NCBI GenBank assembly: GCA_024742755.1
Contig: JANSXW010000010.1
Coordinates: forward strand, 16,587 to 80,586
Source of the DNA: a bacterium
GTDB lineage: Bacteria > Bacteroidota > Bacteroidia > Chitinophagales > Saprospiraceae
Reading direction: 5' to 3'
DNA: 64,000 nucleotides
In this document: positions 1 through 64,000 of the stretch, piece after piece
Numbering within the stretch: position 1 is the stretch's first letter
Layout: each line of letters opens with the position of its first letter
Notes under the pieces: model-generated
Told to the model about the DNA's origin: nothing
The model's database searches: none
The model's input: the letters and a program-made list of their open reading frames with translations, nothing else
Program-made: the position numbers and the translations under genes

Positions 1-1
1 G

Positions 2-2113
2 CACATCAACCGGTTTGTACTTGACCCCAATAATTACCGCTTTAGGGATAGCCCTGGATACCTGCCTGTCAGTGAGGATAAAGTGGAAGACCCTAAAATA
101 CAGCAACGAACCTTCAATTTGCTCGTCGGTAAAAACCATGAACAAATCTCAGACTTAGTCGACTCTATGAAGGAGAACGGCTTCATTCCGGTTGACCAAA
201 TTCAAGTAAAAGCGCTCTCTTCTGACAATTACCTGGTTCTGGAAGGAAACCGCCGCATTGCTACATTAAAATACCTATACAACGAATTCAAAAAAGGCAA
301 TGATGTCGGCAAATTAACGGAAAAAAGTTTCCGCAGCGTAGAGGTTGTCCTAAACCCGGATGAAGACCTGGCAGGCCACCTGATCGTAATGGGGCTCAAG
401 CACATTAATGGCAACCGCAAGTGGAAAGCCGTAAACCAAGCGCAGCTTATACAGGATTTGATTGTAAACCATGGGAAGTCTGAGGATGAAGTCTGCCGCT
501 CTCTTGGAATTACCAAACAAGCATTACGCCGGGCAAGACGTACGTTGGCTTTTATCAACCGATACAAAGACAGCGACTATGGCGATCAGTTTAGCAGTGG
601 GATGTTCTCCATTTTCGAAGAAGCCATTTCTAAACGCAACATGAAGGAATGGCTACAGTGGAATGATGAATTGCTGATGCCTCAAAATGCCAGCAATGAA
701 GAGCGGTTTTTCTCATGGGTTTCTTATGATGAGGTGAATGAAGGAGAAGGAGAAGATATCCATATTGTCAAAAAAGAACCCATCATTACCAAGTACACAC
801 AGGTACGCGAGCTTAACAACTTTATACTCGACGAAAAGGCCGTGGCTCACATGGAACATAGCCGCAGTATAACGCAAGGGTATTCATTTAGCGAGGCGGT
901 TGCCGAGTCTAAGTTCAAAAATGCCCTAAGTAATCTGCAAAGCAATGCTCAGGCCCTTTTCAATTTTAGTGAATTCATGGGGCAAGGTGACCTGGAAGCT
1001 GTAGCTGCAGTAAGAGATAAGATTACCCGCCTCATTCCTGAAAATGGCAGCCGGGTTAGATATGGTGACGAAATCCGGCCACATTACTTGTTCCGCTTCA
1101 CTGAAAAACACTTTTCGGCCTTATACATTGAACGCTATAATAGGTTATTCGACCTGAAGCTCAAGGCGATCAACCGGGTTAACATCATAGCAGGCATCAA
1201 CAATTCAGGTAAAACCTCCTTGCTGGAAGCTATCTACAGCCTGGCTCAACTGAATAACATCAAGGCCTACCTCGACATCGTCCGTTACAGGGGCAAATTT
1301 TATCAGGGGCTCAATACACAGTGGGTCGCCCGGCACCTTGGCGAGTCCATGAAGGCCAATGGTGTTTTCAACGAACGCCCCGTCTACTGGGAACTCAGGC
1401 AGGAAGAAACAGACGATGACATTGATAAAACACAGTATCTAAGCAGTATTGTTTTGCAAGCTCAGGTGGAGCAGGAAGCGTATGAAAGCACTGCTCACTT
1501 GTTTCAGGAAAAAGACAGTACCCTTTACTACAGAGAAATATTTGCCCTTTGCCGGTCAGCCTTTACAAGTCCGTACCAGCATAATTATCACTTACTTCGA
1601 CTGGCGCATGCACATGCTGTACGGGAAAAAGTGATCGGGGACATTCTGCGTTTCTTACGGGAGAAAGTTGACCCTTTACTACAAGATATAGAATTGGTAG
1701 AAATCGCAGGCGAAAGCCGCTTTTATGTCAGTGCTCAAAATCATCATCAAAGTGTGGATATCACCCAATACGGAGAAGGCGTGCAACGGATTTTTGAGAT
1801 TGCACTGCTTACCGCTTATTGCAGCAACGGGGTGCTCTGTATAGACGAGTTTGAAAGCGCCATTCATAAAGACTTGCTGACCAGCTTCACCATGTTCCTG
1901 CAGGATCTTGCTGAACGTTTTAACGTACAAATATTCCTTTCCACCCACAGCAAAGAGTGTATCGATGCCTTTGTAGAAAACGATTTCAAAAACGACCAGA
2001 TCACAGCCTATGTGCTCCGTGTAGGTGAAGAAGGGCACATAAAGGCCAAATACCTTGAAGGCACCCGCCTGGAGCGCCTCGTTGACAACATGAACATAGA
2101 TATCCGAGTCTGA
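2..2113 (+). CDS. ParB-like N-terminal domain fused to AAA/OLD-like ATPase (5' end outside window)
   Basis: Frame is open from window start upstream of the listed GTG at 83 (HINRFVLDPNNYRFRDSPGYLPVSEDKV...). ParB-like motif VLEGNRRIATLKYL; HTH-like SLGITKQALRRARR; Walker A AGINNSGKTSLLEAI; Walker B GVLCIDEFESAIH; IFLSTHSKE near C-terminus. Confidence 0.8.
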   Translation, partial: HINRFVLDPNNYRFRDSPGYLPVSEDKVEDPKIQQRTFNLLVGKNHEQISDLVDSMKENGFIPVDQIQVKALSSDNYLVLEGNRRIATLKYLYNEFKKGNDVGKLTEKSFRSVEVVLNPDEDLAGHLIVMGLKHINGNRKWKAVNQAQLIQDLIVNHGKSEDEVCRSLGITKQALRRARRTLAFINRYKDSDYGDQFSSGMFSIFEEAISKRNMKEWLQWNDELLMPQNASNEERFFSWVSYDEVNEGEGEDIHIVKKEPIITKYTQVRELNNFILDEKAVAHMEHSRSITQGYSFSEAVAESKFKNALSNLQSNAQALFNFSEFMGQGDLEAVAAVRDKITRLIPENGSRVRYGDEIRPHYLFRFTEKHFSALYIERYNRLFDLKLKAINRVNIIAGINNSGKTSLLEAIYSLAQLNNIKAYLDIVRYRGKFYQGLNTQWVARHLGESMKANGVFNERPVYWELRQEETDDDIDKTQYLSSIVLQAQVEQEAYESTAHLFQEKDSTLYYREIFALCRSAFTSPYQHNYHLLRLAHAHAVREKVIGDILRFLREKVDPLLQDIELVEIAGESRFYVSAQNHHQSVDITQYGEGVQRIFEIALLTAYCSNGVLCIDEFESAIHKDLLTSFTMFLQDLAERFNVQIFLSTHSKECIDAFVENDFKNDQITAYVLRVGEEGHIKAKYLEGTRLERLVDNMNIDIRV

Positions 2114-2994
2114 TGAAATTCATATTTGCATTCTGCGAAGGGCCTCACGACGTTGCTTTTCTTTACAAAATCCTGAAGTCAGAGGGGTACGTCAGCCACA
2201 ACAGAAAACTAGGGGAATATCCTTCTCCAATCAATGACTTTTTGATTAGGGAGGCCATGCACAGTTCGCTCCAAGACGCTAACCTTCAGTCCGCTACCCG
2301 CCGGCTCCTTCCTGCTGAGGTTATGAAAAAGGCAGCCCCGGAACGTATGATATTCTTATATGCCCTTGGGGGAGACAGCAGAAGAACCGAGCGTTTAAGA
2401 ATTCTTCGCTTTCTACAGGATAGCTTTGCCGTTTCCGACCCTGATGCGCTTTTTCCCGGCGAGGAACACACTGCTGCCACTATCTACTTTTTTGATGCTG
2501 ATGATGCTGGCGTACAGGCCCGATATGACCACATTAACCAGGAACTCGCAGAACTAAGTGACGAGCCCGCTCTTCTTTTATCTTCTCAAGCCCAGATTAC
2601 TGACGTTAACGGTATTCAAGTAGGTGGATTTATTTTCTCAGCTAATGAGCAAGAGACCGGGAAGCTGGAAGATACGCTAATCCCGCTGATGCGGCTTGAA
2701 AATGAGGCCATCTTCCAAGCTGCTCAAGCCTTTCTTGATGAGCACTTTAGCGATGACCGCTGCAGAAAGCTCCAATGGAAACCCAATATGGAAACTCAGC
2801 TTATGCAGGAAACCCGCTCCAGCCGCCGCCTGAAGTACGATCGTGACAAGTCCCTTATTGGAGTGGTTGGGCAGCTACAGCAATCTGGTAAAGGAAATAG
2901 TCCTATCATTAGAGACTCTGACTTCATCAACTTACAAAAACTGCAAAACGATGAGGCCTGTCAGGCAATAGCAAGGTTTATCCGGAGCCTATAG
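2113..2994 (+). CDS. TOPRIM-like / DUF3226-type protein, overlapping the upstream ATPase by 1 nt
   Basis: N-terminal FCEGPHDVAFLYKIL, FFDADDAGVQ (DxD), ETGKLEDTL resemble TOPRIM acidic motifs; start overlaps stop of ATPase gene. Confidence 0.6.
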   Translation: MKFIFAFCEGPHDVAFLYKILKSEGYVSHNRKLGEYPSPINDFLIREAMHSSLQDANLQSATRRLLPAEVMKKAAPERMIFLYALGGDSRRTERLRILRFLQDSFAVSDPDALFPGEEHTAATIYFFDADDAGVQARYDHINQELAELSDEPALLLSSQAQITDVNGIQVGGFIFSANEQETGKLEDTLIPLMRLENEAIFQAAQAFLDEHFSDDRCRKLQWKPNMETQLMQETRSSRRLKYDRDKSLIGVVGQLQQSGKGNSPIIRDSDFINLQKLQNDEACQAIARFIRSL

Positions 2995-3024
2995 CCGCTT
3001 TTGCGAAATCGCGAACGGTATGCT

Positions 3025-3294
3025 TTATGCTTTAAGCATGATTAGCTTTCTCCCCAGCACCACCTCCAACCTCACCAGCTCCCGAAGCCGCCAGTCGTAA
3101 GTGCCGCTCAGCCGCAGCCCGAGGCTGGCTTCGCTTATTTCCAGTGCCCGGGCAAGATCGCTCTCGGTCAGGCCGCCCTCCTGCATGAGGGCATAAACGC
3201 GTTGTGAAATGTCCAGATTCAGGCGCACAAAACGCTCGATATGCTCCGGTCCCTGCTCCGCAAAGAAGCTGGGAATATCAGGGTAAGTATCCAT
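3025..3294 (-). CDS. Small XRE-type helix-turn-helix protein (antitoxin-like)
   Basis: HTH-like LTESDLARALEISEASLGLRLSGTYDWRLRELVRLEVVLG. Confidence 0.6.
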   Translation of the reverse strand: MDTYPDIPSFFAEQGPEHIERFVRLNLDISQRVYALMQEGGLTESDLARALEISEASLGLRLSGTYDWRLRELVRLEVVLGRKLIMLKA

Positions 3295-3389
3295 AATCTT
3301 TAGAACAATGGTAATGACCTGGGCAGTTCCGGGATTCGCTACAATTTAGTGCCCCTAAACATCCGACGATTACATTAAGCCCCCAATCT

Positions 3390-4688
3390 TCAATTCAACC
3401 CAACATAATAGTCTCCCAATTGAGGTACAGCACCCAGCCGACCACTTTTGTACGCGTTCAGTACATTGGAGGTATCCCGGACTACTGAGGTGTCAAAATC
3501 TGCCAGGGAATAGAGCTTGGTGGCGCCTGATTCTCTTCTTTCCGTAAACCAGATCGCATCATTCCGGAAAACATCACGATGGTCGAAAAGCTCCCGGAAA
3601 TTGGTCGTTGCCAGCATCTGAGATTTTTGCGCATTGATCAAAAAAGATAGTATAAAGTGTAGGTACAAGTCCGGGTGCAAAGAGGACTCCAACTCATCGA
3701 TTGGAATGATATGACCGTCTTTGAGCAGCAATGCCAACAGGCCGGCAAAGCCATAGTACCGCTTGGTCCCTTCCGATTCCATCCTGAAGGGGAGGCGGAA
3801 CTGTGCTCCACCAACTGTATGCTGCAACTCAACATCAACCGAGGTAATCTTGCCTTTCTCCCTCAATGCTTTGACCTGACTGCTTGCCTTTTCCTTCATT
3901 TGGCTTTCCAGAAATTCGATCAATCCATCCGGAATCGGTACTTCATTGTCCTCTATTAAAATATCTGATACGTTGAAATCTGCTTTCTTCAGAATACTGA
4001 TGACCGTTTCTTTCTCAATTGCTCCGTCCTTCATCCTGGCGGTGACAAAATCGTCCAATTCAGTCTTGGTGTAAACAGTAGGCATCAGGTAGGATTCAAA
4101 CCAGGCTACCGCCTCGCTCAACTCATGAAGTTTGGCATTGATCTTTAGGAAGCCCCCCAGCACTGTGTTATTCCAGAGCGTATTGGACTCCAGCGCTTTC
4201 CGCAGCGCTGTATCCGTTTTGATTTTACTGCCAAAACTGATCTCCGTAAACTGATGCTCCAGGTCCGTTTCCCGCTTGAAGACATTGGCTTTCTTTGGCG
4301 CATAATAATCCAACCGTTCGCTGACGATAGCACTTCGGTTAAACACTACAGCATAGTCGTACCGGACCTCATTATGTATAAAATCGATGCCCAGACGGCT
4401 AGGCTGCTTTTTACTCTCCTCATCAAAAAGGAAGGGAGAAAAATCAAGCTCATCGGTCTTTTTACCTTCAGGTTCTAAAACCAACTTGCGCAAAAAGTGC
4501 AACGCTTTCAGAATCGTCGTTTTACCAGAAGCATTCGCCCCGTAGATCAACCCCAGCTTGAGTAAACGGTACCCGCCTGCGTGTATGACGTAGTGGTCTT
4601 CCAGGTGGTCCGATTTGTCCGCTTCAAAGGTGAGCACCTGCTCTTCCCGGACTGGGCCGAAATTCTGCAAACTGAAATTAATTATCAT
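3390..4688 (-). CDS. AAA15/AAA21-family ATPase (Abi/RloA-like)
   Basis: MIINFSLQNFGPVREEQVLTFEA, Walker A IYGANASGKTTILKAL, Walker B HIIPIDELESSLHPDL, LATTNFRELFD. Confidence 0.75.
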   Translation of the reverse strand: MIINFSLQNFGPVREEQVLTFEADKSDHLEDHYVIHAGGYRLLKLGLIYGANASGKTTILKALHFLRKLVLEPEGKKTDELDFSPFLFDEESKKQPSRLGIDFIHNEVRYDYAVVFNRSAIVSERLDYYAPKKANVFKRETDLEHQFTEISFGSKIKTDTALRKALESNTLWNNTVLGGFLKINAKLHELSEAVAWFESYLMPTVYTKTELDDFVTARMKDGAIEKETVISILKKADFNVSDILIEDNEVPIPDGLIEFLESQMKEKASSQVKALREKGKITSVDVELQHTVGGAQFRLPFRMESEGTKRYYGFAGLLALLLKDGHIIPIDELESSLHPDLYLHFILSFLINAQKSQMLATTNFRELFDHRDVFRNDAIWFTERRESGATKLYSLADFDTSVVRDTSNVLNAYKSGRLGAVPQLGDYYVGLN

Positions 4689-4777
4689 TTTTAAGCTCTA
4701 TTTTGTAACTTGATTACAAATATAGCAACAAAAATGACTAAAAATAGTTTCTGAGTACCTTATCCCCCTAAAAACAG

Positions 4778-4832
4778 AAAACCCGCCAAACATGCGCATT
4801 CCGGCAGGGCCGAAAGAGGCGAGGCGGGTTTT
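4778..4832. terminator. Hairpin with 10-bp outer stem AAAACCCGCC...GGCGGGTTTT
   Basis: AAAACCCGCC at 4778-4787 and GGCGGGTTTT at 4823-4832, in the gap between the PD-(D/E)XK gene and the AAA gene. Confidence 0.5.
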
Positions 4833-4897
4833 GATGTAGTAAAGATGCTTGATTTATCTCTCAATGTCAAGGCGGAGCGGCGATGACATCTTATTTG

Positions 4898-6226
4898 CTA
4901 TTCCTTTTCTGCCATAACTCCTTTTAAAGCATTTAGCGCCTCTTGAAAATACTGCTTTTCATGCTTAAAGAAAGCCGCATTTATGGCATTTGCAAACCGG
5001 TCTCGCAGCGAAACCCCTCCGGCATTTTTCAAATCCAGATGGATTTGGTAGATATGGTAGAATGATTTACCTGCGCCTCCCCCCGGACCTTCCTTTACAA
5101 TCGGATCAGAAGCAGCTAATATCCCCTTTTCTTTGAGTCTGTTTTTCAGCTGATCGCCGTATTGAGTATTTTGGGGAGTGAACAACTCCATATACACCTC
5201 TACTTTCGGACGAAAAACGACATGATCGATATTTACCCAAAACCGGAACCTGGAAGCTACTTCAGGTTCAACACCATCCAATAACTTGCCTCCCGATGGG
5301 CTGAAATAAAAGTGCCTGTATTTATGAGCTTTCCTGGAGCTGGGGGCGTAACCACAGCTCTCCATGGCATCATAGACAGACTTGGAGGCATATTCAAGTA
5401 GCTCCTTGTCTTTCTTTTTCAGGTCTCGTATTTCGTCTTCCTTAGACTGAAAAATCTCAAGAAGATCCTCCCTGACCTTAGTATAATCAGTACTCATATA
5501 AAAAGCATTAATATTAGCAATGTATTCTTTAAGAAAGAGCAGGTGGCGGTCGTCTGATTCCAGAAAGCTGCCGTGCAGGTTTTGCACCACCTCATCGATC
5601 AGTTCCTTGTGCAGGATGCTGACATAACAGCCGTCCGGGGGCGGTTTTGTGGTTACGTCTGCTCCTGAGATGGAGAGTATGATCCCTATTTTCTTTTCCG
5701 CCTGCACATCATTCCAGTACTCCTGCAGGTCATTGTATAGCGGGGCGTAGACCTTATTCTCTATGATGACCGCCCAGCTTGATTGGGATTCTGTGTCCTT
5801 GCCCTCTTCTACCTCAGGCGTGTTATCCTGAATGAGGATATCTATCCGCTTGCCATTTTCAGTGGTTTGCTCCCGCTCTACGGTGTACTCGGCACTTTGT
5901 ATTTCTTCTTTTAGGATGCTAAAGCCCGCTTGTTGCGCTTTCTTGTGCTTGTGTACCTTCTGCAAATTGCCCGGTGCATCAGGACGGTCTAACGCCTTCT
6001 GCAGTATTTTGACATCGGCCCCCAATTTGCGCTCGTACACCTTCAGCAGGCTTTCCAGAAAGAGGGTGGAAAAGCCATGCTCTTCTTCCTTGTCAAAGTA
6101 GAACGCCAGAAAGTTGCTGATCACATTTTCCCAGCGGGGAAAACCCGAAATCTCAATCAGATTTTTCCGCTGTTTGGGCACTTCCGGGAGGTCGTCGAAT
6201 AGCTTGTCCAGCCAGGTTAGGTTCAT
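4898..6226 (-). CDS. PD-(D/E)XK nuclease superfamily protein
   Basis: NGKRIDILIQDN...SWAVIIENKVYAPLYNDLQEYW (D-x(n)-ENK) typical of PDDEXK_4-type proteins. Confidence 0.7.
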   Translation of the reverse strand: MNLTWLDKLFDDLPEVPKQRKNLIEISGFPRWENVISNFLAFYFDKEEEHGFSTLFLESLLKVYERKLGADVKILQKALDRPDAPGNLQKVHKHKKAQQAGFSILKEEIQSAEYTVEREQTTENGKRIDILIQDNTPEVEEGKDTESQSSWAVIIENKVYAPLYNDLQEYWNDVQAEKKIGIILSISGADVTTKPPPDGCYVSILHKELIDEVVQNLHGSFLESDDRHLLFLKEYIANINAFYMSTDYTKVREDLLEIFQSKEDEIRDLKKKDKELLEYASKSVYDAMESCGYAPSSRKAHKYRHFYFSPSGGKLLDGVEPEVASRFRFWVNIDHVVFRPKVEVYMELFTPQNTQYGDQLKNRLKEKGILAASDPIVKEGPGGGAGKSFYHIYQIHLDLKNAGGVSLRDRFANAINAAFFKHEKQYFQEALNALKGVMAEKE

Positions 6227-6262
6227 TGCTTGTCTTCTTATCGTTAATTAACTCCGTTTGGA

Positions 6263-7699
6263 CTACATTGGCTTAAATACGATGCCATTAGCGCCATGCA
6301 GCCAACCACGGTTACTTAATTCAAGTTTGAAAGCAGAATAATCAGACATCTTTGTAAGTGTCAATGTTGCTGACCTGTAACCAGTTTGGAGTTCGACGTA
6401 ATACTCAGTTATTTTAGATCGTAATTCACTTGCCTTTGCAGTCGTCCCCATATCGTTAAATCGAATCGAAGTCCTTCCATCCGGCTGCAAATAAAACCTC
6501 CTGGCATTGAGGAAAATACGAACAGCTGTATCATCATACGTTTTTACTCTGTAGCTACTGTATTCTATATCTAAAGGAGAATCATCTTCCTCCAAATAAT
6601 CGCTATAATTACTTTTTGCTTTTGCAGCAGCCTGCTCTTCCTCAGCTCGAATCCTGGCTTCTTCCTCCTCCTTTATTGCATTGACCATCTGTTCTGTTAA
6701 ATACTCTTCTCCGTCAATCACTACCCCACAAAGCATAACACCCGACACCGCATCACTGGTAGAGGTGATTTCATACATCCCAAGCCCCTTTGCAAACACT
6801 GCTCTGCTTTGAGGATTGAGGTCATCGCTCAAATCCTGAGATAAATACCTGTACTGACAAACCGGAAAATTTGGGGCAACTCGTTTCCCACGGTCGGCAT
6901 ACCTGATGTCCTCAAAGTCTTTTTCGTGTAAATAAGATAACTCTGCTTCTCCTCCAATCAGTGGTAGCGTATGGCTTTCCGGATCGAATACTACCGGCCC
7001 TAGTTCCAGTTTTCCGTCGTACTTCCCGAAGTATACGGTAGCGCCTTTCCTGACAAAACTATTGTACTTGGGAAATCCCTCCGAAATATGGATTTGATTA
7101 TCTCCGTCCTCGCCCAGCAACTCTACCCATAGCTTAATCAGGTTATCATCCTCAGACCTTAATACAAAAACAAGGGCTTTTTCTCCATCATGCTCAAGCG
7201 TAGCCTTGTATTTAATTTCCAGCTTCTTGGGCTCGTATTCCAGTAAATCTTGCGTTCCAGGCTCCACATGGTACATCCAATAGTTGCCTACCTGCAATGG
7301 GAAGTACTCTTCCGATAGATTGACGTAGTACTCCGTGCTGTATGGCCTGATATAATCTTTATGTACATATCCGATCTTTTCGCTCCCCTCCTGCTTTACT
7401 TTTAACCAGTCAGATTGATTGTGCTCGTATTCATTTTTGTCACCTACGACTTTTGCCCCTTTGTAGAGCTTTCCAATCACTGCGTAGTCCTGCCCGGGCC
7501 CTTCCCTAAACCGAAGGTGGGTGGTGTTGACATCCACTATGAAAACTCCCAGTGAATTGTCTCCTTCTCTTGTAGCAGCAGAAGCCTCTCCATGTTCTTT
7601 TGAAGCTTGAGCTCCCGGAGCAGATTCCTGGCAGGAATTCATACTGAAAAGAAACAGGAATAGTGCGCTCCATAGAACAGTTGTGTGTGTAGTTGTCAT
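6263..7699 (-). CDS. Lipoprotein with bacterial SH3-type domain
   Basis: Lipobox-like LFLFSMNSCQES; SH3-like RFREGPGQDYAVIGKLYKGAKVVGDKNEY...DWLKVKQEGSEKIGYVHKDYI. Confidence 0.6.
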   Translation of the reverse strand: MTTTHTTVLWSALFLFLFSMNSCQESAPGAQASKEHGEASAATREGDNSLGVFIVDVNTTHLRFREGPGQDYAVIGKLYKGAKVVGDKNEYEHNQSDWLKVKQEGSEKIGYVHKDYIRPYSTEYYVNLSEEYFPLQVGNYWMYHVEPGTQDLLEYEPKKLEIKYKATLEHDGEKALVFVLRSEDDNLIKLWVELLGEDGDNQIHISEGFPKYNSFVRKGATVYFGKYDGKLELGPVVFDPESHTLPLIGGEAELSYLHEKDFEDIRYADRGKRVAPNFPVCQYRYLSQDLSDDLNPQSRAVFAKGLGMYEITSTSDAVSGVMLCGVVIDGEEYLTEQMVNAIKEEEEARIRAEEEQAAAKAKSNYSDYLEEDDSPLDIEYSSYRVKTYDDTAVRIFLNARRFYLQPDGRTSIRFNDMGTTAKASELRSKITEYYVELQTGYRSATLTLTKMSDYSAFKLELSNRGWLHGANGIVFKPM

Positions 7700-7741
7700 T
7701 TCAAATTATGGTTTGGGGTTAGAAATTTTCTGATTTTACCC

Positions 7742-10700
7742 TCACACCACCACCCCCCAGTCAAACTCCACCCAGTCAAAGCCTTCCACCTTCTTCCGGG
7801 CTTTGGCATCGTTGAGGCTGGTGACGGTGAGGACGGCGCTGCCCATCTTGTTGTAGTTGACCAGCACGCCATCGTCCAGGTCGAGGGGGAGCTTGCGGGC
7901 GGCCAAGGGGTAGAGGATGTCGCGCTCGTACTGCCGCACGTCTTCCAGTATGGCGTCGATCTTGTCGATGTCTTTTTGGGCCTGCGTCTGCTCGCGGGGG
8001 CTGACGTCGGCCTTGAGGGTGATGCTGACCAGAGTGCTGCGCTGTGCTTCCAGCTTGCGGATGAAGTCGCGCACGTAGTCGTTGAGCAGGCGGCTGACCG
8101 TGTCGGGGCGGTAGCGGTGCAGGTACACGAGGGCCTGAAAGTGCTTGCCGGGGGAGCTGAAGAGCCAGTAGATGGGGCGCTTCTTGTAGCGCTGCAGGTG
8201 GTCTTTGTAAAACTCCCGCACAAAGTAGCTGCGGATGTCCCGCCCGAGGGCGTTTTCCACAAACTGCAGGTTGGCTTCAAACTGCTCCGGGCCGAAGGCG
8301 GCTTCCAGAAAGCGGCGGAAGCGCCCGGCCACATCGTCCGGGAAGTAGTCTTCGGCGAGCAGGGGGATGATGCCGTCTTCATCGGGCAGGAAGGTGGCGG
8401 TGCCGGGGCTTGTGCCGGTCTTGTCCCAGTACTCGGGCAGCCCGTCCCCCGCGTTGGCGAGGATGAGCCCTTCTTTGTCGAGGCTGTAGCGCCCCATCAT
8501 GCAGCCTACGGCGTAGCTGAGGAATTGGGCGATGACTTCTTGGTCGTCAAAGACCAGGGCTTCTTGCACAAACTGCTGCCGGGCCGCGCTGCCGACCGGG
8601 CAGTCCTGCCGTTTGGAGAGCTTTGTGGTGGCAGCTTTCAAGGCCTTGCGGTCGAGCTCCTGCTGCAGGATGGTGATGTCTTCCAGGGGGACTTCCGGGC
8701 TGAGCTCTGCCTGCAAGCCGTAGAGGTCGATAAAAATGCGGTTGAGCTCCTCTTCCTGCGCGTGCAATTGCGCAAACTGTGCGCCCCAGTGCGCCTGATA
8801 GGTGGCGTAAGCTTCGGACAGGGTGCTGGCACCGGTGAGCAAAGGGTGGCGCTGAAAGTCCCAGGAGGTTTCGTGGGCGTCCCAGTCGGTATGTGCTATT
8901 GAAATACAATCTGCTGATAAATTGATGCCTATCTCCTCAAATACTTGCTCCTTAACAGGAGTACTAGCAATATGACTAATTTCAAAATTTAAGGTTGGTG
9001 ATATTTTTGAAATCACTCCACTAAAAAAATTTGAATTTACCAATCCTAATAATCCAAGTAAGTTAATTTCCCGTTTCGGATAAGCTCCTGAAGTAGCATC
9101 AATTGGAACAAATCCATTAGGAAAAAGACGACTCGAAAAGCTGCCACTAGTAACCTTATTCCAAGAAATATATTCTTGGAAATAATACTGAGGGCTTCGA
9201 ATCACGGATTTTGGCTTTAAGCCTTTAAGCTCAAAACCATTTTTTTCCCAGTTAATAACATATTCTTGATTACCATACCATTTCCTAAAATCTCCGCCTT
9301 TGTTACAAGGAAACCACTTTTTATTTGATTGCTCCGCATCTTTTATTTCTTTAAGCGAAAAATCTAAACGATCTATTCCAATCTCAGCCCAAAATCTTAA
9401 AAATCTTCCATTATCGCTGGTGGACAGTCCTTTTTTTAGGCTCACATACTTTTCTATACTTTGCTCGGACTGAAATAAGTTGACAACCTCCTCACTCAAC
9501 CAATACCCAATCGGGCTGCCCGGGATTTTTTGGAAGTCTTGCTGCCGGGCGTGGTAAAAACCATAATCCTGATCTAAGAACAGCTTTTCAATTTTATCTA
9601 CAGAGCGTACTTGTACATGTTTCTTAAACAGGCGGCGATAGATACCCGGCATATCATCGGCAGCCCGGTTGACCATTGTGAAAGCTACCGAACCAAAATC
9701 AGAGCCAAAAATACCCCTGCCTAAGTGCAGCAAAGTATCAATTTGCACTTGTTGGAGCATATCCTTTCGGTATTTTTCAAAAGAGGACAGAAACATCCAG
9801 GATGGCAGATTAATCATTCCGATCAGCCCAAATGGTAATACCTGCTCCTGTGCTCGCTGCATGAAACAGACCATCAAATCGTCTTTGGCTTTGGGATAGT
9901 GCTGTTTCACCCATTTAGATAGCTCAGGGTTCATCTTCCCGCCCCCCATATACGGCGGATTATCCACCACACAGTGCATCTGCTCCCCCAGCTCCTGCAA
10001 TTGCTGCAAGGCATTCGCCAGGTGCTGCAATTGGGTGCGCAGGAAGATGTCATTGGTCTGCGCGCGCTCCACCACCACCTGCCGGGCCCGCCTGATTTCG
10101 CCCGCTTCCGCCTGCGGCTGTATAAGTGAGCCGAGGTTGGTAGCCTGCTGCAGGTGCTGCAGGTCGCTGCTTAGGGCTTCAGTGGGTGTGATACCACAGG
10201 CTTCCAAAGCCGCTGCCGTTTCCTCCGTACTCAGCGGCAAATCCTGAAACTGCAGGATGTGGGGGCGGATATTTTTGCGGAAAATCCGGCGGTGGTAAGC
10301 CCGGGCTTTCATCATCAGCGCAAAGCCGGCCAGCTGTGCGGCCCGCTCATCGATCTCAAAGCCGCGCAGGTTGTTTTCCAAAATGAGCTGCGGGATTTCA
10401 CTTTTGTTGTAGCCCTCCTCTTCGTACATGAGGGTGAGCAGCTCGAAGGCATACAGCAGGATGTGCCCGCTCCCGCAGGCCTGATCCAGAAAGTGGATAT
10501 CGGTCACGCTGTCGATGCGCAGGAAGTCGGCCGCCTGCGCCGCCGGGGAGTCGATGTAGTAGCGCATGTGGGCCCGCAACCCGGAGTTGGGGCGGTTCTG
10601 CAGCCACAGCTTACCGAGGGTATTCTGCACCATATACTCCACAATCCACCGGGGCGTAAACAGCTGCGTGGCGGCCGGCAGGTCTTCCGGGGCCACCCGC

Positions 10701-11344
10701 CCTTTGGCGGCAAACACCGCATCCTTCTTTTCCGAGATGTAAAACTGGTACAGCCAGCCGATGATTTCCACATTTTGGGCGGCTTCCGGCGGCATGCCGT
10801 CGCGTACATCCTGCACGATGCTGCGGGCGCTGAGCAGGTCATTGGGCACGAGCAACTCCGTATAGTCCTGCAGCCGCTGAAACATAAAAGGCATGGCGCT
10901 GTGCCATTGGTTGCAGGCCGCGATTAGCAGCAGTTGGTAAGCTTCATTCTGCGGGTCGGGCGAAGGCAGCTCGCCATTGAGCAGCTGAAAGACCCGCTTG
11001 CGGTCCACCGTCAGCTCCTCCCCGATCAACCCCCGCTTGGCCTGCTGCAGGATTTCCGGCAGGGTCTCCCCATCGGCCGGGCTGAGCACCCGCGGGCGGG
11101 TGTAGTCATTGGCATCCATAAACCGCAATGCCACGAGGCGGTTGAACCAGGTGTAGGCCACTTCCTCCATCAGGGCGGCCTTCCCTTTGGCCTTCAGCGC
11201 TTGCGCCAGTTGGTCCACCTGTTGGCTGCGCTCCCGCCGCTCGATGCTATCGGTATTCAGCACCTGTTCCAGCCGGTTGCTGATTTGTTCGAGCAGCTTG
11301 CGGCGTGCGGCTTGGGCGAAGGATTTTAGGGTGGTGGTTTGCAT
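7742..11344 (-). CDS. pglX: BREX adenine-specific DNA methyltransferase PglX
   Basis: SAM motif DQACGSGHILLYAFELL, catalytic NPPY (CVVDNPPYMGGGKM), about 1200 aa, directly downstream of brxC. Confidence 0.9.
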   Translation of the reverse strand: MQTTTLKSFAQAARRKLLEQISNRLEQVLNTDSIERRERSQQVDQLAQALKAKGKAALMEEVAYTWFNRLVALRFMDANDYTRPRVLSPADGETLPEILQQAKRGLIGEELTVDRKRVFQLLNGELPSPDPQNEAYQLLLIAACNQWHSAMPFMFQRLQDYTELLVPNDLLSARSIVQDVRDGMPPEAAQNVEIIGWLYQFYISEKKDAVFAAKGRVAPEDLPAATQLFTPRWIVEYMVQNTLGKLWLQNRPNSGLRAHMRYYIDSPAAQAADFLRIDSVTDIHFLDQACGSGHILLYAFELLTLMYEEEGYNKSEIPQLILENNLRGFEIDERAAQLAGFALMMKARAYHRRIFRKNIRPHILQFQDLPLSTEETAAALEACGITPTEALSSDLQHLQQATNLGSLIQPQAEAGEIRRARQVVVERAQTNDIFLRTQLQHLANALQQLQELGEQMHCVVDNPPYMGGGKMNPELSKWVKQHYPKAKDDLMVCFMQRAQEQVLPFGLIGMINLPSWMFLSSFEKYRKDMLQQVQIDTLLHLGRGIFGSDFGSVAFTMVNRAADDMPGIYRRLFKKHVQVRSVDKIEKLFLDQDYGFYHARQQDFQKIPGSPIGYWLSEEVVNLFQSEQSIEKYVSLKKGLSTSDNGRFLRFWAEIGIDRLDFSLKEIKDAEQSNKKWFPCNKGGDFRKWYGNQEYVINWEKNGFELKGLKPKSVIRSPQYYFQEYISWNKVTSGSFSSRLFPNGFVPIDATSGAYPKREINLLGLLGLVNSNFFSGVISKISPTLNFEISHIASTPVKEQVFEEIGINLSADCISIAHTDWDAHETSWDFQRHPLLTGASTLSEAYATYQAHWGAQFAQLHAQEEELNRIFIDLYGLQAELSPEVPLEDITILQQELDRKALKAATTKLSKRQDCPVGSAARQQFVQEALVFDDQEVIAQFLSYAVGCMMGRYSLDKEGLILANAGDGLPEYWDKTGTSPGTATFLPDEDGIIPLLAEDYFPDDVAGRFRRFLEAAFGPEQFEANLQFVENALGRDIRSYFVREFYKDHLQRYKKRPIYWLFSSPGKHFQALVYLHRYRPDTVSRLLNDYVRDFIRKLEAQRSTLVSITLKADVSPREQTQAQKDIDKIDAILEDVRQYERDILYPLAARKLPLDLDDGVLVNYNKMGSAVLTVTSLNDAKARKKVEGFDWVEFDWGVVV

Positions 11345-11396
11345 GGGTGGTTAGGGTTCTGTTAGGTTTAGGAAAATGACTTTAGCTCAAATTGAT

Positions 11397-14300
11397 TTAC
11401 AACAAAATATCCCGGTCCTTCCCCAGCTGTTCCAAATAAGCTGCCCGCAGCTTTTCCAGGTAAGCGTCTACCTCTTCGGGCGTGCGCAGATGAGGGCGCG
11501 GGAAGTGCACTTTTATCGTACTGGCCCGGATAAATTCCCGCCGCTGCTGCACCGGACGGGTAGCCGCCGGTGTGCCCTGATCGGCTTTATTGGCAACCTC
11601 CGGTGTACGGCTTGCCGGTTCAGGAGGGGGGGCCGACATCTGGTACAAGTTGGTCAGGCAGTGTGCGTACTGTTTTTCTTCAAACTGCCGCACGAAATCC
11701 CGAAGGTTCGCAATGTGCTTGCTCCGGTCAATCTCCCCCATAGCCAGGTCAAAGGGGCGTAGCAGTTCTGCCTGCTGGCTTTCCGAAAGGCTTTCAAAGC
11801 GATCTACCTGATAGAGCTTTTCGCGGAGTTCCTGAATGACTGCCCGCGCCTCATTCTTTTCCGCTTCGAGGGTATCGCGGAGCAACTGCCGGCATTTGTC
11901 CAGTTGCTCTTTGGCCAGTTGCATCTTGTTGCCCAGGTAGGGGCGGGGCTCGCCTGCCACTACTTGTAAAGCCTGCAGCTCCTCCTGATCGATATACTGA
12001 TTATTGGCCTGCCCTCTGTCCAGGAAAAGGTTGATATCCTCAAATATCTTCCGCTGCTGCCCGGCCATAAAAGACTTAATGGGGTCAACGGTATCCTCCT
12101 TGATGTCGATAAGGCTATCCTCGATCGCCTCCAACTGATCAAAGTACTTATTGTAGTTGGTGGAAGCCAGCTGATCGAGCTGCCGGGTATAGTCCTCCAG
12201 CACGTTCAGGAAAGCAAACCGGTCTTTTTCCCGGAGCAGTTGCCTCAATGCTGTAGCTTCCTCCCGGAGCCTTTTCTGAAAAGCTACCGCAGCGTCTTTT
12301 GGGTCATTCCCGTGATTGGATTCGTTGAAAAGTTCCCGGTGCAGGTCCTTGAGCCTTTTTAGAGCACGGGCATCTACCTCCGGCAGCGGCTCCACAATAG
12401 TTTGGGGGCGCAGGCGAATGTTGGTCATATTGTTGAATGCGGCCTCGTGGCCGACCAGCTCTCCGTTTTCTTTCAACTCTACCTTGTTGCGGGCCATTAG
12501 GCGGGCCAGCAGGCAAAGCGTCCCCATTTCCGGCCATCCGTAGGGCGCTTTGCTAAATTTGTCGAGCAGGGCAGAAATGGTCAGCCGTTCTCCTTGCCGG
12601 TTGCTTAACAAGGTGTGATCCAGCAGCTCCCGTTCCGCCTCGCTCAGGCTTTCATCGGCATGCCGGAACAGGTCATCCGCCTGACTTTGCAGAATATTTT
12701 TTAAATCAGATTCCGTGTAGCCCTGTTTCAGCATACGCAAGTTGGGGAAAGCGTAGCTGATCAGTTCCTGCAGCCCCTCCGTAATCCGGTTGCGGGCATT
12801 GGAGGAAGCCGGGGCGGAAAGTTCTTCTCCGTTCAGGATGAGCGTTGCCCTGCCCAGCAGGCGTTCTGCCCGGGCAATCAGGCTCTTGTACAGCTGATCA
12901 TTGCTCGACTTTTTGCGTTGCAAAATCTGATGGACCTCCTCTTTCAGCTGATTGGAGGTATTCTGACGGAAGTACTTGTCCACCTGCTTGTACATCCGGA
13001 TATCTTTCAGCAGGCGGTCATCTTCCGGCAGCAGCGCCAGCAGCTCTTTGGTCGCCATGGTGTGGGACTTTAGAATGGCGGGGGCCCCAAAGTGCTCATG
13101 CTGCGGAGTGATGACATTGAGGCTGAGCTCCGAGTCTCTGCCAATCAGATTGCCATCCAGCTTGCGGGCAAAGGCGTAGTCCTGCTGATTCTCCTGATAG
13201 CGGATTTTGGTATCCCGGAAGACGTCCTTGTAGATGACCTGTGCCAGCATCTCATTGACTTCCGTGATATCGATCGGGGTGCTCTTGATTTCATTCTCAA
13301 TGTCTTTTTCGACATTGGTCAGGTATTCATAGTCTTCACCGTTGCGCTGAATGTAGATTTCATGCTCCAGGCGGTTAAGGGCCTCCTGCACCCGCTTTTC
13401 GTGCTGATGAAGGTCTACCTGAAAATCCTCGATCAGCAGGATAGCGATATGCTTGAGCGAAGGACGGAAACTCTTGACGAACTTCACCAGGAACAAGGCT
13501 TTAAGCACCCGTACCATAAATGGGTCATCCACCAGGTTCTTCTCTGCGATCTGCACGGCAGATTGTATTTCGCCCAGCAAAGAGCCCTGAATGCCATCGT
13601 ACATGCGGTCGAAGCTGGCAATCTGAGGCAACTCCATGCCATCCGCAATCATGCTTTTGGCAACATCCTGGAAAACGCCCAGCATGGAGCGCTCCCCTAC
13701 TGACTGATGCTTGCCCTGAAAGGCATTCTGAACCGATAGCCCCCGTATACACTGCTGAAAAAGGGTGAACTGATAAGGCAGAAAAGGATAAGTCCGGAGG
13801 AAATGGGCATCATCCTGATAGCCGCGAAAAGCCGTCCCTCCCTCACTGAAGTGGAACAAGGTTTTGAAGTTGTTCTGTTCTGCTTCGTAGACCGGCTTCA
13901 GCAGGCGTTCTCCTTCCTCGTTTTTGTCGAGCAACCGGCGTTGGATGACCTCATCTACATTCCCGCTGGTAAGATTGACGCGGCAGGCGAAACGGGCCTG
14001 AATTTTAGAGAAGTCATTGCTTTGCTGATCGGATACGGCACCGACCACTGCATCAATGTCCTCCTGAGACGTCACGAATATCCAGGCCTGCCCTTTGCAA
14101 TGGGTGGCTAATGACTCCGCTATAGTCTGCAGGTTGGTCATCAGCTTGGTATTGTCGGCGATGTACTGCCCTACTTCATCCACGAAGAAATTGAGGCGGA
14201 AACCGGGCTCCTGCTGCCCGATGTAATCTTTGACCATCATGGCGAATGATTCAATCGAGACTTTGTAATCATCCCGGTAGCGGTCGATATAGCGAGCGGC

Positions 14301-14957
14301 TTCCTCTTTTGCAATGCCCTTAACGGCAGCCAGGGCACTGGCAAACTCGCCACTGGCCATTTTGAGGCGGTTGCGGCGCTGTTCCCAGCTTCTGCCCCGG
14401 GGGTCAGCCTTCTGAAAAGCCGTTTTAAAGGCCTCATACAGCCCCTCGCTATCGAGGTCGCGCTCCAGCTCAGCCACATAGCCCAGTTTGGGGTAGTAGC
14501 CCTGCATTTCATTGAAGACCTTAACGAATACCGACAAGACCGCATCTTCCTGGTCTTTGCTGATGATATCCGCTTTTTGGTCAATATTGAAGAGGATACT
14601 TTTGGAAGGGATGCCTGCAGCGCGCTGAAGCTCCGCTTTCAACAAGGCATCATCCACTTTTTCGCAAAGCAAATCCGCCGCCTGATGCCCGTCCAGAGCG
14701 CGGTTTTCCAACAGCAGGGACAGCATTTTGAGCAAGTGGGATTTACCGGAGCCAAAGAAGCCACTGATCCAAACGCCATTGATGCCGGCGTATTCGTTGT
14801 AGTAGTCAATAAAATGCTGAGTCAGCTTTTTGCGGACTTCATCCGTAAAGACGTATTCGCGGACTTCTCTGAGCAAGTGCTCGTCGTCGTCGGCTTTGAT
14901 GACGCCCTCAATGGGGCGGGTAATGTCCTGCTTGAAAATGTTTTTTAAATGGGTCAT
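11397..14957 (-). CDS. brxC: BREX P-loop ATPase BrxC
   Basis: MTHLKNIFKQDITRPIEGVIKADDD...GVWISGFFGSGKSHLLKMLSLLLENR; about 1186 aa; context. Confidence 0.92.
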   Translation of the reverse strand: MTHLKNIFKQDITRPIEGVIKADDDEHLLREVREYVFTDEVRKKLTQHFIDYYNEYAGINGVWISGFFGSGKSHLLKMLSLLLENRALDGHQAADLLCEKVDDALLKAELQRAAGIPSKSILFNIDQKADIISKDQEDAVLSVFVKVFNEMQGYYPKLGYVAELERDLDSEGLYEAFKTAFQKADPRGRSWEQRRNRLKMASGEFASALAAVKGIAKEEAARYIDRYRDDYKVSIESFAMMVKDYIGQQEPGFRLNFFVDEVGQYIADNTKLMTNLQTIAESLATHCKGQAWIFVTSQEDIDAVVGAVSDQQSNDFSKIQARFACRVNLTSGNVDEVIQRRLLDKNEEGERLLKPVYEAEQNNFKTLFHFSEGGTAFRGYQDDAHFLRTYPFLPYQFTLFQQCIRGLSVQNAFQGKHQSVGERSMLGVFQDVAKSMIADGMELPQIASFDRMYDGIQGSLLGEIQSAVQIAEKNLVDDPFMVRVLKALFLVKFVKSFRPSLKHIAILLIEDFQVDLHQHEKRVQEALNRLEHEIYIQRNGEDYEYLTNVEKDIENEIKSTPIDITEVNEMLAQVIYKDVFRDTKIRYQENQQDYAFARKLDGNLIGRDSELSLNVITPQHEHFGAPAILKSHTMATKELLALLPEDDRLLKDIRMYKQVDKYFRQNTSNQLKEEVHQILQRKKSSNDQLYKSLIARAERLLGRATLILNGEELSAPASSNARNRITEGLQELISYAFPNLRMLKQGYTESDLKNILQSQADDLFRHADESLSEAERELLDHTLLSNRQGERLTISALLDKFSKAPYGWPEMGTLCLLARLMARNKVELKENGELVGHEAAFNNMTNIRLRPQTIVEPLPEVDARALKRLKDLHRELFNESNHGNDPKDAAVAFQKRLREEATALRQLLREKDRFAFLNVLEDYTRQLDQLASTNYNKYFDQLEAIEDSLIDIKEDTVDPIKSFMAGQQRKIFEDINLFLDRGQANNQYIDQEELQALQVVAGEPRPYLGNKMQLAKEQLDKCRQLLRDTLEAEKNEARAVIQELREKLYQVDRFESLSESQQAELLRPFDLAMGEIDRSKHIANLRDFVRQFEEKQYAHCLTNLYQMSAPPPEPASRTPEVANKADQGTPAATRPVQQRREFIRASTIKVHFPRPHLRTPEEVDAYLEKLRAAYLEQLGKDRDILL

Positions 14958-14983
14958 TTTTCCTGCTGAATTGGTTAGAGCGA

Positions 14984-15583
14984 TTACAGATTGATGTTAT
15001 CAAGATTGAACGCCCGGTAGTAATTATCGTCTTTCAGAGTATCAAACAAGCGCAAGTAAGAGCCACTTCTGGAAGTGACGTAGGCTCCCGGGAAAAACAT
15101 AACCGTGGGAGCTGTTTTTGCTATACGCTGCAGGTTGTTCAGCACATTGTGCGACCGGATGAAGGGAAAAACCTGCCCGACCCCGGTGATGAAAAGCACC
15201 TGATGTGCCCTGGCTTTTATCCGTCGATCTATGGCCGGGATCATTTCCGTTTCCACATCGAGAATGGACTGCATCATTTCGAGGAATTCTGCTTTCGTGC
15301 TTTGTGTTTCTTCCTCAAAAATGTCTTCCAGGCTGTCTTCCTGCTGAATGATTTCTAAAGATAAATCAAAGAGGTTAATTTCCAACGTATCAATGTCCAA
15401 AGTTTTCAGCCGCTTTTGCAGGGCATCGATGGCTTTGACGACTTCATTTTCCTGCGTAGCCGGGTAAGGGGCGATATAAAAGGGGATTTCATTGCCAATG
15501 GCCTCCATTTTCAGGAAGGCCTCCTGCTGAATTTGCCTGAAGTAGTGGTCAAACTTTTCCGAAATTTTCTCCTTTTGCATCAC
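14984..15583 (-). CDS. brxB: BREX protein BrxB (DUF1788)
   Basis: 199 aa, FYIAPYPATQENEVVKAIDALQKRL, position between brxA and brxC. Confidence 0.88.
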   Translation of the reverse strand: MMQKEKISEKFDHYFRQIQQEAFLKMEAIGNEIPFYIAPYPATQENEVVKAIDALQKRLKTLDIDTLEINLFDLSLEIIQQEDSLEDIFEEETQSTKAEFLEMMQSILDVETEMIPAIDRRIKARAHQVLFITGVGQVFPFIRSHNVLNNLQRIAKTAPTVMFFPGAYVTSRSGSYLRLFDTLKDDNYYRAFNLDNINL

Positions 15584-16212
15584 TTTATACGGTTGATAAA
15601 CTGCCTGATATCCCGGTCGGCGACCAGCAAATAGCGCAGCAGTTTAGGGTCTTCGTCAATCAGTGCCTCGGCTACATAGGTGGTCACTACGGGTGGTGTA
15701 ATGACCCGTTCTTCACGGTTGTTGACCACGCCGGCTTCCTCCATCATTCTGTACAGCCGTGACCGCAGTTTTTGATAAGTCGAATCACTGACTTGCTGCA
15801 GCTTTTGCTCTTTGAGGGTCTGTGCCTCCAGGAAAGCGGTGTAATCTGATTCATGCACGATATACTCAAAAGCCTGAATTTTATTGAGCAGGACCTCCAG
15901 TGTAAATGCCCCGATAAACGGATACACCTTGCATACCGCCACCCAAAGCAGCTGCTGCTGTTCTGTGAAGGTACCTTCCGCGAGGCGTTCCAGTTGCAGG
16001 GGCGTCATCTCTTTTAACCGGGTGCGCACCTCATAGAAGGACCGCACGGTTGTTTTCAGCTGGTTCTTTTGCAGGGCATTTTCTCCAACGACCGCTTCCT
16101 GTACAGCCTCCCAGTCCTGTGTATCCGCGTACAACTGTGCGATTTTGATGCTTTCCTCCACCTGTAGGGCAGCACCGGAAAAGGACAGTCTGTACGGACG
16201 GGACGCAGCCAT
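15580..16212 (-). CDS. brxA: BREX inner-membrane-type protein BrxA (DUF1819)
   Basis: 210 aa, YRLSFSGAALQVEESIKIAQLY, 4-bp overlap with brxB. Confidence 0.88.
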   Translation of the reverse strand: MAASRPYRLSFSGAALQVEESIKIAQLYADTQDWEAVQEAVVGENALQKNQLKTTVRSFYEVRTRLKEMTPLQLERLAEGTFTEQQQLLWVAVCKVYPFIGAFTLEVLLNKIQAFEYIVHESDYTAFLEAQTLKEQKLQQVSDSTYQKLRSRLYRMMEEAGVVNNREERVITPPVVTTYVAEALIDEDPKLLRYLLVADRDIRQFINRIK

Positions 16213-16252
16213 TTACTTCTGTTTTTGTGCCGCCCAATATAGGCAATTGCCG

Positions 16253-18412
16253 CTAATCGAAGGTGATTTGGCTTAAATCAGGGAGGGTACTGCTATCTGG
16301 TTTTTCTGCCATCGTCGCGTACTCCCGGAGCAATTTAAAGGGGAAGGGCAAAACCGTGGGAGCGTTGATGCGGACGAAATCCACGGCCAGGGTTTCCAAC
16401 AGGAAGTCACTGAGCAAACGGCTATTGTCAACCGGCTTCAGCTTGCGCACCACATTCCCGTTTGGAAACCGCCCCTTCGTCTCCTTCATCCGGGTATTGA
16501 CCCAGTAACATAGCGCCCCGTTTTCTTCATAAGTATGCAAATCGACCAGTGCTTTTGAATAGCGGCCAGTGGCTTCTTTGCTTTTGAAAGGGTGCTTCAG
16601 CCAGTAGCCGAACTTCTGGTGAAAAGCTTTGGCGTAGCCAATCTTTGCCTTCGATTTACCGCGAATGCATCGCTTCAGCTCCGTCAATGCAATGGTTTGC
16701 CCTGTTTTAACACCCGCAAGGTATTGCTGCAAGTCTGGCAAATCACTTCCATTGGCATTCAGGTACTGCGCTGTAAACGATTTTACGTCTTCTGCCGGCA
16801 CATCAACGCCTTCGATCTTGATGCCGGCCATTATTTCTTTGTGTATCCCATCCAGGTTAGGGAATGCGCGCATATCCGTTTGCTGAATCACATTGAGGTT
16901 GCCCTCCTCATCAAGAATAACGCCTTCTATGGGTTGTCCTCCCCTTGGGTATTTGTCAAAAATGGCGGTCAGTTTGGAATGAAAAGCTTCCGTGAACAGA
17001 TCTCTGGTCAGGCTACTGAAATTCATCTGCCCATCCGGATGGATGGATAGAAAATGGAAAACAGGCTCCTGCTTATCTTCTTCTTCCTTCAGGACAAAGC
17101 TCCAGGTACCTGAGGCTTGGAGCCTGCCCCAGTCAAACACGGTCATTTGGCGTTGGGCAATATCGTATTTCAAGTGCAGCTCTGTGACGAGCTTGGCGAT
17201 AAATGCTTTGCTATTGCTTTCGGCTCCTTTAAACTCTTGCAGGGTAAATTGCTGGGTGGCGCATTCCGGTGTGGCTTTGAATTGTTCATAGCGGTCTATC
17301 TCCTCTTTCTCCCGCTGATAGTACGCTACATCATTGTTCATGACAAAGTTGAGCGCCTTTGGATCAGCATGACGGGTTGACCGGGCAGACAGCCCGAAGT
17401 GCTCCTGCAAAGCATCTTTGAACTGTTTCTCCGCTTTTGCATCATTGGTGTTATTGATAAACCTTACAGGTACATTCCGAAGCACATTGGTACGGTCGGT
17501 AGCCGACTTTTCAAAATGCACCGATTCCACAGCAGTTTCAGGCTTGCACACTTGCTGCAGGCCAAAGTAGCCTCGAAATTTAGGCAGAAAAGCCTCGAAG
17601 TAGAGTTCGTTGAAAAGAGCGATTTTGGTGGTGCTGTACTTCTTGGGGTTTAGAGAAAAGAAATCAATCCGGTTCTTTTTGTTTTTCCCCTTTATCAACC
17701 TCGCACATTTCGGGCGGCGATTCACATAGCGGTCTTTTAGGGGCACCTTTCCATCGAGCGCTTCATTGTAGCGTTTGAACCGGTCTGTAGCTGGGTCAAA
17801 CAGAAACTGTTCTTTGCTCCATAGTTTTTTCCGCTCTTTTTCGCTCGCCCGGCAGTATTTGTCCAGAGCGAGGTCCTCATGCCGGTTGAGAGAAGTGAAT
17901 GTCCGGGTGTGCAACTGTATGGTAAAGTCTGGCTTAACTTCAACTTCCATCGCGATCCTGCTTTGATCAGGCTTATTGGTAAAATCGCTGTCAGCAGAAG
18001 TGATGAACAGCCGCCCGGTTACGTTGTGATAGCGGTACCGGTGATGGTCGGAGTTGGGGGCAGCATTGAGGAACAGCTGAAATAGTTTGTGTTTTTGCCG
18101 GATATGTTGTGGCCGCTCTACAAGGTCTATGGTACAATCAATTTTTTGGCTTACCTCACTCAACCGGCCTAAATAACCGTTCTCCGGCAGGTCATTTGTA
18201 CGAAAAAGCAGGAATGCTTCATTCCCCCACATGAAGCAGGCAGACTGCAAAATGCCTTGAAATTGCTCAGGCAAGGCATCCAAAAAGTCACCGATGTCCT
18301 CATAGGAAAGCCAATGCTCCCCTTTTCGCTTCATGAGAAGGATGGTAAAGTCCTTAATAATCTTTCGGTAGTCCGGCGTAACTTCAAAGGCATTGAAATA
18401 CAAGTGGTTCAT
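16253..18412 (-). CDS. Uncharacterised 719-aa protein in BREX-like operon
   Basis: Long ORF, 4-bp overlap (ATGA) with upstream helicase gene; no family recognised. Confidence 0.85.
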   Translation of the reverse strand: MNHLYFNAFEVTPDYRKIIKDFTILLMKRKGEHWLSYEDIGDFLDALPEQFQGILQSACFMWGNEAFLLFRTNDLPENGYLGRLSEVSQKIDCTIDLVERPQHIRQKHKLFQLFLNAAPNSDHHRYRYHNVTGRLFITSADSDFTNKPDQSRIAMEVEVKPDFTIQLHTRTFTSLNRHEDLALDKYCRASEKERKKLWSKEQFLFDPATDRFKRYNEALDGKVPLKDRYVNRRPKCARLIKGKNKKNRIDFFSLNPKKYSTTKIALFNELYFEAFLPKFRGYFGLQQVCKPETAVESVHFEKSATDRTNVLRNVPVRFINNTNDAKAEKQFKDALQEHFGLSARSTRHADPKALNFVMNNDVAYYQREKEEIDRYEQFKATPECATQQFTLQEFKGAESNSKAFIAKLVTELHLKYDIAQRQMTVFDWGRLQASGTWSFVLKEEEDKQEPVFHFLSIHPDGQMNFSSLTRDLFTEAFHSKLTAIFDKYPRGGQPIEGVILDEEGNLNVIQQTDMRAFPNLDGIHKEIMAGIKIEGVDVPAEDVKSFTAQYLNANGSDLPDLQQYLAGVKTGQTIALTELKRCIRGKSKAKIGYAKAFHQKFGYWLKHPFKSKEATGRYSKALVDLHTYEENGALCYWVNTRMKETKGRFPNGNVVRKLKPVDNSRLLSDFLLETLAVDFVRINAPTVLPFPFKLLREYATMAEKPDSSTLPDLSQITFD

Positions 18413-21400
18413 AGCTTCATAATTTTATCGTAAATGAATTGCAGGTGTTCTTCCAGCACTACTCCCTGGTCCAGGTCTAATAATCCCGGGACTTCAATGA
18501 TCCCATCCTCTCCGGTTACCGGCTGATAATCCGGAGCAGGGGAGACGATGTTGACAATGATTGCTCCTTTGCCACCAACCTCTTCCAGCTTTTTCCTTAT
18601 CTTCTCTTTCTGTGCCCGGGCATCCACCCGTGTGCCTGCACCCCAATATTTAAAGTCCAGGTACATCCCATTATCCGTTACCGCATCGAAGCGCTCGTAG
18701 TGCTCCGGAGGGAGCGGGCGGCAGGAGATGCCGTGTTTTTCCAACAGGTGCGCCCCAATTGCTTCTCCTAATGCGCCCAGATAAATATTTTGGAAGGTAG
18801 GCGGGGATACCATGCGCTCATTGGCTTGGAACTCCATCGCGTATCCTTTCTGCTCGAATAGCATTTGGACCGTCCTGATTTTCATGAGCTCCGGAAGGCG
18901 GGCCGCATCTTCAGAGGCAGATTTACCAGATTCCTGATTAAAGGAAATGGAAAGGTCGTTTTTAAAATCGCTGCGGGTCCGATAGTTGTACATCCTGAGC
19001 CGTTCCCCCCCAGGGTGAGCGATGTAGAACCGCACCAAACCATTCCTCAGGACTCTTTCTTTTGAATCTGTGGGATATTTCAGCACCTGCGTCCTCAAAC
19101 CTTCCCAAAAATCCATCTCGTTTTGTTGCCAGATACGCCTCCGTGACAGCTTCCTTAGCAAGGTCGCCGTCTGAATAGAGGTGCTGACATTCTGATTGCG
19201 GATCTTTTCGGTCGGGTCAGTTGGATTGCCTTGTTGTTGCCCCTGCGCATGTTGTTGCAGCGCCTCAAACTCCCGCACCAGCAAATGCCCCTCTGCGCTG
19301 AATTGGCTAAGGTACCGTGCGAGGTTTTGATCGTAAAGCAAATGCGTAACCGGCGGTTTTAGCCGGGTACGGGACAAGCGCCCTACCGCCTGAATGATCA
19401 CCCGGCAAAAATGGGCTACGACAGATTCGCTTTCCCGGACTGAGCCGCTGTTGAGTACCGCATACTTATTCAGCTTACGCCCAAAGATATAGCGAACCCT
19501 TGCACTTTTCTGCTCCTGGCTTATGGCGCCCCCGGCCTCCAGATAAGCGACTTCAAAAAGGTAATGAATCAGGTCGGTATCACTAATGGCCTCCCCGCTT
19601 CTGAAATAGGCTAAAAGGTGGGTAGGTTGTTCCAGGTATATACCATCGTAGTCTTTTTTCCCATCTCCGTAAGCCAAATCGTTGACGGCTACGACTTTCT
19701 GTCCGGGATGCGGCTCGTACTGAATATTTTGCCCCGCCCCCATAGTTTGATAGGTGGATACAACGAAGGCGTCATGCCCCTTTTTCAAATGCTCGCAAAT
19801 GCGCTCAAAGCTGTGTTCAAACCCACTGCTGTCCACAATATAAAGTGTTGAGGACACTTCCTGCTTTGCCTGTTCCTCCGTCTCCTTCAGGTAGCACATA
19901 CGAACTTCTGTAAGTATGCTGGTGAGCACTTCTTCCGTGAAGTCATCGTTTTGCCCCTTACGGGGCAGCTTGTTGAGCAGGCAAAGAAAGGAATGGCAAT
20001 CCTCATCCTGGATAAACCGGGCGTAAGCCATCCCCAGCTTGATGTAGCGGCTTGTAGCGTAGGCTCCCTGATCCTCCGGCAGTTGATGGGCAAGTGTTTT
20101 ATAAACCTCTTTACCTGCTCCGGGCAGTAGTGCTTTAAGCGCAAGCGCCCGGTCCACAGGACAGCTGATGGCTTCTACCCTGATCTCATGCCGGCCGGCT
20201 TGAGCATAACGCTCCCGGAATGCCGATTCCAATGCAGCTGCTTCATCAGGCAGCAGCGCATAGAAACGGCTTTGAAGGTGAGCCCGCAGAAACGCCAGCG
20301 AATAATTGGACAGAGGGGCATCGAATCCTGCCGTAGCTGAAATACCGATAACCAAAGCCCGCTGACAAAGCCCCAGCATCCAGCGCTCAGGCGTAGTGAG
20401 GGTATCCGCAAACCGGAGCTTGGTGTTGGCATCATGTGCCTGACTATTGAGCAGATCGAAGTAGCGAAAGCCTTGCCCCAGAGGCGATTCATCCATCAGA
20501 TCTCCCCGGCTCAGCCCCGCTGCAAAAGTCCTTTGCGTGATAAAATCCTCAAAAAACCGATGGGTCGGCACGTCGTTGATATCAAAAACCTCCAGGCAGG
20601 TGCGGATGGCATTACCAGACGACATGCGCTCTTCGGTTTCGGGCCTTTTGCTATGAACGCTTTGGTATACCCTAGACAAATCCCCTACGAAATAGGCAAA
20701 CATCCAAATGAACCCTTTAAGTTTGTTGAGCAAAAACAAAAGGTCCTCCTGCTGGGTCTCCGGGGGCTCCGGCTGCGTATGGATATAATTGGTGGCATCC
20801 GCCTTGTTGGGGTCAACTTTCAGGTAAGCCCGGTTATCCCCTACAAAAGTATGATAGCGATAATCGTGGAACAGGAATGCACGGTCCTGCGCTGTTGCCG
20901 GCCGGAGCAGAAAATGATAGTCAAAATGGAATCCGGAACGAATGGCCTGCGCTTCTGCCTTTAGGCGGTCAAACCTATCCTGCAAATAGTTCAATTCCTG
21001 TTCTGTAATCATTGGCTGTAAGCGAGACGTTGGCAAACTACGGGCATCCACCCCTCTTGCGATTCTGACGAACAGCCCCAAAATATCCTGAGTATATCGT
21101 TCGGTGTGTTCTACGATCGCGTCTTGAATGTGCTGTTTGCTGGCATCAAACTCATCGATAAAAACGACGTTGTTCTCTACAATCCCGGATGTCGCGATCT
21201 GTATAGCGGGCCCGATAATGGTATCCAACTGTGTATAAAACTTCCGAACCGTAGAAAAGAATACACGCTTTTCGAAAACCGCAACAATAGGATAGAGCTC
21301 TTCCACCCACCTTAGATTCTTGTCCGAACGAAGTTGATTTAGGCGGCCCTTCGCCTCAGATTGCCCCTTGAGCTTAGGCTTCAGATAAGCCTTTAGTGCA

Positions 21401-21843
21401 TTGCGGAAATTACGCTCTGCTTCGCTCAGCTTTTCGTGCAAATACCTCTTGAAATCCGGCGATGCATCCTTGGGGCAATCTTTATACTGTATGGCCCACT
21501 TCGTCATCTCGCCGGCGTGTGGTACTTCCTTAGCCCGCTCCGGTAGCTCACCTTTCTCCCCGATATAGTCCGTGACCAGATCGACGTAGCTTTTCACTTG
21601 CAAGACATACTGATCGAAGAGGTCCTTTCCAACGAGCGCCTTCAAATCGTCAACGGGTAAGTTCTTTTTGAGGGTTGTCACAAACCAGATGTTTTGCCCG
21701 GGCCCATCTGCTAATTGAATCTGCTCCTTCATGTATTGGAGTGCATAGTACGTTTTTCCAAAGCCGGTCGGGAGTGTCAGAAGTAAAAGCCCATTTGGGT
21801 CATCGGCAGTGGCATGGCGGCTGATTATGTCTTTTAGCGTCAT
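18409..21843 (-). CDS. SF2 DEAD-like helicase with C-terminal PD-(D/E)XK-like segment
   Basis: Motif I LLTLPTGFGKTYYALQYM, motif II NVVFIDEFDASK, motif III VIGISATAGFDAP, motif V VSTYQTMGAGQNIQY, motif VI IIQAVGRLSRTR; C-terminal FDAVTDNGMYLDFKYW. Confidence 0.8.
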   Translation of the reverse strand: MTLKDIISRHATADDPNGLLLLTLPTGFGKTYYALQYMKEQIQLADGPGQNIWFVTTLKKNLPVDDLKALVGKDLFDQYVLQVKSYVDLVTDYIGEKGELPERAKEVPHAGEMTKWAIQYKDCPKDASPDFKRYLHEKLSEAERNFRNALKAYLKPKLKGQSEAKGRLNQLRSDKNLRWVEELYPIVAVFEKRVFFSTVRKFYTQLDTIIGPAIQIATSGIVENNVVFIDEFDASKQHIQDAIVEHTERYTQDILGLFVRIARGVDARSLPTSRLQPMITEQELNYLQDRFDRLKAEAQAIRSGFHFDYHFLLRPATAQDRAFLFHDYRYHTFVGDNRAYLKVDPNKADATNYIHTQPEPPETQQEDLLFLLNKLKGFIWMFAYFVGDLSRVYQSVHSKRPETEERMSSGNAIRTCLEVFDINDVPTHRFFEDFITQRTFAAGLSRGDLMDESPLGQGFRYFDLLNSQAHDANTKLRFADTLTTPERWMLGLCQRALVIGISATAGFDAPLSNYSLAFLRAHLQSRFYALLPDEAAALESAFRERYAQAGRHEIRVEAISCPVDRALALKALLPGAGKEVYKTLAHQLPEDQGAYATSRYIKLGMAYARFIQDEDCHSFLCLLNKLPRKGQNDDFTEEVLTSILTEVRMCYLKETEEQAKQEVSSTLYIVDSSGFEHSFERICEHLKKGHDAFVVSTYQTMGAGQNIQYEPHPGQKVVAVNDLAYGDGKKDYDGIYLEQPTHLLAYFRSGEAISDTDLIHYLFEVAYLEAGGAISQEQKSARVRYIFGRKLNKYAVLNSGSVRESESVVAHFCRVIIQAVGRLSRTRLKPPVTHLLYDQNLARYLSQFSAEGHLLVREFEALQQHAQGQQQGNPTDPTEKIRNQNVSTSIQTATLLRKLSRRRIWQQNEMDFWEGLRTQVLKYPTDSKERVLRNGLVRFYIAHPGGERLRMYNYRTRSDFKNDLSISFNQESGKSASEDAARLPELMKIRTVQMLFEQKGYAMEFQANERMVSPPTFQNIYLGALGEAIGAHLLEKHGISCRPLPPEHYERFDAVTDNGMYLDFKYWGAGTRVDARAQKEKIRKKLEEVGGKGAIIVNIVSPAPDYQPVTGEDGIIEVPGLLDLDQGVVLEEHLQFIYDKIMKL

Positions 21844-21872
21844 CTGGCATCATTGATTTATACCTGGGAAGT

Positions 21873-21888
21873 AGAAAAAAAAGTGCCA
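21873..21888 (-). promoter_or_regulatory. Candidate sigma54 (-24/-12) promoter for the helicase-brx operon
   Basis: Minus strand TGGCAC-TTTTT-TTTCT versus consensus TGGCAC-N5-TTGCW; 29 nt upstream of the helicase start codon. Confidence 0.55.
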
Positions 21889-21927
21889 ATTGCCATTTGC
21901 CTGTTTTTAATGTATTTTAGACTTTAC

Positions 21928-21963
21928 ATTATTCGTTTTCTGATTTTATTATTCATTTTCTGA
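21928..21963. promoter_or_regulatory. Tandem direct repeat, candidate activator binding sites
   Basis: ATTATTCGTTTTCTGA (21928-21943) and ATTATTCATTTTCTGA (21948-21963): 15/16 identical, 20-bp period. Confidence 0.6.
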
Positions 21964-21968
21964 ACAAT

Positions 21969-23402
21969 ATGACTCGAGTTCTAATATCCTGGATAGCTAC
22001 CGGCAATGACTTCCTGGAAAGCGGGGGCGTAAATGAAGCGGGCACGACGATGAGCTTTCACCGGCACTTCTTTGAGCGTTATGACCGGCATATTTTGCTG
22101 TACAGCGCTAAAGAAGCGCAGGACACCCGGGCTATGCACCTGCTGGACGCCATTAGAAAAAGCTTCCCGGAGCATCGTGTATCTCCCCAATGGTATGCTC
22201 CCTTCGATGTCATTAGCCTGGAGGCGATCCAATCAAGGATAGAACCCTTGTTGCTTAAGCATGCTGATGATCAAATAGACCTTTTCATCTCTCCAGGCAC
22301 TCCGGCTATGCAAACCGCATGGGTGCTTGCCCACCTAACGCTCAATTTGAACACCCGACTGCTACAGGTCAGGCCCAAACGCTTTACTAAGGATAAACAG
22401 CAGCCTGAGCTGTTAGAAGTCAGCATCAAGCGGGACGCCCTCACCGCAAGCGCAGTAATCAGGGAACAGCTTCAGTCCAAAGGCACAAGCACAGCACTCC
22501 CTGAGCGCTTTTGTATGACCGATACGCTCAGTAAAGTATATGAACACGCGAAACGGATAGCGGCAGCTGCCAATACGACCGTTTTCATAAATGGTGAAAG
22601 TGGCACCGGCAAGGAGCTACTTGCCCGGTACATCCACCGGGAGTCACCCAGGCGCGAAGCCCCATTCCTCCCCATCAACTGCGCCGCGCTCAGTGATGAG
22701 TTACTGGAATCCCGATTATTTGGCTATAAGAAGGGAAGTTTTACCGGAGCAGAAGCAGACAGGAAAGGGCTGATTGAATCCGCAAGCGGGGGCACGGTTT
22801 TCCTGGATGAGATTGGCGATATTTCTCCTCATCTTCAGCAATCACTGCTTAGAGTATTACAGGAAAAGGAAGTTGCCCCCATCGGAGGACATCCTAAACC
22901 TGTAGATGTCCGGTTTATCTCCGCTACGAATAAAGACCTTCGAGCGCTTTGCAAAGCAGGAAAATTTCGGTGGGACCTTTACTATCGTTTAGTGGTTGTG
23001 GACCTTAGCCTTCCGGAGCTTCAGGATTACCCCCTGACGGAGAAAGCACAATTGCTTCGGTTCCTTAATAAGGAAAAACAAGCTCAGTTCAGACGACCAA
23101 CACCCCTGGAACTTACTAAGGAAATTCACGATATCATTTTAGTCTACCCCTTCCCTGGCAACATCAGAGAGTTGGAGAACACGCTGGAACGGCTATATGC
23201 CTTGTGCCCTGACCGTACTCCTACTAAGGCAGATTTACCGACTTGGATATTGAGCTCTGACACTTCCTTTTCCTTAAAGCTGGAGGATGTTATTCAGGAG
23301 CATGTAAAACACGTATTTGAAAAACAGGGCGGCAATCAAAAGAAAACCGCTGAGGTACTTGGAATTTCTTATAATACGCTGCGGAAGCGGCTGGGGTATT
23401 GA
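21969..23402 (+). CDS. RtcR-like sigma54-dependent activator with N-terminal CARF-like domain
   Basis: N-terminal MTRVLISWIATGND...DLFISPGTPAMQTAWVLAHLTLNLNTRLLQVRP (CARF/RtcR-type); AAA+ GESGTGKELLARYIH; GSFTGA loop; Fis-type HTH KKTAEVLGISYNTLRKRLG. Confidence 0.88.
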   Translation: MTRVLISWIATGNDFLESGGVNEAGTTMSFHRHFFERYDRHILLYSAKEAQDTRAMHLLDAIRKSFPEHRVSPQWYAPFDVISLEAIQSRIEPLLLKHADDQIDLFISPGTPAMQTAWVLAHLTLNLNTRLLQVRPKRFTKDKQQPELLEVSIKRDALTASAVIREQLQSKGTSTALPERFCMTDTLSKVYEHAKRIAAAANTTVFINGESGTGKELLARYIHRESPRREAPFLPINCAALSDELLESRLFGYKKGSFTGAEADRKGLIESASGGTVFLDEIGDISPHLQQSLLRVLQEKEVAPIGGHPKPVDVRFISATNKDLRALCKAGKFRWDLYYRLVVVDLSLPELQDYPLTEKAQLLRFLNKEKQAQFRRPTPLELTKEIHDIILVYPFPGNIRELENTLERLYALCPDRTPTKADLPTWILSSDTSFSLKLEDVIQEHVKHVFEKQGGNQKKTAEVLGISYNTLRKRLGY

Positions 23403-23668
23403 TTAAAAAACAAGCTCTACACCCTTTAATCGTTCCGACAATGTAACAGCCTCAAGGCAAAGACCTTATTAAGGTAAAACAGACAACAACCTAGCAAAGG
23501 CCCCACCATAAAATCATGTTGCCTGCGTAGGGATGCATCAAGAGAACAGGTGTCTATTTTTAATCTAAGCTTTATAATGGAAGACGTGAAATAGCCAGAT
23601 CATGCCGATCGACATTACCCTAAATTCAAGACTCTTAAAAATTCGGCTATTACAACAATTCTTCAAAG

Positions 23669-24364
23669 TTAACTAGGACCTCTCAGCTTACGCATTTGCC
23701 CAATGGCAATTAATGCAATCGATGGAAAAAAGAAGCAAAAAATACCCCATGTCGTTGAATCTCGGTTCAGCTGCTTAGCAATATTAACTACCCAAACTGT
23801 AAAAACTATACGCAAGATTAAAGCCAACACACTAAAAAAAGCTTGAATTTGCTCTCCTTGCTGGCGACCATAATCATCATTTCCAAAGCCTGACATTAAT
23901 AGCCCAAAAGAAATAACTAACATAAATACGCCAACAATAGTAGGGGTTACATCTTTTTCGTAACTCATATCATACTTCGAATCTGACGCTCTACCATCTG
24001 TAGATTTTGAGTCTCTAAATAGGTTGATGATTGCTAATCCAATTACAGGAAAGACCGCAAATAGAATAAACTCGCTAAAATCATAGTCTTCTATATCTGC
24101 TCTTTTGCTTATTGGCCAGAAATATTTGTTATTCCCGTCATTCCAATGGACGAGCAGAAGTATCAAATGGATCGAAACCCAGATCAAGTAAAAGCCTAAT
24201 AATCTTTTTGATAATTCAATACCAAGGAACTTTTCAATACCTTGAGCACTAAGATTGACTTTTTTCTCCTGATGATGAATACGGGGCTGCTTTTGAAGTG
24301 CTCCGCAATCGCTACAAAATCTAGAATCATCTGCTATTTGTCGACCACAATTCTTACAATACAT
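23669..24364 (-). CDS. Zinc-ribbon membrane protein
   Basis: MYCKNCGRQIADDSRFCSDCGALQ followed by hydrophobic segments. Confidence 0.65.
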   Translation of the reverse strand: MYCKNCGRQIADDSRFCSDCGALQKQPRIHHQEKKVNLSAQGIEKFLGIELSKRLLGFYLIWVSIHLILLLVHWNDGNNKYFWPISKRADIEDYDFSEFILFAVFPVIGLAIINLFRDSKSTDGRASDSKYDMSYEKDVTPTIVGVFMLVISFGLLMSGFGNDDYGRQQGEQIQAFFSVLALILRIVFTVWVVNIAKQLNRDSTTWGIFCFFFPSIALIAIGQMRKLRGPS

Positions 24365-24368
24365 AGAT

Positions 24369-24812
24369 TTAGACCTGTTTTATGAAGTTTTCATAAATAC
24401 TCCAGGCTAAAACTAATAAGCCTAAAACCAATAGCGTTAATTTCTGTGTTTTGCGTTTACTGTATAAAGCTAGAACTATTGGGGTTGCCCAAAAAAGAAT
24501 GTATGAGGGTTTAACCACGTATTCGTAATAGGACTCTATTTGCGCGTATTCTTTTTCCTTAGTGAAGATATCTGAAATAAACCAAAATAGTCGAATACCT
24601 ACCATCATAATGAAGGCGACAAGTAGCCCGGCATCTCCGTTTCCTGATGTTGGACTATTATTAGGCACAACAGAAGCAGGATTCGAGACGGTCTCATGAG
24701 TTCTTGCATGGATAGCCGAGGTAGCCTGCCTCACAAATTCGACTCTACCTCCACAAAAAGAGCAGAACTTACTGTCGTCTTCAATTTGATTTCCACAATG
24801 TTTACAGTGCAT
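24369..24812 (-). CDS. Zinc-ribbon membrane protein
   Basis: MHCKHCGNQIEDDSKFCSFCGGRVEF plus hydrophobic segments. Confidence 0.65.
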   Translation of the reverse strand: MHCKHCGNQIEDDSKFCSFCGGRVEFVRQATSAIHARTHETVSNPASVVPNNSPTSGNGDAGLLVAFIMMVGIRLFWFISDIFTKEKEYAQIESYYEYVVKPSYILFWATPIVLALYSKRKTQKLTLLVLGLLVLAWSIYENFIKQV

Positions 24813-25014
24813 ATCTATTTTCTGTTTGATAAAACCACGATTGACGATTTGTTGGATGTTTAGAACACCTCTTAATTTGCATCTATTTTCATCTTCTACG
24901 GAAAGAAAAATGATTTGTTTCGTCTATAGGCATTAGCCTTCAGCATCCATTAGATAAGTGGAAAACCTGAAATGCAAAAAAATGCTCTGCCCTTTAACAC
25001 AGCTACTGAGACCT

Positions 25015-25292
25015 TAGGGCAAACGCACCAAAAGTTGAATGAGATTAGAGCACGTTTGGAACATGTTGCGGAATACGTAAGAGCGGGTGGCGGCTGCCGA
25101 AATTGCATGTTCGACGGAGGAGTCCCGCAAAGCGGGGTAAAGTCTTGCGAATTTCTAGCGTTTTTGAATTCGTTTTGGGCAATACCAAAATGAAGAGCCT
25201 CACCGGCTTGAGGTGAAGTCCAGTCAAAATCGATTCGTTTCAGCTTCTTTTCGCCCGTTTTCATGAAAAACTTATTTGGTGCGTTTGCCCTA
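25015..25292. mobile_element. Candidate MITE with 16-bp perfect terminal inverted repeats flanked by TA
   Basis: TA-GGGCAAACGCACCAAA (25015-25032) and TTTGGTGCGTTTGCCC-TA (25275-25292); internal 274-bp element without convincing ORF. Confidence 0.6.
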
Positions 25293-25328
25293 CCACTAAC
25301 TATTTTAGTTTTAAAGGATGCTATTTGA

Positions 25329-26453
25329 TCACTCCGGGCTGTAGTACAAGCTCGATTTATCAAATTGGACTAGCGTCATAGTGGGACGCCCGGGGTCTTC
25401 GTGTGTAAAGACTTCGCGAAGTCCCTCATCCGTAAATTGAGGCTCCATTTCATATCCTACCGTTAGCAGGTCTGCAGCGACTTGTTTCCTTGTAGATTCA
25501 TTATAAGTTCTCACCCAAACTTTTGTAGATTTTTCAGGATGTACCAAAACTTCAAACTGAAGGTTTTGTGGTTCATCGCCATAACTTAGCATATTAGGCA
25601 AAGGCATGAAAACGAACTTTTGACCACCATCAGTTAAACTGCGGTAACCGGTACGAATGAACTTACTCCGATCCAGGAATTTAGTGATACAACCCGGCGT
25701 TTGACAATTGTAAAATTCAGCTGTATAATCCGCAACAGATATTTGGAAGGTTTCTCCTTTCAGCAATTCTTCTGCCCATGACCGTCCCGATGTATCTTCT
25801 TCATGCGGCAACCTAATGCTGGTAACATAAAAGTCTATCCCCACAAAGCCATCAACAACAGGCGGTAATTCGGTCATTACATGGAAAGCTAGCGAAGTAC
25901 CGCGATTTTTTGTGGTGAAATAGCGTACGTCCTCAAATTCCTGTTGAACCTGATAATGATAGTTTAGGTAGGCATGTTCTTTTATATCTTTTCTCACACT
26001 TGACGTCAAGCGCAAAAAAGGAAAACGCTCAGTGCCTACCTCAGTCTCGGTAAGGGCACCTATCTGAGCTTCGTGCGTAGCTTCCTGTTCATTCATTATC
26101 ATGATGTGATTAAACTTGCCATCTTCTGGACCTGCATTTTCTATAAAAACAAGAATTTGCCCAGTCTCACCACATGACTCACTAGCACTGACATACACCT
26201 GTAGCGCAGCATTTTCCCGGACGACCTTCTTTGCAGCCAGGAAGTCGAGGAAAAGTCCAAGAGTATCCCCTGTAAGCTTTTCGAAACCCTCAAGGTTAAG
26301 GTCTTTTATGAGCTTTTCATGGCTACCGCTTCCTTGCTTCACGATTAGCTCCATCTCCTGTGCATTGAATACCCGCTGAGGGCAATCCTGAAAGCAGGAG
26401 GTTAGCAGCAAAGTCATTGTTATGAAAGTGACAGCGGGAAATAGGTGTTTCAT
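25329..26453 (-). CDS. Putative lipoprotein
   Basis: Signal peptide/lipobox-like MKHLFPAVTFITMTLLLTSCFQDC; 374 aa. Confidence 0.6.
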   Translation of the reverse strand: MKHLFPAVTFITMTLLLTSCFQDCPQRVFNAQEMELIVKQGSGSHEKLIKDLNLEGFEKLTGDTLGLFLDFLAAKKVVRENAALQVYVSASESCGETGQILVFIENAGPEDGKFNHIMIMNEQEATHEAQIGALTETEVGTERFPFLRLTSSVRKDIKEHAYLNYHYQVQQEFEDVRYFTTKNRGTSLAFHVMTELPPVVDGFVGIDFYVTSIRLPHEEDTSGRSWAEELLKGETFQISVADYTAEFYNCQTPGCITKFLDRSKFIRTGYRSLTDGGQKFVFMPLPNMLSYGDEPQNLQFEVLVHPEKSTKVWVRTYNESTRKQVAADLLTVGYEMEPQFTDEGLREVFTHEDPGRPTMTLVQFDKSSLYYSPE

Positions 26454-26495
26454 TTGATATCGTTTTTGACAATTAATTCATTGGAATCCCAGAGA

Positions 26496-27356
26496 CTATG
26501 GAGTCGCGTCTTCTGAATCAGCTTTGTAAAAGTGACTGGCCAGCAACAGATATGGTACCATTGCCAGCAGGTGCATAACAGTCCAACTGGGCAGTACATT
26601 TACTACAGCGTGCGCCAGTAGATAGAACATATGTATGGGGATAAAAAACATGGTGCTCAGAGCAATTCTTTTGAGTGGAAAATCATAACGATTGTTAACA
26701 TTCAATAGCCTTATCCCTGCTATCCAAAGGAAAATTATGGTCAGTAAAAAGGAATAGAAGACAAATTTCGAGACAAAGATCAAACTATCCAGCTCTTCTC
26801 TACTAGATTCATAGTTATCAATAAAGAAACCAAAGACGACATTAACCAAAAATTCACCTATCGTTCTTCCAATTCTCTCATCCCAACCATTAAACAAGGT
26901 ATACACCAGAAGAGGTACAAAGGCAGCATAACCAGCAAACACCCAGTTGACAAATTTAGCAGTGGTACGATCGTTCAATTGAATGAAAAACTGCTTAAAA
27001 TACCACCATATCAGGAAGGGAAGACCCGCATTCAGAATAATACCGAATTGATCTCTTAACATGAACTCACTAAATAATATGTTAGCTATTGCATAACATA
27101 AAGTCAATATTGCAGCTGGCTTATAGTTAACCTCTGCAACATCTTCGACTACATCATACCCAATTCTGTCCGATGGGATTTTTGGAGGAGTCACCTCAAT
27201 AATATCACTTAGCTCCTCATATTCAAAAGCCTTCCTCCAGCTTTCATCTCCCACCCTCCACACAAGGGTTGTTTCATAGATATGAACCATTCTAAGCGCC
27301 TCCAAATCGAAGGGACCATCTTTTACGCCGTTTTTATAGACAAAATACTTAGCCAT
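26496..27356 (-). CDS. GYF_2-domain membrane protein
   Basis: N-terminal KYFVYKNGVKDGPFDLEALR...LVWRVGDESWRKAFEYEEL plus multiple hydrophobic segments. Confidence 0.6.
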   Translation of the reverse strand: MAKYFVYKNGVKDGPFDLEALRMVHIYETTLVWRVGDESWRKAFEYEELSDIIEVTPPKIPSDRIGYDVVEDVAEVNYKPAAILTLCYAIANILFSEFMLRDQFGIILNAGLPFLIWWYFKQFFIQLNDRTTAKFVNWVFAGYAAFVPLLVYTLFNGWDERIGRTIGEFLVNVVFGFFIDNYESSREELDSLIFVSKFVFYSFLLTIIFLWIAGIRLLNVNNRYDFPLKRIALSTMFFIPIHMFYLLAHAVVNVLPSWTVMHLLAMVPYLLLASHFYKADSEDATP

Positions 27357-27503
27357 ACCTGGGTTTTTATTGGTGTTTAAGATTAATTTATCAGCCTTTT
27401 CTATTGCATTGGAAGAGAACTTCGAGTTCCAGGCTTACAGAAAATCATGAGTAGAAAAATACCGTATCTGAAGCAGTACGCTTGGGGTAAAGACCCGCCA
27501 CTA

Positions 27504-28265
27504 TCAAACGAATTCAGACGTTTCCGCCTCTAAATTAGGGTTTTTACCAGGGGTACTTATCCGAAAAACCCAACTCACCAAACGATACAGGGCATACTCT
27601 GCGACCGGGATTAGAACATAAGGAAAAACACGCCAAAACGCATCCCAGTAGGCTCCCCGGAAGAAAACCCAATAATAGGATTTTGCCGCTTTCGGTATTC
27701 GGCGAAGCAGGGCTTCATCAGGGTTAGAAAAGCTATTTTCTTTTGCCATCTGCTGCACCCCCTCCACGGTTTCCGGATAGCCTAGTTCTTTGGCTATCAT
27801 CACCACGTAATGATAGGACAGACCGCCCAGTATCTTATTTATATAGTAGGACTCCGTAGGTTTTTCTTCTTGTACAACTGCATAAATTTCGTCCTTTAGT
27901 TCAAATAAAGGATTTAGACGGTGTGCCAAACTATCAACAGAAGGAAGCGCCTTCTCCCCGGATTTCATAAATGTTTCCGAAGAAAAGTCAACCAGGTTAT
28001 CGACCTTTGATTGGAAGCTGTACACTGCTCCAAATAAACCGAAAAGTGCGGCGAAGCAGACGGGTATGTACAAATAATTCAACTTCGCAATAAATGTCCA
28101 AAGGGAAACAGGACGGACAAAAGCCTTCCGGTCTTTGAGGAAAAGCATAACTAAGCCCCCCACAATCAGCCCTACAGCACCCACTATGATTGCCGAGTAA
28201 AACATATCATAGTAAATGCCCGCGATTGTATAAGAGGCGGCTTCTTTTAAAATACCATTTTCCAT
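27504..28265 (-). CDS. Membrane protein of unknown function
   Basis: 253 aa with hydrophobic segments; same strand as neighbours. Confidence 0.5.
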   Translation of the reverse strand: MENGILKEAASYTIAGIYYDMFYSAIIVGAVGLIVGGLVMLFLKDRKAFVRPVSLWTFIAKLNYLYIPVCFAALFGLFGAVYSFQSKVDNLVDFSSETFMKSGEKALPSVDSLAHRLNPLFELKDEIYAVVQEEKPTESYYINKILGGLSYHYVVMIAKELGYPETVEGVQQMAKENSFSNPDEALLRRIPKAAKSYYWVFFRGAYWDAFWRVFPYVLIPVAEYALYRLVSWVFRISTPGKNPNLEAETSEFV

Positions 28266-28441
28266 AGGATTGGTGTTTTCGACTTTTTACTGATCTATCC
28301 CGACAAGGGCTCTTTTGAAGGAGATACTTGTGTTAGGTTATGTAGAAATTTAGGATTAATAATCGTTAGTAAAACCTTATACTTTAGAAAAGGCATTCGC
28401 CCTCCTTTAAACCTATCACAGGGATCAGACAGACATAGTTG

Positions 28442-29242
28442 TTATTTGATTCTGCTTATGCTCATCGTGTAATAGGGAACCTGCTGATCAAATTTAATGC
28501 GCTCCACCGTTTGGCGAGTCTCCTGTTGAGCCTGATTGAAGATCATGGCCCAGTTTGGCTTCACCTCCTTAGTCGTATTGCTCTGTAGCGCATCAAAAAA
28601 GGCCTGGGTAAAATAGCTGCCATTTGGGCCAATGTATGCCTCTTGCCCATACCTGGAAGCGGTACCAATTATTTCGCCCCGAAAAGATTGAAAGAGAAAA
28701 GACAGGTTTGCCCGTTGCTGTTTTGAAGGTATGTTTCTGATATCTGATCGGTCATGATACTGCTGGGGGGGAGGTCCGTTGCAACAATCTGTAAGCAATA
28801 TAGCTAATCTGGGCTGCTTGTCTCTCACAGCTTGTATAACTTCCTGAATGTGTAGCCCCCCGTATATCTGAAGATATGGAAGGTTATCTTTTTCCTGACA
28901 ATAACCATGACCAGAATAGTAGAAAAAAATAATATCTGCCTTTTTCGGTATCTTTTTCAATTCGCCTAATACTACATCACGCTCGAATTGATCCTCTGTG
29001 GAAAGCATGGTGCTTTCTAATTCTAGTTGTAAAGTATTGCAAATGAACCTTAATTCATTATAAACCCGATCCAGGTCTTGCTGTACGCCACCCCCTATAC
29101 CACCACTTTTGCTCAAATCCCCTACTAGTACAGCGTGAATCGTTTGACTTTGGGCAGGAATAAAACTGCAGGTGGCTCCAATCAGTATAACCCAAAAACG
29201 CAAGTTAAGAAAGTTCATTACGCAGTGCTTTTGCCTTTTCAT
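28442..29242 (-). CDS. Secreted caspase-like (peptidase C14) protein
   Basis: IIFFYYSGHGYCQE (His) and LAILLTDCCNGPP (Cys). Signal peptide suggests true start at internal ATG (MNFLNLRFWVILIG). Confidence 0.75.
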   Translation of the reverse strand: MKRQKHCVMNFLNLRFWVILIGATCSFIPAQSQTIHAVLVGDLSKSGGIGGGVQQDLDRVYNELRFICNTLQLELESTMLSTEDQFERDVVLGELKKIPKKADIIFFYYSGHGYCQEKDNLPYLQIYGGLHIQEVIQAVRDKQPRLAILLTDCCNGPPPQQYHDRSDIRNIPSKQQRANLSFLFQSFRGEIIGTASRYGQEAYIGPNGSYFTQAFFDALQSNTTKEVKPNWAMIFNQAQQETRQTVERIKFDQQVPYYTMSISRIK

Positions 29243-29897
29243 AATAAGGATTATTGGTATTGTCAGAGGCTAAAATGGCATCGAGTTGATCAATGGCCAG
29301 GACAAAATCGTCTTGCTGCACATACGCCAGCGCAAGGTAGTACCGGGCCAGGTTACGCCTGGCTATAAACAGCGAACGGTCTGCGGATAATGGTACTAAT
29401 GTCTCAACTGCAGCTTCTGTCATATTCTGTTCCAAATAGGAAATCCCCAGATAGATGTTGAAAAACGGGGGGCATTCCTGACGAGACAAACAACTGTTCA
29501 ATGCCTCAGAGGCCGACTTGTAATCGCCTTGATCATAGGCAGTTACCCATCCGTTTTTACTATTGACCTCTGCTCCTTTTGCGCCCGATACCACTTCAGT
29601 ACTCAAAGGCTCAAAATGTGCGGCATAAATTGAAGCACCCTGGCCTGGCTTCTCCATCCACCAAAAGCCAATAGCTAACAAGATGACCGCAGCAGCAGCG
29701 GCAACCTTTGGCCAAAGGCTTATGACTGTTGCTTTTTGTTGTTGAGGGATTTTTCCTTCTTTGACCAGTTCATCATGAACGCTATCCAGCTCTTCCCGCA
29801 GCGCTTCCTGTGCTACAGCTCTGGCAACACCTTGCTTTATGATATTTTCTAATTCATTCTTCATCATTAATACTTTTAGTCGGGTTTTATTGATCAA
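29205..29897 (-). CDS. Membrane-anchored TPR-like protein next to sigma factor (anti-sigma-like position)
   Basis: Single hydrophobic segment VAAAAAVILLAIGFWWM, TPR-like C-terminus, overlaps sigma gene end. Confidence 0.5.
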   Translation of the reverse strand: MINKTRLKVLMMKNELENIIKQGVARAVAQEALREELDSVHDELVKEGKIPQQQKATVISLWPKVAAAAAVILLAIGFWWMEKPGQGASIYAAHFEPLSTEVVSGAKGAEVNSKNGWVTAYDQGDYKSASEALNSCLSRQECPPFFNIYLGISYLEQNMTEAAVETLVPLSADRSLFIARRNLARYYLALAYVQQDDFVLAIDQLDAILASDNTNNPYYEKAKALRNELS

Positions 29898-30453
29898 AAA
29901 GCTGAAGCAGGACCGGATCTTTTCGACATATAGCCCTCAGCTTTTTCATACATTTGGCTTTTTTTGACTTAGCAGAGTCAGATCCGCTGAAGCCCATATC
30001 TTCTGCGATTTCCTCCATAGACCATCCCCTGTAAAAATTTATGATTACTTTACGACAAACCTGAAAGGCCTCCTGAGCCAGTAGTTCAACAACTCTTCGA
30101 ATCGCACTTTCCCGCTCGTCTCCATGAGTCTCCTCTTCCGGAGCGTCAGGTATTTCATTGCCGGTCACATTTAGTCTGCGCTTTTGCTCCAATTGCTTTA
30201 GCCACAATCGCTTTGCTACCCCCAGCAAATAACCCTCTGCAGGAACAGTAAGCTTAAATACAGGGTCGGCTATTTTCCTTTCAAAGACTTCCCAGGCTTT
30301 GTGAAGTATATCCTTGGCATCATGCTCATGCCCACTATTAGCAGAAATGTGCTTTAGTACAGCTAAATAAGCAGGCTCATATATCGCCTTCACAGCTGCT
30401 CTTCTTACTTTTGGGTCTTCCGACCTTAGTTGATCCAGTTGATCCATTTTCAC
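29887..30453 (-). CDS. ECF-type RNA polymerase sigma factor
   Basis: 188 aa; HDAKDILHKAWEVFERK...GYLLGVAKRLWLKQLEQKRR; region-4-like CRKVIINFYRGWSMEEIAEDMGFS. Confidence 0.7.
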   Translation of the reverse strand: MKMDQLDQLRSEDPKVRRAAVKAIYEPAYLAVLKHISANSGHEHDAKDILHKAWEVFERKIADPVFKLTVPAEGYLLGVAKRLWLKQLEQKRRLNVTGNEIPDAPEEETHGDERESAIRRVVELLAQEAFQVCRKVIINFYRGWSMEEIAEDMGFSGSDSAKSKKAKCMKKLRAICRKDPVLLQLFDQ

Positions 30454-31390
30454 TTGTACTTTGAGTCCATATCAAAAGAGGTTGCCCGGGCCGTATTATA
30501 TGGTTTGTAAGGCTATTCCACGACTTCAGGTTTTCAACAGAGACCTGATTGACCTTAGCAATCTTCCAGAGGGTATCTCCTTTCCTAACTTTATACGTCT
30601 TGGTTTGGGCCATCGCAAAAAATGTAGTATTAGATTCTCCGGAAGACATCCAGGTAAACTGCGGATTTTGACGCCTGTTGACTTCTAATGTCATCTCTGA
30701 GGTCACCTCGTTCACCTCTGTCATGAGTTCATCCCAGGTCAAACGCTTTCCCTGGGACACTTGAAACAATGACCAGCAAAATGCCGAAGTGTAATAGCCT
30801 CCCAGATCATCTTCATAGTAAGCATATTCACCACTTTTGCTGCTGCTGCATATTAGATTGCCCTTAGACTCCAGGAAAAGCTGTTCAAGCGCTTCACCAG
30901 CCACTGCGATTTGGAAACGCTCCTGTCTCCTCGGTGACTTTGGGATAAAGCGGGGGCCAATATTGCAGCAATCAGCCATGCTGATTAATAGTCGGGGATT
31001 CTTCTGTTTTAATATAGCATTAAAATACATAAGTCCTGCCTTTTTTTCAGGATCATTGATCAAAAATCTGGGCCAATGGGAAGAACCACTGCTAACGCCA
31101 TGCCCACTATAGTGAAAAATCACAATATCATCTGTACCGCAATTCACCTGGCGCACCAGTTCTTCCGCCTCTTCGAAAGAAGGAGATCCCGCTACAACTT
31201 TGCTCACTTGTAGAGGGATTTCCAGCGACTCGGCAATTCCGCCAAGCTGCTTCTGCATTCTTTCTACATTTACCTTTATGGCTGGCCGGATAGCAGCATC
31301 AGCAGTATCAGCAAGCAGAATAAGATGAAGCACCTGGCTTTTTCCAAATACTGGCCCCAGCATAAGACCCAAAATCAATAATTTTCTCAA
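30377..31390 (-). CDS. Secreted caspase-like protein with C-terminal LysM domain
   Basis: IVIFHYSGHGVSSG and LLISMADCCNIGP; LysM-like KTYKVRKGDTLWKIAKVNQVSVENLKSWNSLTNHIIRPGQPLLI. Confidence 0.8.
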   Translation of the reverse strand: MRKLLILGLMLGPVFGKSQVLHLILLADTADAAIRPAIKVNVERMQKQLGGIAESLEIPLQVSKVVAGSPSFEEAEELVRQVNCGTDDIVIFHYSGHGVSSGSSHWPRFLINDPEKKAGLMYFNAILKQKNPRLLISMADCCNIGPRFIPKSPRRQERFQIAVAGEALEQLFLESKGNLICSSSKSGEYAYYEDDLGGYYTSAFCWSLFQVSQGKRLTWDELMTEVNEVTSEMTLEVNRRQNPQFTWMSSGESNTTFFAMAQTKTYKVRKGDTLWKIAKVNQVSVENLKSWNSLTNHIIRPGQPLLIWTQSTSENGSTGSTKVGRPKSKKSSCEGDI

Positions 31391-31463
31391 AAGACTATTC
31401 TTAGTTTTAAATGCCTGCCGGAACGAATCCCGACAGGCGGACTTCTGGGGTTACATTACGCTA

Positions 31464-32300
31464 CTAGTTTCCAAACGCACTCCTTTGCGACCGTATGCCG
31501 GGTATTTCAATGGGGGTATTGTGTACATTCGCCCCCTCATCATTTTCAGGATCCCGGCTAAGGTTCATGTCCCACTTGGGGTTTTGAGGCCGCTTGCGTA
31601 TGCTCTGGCACATTGTATTGGTCCCGTTCTTCATCTTGTTCAATACTTTCGTCCAAAGCGTACGTGGCGTGTCCTGTGGCGTAAATTCGACCTGATTAAT
31701 CGCCCGGGTCAGGGAAGTTGTAGCAAAACCGCCTGTTTGTGGACTACCCCAGGAATACTCGGCATCAGCAGCACTGGAGATCAGAATATCGCCACTTGCT
31801 TTTTTGAAGAGCATCGCCAACTGGTTGCCAGGCATGCTGCTTGTTCTGGACCATGCATTCTCAGTAGCACCTATATTACAGGCATCGTACATCGTAATGT
31901 TGAGCCTTGCTCCACAGCGCATGAGTAGTTCATGCACTTCTGTCTGAGGATAGCGGGACGAGCCATCTGTGTACTGAGGCCAGCCATCGCCGGAATTGGC
32001 GCCATGGCCAGAATAGTGGAACCATACTACGTCGTCCTGTCCGGCACGGAAGCTGGTGAGAAAGCCGGCTACCTGACTGTCCCGGCGGTCAAATTCATGC
32101 ACGCGGACCTCCATATTAGTGATCTGTGCGATGTTATTGACTTGCGCCTTCATTAGGGTGGCATCGGCAGTAGCGCCTATATTTTGGTCTTCTGTTTCGT
32201 AGACCATAATTAAATGGATGGTGGCGGCCTCAATAGCGGCTACAGAAAAAATCATTAAGGCCAGTGCGAAGAGATATTTTTTACGCATCATCATTGTCAA
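31464..32300 (-). CDS. Secreted caspase-like (peptidase C14) protein
   Basis: VVWFHYSGHGANSGDGW and LNITMYDACNIGA; signal peptide. Confidence 0.75.
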   Translation of the reverse strand: MTMMMRKKYLFALALMIFSVAAIEAATIHLIMVYETEDQNIGATADATLMKAQVNNIAQITNMEVRVHEFDRRDSQVAGFLTSFRAGQDDVVWFHYSGHGANSGDGWPQYTDGSSRYPQTEVHELLMRCGARLNITMYDACNIGATENAWSRTSSMPGNQLAMLFKKASGDILISSAADAEYSWGSPQTGGFATTSLTRAINQVEFTPQDTPRTLWTKVLNKMKNGTNTMCQSIRKRPQNPKWDMNLSRDPENDEGANVHNTPIEIPGIRSQRSAFGN

Positions 32301-32303
32301 GGT

Positions 32304-32906
32304 TTAGTGGTTATTGGAATTGGTTAATTGTCCGGTAGTCAAACTCCCGGGAAAGATTTTATTGCCCAGCATGGTCAGGTCGTCGTGTCCGTCATCTACA
32401 TCTTCGGTGAAGACGACCAGCCCATCCGGAGCATAAATTTTTAGTAAATCACAATTGGTGGCAACCAGTACATGGTATAGCGCTCCTTGATACCGGAGTT
32501 CAAAACCAAGCCTTGGAGCAAACTCGCAGCGTTTTTGAGCGTCAGAGGTGTCGTAAATGGCCGGATTACTTAGCGTTTGTGTAATAGCGGCGCACTGGGC
32601 TGTATTCAGGGTGTCCACACATTGTGCCACTTTAAATCCAAGTAACCCGCCATCGGTGGTGTCGCTCACCCATTCTTCCAACAGGTAAGCTTTGCCGACT
32701 TCTCCTTCCTGTAGCATGCTTGCCAGCTCAGGGGCCATCAGGCTGTCCAGGGTTGGAGTAGTGGAGGTATCCACTGGCGTTTCTACTGTAGCCCCTTCTT
32801 CGGGAGTGGGGAGCTGAGTGGGATTGTCCCGGCCTGAAACCTGCGCGAATGCCTGAAGGGCAAATAAGCAGGACAGTACGGTGAAGCTAATCGTTTTCAT
32901 AAGCAT
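32304..32906 (-). CDS. Secreted protein of unknown function
   Basis: Signal peptide MKTISFTVLSCLFALQAFAQ; starts 3' of a bipartite promoter-like motif. Confidence 0.5.
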   Translation of the reverse strand: MLMKTISFTVLSCLFALQAFAQVSGRDNPTQLPTPEEGATVETPVDTSTTPTLDSLMAPELASMLQEGEVGKAYLLEEWVSDTTDGGLLGFKVAQCVDTLNTAQCAAITQTLSNPAIYDTSDAQKRCEFAPRLGFELRYQGALYHVLVATNCDLLKIYAPDGLVVFTEDVDDGHDDLTMLGNKIFPGSLTTGQLTNSNNH

Positions 32907-32919
32907 TGATTTTATTGGT

Positions 32920-32949
32920 TATACCTGCTTTGTGGAAAAGGTAACCGGG
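32920..32949 (-). promoter_or_regulatory. Bipartite promoter-like motif, copy 1
   Basis: Minus strand CCCGGTTACCTTTT-N8-CAGGTATA. Confidence 0.55.
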
Positions 32950-32962
32950 TAATGTGTTTTTT

Positions 32963-34309
32963 TCATCTTGTGATAGCAGGCGCTGTTGGCGCAAACAACC
33001 GGAGACCGCCGGCCGTATCCAAATCAGCATGCAATTGCAAGGTCTGGTAGTTTTCTCCATCGTATACCCGGAGTGCTGCAGTATTTGGTGGTATACGGCC
33101 CAAATTATGAGCAGTCAGCACGAGCAGGTTTTCTCCCGGCTGAAGCTTTGCACGAAAGGTTCGTTTAAACTTTTTCAATTCTGTCCGTTGGGTAATCCAT
33201 TCACCGTTAAGGCTTACTGAAATGGTATCCCCATCAAACTGACGGTCATCCCAGATTTCTATGGTGACTTCCTGGGCTTCAACCTCGAGTGTTTCCTGAA
33301 TTGTCACCGGCTGCCCAGTGGGGTTTTCTGCAGGGGGCGGAGCCTGAGCAGGCTCACGCCAAACATAGAGTTCCCCCTGCTGGTCTCCTGTGATGAGGCA
33401 ACTGCGATCGGGGCAAATGGCCATGGTTTGTACGGGGCTCCGGTGCCTGGTGAGGGTTTGTTTCAGGTTTAGGTTAGATAATTCCCATAGCAGTACCTCA
33501 TTGCCCCGGTTGCCGGTGAGGAGGAATTCACTGTCAGCCGAAACTGCAAATTCTGAAGCGCCTTCTGACGTGGTGGCTTGTAGATTTTGATTGCGGACTC
33601 CGGCTTTCCATTGTTGCACATTTCCATTATAGGTCCACGTCCAGATGTCCCCACCCTGCCCGGCTACGATTTCGCAGAAGGGCGACCGGTCCTGCCATTG
33701 GTGCACGATTTCACCCGTTGACGGGTCCATGCCATATAGCTGATTGTAGGCCGCAAAATAGAGGAGCCCATTACGGCCCCAAGCGCCACAGGTAAGCCCG
33801 CCCTTTGTATCCGTGTAGAGTACTTCAGGGTCTCCATCCTGCCATCGGACGGAGAGCAGCTTAGCGTTATAGCCACCATAGAACACCGCTCTGCCATCGG
33901 AAGAGAAAAGGACGAAGGTCACCTCATTCCCCTGCCAGTTGCCATAGGCTCCAATGCCGGGGTTGATAAGCTCCCGAATCAGACTGAAATCAGATAGCCT
34001 CCAGATCCGCACTTTACCGTCGTAGCCTGCGGTAGCCAGCCACTCCTGATTTGGAGAAAAAGCGATGCCGGACACCTTTCCCTCGTGAGCTTTCCATCCA
34101 GCTACTTTCGTAAAGCCCTGACCCTCCCAAAGAAATACCCTCCCTGATGCGTCACCGGAAGCAAGCAGGTTGGATGTATCACTAAACGACAGGGTTGTGA
34201 GCGCTGACTGATGCCCATGCAGTGATAGCTGCCATTGAAAGCCAGACTGTGCGCAAAGGTGAATTGTAAAAAATAGAAGCCACCCGAGAAAAGCAGATCG
34301 AAAAAGCAT
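32963..34309 (-). CDS. Secreted WD40 beta-propeller protein (listed ORF extends to 34411)
   Basis: Repeated WD-type blades (HQSALTTLSFSDTSNLLASGDASGRVFLWEG; HEGKVSGIAFSPNQEWLATAGYDGKVRIWRL). Signal peptide supports start MLFRSAFLGWLLFF at 34309. Confidence 0.7.
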   Translation of the reverse strand: MLFRSAFLGWLLFFTIHLCAQSGFQWQLSLHGHQSALTTLSFSDTSNLLASGDASGRVFLWEGQGFTKVAGWKAHEGKVSGIAFSPNQEWLATAGYDGKVRIWRLSDFSLIRELINPGIGAYGNWQGNEVTFVLFSSDGRAVFYGGYNAKLLSVRWQDGDPEVLYTDTKGGLTCGAWGRNGLLYFAAYNQLYGMDPSTGEIVHQWQDRSPFCEIVAGQGGDIWTWTYNGNVQQWKAGVRNQNLQATTSEGASEFAVSADSEFLLTGNRGNEVLLWELSNLNLKQTLTRHRSPVQTMAICPDRSCLITGDQQGELYVWREPAQAPPPAENPTGQPVTIQETLEVEAQEVTIEIWDDRQFDGDTISVSLNGEWITQRTELKKFKRTFRAKLQPGENLLVLTAHNLGRIPPNTAALRVYDGENYQTLQLHADLDTAGGLRLFAPTAPAITR

Positions 34310-34324
34310 GATGTTGTTTATGCT

Positions 34325-34356
34325 TATATCTCGGTAAGAGCAAGAAGGTAACCGGT
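34325..34356 (-). promoter_or_regulatory. Bipartite promoter-like motif, copy 2 (spacer 2 nt longer)
   Basis: Minus strand ACCGGTTACCTT-N14-GATATA, 16 nt upstream of the inferred WD40 start. Confidence 0.45.
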
Positions 34357-34516
34357 TCTGGCGCAGCAAAGTGATGTTTTCCTGCCAGATAGCTTCGTTG
34401 GCTTTTCCCATTCGGACTATTGTCTCAGCCTTAATCAGGGAGATTTGCCAGGAACGAAAAACATAAATATTAGCAAATCAAATTTGCGAAGTCTCTTACG
34501 TCCTTTTAATCCTTTC

Positions 34517-35845
34517 TTAAGGAGCCGCCAGACGGAAACCAAGATTGTCACTCCGGTAGTTAGGACGGTTATAACTCCGGTTAAAGACCTGGCAATCATC
34601 GGCGGGGAGGTCCCAGGAGCCGCCACGGATAACCCGGTATGCCCCATCAGCAGGTCCTTGGGGGTCACGCTTAGGCGAGTTGGTGTAAAAATCATTGCTA
34701 TACCAGTCGGAACACCATTCCCAGACATTTCCCGTCATATCGTACAAACCTAATGCATTGGGGGATTTAGTACCCACAGGGTGTGTTCCGCCTTCACTAT
34801 CCTCAATATACCAGGCAACTTCGTTGATGTTGTTGCTCCCCGAAAACCTATGATTACTGGAATTTGAAGAGACATCCAAAGTTCCCCCTCCGCGAGCTGC
34901 GTACTCCCATTCGGCTTCTGTTGGTAAACGGTACCGGTTCCCGGTCATCTTATTGAGTTTATCGATAAATTCCTGTACTTTTTCCCAGCTTACTTCTACG
35001 ACTGGGTGGCGAGGGCTTCCCCTGAAATTTAGATCTGTACCCATTATAGCTGCCCATTGCGCTTGTGTGACCTCGTAACAGCTTAGCCTGAAACTACTAA
35101 TTTCAACCTGGTGCACAGGCCCTTCATTACGCTGACAGTCAAAAGACTGCGCCTCATTACATCCCATCATAAATGTACCCTGCGGAATTCGTATCATATT
35201 CCGTTCTAATTCCTGTATTGCATTAGGAGAACCAACCGCAGAGGCAACGTGTTTTTGAGCAATTGCCGGTGCCTGGACATCTTCTTGTGACTCATTCAAA
35301 CCGGTCGCTGCATTTAACGCTCCTGCTTTATCAATACTTTTTATCCGCGCAGAAATGCTGCTCATATTGTATTGCTGCACTGCCAGAATTACATTCAATT
35401 CGTTGGTCACAGACCGCTGGCCATAGGGTGCCGCCCTTACTTGCAAACGAACAATTGTTTCCAATCCATCTTCTGACGGCTGCAAGTCACCTATCTCAAT
35501 AAATTTATGCGAAAATGAAATTCCTTCAGGAAAGTCAGCAAGCATATTATTGAGATACTCCCTGGATTCTATGTATCGGCTACCCTGTGGCCGCAAGTCA
35601 TTCCAGACTATTGAGTCTTCAAAAAGAAAAAAATTGGTGAGTATTTCCTCCCGGATTAGCTGACGATCTGATAAAGGGAGACTGGCATCACCGTAGTTAT
35701 TTAGCATCCCAAAATAGTTGGCGATATAGTCGGCTACCGGATCGCTTTGACCTAAAGCCACTTTTGGTATAGTTACTATAAAAGTAGACACAAGCACCAG
35801 AATAAAGCATAGCCTTATCCATTCTCCAAACTGCATAACTTTCAC
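34517..35845 (-). CDS. Secreted FGE-sulfatase (SUMF1-like) domain protein with family N-terminal domain
   Basis: N-terminal DPVADYIANYFGMLNNYGDASLPLSDRQLIREEIL; C-terminal RLPTEAEWEYAARGG...GNVWEWCSDWY...RVIRGGSWDLPADDCQVFNRSYNRPNYRSDNLGFRLAAP. Confidence 0.8.
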   Translation of the reverse strand: MKVMQFGEWIRLCFILVLVSTFIVTIPKVALGQSDPVADYIANYFGMLNNYGDASLPLSDRQLIREEILTNFFLFEDSIVWNDLRPQGSRYIESREYLNNMLADFPEGISFSHKFIEIGDLQPSEDGLETIVRLQVRAAPYGQRSVTNELNVILAVQQYNMSSISARIKSIDKAGALNAATGLNESQEDVQAPAIAQKHVASAVGSPNAIQELERNMIRIPQGTFMMGCNEAQSFDCQRNEGPVHQVEISSFRLSCYEVTQAQWAAIMGTDLNFRGSPRHPVVEVSWEKVQEFIDKLNKMTGNRYRLPTEAEWEYAARGGGTLDVSSNSSNHRFSGSNNINEVAWYIEDSEGGTHPVGTKSPNALGLYDMTGNVWEWCSDWYSNDFYTNSPKRDPQGPADGAYRVIRGGSWDLPADDCQVFNRSYNRPNYRSDNLGFRLAAP

Positions 35846-37122
35846 TTTACTTCAAATACCTTATCACTAATTCCGCTATTGATTTTTATTTCCTTCACTT
35901 TTATAGTAAAGGGGGGCGGGGTTGATACTTCACTTATAGATTCAAATGGGAATAAAATGCCATTTACCTTTTGGTACTTTGAAAAAGTATTGGTTGTAAC
36001 CACCTCTTCTCCATCCGCACCTTCCTGCCTACTGACCTGCTTTATTTTAAGCCGGGAATCTACTGCATAGTATTCAGTTAACATGTTCCCGTTTGGTGGC
36101 GTAATGTGGATCTTGTAGGCCTGCTCTCCATTCACTTCCTCCACACCAGATAGCTCGATTTGGTAATTACTGGAAGCATACTCTAATTCCGGGAAAATGA
36201 GTGCCTGAGCCTTCATAGCCTCTGCTTCCGCTCCTTTGATCCTTTCTTTCTGCCCCATCGCATTGACAACGCCCTTCTCCCCATCAAATCGGGTTTCGTT
36301 CATCACAGTACCATTCATTTTAACCGTCATGACCATTTTGCCAGGCACCTTTTGCAGGAGAGCCATATCCAGCTCCATCCCCTGAATGGTTGTACTCATT
36401 GTCATACTGATATCCTTTACGCGCTCCAGCCTGGCCCTGCCACCTATTGCTTCTAAATAATGCTCAACTACCCTGACACCAGTGGTTTCATCGGCTGCAG
36501 GGCCCGGAGTTGGCTTAGGCTCTGTCCTCGTTGGAGGAGGAGCTGCGTCCTGCCGCTCAGGCTCAATCGAAGCAGATGGTCCCGGATCAGCCTTGTCGAT
36601 GCTCTTTATCCGTGCTGAAACACTGCTTGTACTGTACTGCTGTACCGCCAAAACCATACTCAGTTCGTTCGTAATGGTGCGTTTGCCTTTGGGCTGTGCC
36701 GTAACCTTTAACTGAACTACTGTTTCCAACCCATTTGCGGCGGGCTCTAAAGCGCCTACCTTCACAACCTCATGAGTAAATGAGATGCCCTGTGGAAAGT
36801 CGGTCAGAATATTGTCGAGGTACTCCCGAGGCTTGATGTAGCGGCTACCCTGCGGGCGCAAATCATTCCATATAAGAGATCCATCAAAGAGAAAGTACTG
36901 GGATAGTATTTCCTCCCGGAACAGTTGCCGGTCGGAAAGGGGAAGAGACGCATCTCCGTAATTGTTCAGCATTTCAAAATAGTTGCTCAGATAGTCCGCT
37001 ACCGGGCTACGCTGCGCCATGGCACTGCCTGGCAGAGCTGCGCTAAGCAGGAAGCCCAACAGTAGTTTTTTGAGGTAATGCTTGGTTTTCATATTACGAT
37101 TATTGCTATAATTATTACCCAC
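35842..37122 (-). CDS. Secreted protein: family N-terminal domain plus LolA-like outer-membrane-lipoprotein-sorting-type C-terminal domain
   Basis: N-terminal SPVADYLSNYFEMLNNYGDASLPLSDRQLF; C-terminal VEHYLEAIGGRARLERVKDISMTMSTTIQGMEL...FSKYQKVNGILFPFESISE. Confidence 0.65.
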   Translation of the reverse strand: MGNNYSNNRNMKTKHYLKKLLLGFLLSAALPGSAMAQRSPVADYLSNYFEMLNNYGDASLPLSDRQLFREEILSQYFLFDGSLIWNDLRPQGSRYIKPREYLDNILTDFPQGISFTHEVVKVGALEPAANGLETVVQLKVTAQPKGKRTITNELSMVLAVQQYSTSSVSARIKSIDKADPGPSASIEPERQDAAPPPTRTEPKPTPGPAADETTGVRVVEHYLEAIGGRARLERVKDISMTMSTTIQGMELDMALLQKVPGKMVMTVKMNGTVMNETRFDGEKGVVNAMGQKERIKGAEAEAMKAQALIFPELEYASSNYQIELSGVEEVNGEQAYKIHITPPNGNMLTEYYAVDSRLKIKQVSRQEGADGEEVVTTNTFSKYQKVNGILFPFESISEVSTPPPFTIKVKEIKINSGISDKVFEVK

Positions 37123-37160
37123 TTTAACCCTAGGGATGAAAGGTCAGCAAATATGTTTTC

Positions 37161-37179
37161 AAGGCGGCTACGCCGCCTT
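37161..37179. repeat. Hairpin AAGGCGGC-TAC-GCCGCCTT downstream of VR-like 2
   Basis: 8-bp perfect stem, 3-nt loop, just beyond the stop codon of the 37205 gene. Confidence 0.6.
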
Positions 37180-37204
37180 TTGACGCTCAACCCCGACTGA
37201 TTAA

Positions 37205-37299
37205 CTAGGGAGAGGCTGCCAGGCGGAAGCCCAAATAGTTGTCGCGAAAGCTTGAGCTGCTGCCGTGCCGATTCGAGACCCGGCAGTACCCGGCGCCAG
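37205..37299 (-). repeat. Diverged DGR variable repeat (VR2)
   Basis: Gapless match to the template repeat. About 17 differences fall at template adenines and about 7 at other bases (hand count). Confidence 0.6.
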
Positions 37300-38677
37300 C
37301 GTCCCAGCTACCGCCGCGGAGCACGCGGAGAGTACCCGTACCAAGGCCTTTCGGGTTGCGCCGGGGCGAGCTGCTGTAATAATCACTTTCATACCAGTCT
37401 GAACACCATTCCCATACATTGCCACTCATACCGTACAGCCCTAGCTCATTAGCCGATTTCTGACCAACAGCGTGCGTCTTATTTCCGCTGTTATCTACAT
37501 ACCAACCTACACTGCCCAGATTATTGCTGCCAGAAAATATGTACCGCCGGCTGCGGCTCCCGCCGCGCGCTGCATACTCCCACTCCGCCTCCGTTGGCAA
37601 GCGGTAACTACCCCCTGTCATCCGGTTAAGCTTACCGATGAATTCATTCGCCTCCTCCCAACTAACATAATACATAGGATAATCACCCCCAACTCCAAAA
37701 AGTGACCAATCTTTATCCGATTTATCTCGCTGCTGTGCCACTGTAGTGCCCATCACCGCCTCCCACTGCGCTTGCGTCACCTCGTATTTACTTATGCGGT
37801 AAGTATTAAGCTTTACCCGGTGAGTGGGCTCTTCATCCTCATGGCAATGCCCCCATTGCTCACCTGTACAGCCCATCCTAAAGCTCCCACCTTCTACCCG
37901 TACCATATTGCGCTCCAAATCCTGTATCGGAAGAGGGAGAAAAAGCTTACGTAACTCCTTCAGCCGGAGCCGGGCACCAAGGGCATTCTGCCCGGCAGGA
38001 TAATCCGACAAGTACGCCTCATAGCCATCAATATTATCCAACCGCTCCGCGCGCTGCCAGGCGGCTGCTTCTAATTCTGCGGGGGTAGGGCCGGTATTTT
38101 GTGGTTCTGGTTGGGCTTCGTTGGACGGAGCGGGGCTTTGGTCAGCCTTGTTAATGCTTTTGATCCGGGCAGAGATCGCATTGGCGCTGAACTCTTGTAC
38201 GGTAAGTACAATTTGGACCTCATTACGGATTACAGCCCTCCCGACCGGTCGGACTTCACTGAGCAGCTGCAAGACGGTTTTCAGGCTACCGCCATCGGGC
38301 AGCAGTGGGCCTACTTTGAGACCGGAGTAAGAAAAAGACACCCCGCGCGGAAAATCCGTCAGGATATTGTCCAAATACTCCTGCGGGCGGATGTATTGGC
38401 TGCCCTGCGGGCGCAAGTCGTTCCATAGCAGCGACCCGTCAAAAAGGAAATATTGGTTCAGCAGCTCTGAGCGGAACAGGCGGCGGTCAGACAAATCCAT
38501 GTTGGCGTCGCCCAGGTTGTTGAGCATCTCATAGTAGTTGGCAATGTAGTCGGCTACCGGACTGCTTTGGGCAGTCCCTCTGTTCGGCATAACAGCAATC
38601 AACAGCTGAAAGAGTAATAAACTGCAAGTGTAGCAGATTGCCCTCATACGGCGGGTATTGCTCATAAAACTTAGCAT
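37205..38677 (-). CDS. Secreted FGE-sulfatase domain protein, probable (diverged) DGR target
   Basis: N-terminal family domain; C-terminal GNVWEWCSDWYESDYYSSSPRRNPKG...RVLRGGSWDAGAGYCRVSNRHGSSSSFRDNYLGFRLAASP. Confidence 0.8.
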   Translation of the reverse strand: MLSFMSNTRRMRAICYTCSLLLFQLLIAVMPNRGTAQSSPVADYIANYYEMLNNLGDANMDLSDRRLFRSELLNQYFLFDGSLLWNDLRPQGSQYIRPQEYLDNILTDFPRGVSFSYSGLKVGPLLPDGGSLKTVLQLLSEVRPVGRAVIRNEVQIVLTVQEFSANAISARIKSINKADQSPAPSNEAQPEPQNTGPTPAELEAAAWQRAERLDNIDGYEAYLSDYPAGQNALGARLRLKELRKLFLPLPIQDLERNMVRVEGGSFRMGCTGEQWGHCHEDEEPTHRVKLNTYRISKYEVTQAQWEAVMGTTVAQQRDKSDKDWSLFGVGGDYPMYYVSWEEANEFIGKLNRMTGGSYRLPTEAEWEYAARGGSRSRRYIFSGSNNLGSVGWYVDNSGNKTHAVGQKSANELGLYGMSGNVWEWCSDWYESDYYSSSPRRNPKGLGTGTLRVLRGGSWDAGAGYCRVSNRHGSSSSFRDNYLGFRLAASP

Positions 38678-38736
38678 AAAGCACAGTGTTTTCCTAATTC
38701 AAAGAATTGCCTGGTATCACTTTTAAACTTATTTCA

Positions 38737-40098
38737 TTATGGTGCCACCAGTCGAAACCCTAGATTTCCATAGCGCATATCTGGTTTGCTGCTCCGGCGA
38801 CTGGTCACTCTGCATGACCGTGCGCTGTCATTCCAACTTCCGCCGCGGCGTACGCGGTACTTACCATTTCGTTCACCGGGTGGGTTTTCGGCAGGACAAT
38901 GGGAATAATAATCCGCGCTGTACCAGTCTGAGCACCATTCCCAGACGTTACCGCTCATATCGTACAGCCCCAATTCATTGGGTGACTTAAGGCCTACGGG
39001 AGCAGTTGCTCCTTCACTGTTCTCATCGAACCAACCAACAGCTTTTAATGTATGGCCCCCGGCATACAGATGATCCTGAGCCATGCTCCCCCCTGCTGCT
39101 GCATACTCCCATTCAGCTTCCGTTGGCAAACGGTAATTTCCTCCTGTTACGCGGTTAAGCTTTTGAATAAATTCCTGCACCTCTTCCCAACTCACATAAT
39201 ACATAGGGTACTGAGGGCCTTCCCCCCGTAGAGGATATCGGGTATTTACTTTATCTCTTTGGTCAGCTACTGAGGTGCCCATAACCGCCTCCCATTGCCC
39301 CTGTGTTACTTCATATTTACTAATGCTAAACCCACTTAGAGTAATCTGGTGCAGTGGCTTTTCATCATCGTAACAACTATTTTCCCCTTCTGAGTTACAC
39401 CCCATCATGAAACTTCCACCGGCAATCCTTACCATATTGAGCTCGAGTTCCCGAATAGGCTCCGGCAAAGAAACAGATGCGCTAGCTGGCCTTTCTCCCG
39501 AAACTAACGGAGTTACCGGGTTGAGGTTAACCGCACTGTTTTCTATTGTCCCTGCTTTGTCTATACTCTTTATCCGGGCAGACAGACTCGTGGGATTATA
39601 CTGCCGGACAGCTAAAACCATTCTTAAGTCATGGCTTACCGATGGCTGCCCGGCAGGCTTTGCCGTAAGCTTTAGCCTGACAATCGTCTTAAGCCCATCA
39701 TTGGCGGGCTCAAGGTTACTTACATTGGCTACTTCATACCTAAATGCTATTCCTTCAGGAAAATCAGTCAGGATATTGTCCAAATACTCTCTGGGAGTAA
39801 TGTAACGCTTACCTTCCGGCCGGAGATGGTTCCAAATTAAAGAGCCTTCGTATAGAAAATAACGGCTTAGGATTTCTTCCCGGAACAGCCGCCGGTCAGC
39901 AAGAGATCCTTTTGCATCTCCATAGTTGTTCAGCATCTCATAGTAATTGGCAATATAGTCAGCCACCGGATCGCTCTGAGCAGCAGCCTTGTCAGATGAG
40001 ACAAGGCTCAAAGTTGACAGTAACGACATAAGGATGATGGGGCAGCGTATTTTTCTCATCTTTTTTTCATTTAAAAGACCTTTTACGTTATCCAGCAT
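38737..40098 (-). CDS. Secreted FGE-sulfatase domain protein (paralogue)
   Basis: SDPVADYIANYYEMLNNYGDAKGSLADRRLF; RVRRGGSWNDSARSCRVTSRRSSKPDMRYGNLGFRLVAP. Confidence 0.8.
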   Translation of the reverse strand: MLDNVKGLLNEKKMRKIRCPIILMSLLSTLSLVSSDKAAAQSDPVADYIANYYEMLNNYGDAKGSLADRRLFREEILSRYFLYEGSLIWNHLRPEGKRYITPREYLDNILTDFPEGIAFRYEVANVSNLEPANDGLKTIVRLKLTAKPAGQPSVSHDLRMVLAVRQYNPTSLSARIKSIDKAGTIENSAVNLNPVTPLVSGERPASASVSLPEPIRELELNMVRIAGGSFMMGCNSEGENSCYDDEKPLHQITLSGFSISKYEVTQGQWEAVMGTSVADQRDKVNTRYPLRGEGPQYPMYYVSWEEVQEFIQKLNRVTGGNYRLPTEAEWEYAAAGGSMAQDHLYAGGHTLKAVGWFDENSEGATAPVGLKSPNELGLYDMSGNVWEWCSDWYSADYYSHCPAENPPGERNGKYRVRRGGSWNDSARSCRVTSRRSSKPDMRYGNLGFRLVAP

Positions 40099-40206
40099 AA
40101 AAGGACTGAAATACTAATCTCGCCAAACCTAACCCCTCTCAATCTATATGCTAAGTCCGAGCAATGGGGGCTTAGCCAGCGGTAGCTAATCCCTTTGATT
40201 GTTCCT

Positions 40207-41109
40207 TTAATGCTCAAAATCGATGATTTTCCAATTGTGATTCAGCATAAAGGAGGGACCTGTATCCGGCTGAAAGTGAACGAAAAACTCCCGGAATTCA
40301 GCATCAAAGTTATAGTACTTAAGTACATACTGCAGGGTTGACAAACCTGCCGTGCTGCATTCTATGTAGGGGGTAATATCCCGCTCTTCGCTCAATATAC
40401 GCGAAAGGGCAATAAACCCATTGTCGTGTGCACTTGGCGGAATGTATTTATGCTTACTGACATTCGGTACTACAGGCAAAGCCGGAAGATCCCGCAATAC
40501 TTCAGGTATGACCACATCGTCAATAATCCACTTGATGCGACGCCGCTCATCTACCAGGATTTTCATTTGCAAGATGAGTGCTGTTGTTAGCCCTTCTATC
40601 CTGCCCTTAACCGGAACCTCTATCCACCAGGAAGAGTCAACAAAGTCCAATACCCCTCCGGCGCCTGCTTTTTGGGCAAAGCGCTGCACCCCGCTGCTGT
40701 CTTTTTCATGCAGAGACTGGTGAACCAAGGATTCGATGATCAGTGACCGGTAGGTTGACCAATAGGCCTGGTTTTGGCGGACCTCCCTGAAAATCGGGGA
40801 ATTTTTATCAACAGGCTGGCCATAAGCATCAAAACTTCCATTATACCGCTCAATAAATTCATCCAGCGAATGGGGCTGTAAGAAAATAGCCGTAGGCATT
40901 ATCTCCTGAGGGCGGTTGCCAAAGTATAGGTCGTAGTAAGGCTGCGCAACCAACACCCTCACCCCTAAAAGAGTTATGATCACTAGTATACCAAATTGCC
41001 TTACCATACTGCAGCGTTTTATAGTGGAATTAAACCAAAGGTTGATCAATACTACTGATTTTAATGAGGGCAGTAACTGCGGCTCACTGCTATGTGTTCC
41101 CCGTTTCAA
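40207..41109 (-). CDS. Secreted protein, paralogue of 56381-57256
   Basis: Shared YIPPSAHDNGFIALSRIL / YIQPMAHENGFMDLRKAF and similar overall layout. Confidence 0.55.
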   Translation of the reverse strand: MKRGTHSSEPQLLPSLKSVVLINLWFNSTIKRCSMVRQFGILVIITLLGVRVLVAQPYYDLYFGNRPQEIMPTAIFLQPHSLDEFIERYNGSFDAYGQPVDKNSPIFREVRQNQAYWSTYRSLIIESLVHQSLHEKDSSGVQRFAQKAGAGGVLDFVDSSWWIEVPVKGRIEGLTTALILQMKILVDERRRIKWIIDDVVIPEVLRDLPALPVVPNVSKHKYIPPSAHDNGFIALSRILSEERDITPYIECSTAGLSTLQYVLKYYNFDAEFREFFVHFQPDTGPSFMLNHNWKIIDFEH

Positions 41110-42627
41110 CTATTTTGCATTCCTGCATAAACGAAAACCAGTTTTTGCACTCGTCATATCGGGTGCACTGAAGTGCCTTGTGGTACATTCTAATTCTTCA
41201 AAAGTCCCTGCCCAACTACCACCTCTCAGTACTTTAAAATTACCACGCAGAGGACCTCTAGGGTTAATAGGGGGAGAGTGCTCGTAAAACTCTGTTTCGT
41301 AATAATCCCAGCACCATTCTTCTACATTGCCACTCATGTCGTAAATACCTAATGTAGTAGGTTTATAAAAGCCAACAGGTGCAGAGAAAGAGTGATTGTC
41401 CGAGTATCTTCTCATCTTCCAGGTAAAATCACATTCCCGATCACAATAATTTCCAACGCCAGGCAAGCTGTAAAGATTGGATGTCTCAGCCCCTCCCCAT
41501 CTAACATCCTCGCCTCCATCACGTGCGGCATATTCCCATTCCGCTTCGGTAGGTAAACGATAGCCATTTGCATTCCAGTTTGCTTTGACACCGTCCTGAA
41601 GAATGGTATAAACGGGTTGCAGTCCATGCTGTTTGCTTAGCCAGTTGCAGTAAGCAATGGCATCGTTCCAACTCACGTGAATAACCGGGTGCAATAGCTT
41701 TGTGGCTGGTCTTACTTGCCCTTTTTCATCGTGCCGCCAGTTAACACCAGCCTGAAACCCCCAAAAGCCCTGCTTAACCAGCTGACTCGTGTCTCTCTGC
41801 TCTGCCACAGTAACATAGTCAGTAGATTCAATAAACTGCGAGAACTCGCTAAAGGTCACTTCAAATTTACCGATGTAAAAGTCATCCACACGAACGGTAT
41901 GCACTGGTCTGTTATCTATATTTTTATCTTGAGCCCCCATTTGAAAAGTTCCTCCATATACCAGTACCATTGGGGTATTATCCGTTGGTTTTCTGTCTCC
42001 ACTTATCTCAACCGGTGCTGAGACAGGCTCAGACAGTTCCTGACCTGAAACACTTTGCTCAGGTGATGCCAAAACTTCCAGTTCTTCAGTATTTTCAGTA
42101 GTAGCCTCTGGCTCCGTTATTTCTGGTACTGTTTCTTCTGGCAGGTACTCATCTACACTTCTAATGCGGGCGATGACACCGGTGGGACTATACTCCCTTA
42201 TGGACAAAATAAACCGGAGCGGGAATGGCCCCATCACTTTCTCTCCGGTTGCTACCGTAGCAGTCAGGCGGATTTCTGCATTAAGGTTGCCGCCCTTAGG
42301 CAGCACATTCAATACCTCCAACTGATCGTACCGAAAGGATATGCCTTCAGGAAAGTCGGTGAGTATAAGATCCAGGTACTCCCTCGGTGGAATATACCGG
42401 CTGCCTTCCGGGCGTAGCTCATTCCAGACCATAGACCCCTCGAAGAGAAAATACTGGTTCAGCAGCTCTGACCGAAACATCCGCCTGTCCTTCAATGGCA
42501 AGCTGGCATCCCCAAGGTTATTAAGCATCTGGTAGTAATTGGCAATATAATCCTCAATAGGTCCGTCCTGTGCCTTTAGCGTAGCGGTAAAGCAAAACAC
42601 CAGTAGCAGTGTGCTGAATTTCGACAT
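41110..42627 (-). CDS. Secreted FGE-sulfatase domain protein (paralogue)
   Basis: DGPIEDYIANYYQMLNNLGDASLPLKDRRMF; YRLPTEAEWEYAARDGG; KVLRGGSWAGTFEELECTTRHFSAPDMTSAKTGFRL. Confidence 0.8.
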   Translation of the reverse strand: MSKFSTLLLVFCFTATLKAQDGPIEDYIANYYQMLNNLGDASLPLKDRRMFRSELLNQYFLFEGSMVWNELRPEGSRYIPPREYLDLILTDFPEGISFRYDQLEVLNVLPKGGNLNAEIRLTATVATGEKVMGPFPLRFILSIREYSPTGVIARIRSVDEYLPEETVPEITEPEATTENTEELEVLASPEQSVSGQELSEPVSAPVEISGDRKPTDNTPMVLVYGGTFQMGAQDKNIDNRPVHTVRVDDFYIGKFEVTFSEFSQFIESTDYVTVAEQRDTSQLVKQGFWGFQAGVNWRHDEKGQVRPATKLLHPVIHVSWNDAIAYCNWLSKQHGLQPVYTILQDGVKANWNANGYRLPTEAEWEYAARDGGEDVRWGGAETSNLYSLPGVGNYCDRECDFTWKMRRYSDNHSFSAPVGFYKPTTLGIYDMSGNVEEWCWDYYETEFYEHSPPINPRGPLRGNFKVLRGGSWAGTFEELECTTRHFSAPDMTSAKTGFRLCRNAK

Positions 42628-42718
42628 TTAAACAGATAGATTTTAAAGATCCGGATTGTAAAATATATCCTGTCTCATGGGCGGGGCAATGTTGGAAACC
42701 TACCGCTCCTGTGTCTCT

Positions 42719-43312
42719 TCACTTTGCCCGGGTTTCCACGACTCTGATGTCCCCAAGGCGCACGTGAAGCACCTCCTTAGAGGTACGCCCCTGATCCATT
42801 TCCGTGACTTTGATGGCCACCTCGATATCTTTGGAGGTAATATCCTCGTATTTCAGTTTGCCCTCAGCGCCATACCCTTTGAATACCTGATAGACCCGAA
42901 CCGTGCCAAAGTACTGCCCATCCGGTGATTGCCGGAACTTGGAGACCCAGCGCGTTTCAAACCATTCGATCTCTACCCGGCTGTAGGGCAACACCAACAG
43001 GCGATTGAGGTACTTTCTCACGGTGAAGTTCTTCACCTCAGACTGGTTTAGGGAGGACACCTGAAAAACACGGTCCTCATCTACAAAATAGTTCACCGTT
43101 GTATTCACAGCTTCTCTTCGCAGGTCCCGGTTTATTTTTTTATCGCTTATGGTTTGAATATTGATTTCCAGGTCCCGAATACGGTCTTCGGTCTTCTCCG
43201 TAAAAAGTTGTTTTTTTTCTTCTTCAGACAGGCCTGACAATTGCGCAGAAACAATGGTGCTCATCAACAAGAGCATTATGCAATAGCATCCGGGGTTAGT
43301 TTTCATTTTCAT
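42719..43312 (-). CDS. Secreted protein, paralogue of 57386-58006
   Basis: Shared KNFTVRKYLNRLLVLPYSRVEIEWFETRWVSKFRQSPDGQYFGTVRVYQVF with KSYKIREYLNRLRILEYDKVNIEWYKVIYVSDLKRDPDGNYRGGIRVYQRF. Confidence 0.6.
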   Translation of the reverse strand: MKMKTNPGCYCIMLLLMSTIVSAQLSGLSEEEKKQLFTEKTEDRIRDLEINIQTISDKKINRDLRREAVNTTVNYFVDEDRVFQVSSLNQSEVKNFTVRKYLNRLLVLPYSRVEIEWFETRWVSKFRQSPDGQYFGTVRVYQVFKGYGAEGKLKYEDITSKDIEVAIKVTEMDQGRTSKEVLHVRLGDIRVVETRAK

Positions 43313-43479
43313 TCGATCATTTTAGCGGAAATGACATACAATACTTTCACAATGTACTAAGGTAAAACTTTTTATCTGACAGCAGGTAGTTCTCTGATAA
43401 TATACTGGTATTAGGGTGGAGGTAACTAATGTTAACCCAATCATTGAACAATTTCACACCTTCTTGCATTAAGAACGCT

Positions 43480-44814
43480 TCAGTCCAGAGATAGGCATAG
43501 CCGAAAACCCGTATGGCTGTCCCCATTTTTGGGAGGTATAGAATCGCGATTGGCGCACCTAAGTTCGTCAGCTTGGCTATACCAGTATCCTCCTCTTACA
43601 ATTTTTTTTGCATCAGAACCTGATCGGGCTGCCTTTGAGGAAGACGAATATTCATCAAACCAATCCCAGCACCATTCCCAAACATTTCCACTCATATCGT
43701 ATAAGCCAATTTCGTTGGGAAGTTGTAAACCTACGGGGCTGGTGCTCCGGCCACTATTTTTATAATACCAGGCTAGTTGTTTTGGGTCATTACCTCCCGC
43801 ATACTTATAGCGCTGACTTCGATTTCCCCCTCGTGCGGCGTATTCCCACTCTGCTTCGGTAGGCAATCTATATTTTTTTCCAGTTAGTTGGTTCAACTTT
43901 TTAATATATACATTGACATCATCCCAACTGACCCGCTCTACCGGGCAAGTTTCGCAGGTCTTATTCCGGCTTGGATTGTTCCCTGTTACCGCGGCCCATT
44001 GGGCTTGCGTCACTTCAAACCTACCTATGTAAAAGCTTTCTACCTCTGCCATATGAACGGGCTTTTCAGCTCGTTTACAGTCGCGACCCTGTTCAGCAGT
44101 ACATCCCATTTCAAAACGCCCGCCTTCTACAAAAACCATATTCTTTTCCAGTTCCTGAATAGCTATTGGCAGCTCAGGGTTTACTACGATAGTATCAGGC
44201 GGCTCTTCCGAAAGAGTTGCGGCCTCCTGTTCAGGTTTATTGGGAACAGCGGCGCTTGTGATAGCTTCCAGGTCAAGAGCGGGCAGTACAGGTTCTTCTT
44301 CGGGCTCGGAGATAGGATTAATGCTCTTGATCCGCCCTGAAACTCTATCAGGAGACATTCCGGTGATATGAAATATAAAAGAAAGAGGGATTGTTGTCTC
44401 CTTTTCACCATTGGGCATTACCCCGAATACCATATTTACTGTGGCTTCCGAATACTTCTCGCCCATTTGAAAATCGATCAGCTCCAGCGAATCGATGTGA
44501 AATCTTATGCCCTCCGGGAAGTCTGTAATAATAATATCCAGGTATTCCTTTGCCGAAACGACGGTGGTACCCGTAGGCCGCAAGTGATTGTACACCATGC
44601 TTTCCTGGCCGGACATAAAGAACGCTTCCAGAATATCAGTCCGGAAAAGACTTCTGTCATCCATGGAGTTTCGTACATCACCAAGGTTATTAAGGGCGGC
44701 CAGGTATTCCTTGAAGTAGTCTTCCATGGCTGATTTCTGCCCGGTAAGCAACAGGGGCAGCGTTAAAACTAAAATGGATAACGTATATCTCATATCAAAC
44801 TTTTTCTTCTCCAA
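43480..44814 (-). CDS. Secreted FGE-sulfatase domain protein (paralogue)
   Basis: KSAMEDYFKEYLAALNNLGDVRNSMDDRSLF; YRLPTEAEWEYAARGG; KIVRGGYWYSQADELRCANRDSIPPKNGDSHTGFRLCL. Confidence 0.8.
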   Translation of the reverse strand: MEKKKFDMRYTLSILVLTLPLLLTGQKSAMEDYFKEYLAALNNLGDVRNSMDDRSLFRTDILEAFFMSGQESMVYNHLRPTGTTVVSAKEYLDIIITDFPEGIRFHIDSLELIDFQMGEKYSEATVNMVFGVMPNGEKETTIPLSFIFHITGMSPDRVSGRIKSINPISEPEEEPVLPALDLEAITSAAVPNKPEQEAATLSEEPPDTIVVNPELPIAIQELEKNMVFVEGGRFEMGCTAEQGRDCKRAEKPVHMAEVESFYIGRFEVTQAQWAAVTGNNPSRNKTCETCPVERVSWDDVNVYIKKLNQLTGKKYRLPTEAEWEYAARGGNRSQRYKYAGGNDPKQLAWYYKNSGRSTSPVGLQLPNEIGLYDMSGNVWEWCWDWFDEYSSSSKAARSGSDAKKIVRGGYWYSQADELRCANRDSIPPKNGDSHTGFRLCLSLD

Positions 44815-44917
44815 AAGAGTGGGCCAATTTTCGCCTGTGGCTACTCACGGGCCCACCCGGTATTTTTTTGCCAGCCAAATCCACTTTGACCGGACAGGAT
44901 CAGTGCCGATTCAGCAG

Positions 44918-44935
44918 GGTGGATATCCATCCACC
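44918..44935. repeat. Palindrome GGTGGAT-ATCC-ATCCACC adjoining the 3' side of the template repeat
   Basis: 7-bp perfect stem, 4-nt loop, about 8 nt beyond the TR end. Confidence 0.6.
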
Positions 44936-44943
44936 GGGTTGAG

Positions 44944-45038
44944 CTAGGGGGCAGCGGCCAGTCGGAAGCCCAAATTGTTGTTGCGATTGTCTGGGCTGTT
45001 GTTGTTCTGATTCGAGGCCCGGCAGTTCCTGGCGTTTT
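44944..45038 (-). repeat. DGR template repeat (TR)
   Basis: 95-nt gapless match to 45495-45589; in the VR frame reads NARNCRASNQNNNSPDNRNNNLGFRLAAAP*, with AAC/AAT codons at the variable positions. Confidence 0.9.
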
Positions 45039-45369
45039 ACCAATAGCCAGCCCTTCCGCTTTCGCCAGTTCCTTGCGGATACGCCTCAGGATTTCGAACC
45101 GCTTAAAGGCTTCCGGCTCTAGCTCTTTCTTGTAATCCACTTTAGGCTTTTTGCTATCTCTGCTCTTTTGCTTTCCGGTAGCCATGTTTGGCAAATACTC
45201 CACACAAATGGCCCAGGCCCCACCTCCCGGCTGGCTTTCAAAATGACGGTCTATCTGCAATACACGGTTGCCGCGCAAAAAAGCATTGACCTCCGCCTCT
45301 GCTTCTGCGGGATCGTAAACCGGTACGCTAAAAAATTTCATCTGCATCGCTAAAAAAATTTAAAATCGG

Positions 45370-45384
45370 GGCGGCTGCGCCGCC
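45370..45384. repeat. Hairpin GGCGGC-TGC-GCCGCC downstream of VR1
   Basis: 6-bp stem, 3-nt loop; nearly the same core as the 37161-37179 hairpin. Confidence 0.5.
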
Positions 45385-45494
45385 GAATACCGCTCTCTCC
45401 CTCCGGCGTCTCCCTATGGGCGCTTGCTGCGCCGCTGCCCATTTAGGAGGGCCTTCGCTCCTTCGCTTTTTTTTCTCAACCCTTTCTACATGAA

Positions 45495-45589
45495 CTAGGG
45501 GGCAGCGGCCAGCCGGAAGCCCAAATTGATGTAGCGATAGTCTGGGCTGAAGCTGATCCGACGCGAGGCCCGGCAGCTCCTGGCGTCGT
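45495..45589 (-). repeat. DGR variable repeat (VR1)
   Basis: 95-nt gapless alignment with TR (offset 551). 14 mismatches, all at template A residues; the other 66 non-A template positions are identical (hand count). Confidence 0.9.
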
Positions 45590-47966
45590 TGATCCAGCCG
45601 CCCCCGCGGATCACGCGGTAAGTGCCCCTGCCAGGGCCTTTAGGGTTGCGCCCGGATGAGCTGCTGTAATAATCGCTGTCGTACCAGTCTGAGCACCATT
45701 CCCAAACGTTGCCACTCATATCATATAGCCCAAGCTCATTAGGCGATTTTTTACCAACTGGGTGTGTTTTGTTTCCGCTATTGTCATCGTACCACCAGCC
45801 CACGCTGCCCAAATTATTGCTGCCCGAATACTTGTACCCCCGGCTGCGGCTGCCGCCACGGGCTGCGTACTCCCACTCCGCTTCTGTGGGCAGGCGGTAG
45901 CTCCCGCCCGTCATCCGGTTTAGCTTCCTAATGAATTCCTGCACATCATTCCAGCTTACCTGTTCCACCGGGCAGCTCGAACAACCACTAAACTTGCTCG
46001 GGTTACTCCCCATCACCGCCTCCCACTGCGCCTGCGTCACCTCGTATTTGCCAATGCGGTAGCTGCTCAGCTCTACACGGTGCGCCGGCTTCTCATCGTC
46101 ATCACAATTACTTTGTTCCGAGGTGCAGCCCATCGTAAAGCTGCCGCCGGATACACGGACCATACTCCGCTCCAGCGCCTCTATGGGGGCAGGCAGGGCT
46201 GGCTTGCGCAGCGCTTCCAGCCGGCTGTGCGCCTCCCTGGCGTGTGCACCATCTGGGTAATCCCGCAAGTATGATTCATAGGAAGATACCGTGTTCTTGG
46301 CCTTCGCTTCTGACCAGGCCGACAATTCGGACAGCTCAGCTAAGCGGCTGCGTGCCTCTCTGGCGTGTTCCCCATCCGGGTAGTCCTGAAGGTAAGACTC
46401 GTACGAAGATGCTGTATTACGCCGCCGCGCTTCTGACCAGGCTGACGATTCGGACAGCTCAGCTAACTTTTCCTCGCATTTTGATATGCCTGCCTTGGCT
46501 GCACTGTCATCTGATACCAGGCCCAGAGCGCTCTTGTATTTGCCCAGCGCTCGCTCGTAGTTGCCCCGGTCATAGTTGCGCCCGGCTGACGCTATGATCG
46601 CATCGTACTCCTCCTGCTTTGAGTCAGATTCCGCTGCCTCTTCCGGCTCCTCTAATTCCGGGGAATCTTCAGCAACAGCTGCCACAGGGGTATCCCCGGC
46701 CGGACCTACAACCGATAAAAACTCCGCCAATGCACCGGCCTCGTCTATGCGAAGCAGGCTGTCCCCACGGGACACTTGCGCATAACCACCTGAAAACAAC
46801 CCCGCAGAGTCATAAACGGCCGGCAGCACATAGCTCTCAGATTCATCTGCATAACCCCACTTCCCGGAAGCATCCTGAACCGGCTGAAGCGTCGACCCTG
46901 AAGGGCTGCTCTGCAGCCACCATACCACACCAACTACCGTGGCAGCGGTGAGCAGGGCCACCAATAACAGCGGTAGCCATCTGCGGGGCTGCGGGGCTGC
47001 ATCTGGACGGGGTGGTGGTTTGGGCACCGAGGCTTTAGCCATTCTCCGAACCGGAGGTTTCAACTCAGGGTCGGGTAGCGTTTGGTCTACAAGCGTCCCT
47101 TCTTTGTCCTTTGCCGTATCATTGGTTTTACCGCCCAGCCACTGGGCTTTGACACGGGCAGCCCTTTCTTCCGGTTTTTTGACCAGAAAAGCCGCAACAG
47201 CTTCTGCAAAAGGTTGTGGAATTTGTGCGGTCTCCGGTGGCAGGGGCGCATTCACGATCTGGTCAAAAAGCTCGCGGTCGCGAGCGGCACTACTGCCTTC
47301 CGCCCCCGCTGTACGGAACGGCCGGTAGCCCAGAAAAAGCTCAAAGAGGAGCACGCCCGCCGACCACAGGTCAGCATTGAGGCGTATGGGCTTGCCCAGC
47401 AGTTGCTCGGGCGCAGAGTAGGCCAGGGTCCCCCCGGTCAGGCTATTGGTAAAGCGGGAGCCCTCACCGACCTGCTTGCTCAGCCCGAAATCGGCAATCT
47501 TGGGGATATACTGCTGCCCCACCTTGGCGATCAGGATATTGGAAGGTTTGAGGTCGCGGTGGATTACGCCATGCCCGTGCAGATGCGAGAGCCCCCGCAG
47601 CAGGCCCGAAGCGATGTCGCGGCGCTGCTGTGCGTTCAGTTGGCCTATGTCGAGCAATTGGCGGAGGTTGCCATCCGGGTAGTATTGCATCACGGCATAG
47701 TCGAAGATGCCTGCGGGGGACTCGAACTGCCAGACGTTCTCGTAGTGGGCGAGGTTGCGGTGTTCGGGCAGCCCGGCGACCGCTTTGAGCTCATCCTCAA
47801 GGGAGAAGGTTTTGTCATTCACCGTCTTTACCTCTGCCACTTTGATGGCTACGTAGCGGTCGCGGGTAGTGTCGTAGGCTTTGTACACCGTACCAAAGGT
47901 ACCGCCCCCGAGGCGGTCGTTTCGAACATTGAATTGGTAGCGCTGCAGGAATTGCTGTTGGTTCAT
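45495..47966 (-). CDS. Transmembrane Ser/Thr protein kinase with WG-like segment, tandem TPR-like repeats and C-terminal FGE-sulfatase domain; DGR target
   Basis: Kinase LGGGTFGTVYKAYD, HRDLKPSNILI, IADFGLSKQ; TM RRWLPLLLVALLTAATVVGVVWWLQ; VQDASGKWGYADESESYVLPAVYDSAGLF; two ~41-aa repeats (AWSEARRRNTASSYESYLQDYPDGEHAREARSRLAELSELS); C-terminal RVIRGGGWINDARSCRASRRISFSPDYRYINLGFRLAAAP. Confidence 0.9.
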   Translation of the reverse strand: MNQQQFLQRYQFNVRNDRLGGGTFGTVYKAYDTTRDRYVAIKVAEVKTVNDKTFSLEDELKAVAGLPEHRNLAHYENVWQFESPAGIFDYAVMQYYPDGNLRQLLDIGQLNAQQRRDIASGLLRGLSHLHGHGVIHRDLKPSNILIAKVGQQYIPKIADFGLSKQVGEGSRFTNSLTGGTLAYSAPEQLLGKPIRLNADLWSAGVLLFELFLGYRPFRTAGAEGSSAARDRELFDQIVNAPLPPETAQIPQPFAEAVAAFLVKKPEERAARVKAQWLGGKTNDTAKDKEGTLVDQTLPDPELKPPVRRMAKASVPKPPPRPDAAPQPRRWLPLLLVALLTAATVVGVVWWLQSSPSGSTLQPVQDASGKWGYADESESYVLPAVYDSAGLFSGGYAQVSRGDSLLRIDEAGALAEFLSVVGPAGDTPVAAVAEDSPELEEPEEAAESDSKQEEYDAIIASAGRNYDRGNYERALGKYKSALGLVSDDSAAKAGISKCEEKLAELSESSAWSEARRRNTASSYESYLQDYPDGEHAREARSRLAELSELSAWSEAKAKNTVSSYESYLRDYPDGAHAREAHSRLEALRKPALPAPIEALERSMVRVSGGSFTMGCTSEQSNCDDDEKPAHRVELSSYRIGKYEVTQAQWEAVMGSNPSKFSGCSSCPVEQVSWNDVQEFIRKLNRMTGGSYRLPTEAEWEYAARGGSRSRGYKYSGSNNLGSVGWWYDDNSGNKTHPVGKKSPNELGLYDMSGNVWEWCSDWYDSDYYSSSSGRNPKGPGRGTYRVIRGGGWINDARSCRASRRISFSPDYRYINLGFRLAAAP

Positions 47967-48142
47967 TACGTGAGGTTTATAACGGTTGTACGGGTCAGCT
48001 GAAAAAGGGTTTCTAAAACCAAAATTCGCCTTGGCCGACTACTCCAAAGTAGTTCCTACCATGATTTACAGGAATTTAGGAGTTTAGCCCCTCCGGAGTC
48101 TTCATCTTTACCCTCCTCTGGCTATACCTTATCCTGTAGTCG

Positions 48143-49345
48143 CTACCGGAGGAAAACGAGCGGGGTATCCTTGCATTGGTTGCAGGATAAAACCGGGTGC
48201 TGCACCCCATTGGTATGCCGGGCTACACTGCCGTTTACGTAATCAAATAATTCGCCGTAGGTAATCTGCATATTGTTGTTGGCATCAGCCAGCCCTTTCA
48301 TGCCGGAAATGAGGAAGTAAGTGAAGATGCCCTGCTCCAGGTTGCGGCGCTCTTGAGAGTACTCATCCTCCCGGGAGGACATGAAGACCGCCACTTTAGG
48401 GTCCGTCCGGTCTTCATCCCGGGCTACAGCCTCGGCTTCTATCCGCATAAGGATAGCTTCCGCTTCGCTGCCAATATTTCGGCGCCCCTCCCCCCCTCTG
48501 ATACTCCCGGAGTTACAGGCATCCGCCAGGCAGATTTTATTGCCGGCATCCGAGCGGCGGAAGGCTTTCTTGACCTCCTCATGCTCCAGAATATTAGAGG
48601 GTGCCGTATCATACGGACAGAAGAAGCCAGGGGCGCCATGGCCAGAAAAATAAAAGATGATTTTATCAGCTTCACGGGCCTTGCCAAACTGATTACGCAT
48701 AGCGCGGAGGATATTGGTACGGGTGGCCCGGCTGTCAAGCAGCATCGTGATGTTTCCAGCCGGAACGCTTCCGCCTTCGACACTAAGCAGGAAGTTGCGG
48801 AAAGCGTAAGCGTCATCATCGCAATATTCCAAATCGGTAATCAGGTTATTATTGGCATAGTCTGACACCCCAACGATGACCACAAAAGTCTGCCGCCCAT
48901 TCTCCGCATAGTTGGGCTGTCCCTGATACTCGTTGTCAATCCAGAAACCGGCCAGCGTTTCGCCGGTATTCAGGTACATGGTACCACGCCCGTTCTTTTT
49001 GTTGTCGCGGTACTGCCCTTCGTAGCGGTTGCCATTGACGTAATAAAACTGGCCTTCTACCTTTTCGCCATCTGTAAAAATCCCCTCAAAACGGTTGCCG
49101 CTCGCATAGCGGTAGATGCCGGGCCCGTGGCGTTCGTTGTCCCTAAAGTAACCGGTGTAGTGGTCGCCATTGGCGTAGAAGAGGTCGCCTTTGACCCTTT
49201 TTTTGTCCTGCCAGGTACCATCATACCGGTTGCCACTTGGGTAGAGATAGACGCCGACACCGTTTTCGCAATTGCCGGAAATGCACTGCGCGGACAGGGT
49301 GATAGACAGGGGGATGAGGAAAAGGAGTAGGAGCAGGGTTTTCAT
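48143..49345 (-). CDS. Secreted MORN-repeat plus caspase-like protein
   Basis: MORN-like YPSGNRYDGTWQDKK...YASGNRFEGIFTDGEKVEGQFYYVNGNRYEGQYRDNKKNGRGTMY; IIFYFSGHGAPGF; ICLADACNSGS. Confidence 0.82.
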   Translation of the reverse strand: MKTLLLLLFLIPLSITLSAQCISGNCENGVGVYLYPSGNRYDGTWQDKKRVKGDLFYANGDHYTGYFRDNERHGPGIYRYASGNRFEGIFTDGEKVEGQFYYVNGNRYEGQYRDNKKNGRGTMYLNTGETLAGFWIDNEYQGQPNYAENGRQTFVVIVGVSDYANNNLITDLEYCDDDAYAFRNFLLSVEGGSVPAGNITMLLDSRATRTNILRAMRNQFGKAREADKIIFYFSGHGAPGFFCPYDTAPSNILEHEEVKKAFRRSDAGNKICLADACNSGSIRGGEGRRNIGSEAEAILMRIEAEAVARDEDRTDPKVAVFMSSREDEYSQERRNLEQGIFTYFLISGMKGLADANNNMQITYGELFDYVNGSVARHTNGVQHPVLSCNQCKDTPLVFLR

Positions 49346-49367
49346 AACTGTTTATTTTGATTGGTGG

Positions 49368-52300
49368 TTATTCCTGGTTATTGTATAGGGTTTGCACTTC
49401 GCTTTGGCTTAGGGGGCGGTTGTAGATGCGGAGGTTGTCCACAAGCCCGTTTAAGTAGTCCTGATTGTTGCTGTCGGACCCAAAGCGGGCCAGGAGGTTG
49501 ACATCAAAGTCGAGATTCGTATTGGTGATGGTCTCCAGTTCCACACCATCTAGGTACAGGGTCCTTGAGATACCGGACGATGAACTGGAGGTGTTGATTT
49601 GGTCCAGGTTGATGACTACATGATGCCACTGATTGTTTAGGAGGCTGTTATTGAGGTTTTGCGAAAAGCAGAAATCTCCCGGGCAAATCGTGCCATTTGA
49701 AGAGATGAATATGTTCTCCGTATTGTCAAAAACACTACCCTTATTTAGCAAAGGCATACCGGATTGATCATTACTATGTATCCAGAAAGAGAGAGACATC
49801 TCTGCCAGTTCATCAAGATAATCATTATTGATTTGTAAAAAGTCATCCCCTGAAAAAACAGCTGCCTGACCCTGTCCGGAAGGGGTATTAGCTGAATAGG
49901 AAAGCCCGTTAGGAGCTATAGCACTATAGCCATTGATAATTTCTTCGGTGTTATTCTCAAAGGGGTAATAGGCGATAAGGTTATCAGTCGTACTAAAGTT
50001 GTACGTAGGCTGATTAGCAACGCCCTCAGCGATGTAAATAGCACTAATTTCATCTGCCGTCAACCGGGTATTGTAAATACGGATATTATCCATATAGCCG
50101 TCGAAGGCATTGGCTCCGGTACTGGCAGCACCGACCGCCATGACCGCGTCAAAATCAACATCAAAATTAAGAGAAGCGCTGGTTTCCACAAGGGTTCCAT
50201 CAATGTAGAGCGACTTATCAATACTATTGCTGCTTAGAGAAGTGTTTACCTGATCGAATACAACGGATAGCATATGCCATTGCCCGTCGAGCAAATCATC
50301 GACGATATTATTGCTAAATTCAAAATCGCCGGGATATAAAAAGTTATCGAGAATAAATAAATTTTCCGTGTTATCGAACTCACTGCCTTTACTAAGTAGC
50401 ACCTCCGCGTTGCCGGCATACCCTCTTATCCAACAATTGAATGTCATAGTAGCCAGCTCATTCATAAAGTCATTATTGACGGTGAAGTAGCTGTTGCCAT
50501 CGAAGAAAGCAGAGCTGCCAGATGAATTTGCTGTAGACATATCCGTGCTGTACTGCAGATTACCCTGGACAATACCATTGAATCCGTTTTTCACATCTGC
50601 TACCGTTTGATTATCAAAAGTATAGTAAGCCACGAGGTTATCGGGTACACTAAAAGGATAATCGACTTGGTTGGGTGCACCTTCTGACTGGAATATCTCC
50701 TCCACTTCTGCCCCCGATAACACCCGGTTATAAATTCTAATATTATCCAGATAGCCGTCAAATGCCTCGCCACCATCACTTGCCCGGCCTATGGCCAGCA
50801 AAGCGTTGAAGTCCGCATCAAAGTTAGCAGAAGCACCACTTTCGATAAATTGACCATCAATGTATAAGATCTTATCAATATTGCTCGAGCTTGAGGAAGT
50901 ATTGATATAAGGTAGCATTACAGTCAACATATGCCAGTTGCCATCCAGCAAAGTCCGATCTACAGGAGATGTATAATTGAAATCACCGGGGAACAACTGA
51001 TTATCTGAAATAGCAATGATTTCGGTATCATCAAACTGACTACCTTTCGCTAAAAGGACTTCATAATTTCCAGCGTAGCTCTTTATCCAGCAATTAAAGG
51101 TGAGCGCTGAAAGCTCATCAAGAAAATCATTGTTGACGGTGAAATAACTGTTCCCATTGAAGAAGGCGGAATAACCGGAAGGGTTATCCAATGACATGTC
51201 CTCATTGTATGACAGCCCTCCCTGAGGCACCCCATTAAATCCGTTTTTGACATCGACCACCGATTGCTGATCAAAGGTATAGTAGCTGACAAGCCCTTCT
51301 GGTACTTCGAAGTCGTAATTAGTTGGAGGAGCCCCCCCTTCACTGAAAAACAAGACCTCAATTTCCTGTGGTGTCAAAATCTTATTGTACAGCCTAAAAT
51401 TATCCATGCTACCGTCAAATGGATCATTCCCTTCATTGTTACTTCCCAGAAGGAAAGTAAAATTAGCATCAAAATCCAAGTTTGAAGGCATGCCCTGATC
51501 CAAGAGTTGACCATCAACATATAATGCCTTGCTGATATTGCTAGAGGAGGAGGTCGTGTTTATAGCGTCAATGGTGACCGTGAGCATGTGCCATTCGCCG
51601 TCCAGAAGCGGGGAAACGATGGAAGTATTGAAAGCGTTATCACCGGGTTGGATGAAATTGTCCTGTATGACCACATTTTCTGTAGCATCAAATTGACTAC
51701 CCTGGGAAAAGAGCACTTCATAATTGCCAGCGTACCCCTTTAACCAGACATTCATAGTGAATTCATCTAATGCTGTAGCGTCGAAAGAAGGGACCCGTGC
51801 ATACCCCTGTCCGTCAAATTCGGCGGCCTGCCCACTCCCGGAAGGCCCGTCTGACACAAAGCTAATACCCTGATTTATTCCGTTGTGATTATTTCCCGAT
51901 TCATCCGTTAGGCTTCCACTATCGAAAGGATAGTAAAGCACAAGCCCTTCATTTTGTAAATTGTCGCCTACGGTGATTGAAAAATCAAAGGATGCTGTAT
52001 TTTCGCAGTTCTCACAAGACACAGACTCCAGACTAAACTCCAAAACCGTTCCCTCCGGAGTATCAAAATCCAGGATGAAAGAAAAGTTAGTGGAAGAACA
52101 TCCACTATTGATGGGGACATTTCCAAAGTCGACATTCGGCTCATTAATGACCACAAACGGAGAAGAGGACGAGATGACGGCAGATGTCCCAGTTGCGGTT
52201 ATTTCGCCTGTATTAATGACCCCGACCTCGACATCAACGGATTCACCAGGGTTAGCCATTTGATCTCCATTGCTTGAACCCTGAACCGTGAAAGAGCTAC

Positions 52301-54185
52301 TGGTCGTGCAAGCCGCAAGTGCCGGGGCAGGAGGCGGGAAAATAGAAAAACAAGCCTGCAAACCGGGAAATTCCTGCCCGTCTATTTCAACTGACAGGTC
52401 AATACAAGTGGACACCCCGTCCTCTGCGGCTGGTGCATCAGCTGCGATTTGTACTTCTATGCAAAACTGGTCTGAAGTGCCTTCAACAGGTATACTATTG
52501 ATTTCAAATGAAGTGGGGGATAGGGCAGAGACCGCATTCTGATCAACAGCGCTAAAACCCAGTTGAATATTATCGGCATCTGCATCTCCGGAATTTTGAA
52601 GGGTCATGCAAAGGTTGATGGACTCTCCTGGATTGGCTTGCATGTTATTTCCATCATCTACACTGATGCTTCCCAAAGCCAGTGCGGGTGTAGTGGCAGG
52701 AAACACCTCCAATCCAATAATATCAGAGAAACTTAGCCCTGAAGAAGTGGTAATCGTAATTGGAATATTGCTGACACCTGTGGGAAAGTCATCCGGAATA
52801 TTCAGAACAAGGAGCAAGGGCTCTGTACTTCCTGCGGGCAAATTACCGATTGTATTGTTCGAGGTTTGCTCAGCGGGGCTAACAGGATCTATTTCAACCT
52901 GAACACCGGATGCTGCGGCACCTCCACTGTTAGTGATTTGTAAGCTAAGCGTACAGGATTCTCCCTGATTGATGATACCGTTGCCTCCGTCTTCTTCCAC
53001 AACTGCCGGGCGATTATCCGTTGAGGTTTCAGTTAAAACGGCAGCGTTAATACCTATTACGATTGGATCTACAGCGTAAGTATTAGCATCTCCATCCGTA
53101 ACCCCTAGTTCGATCTCCAGCAATGCGCCGGTAGGGATATCGTCACTCAGCTGAATATCAATGGATGTATTAACGGATTGCTCAACTGCTAGTCCGGGGA
53201 TTTCATATTGAGATGGTGTAATGGACTCAATGTAGGAGCTATTGTTCTCGGAAAGCAGAACTGAAAGCTGACTTGCTGGCTTAGTTCCCTCATTAGACAA
53301 AACAGAACTAATGGTGATTAATTCACCAGGCTCAGGGTTGGAATCACCATCCGAAGTGGTGATCACATCATAAGTGTGGCGAAGGACAGGCCCATCAATA
53401 ACCAGTGAAAATGGTTTAGTTTCGACTTCTTCACTGATAACCTGTGCGGTGAACGGCAGCTCTGTACCCGGAATAATTGGTGAGCCAAACTGCACAGCAA
53501 AGCTATAGGGGTTACCCGTTTGCGGAGCTTGCCCGGTATTGGCAAAAGCATTACTCGCTCCTGCTGCGAGGTCTCCAAAGAACAGGGTATCAGGTGCTAT
53601 TTGAGTAGCGAGGCTGGTATCGGAGATAACGACCACTTTTACATTTTCGGCTAAAGCCACACCTGTATTATTGAGCAAAAGCCGGTAGTATACGCGTTCA
53701 CCAGCATCTGCAAAACCATCATTATTACCATCGTCTTCCACGTAGGCTGCTGCCGGAGCCGCCAATTCCAGCTCTGGCTGTAAATCAAAGGAAATATTCC
53801 GGGTTGCACCGTAGCTGGTTTCCAGGCAGTTGGTTACAAAGGCTCTGAAATAGTAGTTGCCCTCTGGCCAGTTTTCCAAAACCAGGGAATCGGCAACCGG
53901 GCTGTTGGCAGTGCCCAGGTCGATAATGCTGTCAGCGAGGGTTGGTGCCGGGTTATCTGTTGACCAGACAAATCCGTAGGCGGTGGCTCCATCTCCGGTT
54001 TCACTGCCTACTGAAGTCAAATCATAACCAATTTGAAGGTCTGTGCCCTGAAGGCGAAGTTCTCCGGTTGTAATGCGCGGGTAGTTTTCGTCAAATCCGG
54101 GATCACAGGGATTAATACCTTCCCGGCGATCGCAGGAGAATAGAACAATTAAAGCGAGAAGTATTGTAAACGTTATGTTTTTCAT
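49368..54185 (-). CDS. Large surface lipoprotein with CARDB-like region and four tandem LamG/concanavalin-A-like domains
   Basis: Lipobox-like LIVLFSCDRREG. Repeated YYTFDQQSVVDVKNGFNG...AFFNGNSYFTVNNDFLDEL...FNCWIKSYAGNYEVLLAKGSQFDDTE...LYIDG...DGYLDNIRIYNRVLS units. Confidence 0.8.
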   Translation of the reverse strand: MKNITFTILLALIVLFSCDRREGINPCDPGFDENYPRITTGELRLQGTDLQIGYDLTSVGSETGDGATAYGFVWSTDNPAPTLADSIIDLGTANSPVADSLVLENWPEGNYYFRAFVTNCLETSYGATRNISFDLQPELELAAPAAAYVEDDGNNDGFADAGERVYYRLLLNNTGVALAENVKVVVISDTSLATQIAPDTLFFGDLAAGASNAFANTGQAPQTGNPYSFAVQFGSPIIPGTELPFTAQVISEEVETKPFSLVIDGPVLRHTYDVITTSDGDSNPEPGELITISSVLSNEGTKPASQLSVLLSENNSSYIESITPSQYEIPGLAVEQSVNTSIDIQLSDDIPTGALLEIELGVTDGDANTYAVDPIVIGINAAVLTETSTDNRPAVVEEDGGNGIINQGESCTLSLQITNSGGAAASGVQVEIDPVSPAEQTSNNTIGNLPAGSTEPLLLVLNIPDDFPTGVSNIPITITTSSGLSFSDIIGLEVFPATTPALALGSISVDDGNNMQANPGESINLCMTLQNSGDADADNIQLGFSAVDQNAVSALSPTSFEINSIPVEGTSDQFCIEVQIAADAPAAEDGVSTCIDLSVEIDGQEFPGLQACFSIFPPPAPALAACTTSSSFTVQGSSNGDQMANPGESVDVEVGVINTGEITATGTSAVISSSSPFVVINEPNVDFGNVPINSGCSSTNFSFILDFDTPEGTVLEFSLESVSCENCENTASFDFSITVGDNLQNEGLVLYYPFDSGSLTDESGNNHNGINQGISFVSDGPSGSGQAAEFDGQGYARVPSFDATALDEFTMNVWLKGYAGNYEVLFSQGSQFDATENVVIQDNFIQPGDNAFNTSIVSPLLDGEWHMLTVTIDAINTTSSSSNISKALYVDGQLLDQGMPSNLDFDANFTFLLGSNNEGNDPFDGSMDNFRLYNKILTPQEIEVLFFSEGGAPPTNYDFEVPEGLVSYYTFDQQSVVDVKNGFNGVPQGGLSYNEDMSLDNPSGYSAFFNGNSYFTVNNDFLDELSALTFNCWIKSYAGNYEVLLAKGSQFDDTEIIAISDNQLFPGDFNYTSPVDRTLLDGNWHMLTVMLPYINTSSSSSNIDKILYIDGQFIESGASANFDADFNALLAIGRASDGGEAFDGYLDNIRIYNRVLSGAEVEEIFQSEGAPNQVDYPFSVPDNLVAYYTFDNQTVADVKNGFNGIVQGNLQYSTDMSTANSSGSSAFFDGNSYFTVNNDFMNELATMTFNCWIRGYAGNAEVLLSKGSEFDNTENLFILDNFLYPGDFEFSNNIVDDLLDGQWHMLSVVFDQVNTSLSSNSIDKSLYIDGTLVETSASLNFDVDFDAVMAVGAASTGANAFDGYMDNIRIYNTRLTADEISAIYIAEGVANQPTYNFSTTDNLIAYYPFENNTEEIINGYSAIAPNGLSYSANTPSGQGQAAVFSGDDFLQINNDYLDELAEMSLSFWIHSNDQSGMPLLNKGSVFDNTENIFISSNGTICPGDFCFSQNLNNSLLNNQWHHVVINLDQINTSSSSSGISRTLYLDGVELETITNTNLDFDVNLLARFGSDSNNQDYLNGLVDNLRIYNRPLSQSEVQTLYNNQE

Positions 54186-54212
54186 AGGTTTTGACCATTC
54201 TTAATCCAAGGG

Positions 54213-55127
54213 TTAGAAGTTGTATTGAAGCCCAATTCCTGCACCGGCAGGAGCTGCTACGAGCCGCAGGCGGTTGTCTGTCATATCCACATGGGACAGT
54301 CCATTACTATCTGACGAGCCTGTAATAAAGCAGCGCACCAGATTGATGACCCAGATGCCCCCACCGGCAGCGAGGAGAATATTTCCAGTCCGCAGTTCCT
54401 GGTCGGAAGTTTCCCGAAGGTTGACTATATCATCGGGAGCGGTCGCATTGAGATAAGCCTCCCAGGAATCATTAGCCTTTGAACGCATGTAAAGACCGCT
54501 CCCTGCCAGCCCATAGGAAACCGCAGTGAAAGCAAAGTTTAGCGGCTTTCTATTGTACATGTAATGCCCTACTCCCGGTGCTACTGCACCAACAAGAGTA
54601 TGGCCTATGGTCCACTTCTTTACTGCTGTGACTGGAACAGGGCTTGAATCAACATCATTCTTTTCTGATTCCTCCTCAACGATAACCGTAATTATACAGC
54701 CCGAAATCGAAGGCTCCCCCCCTTTATCCAGTTCCTGCTGCGCGGACGCTTCTGGTGTCCATCGGAGAAGCGTAGGGTTTTCGCCTGTATATTCCACCAG
54801 TCCAGCTCCCTCGACATTGCCGGGAATTGCAAAGCTTTGGCTTCCTATATTCCAGCTCAGCTGTACGTTGTAGGTTGACAGAGGGGCATCGTAAGGGAAA
54901 CTATAAATAGCGTAAAGTCGCTTTTCGTTTCCCGAGTACCAGATATCGGCCTCGCTGCATTGCAAGGTTTCCTGTCCATATGCCCATAGCTGGAAAAGGA
55001 TTAAGAAAACCCCTGGGAGCAAAAAGTACTTGAATTTGAGGACAATAAACTTCATCATTTCGGTGACTTTGTTTAGGGGATTTAATATGAAGTATTTACA
55101 TGCAATGTGCATGGGATACCATGCCAT
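54213..55127 (-). CDS. Membrane/secreted protein of unknown function
   Basis: Signal-like FKYFLLPGVFLILFQLWAYGQ; C-terminal region VAPGVGHYMYNRKPLNFAFTAVSYGLAGSGLYM. Confidence 0.5.
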   Translation of the reverse strand: MAWYPMHIACKYFILNPLNKVTEMMKFIVLKFKYFLLPGVFLILFQLWAYGQETLQCSEADIWYSGNEKRLYAIYSFPYDAPLSTYNVQLSWNIGSQSFAIPGNVEGAGLVEYTGENPTLLRWTPEASAQQELDKGGEPSISGCIITVIVEEESEKNDVDSSPVPVTAVKKWTIGHTLVGAVAPGVGHYMYNRKPLNFAFTAVSYGLAGSGLYMRSKANDSWEAYLNATAPDDIVNLRETSDQELRTGNILLAAGGGIWVINLVRCFITGSSDSNGLSHVDMTDNRLRLVAAPAGAGIGLQYNF

Positions 55128-56380
55128 TATGGCTTCACACTTTTAGCGACCCGAAACCCGTTGTAGTCGCGCCTGGAGGATTTCGGAGCATAGCCTTTAT
55201 TGGATACACGGCAGTTTTCAGGGACTTCCTTCCATCCTCCACCACGTAGGGTAGCCTCCTCGCCATCCATCCCGCTTACCCATTCCCATACGTTTCCACT
55301 CATATCATAAATGCCCAGGCTGTTCGGAGCTTTCTGCCCTACCTGTATTACAGACCTGTTAAAGATTCGCCCTTTCCTATCCCGGCAGTGAGCTACATCT
55401 ACATGTTGATCAGAGCCTGCATAAATGAGATCATCGTTGCCCTCGGACCGGGCTGCAAACTCCCATTCTTCTTCACTTGGCAACCGGAACGCTTCCCCCG
55501 TACGCTCCGAGAGCCAAAACACATAGCTCTCCGCGCCATAATAGCTGACTGCCGTCACCGGGAACCTTTCGCCTTGAGGCATAGGGGTAAATTGCCCCTG
55601 GGTATTATCGATCCGTGACGCTCTGATATTTATCCATGGAAAACCACCCCATTCGCGCACTTCGGGGTCGTTCAGGAATTCGCAATACTCTTCATTCGTC
55701 ACTTCATATTTACCAATCTCAAAAGGGGATAACTCAACTAACTTTCGGTTTTCATCTTCTTCACAATGTTTCACTTGCTTATCTGTGCATCCAATCAGAC
55801 ACTCCCCGCCTTTTAGGGTTATCATTTCCGGCAGGTGGTCAATTTGGAAGGCGGGCTCATTAAAAAAGTCTTCGAATTCTTCTTTTGAAATGAGCATACT
55901 GCTGAGTATAGATCGCTGCTCATGCAATACCACTATTTTCAGGTACTTTTTTTGAAACGACGGATCTTCAACGGATAATTTCCGGGCTATAATAACTTCA
56001 CAGTATACCCCCTGTTCGCCAACTTTCGAATTACCAGCTTTCACAGAGTCTTGCTCCAGTTCAAGGATATCCACTCCAAGGGTCCTTAATTGCTCAACCT
56101 TATCCAGGTACTGCTGAATGGTTAAATATTCTGAACCTGTGTCCAGATCATTAATCAGTTTATTTTCAACCTGGCTCTCCAGAGCGCTACGGTATTTCTC
56201 TAAAATCGCCTCTTCATCTTCCTTCAAAAAAGTAGACAACTGTGCATAGAAATCCCTGACCAGTTCCTCTGATTTTTCCTGTTCAGTACTCCGGGTATCC
56301 TGAGCCAATGCCTGTGAGGTTATTCCCATCAGGATAATGATTGCGATCAGTACGATCTGTTTGATATAGTCCATAAACAA
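55127..56380 (-). CDS. Secreted FGE-sulfatase domain protein (more distant paralogue)
   Basis: FRLPSEEEWEFAARSEG, GIYDMSGNVWEWVSG, TLRGGGWKEVPENCRVSNKGYAPKSSRRDYNGFRVAKS. Confidence 0.75.
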   Translation of the reverse strand: MFMDYIKQIVLIAIIILMGITSQALAQDTRSTEQEKSEELVRDFYAQLSTFLKEDEEAILEKYRSALESQVENKLINDLDTGSEYLTIQQYLDKVEQLRTLGVDILELEQDSVKAGNSKVGEQGVYCEVIIARKLSVEDPSFQKKYLKIVVLHEQRSILSSMLISKEEFEDFFNEPAFQIDHLPEMITLKGGECLIGCTDKQVKHCEEDENRKLVELSPFEIGKYEVTNEEYCEFLNDPEVREWGGFPWINIRASRIDNTQGQFTPMPQGERFPVTAVSYYGAESYVFWLSERTGEAFRLPSEEEWEFAARSEGNDDLIYAGSDQHVDVAHCRDRKGRIFNRSVIQVGQKAPNSLGIYDMSGNVWEWVSGMDGEEATLRGGGWKEVPENCRVSNKGYAPKSSRRDYNGFRVAKSVKP

Positions 56381-57256
56381 TCAGTTCATAATTAATGACA
56401 TGTATTCTTCTTGTGTACATTCTCCCAGAGGGGCTGCAAAATCAATCAGCCATCCGGAAACATTGCTGGCTCGGTTGAAATAACTGACCCGAAAGACCCA
56501 GCCTGGTACGGAGAAAAAGTAAAATTCGCTACGATCAACATTCAGATATTTTAATGCCCTCTGATTGAAGAGGTCGATAAAAAGATGTTTACTGGAGTAC
56601 TCCAGGTCAGTAGAGAAATACGCCTGAAGCGCAGCGTCTTGATCGAAAGCTTTACGAAGGTCCATGAAGCCATTTTCATGTGCCATGGGTTGTATATAAC
56701 CCTGCCCCTTGTCTTGCTTTGGGAATATATCCGGAGAGAAAACATCTGCTATTGCCCATCTCCAGCCGTTTCCGAATCTTTCAGTTTCCATTAGTAGCTG
56801 TACAGGGATACGCTTCTCACGGTATTCAAAAAGGCAATAATTCAGGCTGTACCAGGATGCACTTTCGTAGTTCAGATGGACATCGAATTGCTGAGCAGCA
56901 GTAACGAATGCCTGAAACAGATCAGTATTTGCTCTCACCCAGGCAGAATCTGCCAGTGCGTGCAGCATCACTTTTTTGATAGATTTCAACGCCTTTTCTT
57001 TAGCTCCGATGCTGTACCTTTTATTCCAATCCTGAACAGCCTCATTTACCTTCTCGCCGTAAATATTCTGCGTTAAATTGAACCGGCCGAAGAATTGGCT
57101 AAGATTGTTCACCCGAACTCTAAAATGCAGGGGCATCTCTGAGATATCGACCTGTGCAGGCTTCCCTAGAATTTCGTACAATTCCTCTTCTGCCTGACCA
57201 TACATCATGCAGGGCAGGACAATGAATAAGGCTATTACTATTTTTTTTGGAAGCAT
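56381..57256 (-). CDS. Secreted protein, paralogue of 40207-41109
   Basis: Signal peptide; YIQPMAHENGFMDLRKAFDQDAALQAYF; sequence/layout similarity. Confidence 0.55.
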   Translation of the reverse strand: MLPKKIVIALFIVLPCMMYGQAEEELYEILGKPAQVDISEMPLHFRVRVNNLSQFFGRFNLTQNIYGEKVNEAVQDWNKRYSIGAKEKALKSIKKVMLHALADSAWVRANTDLFQAFVTAAQQFDVHLNYESASWYSLNYCLFEYREKRIPVQLLMETERFGNGWRWAIADVFSPDIFPKQDKGQGYIQPMAHENGFMDLRKAFDQDAALQAYFSTDLEYSSKHLFIDLFNQRALKYLNVDRSEFYFFSVPGWVFRVSYFNRASNVSGWLIDFAAPLGECTQEEYMSLIMN

Positions 57257-57385
57257 AAGCTCTCTGAAAACTTAGATAACGTTGGTCTATAATGCCAAGA
57301 CCTGGTTTAATGTAAAGTCTATCAACACTCCACATTTCTGCGGACAACAAAGAATGCTTGAAGTGCTGGGCTTGATATCGAGTGT

Positions 57386-58006
57386 TTAGAACGTCTCATC
57401 AACTCTTAGATCGAGTAGTTTGATGTTAAAGTATTCCTTTTCGTGGTCGCCATAACTCACCCTCCCGACTTCCGCGATGAACTCGATATCCTTGGTAGTG
57501 GTATCTTCGTATAACAACTTCAAGCTTCCCTCCGCATCATAATTACTGCCTTGAAAGCGCTGATATACCCGGATGCCCCCCCGGTAGTTGCCATCTGGGT
57601 CTCGCTTTAAATCCGAAACATAAATCACTTTATACCACTCGATATTAACTTTGTCGTATTCCAGGATTCGAAGCCGGTTCAGGTACTCCCGGATTTTATA
57701 AGATTTGATTTTTGTTCTACTCCTGGAAGAGACCTCAACAACTGCTGATTCATCTTTAAAAAGCTGGACTGCAGCATTGACCATTCTGCTTTTCAGGTCA
57801 TCAGGTTTCGTCTTATTCCCAATAACGCTAATATACTGCCCCAAATCAGTGATCCGCTCTGCGGCCCTCTTACTGATTCTGGACTTTAGTTCCGATTCAG
57901 TAAGATGGTCTAATGCCCCCCCTTTTTTTTCTTGCCCGTATAGTACACTGCTTGTCAGTACAAATAAAGCAAGAACGACAAGAGCAAATTGACATATTTG
58001 TTTCAT
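57386..58006 (-). CDS. Secreted protein, paralogue of 42719-43312
   Basis: Signal peptide; IREYLNRLRILEYDKVNIEWYKVIYVSDLKRDPDGNYRGGIRVYQRF. Confidence 0.6.
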   Translation of the reverse strand: MKQICQFALVVLALFVLTSSVLYGQEKKGGALDHLTESELKSRISKRAAERITDLGQYISVIGNKTKPDDLKSRMVNAAVQLFKDESAVVEVSSRSRTKIKSYKIREYLNRLRILEYDKVNIEWYKVIYVSDLKRDPDGNYRGGIRVYQRFQGSNYDAEGSLKLLYEDTTTKDIEFIAEVGRVSYGDHEKEYFNIKLLDLRVDETF

Positions 58007-58014
58007 CCCAAAAG

Positions 58015-59571
58015 TTATTTAGTGCTAAGCTCCAAAAGCCCCGGCTTCCCGTCTCGTGCAGGAATTAAATCCACCAGGCGGTAAGGCTTGTTGTGAATCG
58101 CCAGATAGGTTAGAAAGCTTTCCAGGTCCTGATTCATGAGTTCGTCATCTAACAGCACCTTAACTGGTTCCCCCAACAAGCCCGGGAGATCATATTGTTG
58201 AATAACCTGGTCTCGCTTATTGAGTGCCTCAACACTACGAAGTGCTGCCAGCATTTGCTGGACCTTTCTGGCTGCTTCTTTTGTATTTTGATCTGTTGCC
58301 TCTTCCTGGTTCTGTGCTGAAAACTCCGGGCATTGACGAATGCAAACGCCCTGTTTATTGATTTTAAAAACGAATGACTGCCCCATAGTGTCCAATTGCA
58401 CCGAAGCGAAGCCGTCAGAAGAGAAGACCTCAGCTTTTTGGAATCTTGGCTTTATCACCCACTGCCCTCTACTGTTTATAAAGCCCCACTTTCCACTTGG
58501 ATCTGTTGCCGGCTGTAGCGTTTCGTCCGCTGAGGGAGTAGGGAAATAAATAATAGCTAATACTGCGATCAGCAATGCACCAATTACACCTCCCCATACC
58601 ATTACTTTTTTTCGATTGGGTTTTGTTGGAGTAGCCTCTTCAACTTCAGGCTCCGGTATGGGCGGTGGGTTAGGTTCTTTTTCTGGTTTTACTTCAACAA
58701 CCGTTTGATCTAACTCATCCACTGCAGATTTAATGACCTCCTCTAACTCATCCGCTCCTGAAACTCTTGATGCCGGATCGACGATGAGGCATCTCCGGCA
58801 GACCTCTTGCCACGGTGCAGGAATATGGCTAAGCAGTGGAGGCACCGGATTTTCCATGATCTGCTTATATACTTTAATGCCACTGGCGCCGCTGCTCGTA
58901 TTTTCCGGATAGTATGGAAATTGAGCGGTGAAAAGCTGATAGACGATCACTCCGTACGACCAAAGATCGGTATTGTAACGAAGCTGTTCCCCCATCAACT
59001 GTTCGGGGGCCGTATACAGCGCCGATCCGCCAATAATACTATTCTCAATCTGTGAAACTTCTTCCCCCAATTGTTTACTTAGCCCAAAATCTGCAATCAG
59101 AGGACTATATTCTTCCCCATACCGGGCTATCAGGACATTGCTGCTTTTTAAATCCCGGTGAAGAATACGATGCTTATGCAAAAATGAAATACCGGCAAGT
59201 ATTTCCCTGGCCAGTTTATCTCGTTGAACCTTACTGATTCCACCCTTTTCGAGCAGCTGACTTAGGTTGCCTTCCTCGTAATATTGCATGACGGCATAAT
59301 CATACGAACCGCCAGGCAATTTAAACCGGTAGCAGACTTCATAGCGCACGATATTTGAATGGTCAGGCAGGGATTGGGCTTTTTCAATTTCCGCCCTGAG
59401 GCTTATATGATCCCGGTTATGATCAACCGGAACAACTTTAACGGCCACCCATTTGTGGTGCAGGCCGTCATAAGCTTTATACACCTTGCCAAAGCCTCCC
59501 GATCCTATTTCTGCCTGAGGATCGTTTATATCAAACCGGTATCGTTTTATAAATTCCTCATATATCATCAC
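58015..59571 (-). CDS. Transmembrane Ser/Thr protein kinase with WG-like extracytoplasmic region
   Basis: IGSGGFGKVYKAYDGL, HRDLKSSNVLI, IADFGLSKQLG; TM VMVWGGVIGALLIAVLAIIYF; DPSGKWGFINSRGQWVIKPRFQKAEVF. Confidence 0.88.
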   Translation of the reverse strand: MMIYEEFIKRYRFDINDPQAEIGSGGFGKVYKAYDGLHHKWVAVKVVPVDHNRDHISLRAEIEKAQSLPDHSNIVRYEVCYRFKLPGGSYDYAVMQYYEEGNLSQLLEKGGISKVQRDKLAREILAGISFLHKHRILHRDLKSSNVLIARYGEEYSPLIADFGLSKQLGEEVSQIENSIIGGSALYTAPEQLMGEQLRYNTDLWSYGVIVYQLFTAQFPYYPENTSSGASGIKVYKQIMENPVPPLLSHIPAPWQEVCRRCLIVDPASRVSGADELEEVIKSAVDELDQTVVEVKPEKEPNPPPIPEPEVEEATPTKPNRKKVMVWGGVIGALLIAVLAIIYFPTPSADETLQPATDPSGKWGFINSRGQWVIKPRFQKAEVFSSDGFASVQLDTMGQSFVFKINKQGVCIRQCPEFSAQNQEEATDQNTKEAARKVQQMLAALRSVEALNKRDQVIQQYDLPGLLGEPVKVLLDDELMNQDLESFLTYLAIHNKPYRLVDLIPARDGKPGLLELSTK

Positions 59572-61022
59572 TATTGGTTTTTCGGTTCTTCTGCAAGTTT
59601 ACTTCCCTCAGTGTCTATCTGATAGGCATTTTGACTCCCTGGTTCCTGCACCGTTGCGATGCCGTTTTTAAAATCTGTGGCCTGTTCAAATTCAGGACCA
59701 AAGACATAAGCTCCGGAGCGATCTATAAAGCCGTACAAGCCCTTATCAGCATCTTTTACTTTTGCCAGGCCTTCTGAGAAGGGCGAAGCCTCAGAAAACC
59801 GAGCCTTTATCTTAATTACCGTATCAGATTTATAACCGTACAAACTGCTTTGTTCATCTTGATAGGGCATAAGCTCTGGCAAAGGCGAGATCACTGCGGT
59901 GTTCGTATCAACAGGCGCTGAGTCATTGGAAGCACTGGTATCTGATATCGGAACTGTATCTTTTTTATCATCAGTCGTGGGGGTGTTGTCTGGATTACGT
60001 TGTGGCTTCGATGGTTGTGCCGGTTCTGGCGGTAGAGTATCCTCTTCTAAATTTTCCTGTATTTGAGCAGTAGGTTTCTTTTCCCCATCCGGTATTTGAT
60101 TGATCGCCCAAATTGCAGCACCGGCTACGAGCAAAACTACAATCAACGCTCTCCATTGACCGGATCGTTTTGCTGCAGCTACGGGATCTGAAACAGAGGG
60201 CTGTGCAACGGCTACCGGCTGAACAGCCATCGTAACATCTTCTGCTTCGGGGACCGGACTTACGGTTTCTACGGCTGCCACCTGAATCAATAAAGCGGTA
60301 AAGTTATCCTGAGAGCGCTCCTTGCATTGGCGCTCGATGGCCTGATGTAAATCTTCAAGTTTAGGGTTAGCTGTATATATATCCTGCAGGATTGGGGTTG
60401 GGCAAGCCTCCGTTATACCATCGGAACATAGCATATATATATCATCGGGTTCAACCTTTTTGAGCTGCTGCACAGTCATCTTCGTCCCTCCGGTGTAGGC
60501 CCCCTGTATTGCCCGGGTGATTACATTCTTCTTTGGGTGCCGTTCAGCCTCCTCTTCTGTGATCAACCCCTCTGCCAGAAGCTCTCCAACAAATGAATGG
60601 TCTTCTGTTAGAGGCTTCGCTTCCCCCCCTCTGAATCGATAGACCCGGCTGTCACCAATATGTCCAATGGTGATCCCTTCTTGATGAAACCAGAGCAGGG
60701 TAAGCGTGGTGCCCATTCCCTTTGCTGTTTGGTGCTCTTCCAGGTATTGGTCAAACTTTTGCTCTACTACGGCTAAGGCTCTGGACAAATACTCAGGCGT
60801 GGGAACGTCAATCGGGTTCTCCTCAAAGAATTGAGCAAACCCCTCTGCTGCCATACGACTTGCGACCTCTCCTTTTTGCGCCCCCCCCATCCCATCACAT
60901 ACTAAAAAGAAGGGGGTGCGCTCAGTCGGAGCTTCCTCTCCCGGATAATAGTAATCTTCGTTGTTTTTTCTTTGGCCTTGCCCAAATATTAATTTCCGGG
61001 GGTTCAGTTCAATTTTCAGCAT
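59571..61022 (-). CDS. PP2C-family Ser/Thr phosphatase with TM and WG-repeat tail
   Basis: FFLVCDGMGGAQKGEVASRMAAE, GHIGDSRVYRFRGGE, MLCSDGITEACP, RSQDNFTALLIQV; TM; LYGFIDRSGAYVFGPEFEQATDFKNGIA. Confidence 0.88.
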   Translation of the reverse strand: MLKIELNPRKLIFGQGQRKNNEDYYYPGEEAPTERTPFFLVCDGMGGAQKGEVASRMAAEGFAQFFEENPIDVPTPEYLSRALAVVEQKFDQYLEEHQTAKGMGTTLTLLWFHQEGITIGHIGDSRVYRFRGGEAKPLTEDHSFVGELLAEGLITEEEAERHPKKNVITRAIQGAYTGGTKMTVQQLKKVEPDDIYMLCSDGITEACPTPILQDIYTANPKLEDLHQAIERQCKERSQDNFTALLIQVAAVETVSPVPEAEDVTMAVQPVAVAQPSVSDPVAAAKRSGQWRALIVVLLVAGAAIWAINQIPDGEKKPTAQIQENLEEDTLPPEPAQPSKPQRNPDNTPTTDDKKDTVPISDTSASNDSAPVDTNTAVISPLPELMPYQDEQSSLYGYKSDTVIKIKARFSEASPFSEGLAKVKDADKGLYGFIDRSGAYVFGPEFEQATDFKNGIATVQEPGSQNAYQIDTEGSKLAEEPKNQ

Positions 61023-61070
61023 GGATCATAATAGTGGCACCCTGCATTCAGTAGTCTGAGCAGTGTGATA

Positions 61071-61640
61071 TTAATAGTTAAAATTAATTACTGTTTCGTG
61101 GTAGCTCGTTCCAGCTATATCTTCGGCCGTTTGCTGGATGGATTCAGTTCGGTCACCCAGGATCACAACCAGTTTAGTCCGGCCCAACTGTATAACATCC
61201 TCATGGCTCAGGTAGATTTCATCGATACCTCTTACCAGCTTTTGATCCTTTCTTGCGTTGAGTACTGTGCCGTTTGTACTTAAATCTTTAAGAATAAGAT
61301 CAAATCCGGCACCTTTCGCTTTAGGCAAAGCATTAATTTCACAGTGAACCCGGCTCATGAACTTATCGACTGGCCGGTTGCCAAAGTCGATTTGAACACT
61401 GGCTTTTGAGGAATCCGCTTTTCGACCAATTGTATTTTTCCCATTTTTAAGCTCAAAAATCTGATGATAGGTTTGCTCATCATGCACAATTAACCAGCCT
61501 GGAGGCTTTTCGCGGGAATCCTCTTCAGATACATTATCTGGCTGGTAAGGCGTCCGGCAGTGTGGGCATGCCACCTGACTGGTCAATTCTTCTTTCACTC
61601 TAAAGGAAGACTCACAGGACTTACACTTAACAATAGGCAT
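61071..61640 (-). CDS. Zinc-ribbon plus FHA domain protein
   Basis: MPIVKCKSCESSFRVKEELTSQVACPHCRTPY; FHA-like NTIGRKADSS...MSRVHCEINAL...LKDLSTNGTVLNARK. Confidence 0.82.
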   Translation of the reverse strand: MPIVKCKSCESSFRVKEELTSQVACPHCRTPYQPDNVSEEDSREKPPGWLIVHDEQTYHQIFELKNGKNTIGRKADSSKASVQIDFGNRPVDKFMSRVHCEINALPKAKGAGFDLILKDLSTNGTVLNARKDQKLVRGIDEIYLSHEDVIQLGRTKLVVILGDRTESIQQTAEDIAGTSYHETVINFNY

Positions 61641-61743
61641 ACTTTACAAGGTACAGTGTTAAATCCCACTACCCGCCAAGCCTTATTGGCTGGCAGGTAG
61701 CAGGCAGTAGTGTTACTAAATCACGACTTGTGAATACTGAATT

Positions 61744-62730
61744 TTAAGCCCAGTCTGACATATCGTTATCGTCATCCATATCCGGCTCGTCATCTTCGTA
61801 CACCAGAGGTTGTTCTTCTGTATGCTCTGAGCCTGGCATTGGAACCTGCACTGGGTCGTCTAATTCATTCATGGATTCAGGGGTTCCATCCTCGTTTGCA
61901 TCAGTTTCAACAGCATCGAGAATATTATCCCCATCCGAATCGACAAGTACTGCTTCTGGAATGTCATTCTGGTTTTGATCAATAGCTACTGCCTCTGCAA
62001 ATCCATCATTATCAGTATCTATTAAATAAGTATCAGGATTCCCATCACCCGAGACATCTATAGCCGCAACGTCTGGAGATTCCGGATTGGTTGCTAAACC
62101 TGACGTGTTTTGACTTGTAGCTGCGGTTCCGTCAGAACCAGCCTGATGGATGTTTTCATCATTCTCTGGAGACGTACTATCGGCATCATTTTCTGCCACT
62201 TGTTCGTTATGCTCCTCACCGGTAACCGCAGGGGCACCTTCAGGGTTTATGGATGCAAAGTACTCCTGTTGCTCCGCAGGTGACATGCCCTCCCACTCAT
62301 CCTGATAGTAAGTGTTGTAGGTGTGACCGTTCCAGGTGAAAATCCCTCCTGCGCCTAACTCTTCCCTCGCAGCTGCGAAAGCTTCAGAAAAGGACATATC
62401 ATCATTAACGGATGTGGCAAAGGGTGCTTCCTCATGAATGACCGCTTCAAAGGTCTCTTCTTCCGGTGTACTGGGTTCTGCCGCAGGAACAGGCTCTCCG
62501 TCTGAGGTCATACCATAAAGGTAATTTGCGCCAATGGAAACAGCGCCTCCAGCTACAGCGCCGATAAGCCCGCCTTTCACAAGCGCCTGTTGTGTTTCCG
62601 TAAGCTTAGTTTTCTGCTGGACCTGCTCTTCCTCTGATGGTTGAATCTCTTCTTCAGGAATGGCTGGCGGCTCTTGGTCTTTGTTTAAGTTGTAACGCGC
62701 GTCGATATCAATCTTTGTTTCGTCTGACAT
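61744..62730 (-). CDS. Single-pass membrane protein with acidic Asp/Asn-rich (calcium-binding-like) repeats
   Basis: Hydrophobic ALVKGGLIGAVAGGAVSIGANYLYGM; DVSGDGNPDTYLIDTDNDGFAEAVAIDQNQNDIPEAVLVDSDGDNILDAVETDANEDGTPE. Confidence 0.6.
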   Translation of the reverse strand: MSDETKIDIDARYNLNKDQEPPAIPEEEIQPSEEEQVQQKTKLTETQQALVKGGLIGAVAGGAVSIGANYLYGMTSDGEPVPAAEPSTPEEETFEAVIHEEAPFATSVNDDMSFSEAFAAAREELGAGGIFTWNGHTYNTYYQDEWEGMSPAEQQEYFASINPEGAPAVTGEEHNEQVAENDADSTSPENDENIHQAGSDGTAATSQNTSGLATNPESPDVAAIDVSGDGNPDTYLIDTDNDGFAEAVAIDQNQNDIPEAVLVDSDGDNILDAVETDANEDGTPESMNELDDPVQVPMPGSEHTEEQPLVYEDDEPDMDDDNDMSDWA

Positions 62731-62772
62731 GATACTGTGATTTAGTATTTAACAATTGATTCTTTACCCCTC

Positions 62773-62802
62773 TATACCTGTGTGCTCAAAAAGGTAACCG
62801 GG
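62773..62802 (-). promoter_or_regulatory. Bipartite promoter-like motif, copy 3
   Basis: Minus strand CCCGGTTACCTTTT-N8-CAGGTATA, same halves and spacing as copy 1. Confidence 0.55.
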
Positions 62803-62805
62803 TTT

Positions 62806-63432
62806 TTATTTTTTTATCCAAATAGCGTGGCATTTGTCGCAACTCGCTTGCGTGGCTAGTGTCTTCCATGGAATCTCTCCAAGCAATTTACCACAATCAG
62901 GATTAGGGCATTTATAATGCTTAAAGAATTCATACCTGAGATTTTGAATGGCCTCCATACGGGTAGTTCTGGATTTACCACTGGTCATAGACCGTGCAAT
63001 ATTGCGGAGGAATATTCCTGCAACGGGCACTGCCAATAATGGGTCAAATAGCAGCTCCTTTTTCTTGGCGCTTTTCTCTATGGCTTCTTTTGCCTGAATG
63101 TACTCCTCATACACAACCCGGAGCTCCTCAAACTCCTCAGAAAAGTCGTTTGATGCTCTGAGTTGTTTAATAACGCCATCCTTTAATTTGAAATGCCGAT
63201 GGATCGAAAAAGGCGATCTCCCAAGGCTGATTTGATCCGATTGCCGAATGACTTTCCTTTTGACTCGTACCCCATTGACCAGTACAGGAGCGCTTCTGGA
63301 CCGTTCCTCTATATACTGAAGCCCGTCTTCCTGGACGACGATCCGGGCATGTTTGGGCGAAACATATGGATCATTTAAGACAATCTCATTCCCAATCCCT
63401 CTGCTACCAATATGGAATACTTGTTTATTCAT
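62806..63432 (-). CDS. FHA domain protein with C-terminal zinc-ribbon-like segment
   Basis: FHIGSRGIGNEIVLNDPYVSPKHARIVVQEDGLQYIEERSRSAPVLVNGVRVKRK; C-terminal CPNPDCGKLLGE...CDKCHAIW. Confidence 0.8.
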   Translation of the reverse strand: MNKQVFHIGSRGIGNEIVLNDPYVSPKHARIVVQEDGLQYIEERSRSAPVLVNGVRVKRKVIRQSDQISLGRSPFSIHRHFKLKDGVIKQLRASNDFSEEFEELRVVYEEYIQAKEAIEKSAKKKELLFDPLLAVPVAGIFLRNIARSMTSGKSRTTRMEAIQNLRYEFFKHYKCPNPDCGKLLGEIPWKTLATQASCDKCHAIWIKK

Positions 63433-63820
63433 TGGGGCTAATTCTTTATTTGGCAGATACTAAGGTAATCAAAACCCGGCAACATTGGCAACAGATTTCA
63501 GGAACATTATTACATAACTCAGTGTGTGAATGTAGACTTATGCTTCTTAAGACCGTCAATAATTGGAAATTAGTAGTTCCAATCAAGTTTTTTAACTACC
63601 GGCCTGTCATCTAACTTGCTCATGTAATACAAGCTGGACCTGCTCATCTGAACTAACTCACAGCACTTCCCAACTCCGGTATTGTATTTCTTTTTCAAGC
63701 ATCCGACTACAGCTCTTTAGGCGGAAGGCTTTACCACTTTCCTGGCTACCTGCGGTTAGCGGGCAGGCTGGCTCTCTGTAAACTTTGATTTCTTCATAAC
63801 AGCTTAAAGTTAGTGAATTT

Positions 63821-64000
63821 TTAAACTGTCTTATTTTTACGCAACGTGGATTCAAGCATTAAATCATCAATGACTTTTTGTGTTTTGCTGTTGAGCAAGT
63901 CCGTCAGCATATCCCTGACCCAAGGCGTGCGCAGCTTTGACTGTTCGCCAAAAACGGCAGTCGCAGCTGCCCAAACGTATTCCAGCACATGGATGATATC
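63821..64000 (-). pseudogene. Truncated transposase fragment, ISKra4-like, running off the right edge
   Basis: Minus-strand frame open from edge: DIIHVLEYVWAAATAVFGEQSKLRTPWVRDMLTDLLNSKTQKVIDDLMLESTLRKNKTV*; the DxIHVLEYxWxAA stretch is typical of ISKra4 transposases and ends early. Confidence 0.45.

Follow-up and report, generated by a model that had tools for sequence, protein, structure and literature searches.

An HRDC-type DGR cassette of a Saprospiraceae bacterium that very probably lost its reverse transcriptase by internal deletion and retains its template repeat

How does a DGR cassette with a closely matching template repeat (TR) and variable repeat (VR) come to stand without a reverse transcriptase (RT), and is such a cassette still alive? 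The question is raised by a locus on the minus strand of the window, that is, the whole 64-kb stretch of Saprospiraceae DNA analysed here. A sequence-only reading of the window had reported a 168-aa ORF that begins like a DGR accessory gene and then enters the TR where an HRDC-type domain would be expected, and had proposed either a deletion remnant or an orphan cassette served in trans by an RT elsewhere. The ORF exists. On the minus strand, the order of the parts is the target gene (47966-45495), VR1, the accessory ORF (from 45347), the TR (45036-44940) and an FGE gene (44814-43480). The features, with the evidence for each, are as follows.

45495..47966, minus strand: target gene, 823 aa, a Ser/Thr kinase with WG repeat and FGE (C-type-lectin-fold) domain (Pfam Pkinase, WG_beta_rep and FGE-sulfatase above cut-off), with VR1 as its 3' end
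45491..45586, minus strand: VR1, the segment alignable to the surviving TR (TR/VR alignment)
45049..45347, minus strand: remnant of the DGR accessory gene, its first ~100 aa (84% aa identity to the HRDC-type accessory of the congener G002)
45037..45053, minus strand: RT footprint GGGCTGGCTATTGGTAA, the GLPIGN codons of the RT GxPIGNLTSQ motif (16/17 match to the G002 RT codons)
44940..45036, minus strand: TR, with ~42 nt of the 5' end deleted (96% identical to the G002 TR; TR pattern match)
44810..44939, minus strand: TR 3' flank (TR RNA spacer), retained, with the GGTGGATGGATATCCACC inverted repeat (82% identical to G002, 43% to contig C89 of the same genome)
44841..45347, minus strand: 168-aa fusion ORF, which reads the TR outside the TR's natural frame
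43480..44814, minus strand: downstream FGE gene (Pfam FGE; DNA colinearity with G002, at 77%, continues into the gene)
37205..37341, minus strand: VR2, the older variable repeat, in the terminal part of the FGE ORF 37205-38677

The target and the repeats are those of a DGR. The Pfam FGE-sulfatase domain occupies residues 600-820 of the 823-aa target, which combines a C-type-lectin/FGE fold with a C-terminal VR; judged against the G002 TR, the full VR1 reaches ~45629. Over the 96 nt that could be aligned, the TR and VR1 showed 13 mismatches, of which 12 were at TR adenines (P about 2e-6 for a bias of this size by chance), the kind of near-repeat that characterizes a DGR. The sole non-adenine mismatch, C in the TR and T in VR1, lies directly past the stop codon. 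Because the same contrast, AGC in the TR against AGT in the VR, was found in nearly all TR/VR pairs of relatives, this mismatch is best taken for an IMH*/IMH mark rather than drift. As to the machinery, no RT was detected in the 64-kb window by tblastn with two DGR RTs, as the sequence-only reading had also found from the ORFs. Pfam detected no HRDC in the window ORF, which keeps the N-terminal part of the accessory protein with only the beginning of the domain.

An intact counterpart of the cassette is present in the congener G002, where a kinase-FGE target, an accessory gene with HRDC, an RT with YMDD, a TR and an FGE gene are arranged colinearly with the window. The DNA of the two is 79-84% identical as far as accessory residue ~100 and 77% identical where colinearity resumes, at the TR and on into the FGE gene, and relative to G002 the window is without ~1.2 kb, comprising the end of the HRDC domain, the RT and ~42 nt of the TR 5' end. 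The full G002 TR bears out the earlier suspicion of a 5'-truncated TR, whose homology to VR1 ends at ACGCC; Pfam places HRDC at aa 82-146 of the G002 accessory, and the accessory on C89 has the domain as well. The TR lies 3' of the RT in 20/20 relatives' cassettes having this accessory and RT, so an internal deletion accounts for all the missing parts together; other layouts were seen in L106, L108 and L116, three cassettes that have a distant RT and lack an HRDC gene. The sequence-only reading was mistaken in expecting the RT 3' of the TR and in seeing the FGE gene in its place. The same FGE gene lies 3' of the TR in G002, and 43480-44814 was rejected as an RT replacement on this ground; it is an original neighbour of the cassette.

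The junction retains a trace of the lost enzyme. The fusion ORF enters the TR from 45036, after ~100 accessory residues, and the 12 bases separating the accessory sequence from the TR belong to neither. Together with the preceding GGGCT, these bases form the footprint listed above, which is identical at 16 of its 17 positions to the G002 RT at GLPIGN (from offset 178). As a control, the deleted segment was shuffled, and 0 of 300 shuffles reached 16 matches; PIGNLTSQ is invariant in 8 aligned DGR RTs. The 17-nt footprint shows that the locus once had an RT, exactly at this junction. The earlier description of an accessory-like ORF entering the TR is thus right for the first 100 aa and for the point of entry, but the bases immediately preceding the TR are RT scrap, not accessory sequence. 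GGGCT is common to the accessory end and the RT footprint, constituting a microhomology. The continuation of the reading frame into the TR is accidental. Given the colinear intact ortholog and the RT footprint, we hold with high confidence that the window locus is a degenerate HRDC-type DGR, formed by internal deletion from a complete cassette; of the two origins first proposed, this is the deletion remnant.

Two other readings bear on this junction. In one of them, already disfavoured, the short accessory-TR fusion is a conserved and functional minimal DGR design. The ORF is indeed open, and its accessory part shows a dN/dS of 0.13 (dS = 0.62) against G002, but this ratio also reflects the long period that preceded the deletion, the ORF runs out of frame through the TR, and the other RT-less cassettes described below are broken at other points. 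Conservation of the fusion in relatives was what the sequence-only reading had named as speaking against its own view; it was sought, and no such fusion was seen in any relative examined, leaving this design extremely improbable. The other reading, which we judge to be very unlikely, is that of an assembly artefact or a minority strain variant, the real genome having an RT at this locus. The junction contains mutated RT scrap, and no long repeat that could cause a misjoin is present there; the sequence on either side is colinear with G002, and the missing RT is on no other contig. These observations outweigh the draft state of an assembly with a eukaryote-like contig and the precedent of intact and broken DGR loci coexisting in Thiohalocapsa (PMC10907252).

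Under the deletion model, the ancestor would have had a G002-like layout of a kinase-FGE target with VR, an accessory gene with HRDC, an RT and a TR. As the adenine-only differences suggest, the TR RNA would have been reverse-transcribed with random bases placed opposite adenines, and the cDNA would have overwritten VR1. An internal deletion, as the comparison with G002 shows, then took the HRDC part of the accessory gene, the RT except for ~12-17 bases of GLPIGN, and ~42 bases of the TR 5' end. It may have occurred in two steps or as one complex event, GGGCT probably serving as the left-hand microhomology. Since then, the cassette has been unable to act alone, being either newly dead or dependent on the RT of C89.

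This RT is the only DGR RT that was found in a genome-wide search of the kind advised by the sequence-only reading, and it lies outside the window. In the 6.95-Mb assembly, matches to the RVT_1 profile were limited to C89 and a fragment on contig C78, C89 was the sole match to the G002 RT used as a query, and a protein scan of the genome contigs with the accessory N-terminus gave no match. The assembly is a draft of 436 contigs and 92.5% complete, and a second RT could be absent from it. The cassette on C89 is complete, with an FGE target, an accessory gene with HRDC, an RT with YMDD and a TR, and 18/18 of its TR/VR mismatches are at adenine. Its RT is 48.5% identical to that of G002, the type lost from the window. 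The match on C78, a contig of 1.45 kb, is a eukaryote-like reverse transcriptase fragment; C78 is probably contamination in the assembly, and the match was set aside as such.

Leaving aside the end mark, every difference between the TR and VR1 is at a TR adenine, so the cassette was active until recently. Changes in the window TR relative to the G002 TR (e.g. GGGTC to GGGCC) are also present in VR1; as these window-specific changes are common to both repeats, homing continued past the split between the window and G002 species. With ~0.31 synonymous changes per site on the window branch and ~68 non-adenine TR sites, ~21 changes would be expected had these sites drifted along the whole branch, as compared with none observed between the TR and VR1 besides the end mark. 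The last homing would accordingly date to within roughly the last 14% of the window branch (95% bound, assuming a neutral TR and a steady clock). VR2 showed 21/29 mismatches at A with the G002 TR and 13/20 with the window TR. It is nearer to the G002 TR than to the window TR, so it has apparently had no recent rewriting.

So fresh a TR/VR1 pair is compatible with a recent deletion and also with continued service in trans. We therefore considered a live orphan cassette, in which the truncated TR and VR1 are still homing with the help of the C89 RT and its accessory protein. This remains an unlikely, though by no means negligible, explanation. The C89 cassette looks active by its adenine-only mismatches, and the TR and VR1 of the window match at all non-adenine sites save the end mark despite the dS of 0.62 from G002. 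The same genome has an RT-less cassette on C288 with an adenine-only pair (15/15), the TR of which has a matching VR on C102, a third contig; an unrelated genome, G111, also combines an RT-less cassette (13/13) with a separate RT, and trans action has been inferred in Thiohalocapsa (PMC10907252). However, the TR 3' flank of the window is 43% identical to that of C89 as against 82% to that of G002, and the C89 RT is only 48.5% identical to that of G002, so that the cognate enzyme is gone. The TR, besides, has lost its 5' end. The recent deletion, moreover, accounts equally well for the fresh look of the pair. C288 would be a better candidate than the window cassette for service by C89, because its 3' flank is 64% identical to that of C89, compared with 43% for the window.

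A TR-pattern search of 399 genomes, in which the reversed control pattern gave 0 matches, found 27 TRs in 19 genomes. Including G002 and G001, 23 of 29 TRs had an RT at the locus, one was cut by a contig end, and in five, namely the window, C288, G111:C18, G261:C128 and G001:C25, the RT was deleted, replaced or interrupted. At C288 (L062, source genome G000; 5884-6390), a caspase-FGE target has its VR at 6390-6265, followed ~255 nt on by a full TR at 6009-5884, with 15/15 TR/VR mismatches at A and no accessory gene or RT between the VR and the TR. Upstream of this TR are ~40 nt that look like an RT 3' end, and the leader is similar to the one on C102. On C102 (L063, G000; 6300-6660), the VR of a caspase-FGE target matches the C288 TR (15/17 mismatches at A); ~20 codons from the start of an accessory gene come next, and a TR was not found at this locus. 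In G111:C18 (L031; 5877-6427), from another family of the same order as the source, the accessory gene continues into the last ~30 RT codons and then a full TR, with 13/13 mismatches at A and a different RT elsewhere in the genome; this is an independent RT deletion. The RT-deleted cassettes of C288 and G111 fit recurrent RT loss, possibly with trans service, and the three related TRs and further VRs in the source genome suggest that such cassettes are part of a recurrent birth-and-decay process. It is conceivable, if rather doubtful, that DGRs recurrently give rise to a non-autonomous, MITE-like form, the RT-less TR/VR cassette, stripped of RT and accessory gene by internal deletions but spared in its TR and VR, and diversified in trans by a complete DGR elsewhere in the genome.

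The remaining two loci are broken in other ways. In G261:C128 (L105; ~3350-4350), an ORF that resembles a REP-associated tyrosine transposase (RAYT-like), with imperfect repeats flanking it, stands in place of most of the RT; the accessory gene, the RT tail and the TR are retained. No TR/VR pair was found in G261, and its use as a negative control for trans service was dropped on account of a distant RT match on G261:C28. In G001:C25 (L039; 3600-6418), ~140 nt interrupt the RT with a frame change just 5' of YMDD, the accessory gene has a ~35-aa insertion, and the TR lies 1 kb further on, past another FGE gene. A wide scan of named genomes gave 118 loci, 23 of them without an RT by HMM, numbers unfit for a rate since many of the loci are truncated and distant RTs may go undetected. 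L187 (Nostoc sp. MG11) and L206 (a Gammaproteobacteria MAG) also have TR/VR pairs whose mismatches are mostly at adenine, and no RT was detected within the 8 kb examined.

HRDC-accessory DGRs are known, e.g. in Treponema denticola, which resembles the type described here in its VR target, its HRDC accessory gene overlapping the RT gene and its adenine-specific TR/VR differences (PMC4891356). There, the accessory gene lies between the TR and the RT, whereas in the Saprospiraceae relatives and the window type the TR lies past the RT; the window copy, unlike the T. denticola DGR, has lost its RT and HRDC. In Thiohalocapsa PB-PSB1, DGR loci with a missing or broken RT or TR accompany complete ones in one genome, and trans action was proposed (PMC10907252). 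The source genome is alike in having degenerate loci alongside a complete one, but in Thiohalocapsa the decay goes with transposons and MITE-like repeats (PMC10907252), and at the window locus with an internal deletion that shows short microhomology and RT scrap. Cyanobacterial DGRs have remote VR targets, kinase-CLec proteins among them, with several VR genes served by one genome's machinery (PMC7517822); these remote targets are without a TR, whereas the RT-less window locus retains its own. A large DGR survey picked its candidates by RT first (PMC8144416), so RT-less templates were invisible to it, and a TR-pattern search finds templates that RT-anchored surveys would miss. The window cassette is a degenerate DGR of an already known kind, and the recurrence of RT-less cassettes keeping their TR is its most interesting side. 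It offers a clear molecular record of DGR enzyme loss, in which a sister copy is still intact, the TR/VR pair can be roughly dated and the scar contains RT scrap. Since the genome also has a complete cassette and another that lacks an RT, the trans service of foreign templates is testable within one organism.

The DGR of Bordetella phage BPP-1 shows adenine mutagenesis and a TR/VR pair whose 3' end is marked (IMH vs IMH*), both of which the window cassette shares; the BPP-1 DGR differs in being complete and in using Avd, not an HRDC protein. Among the relatives, TRs end in AGCTCA and VRs in AGT, a nearly uniform mark and a candidate for the IMH*/IMH rule in this group of DGRs.
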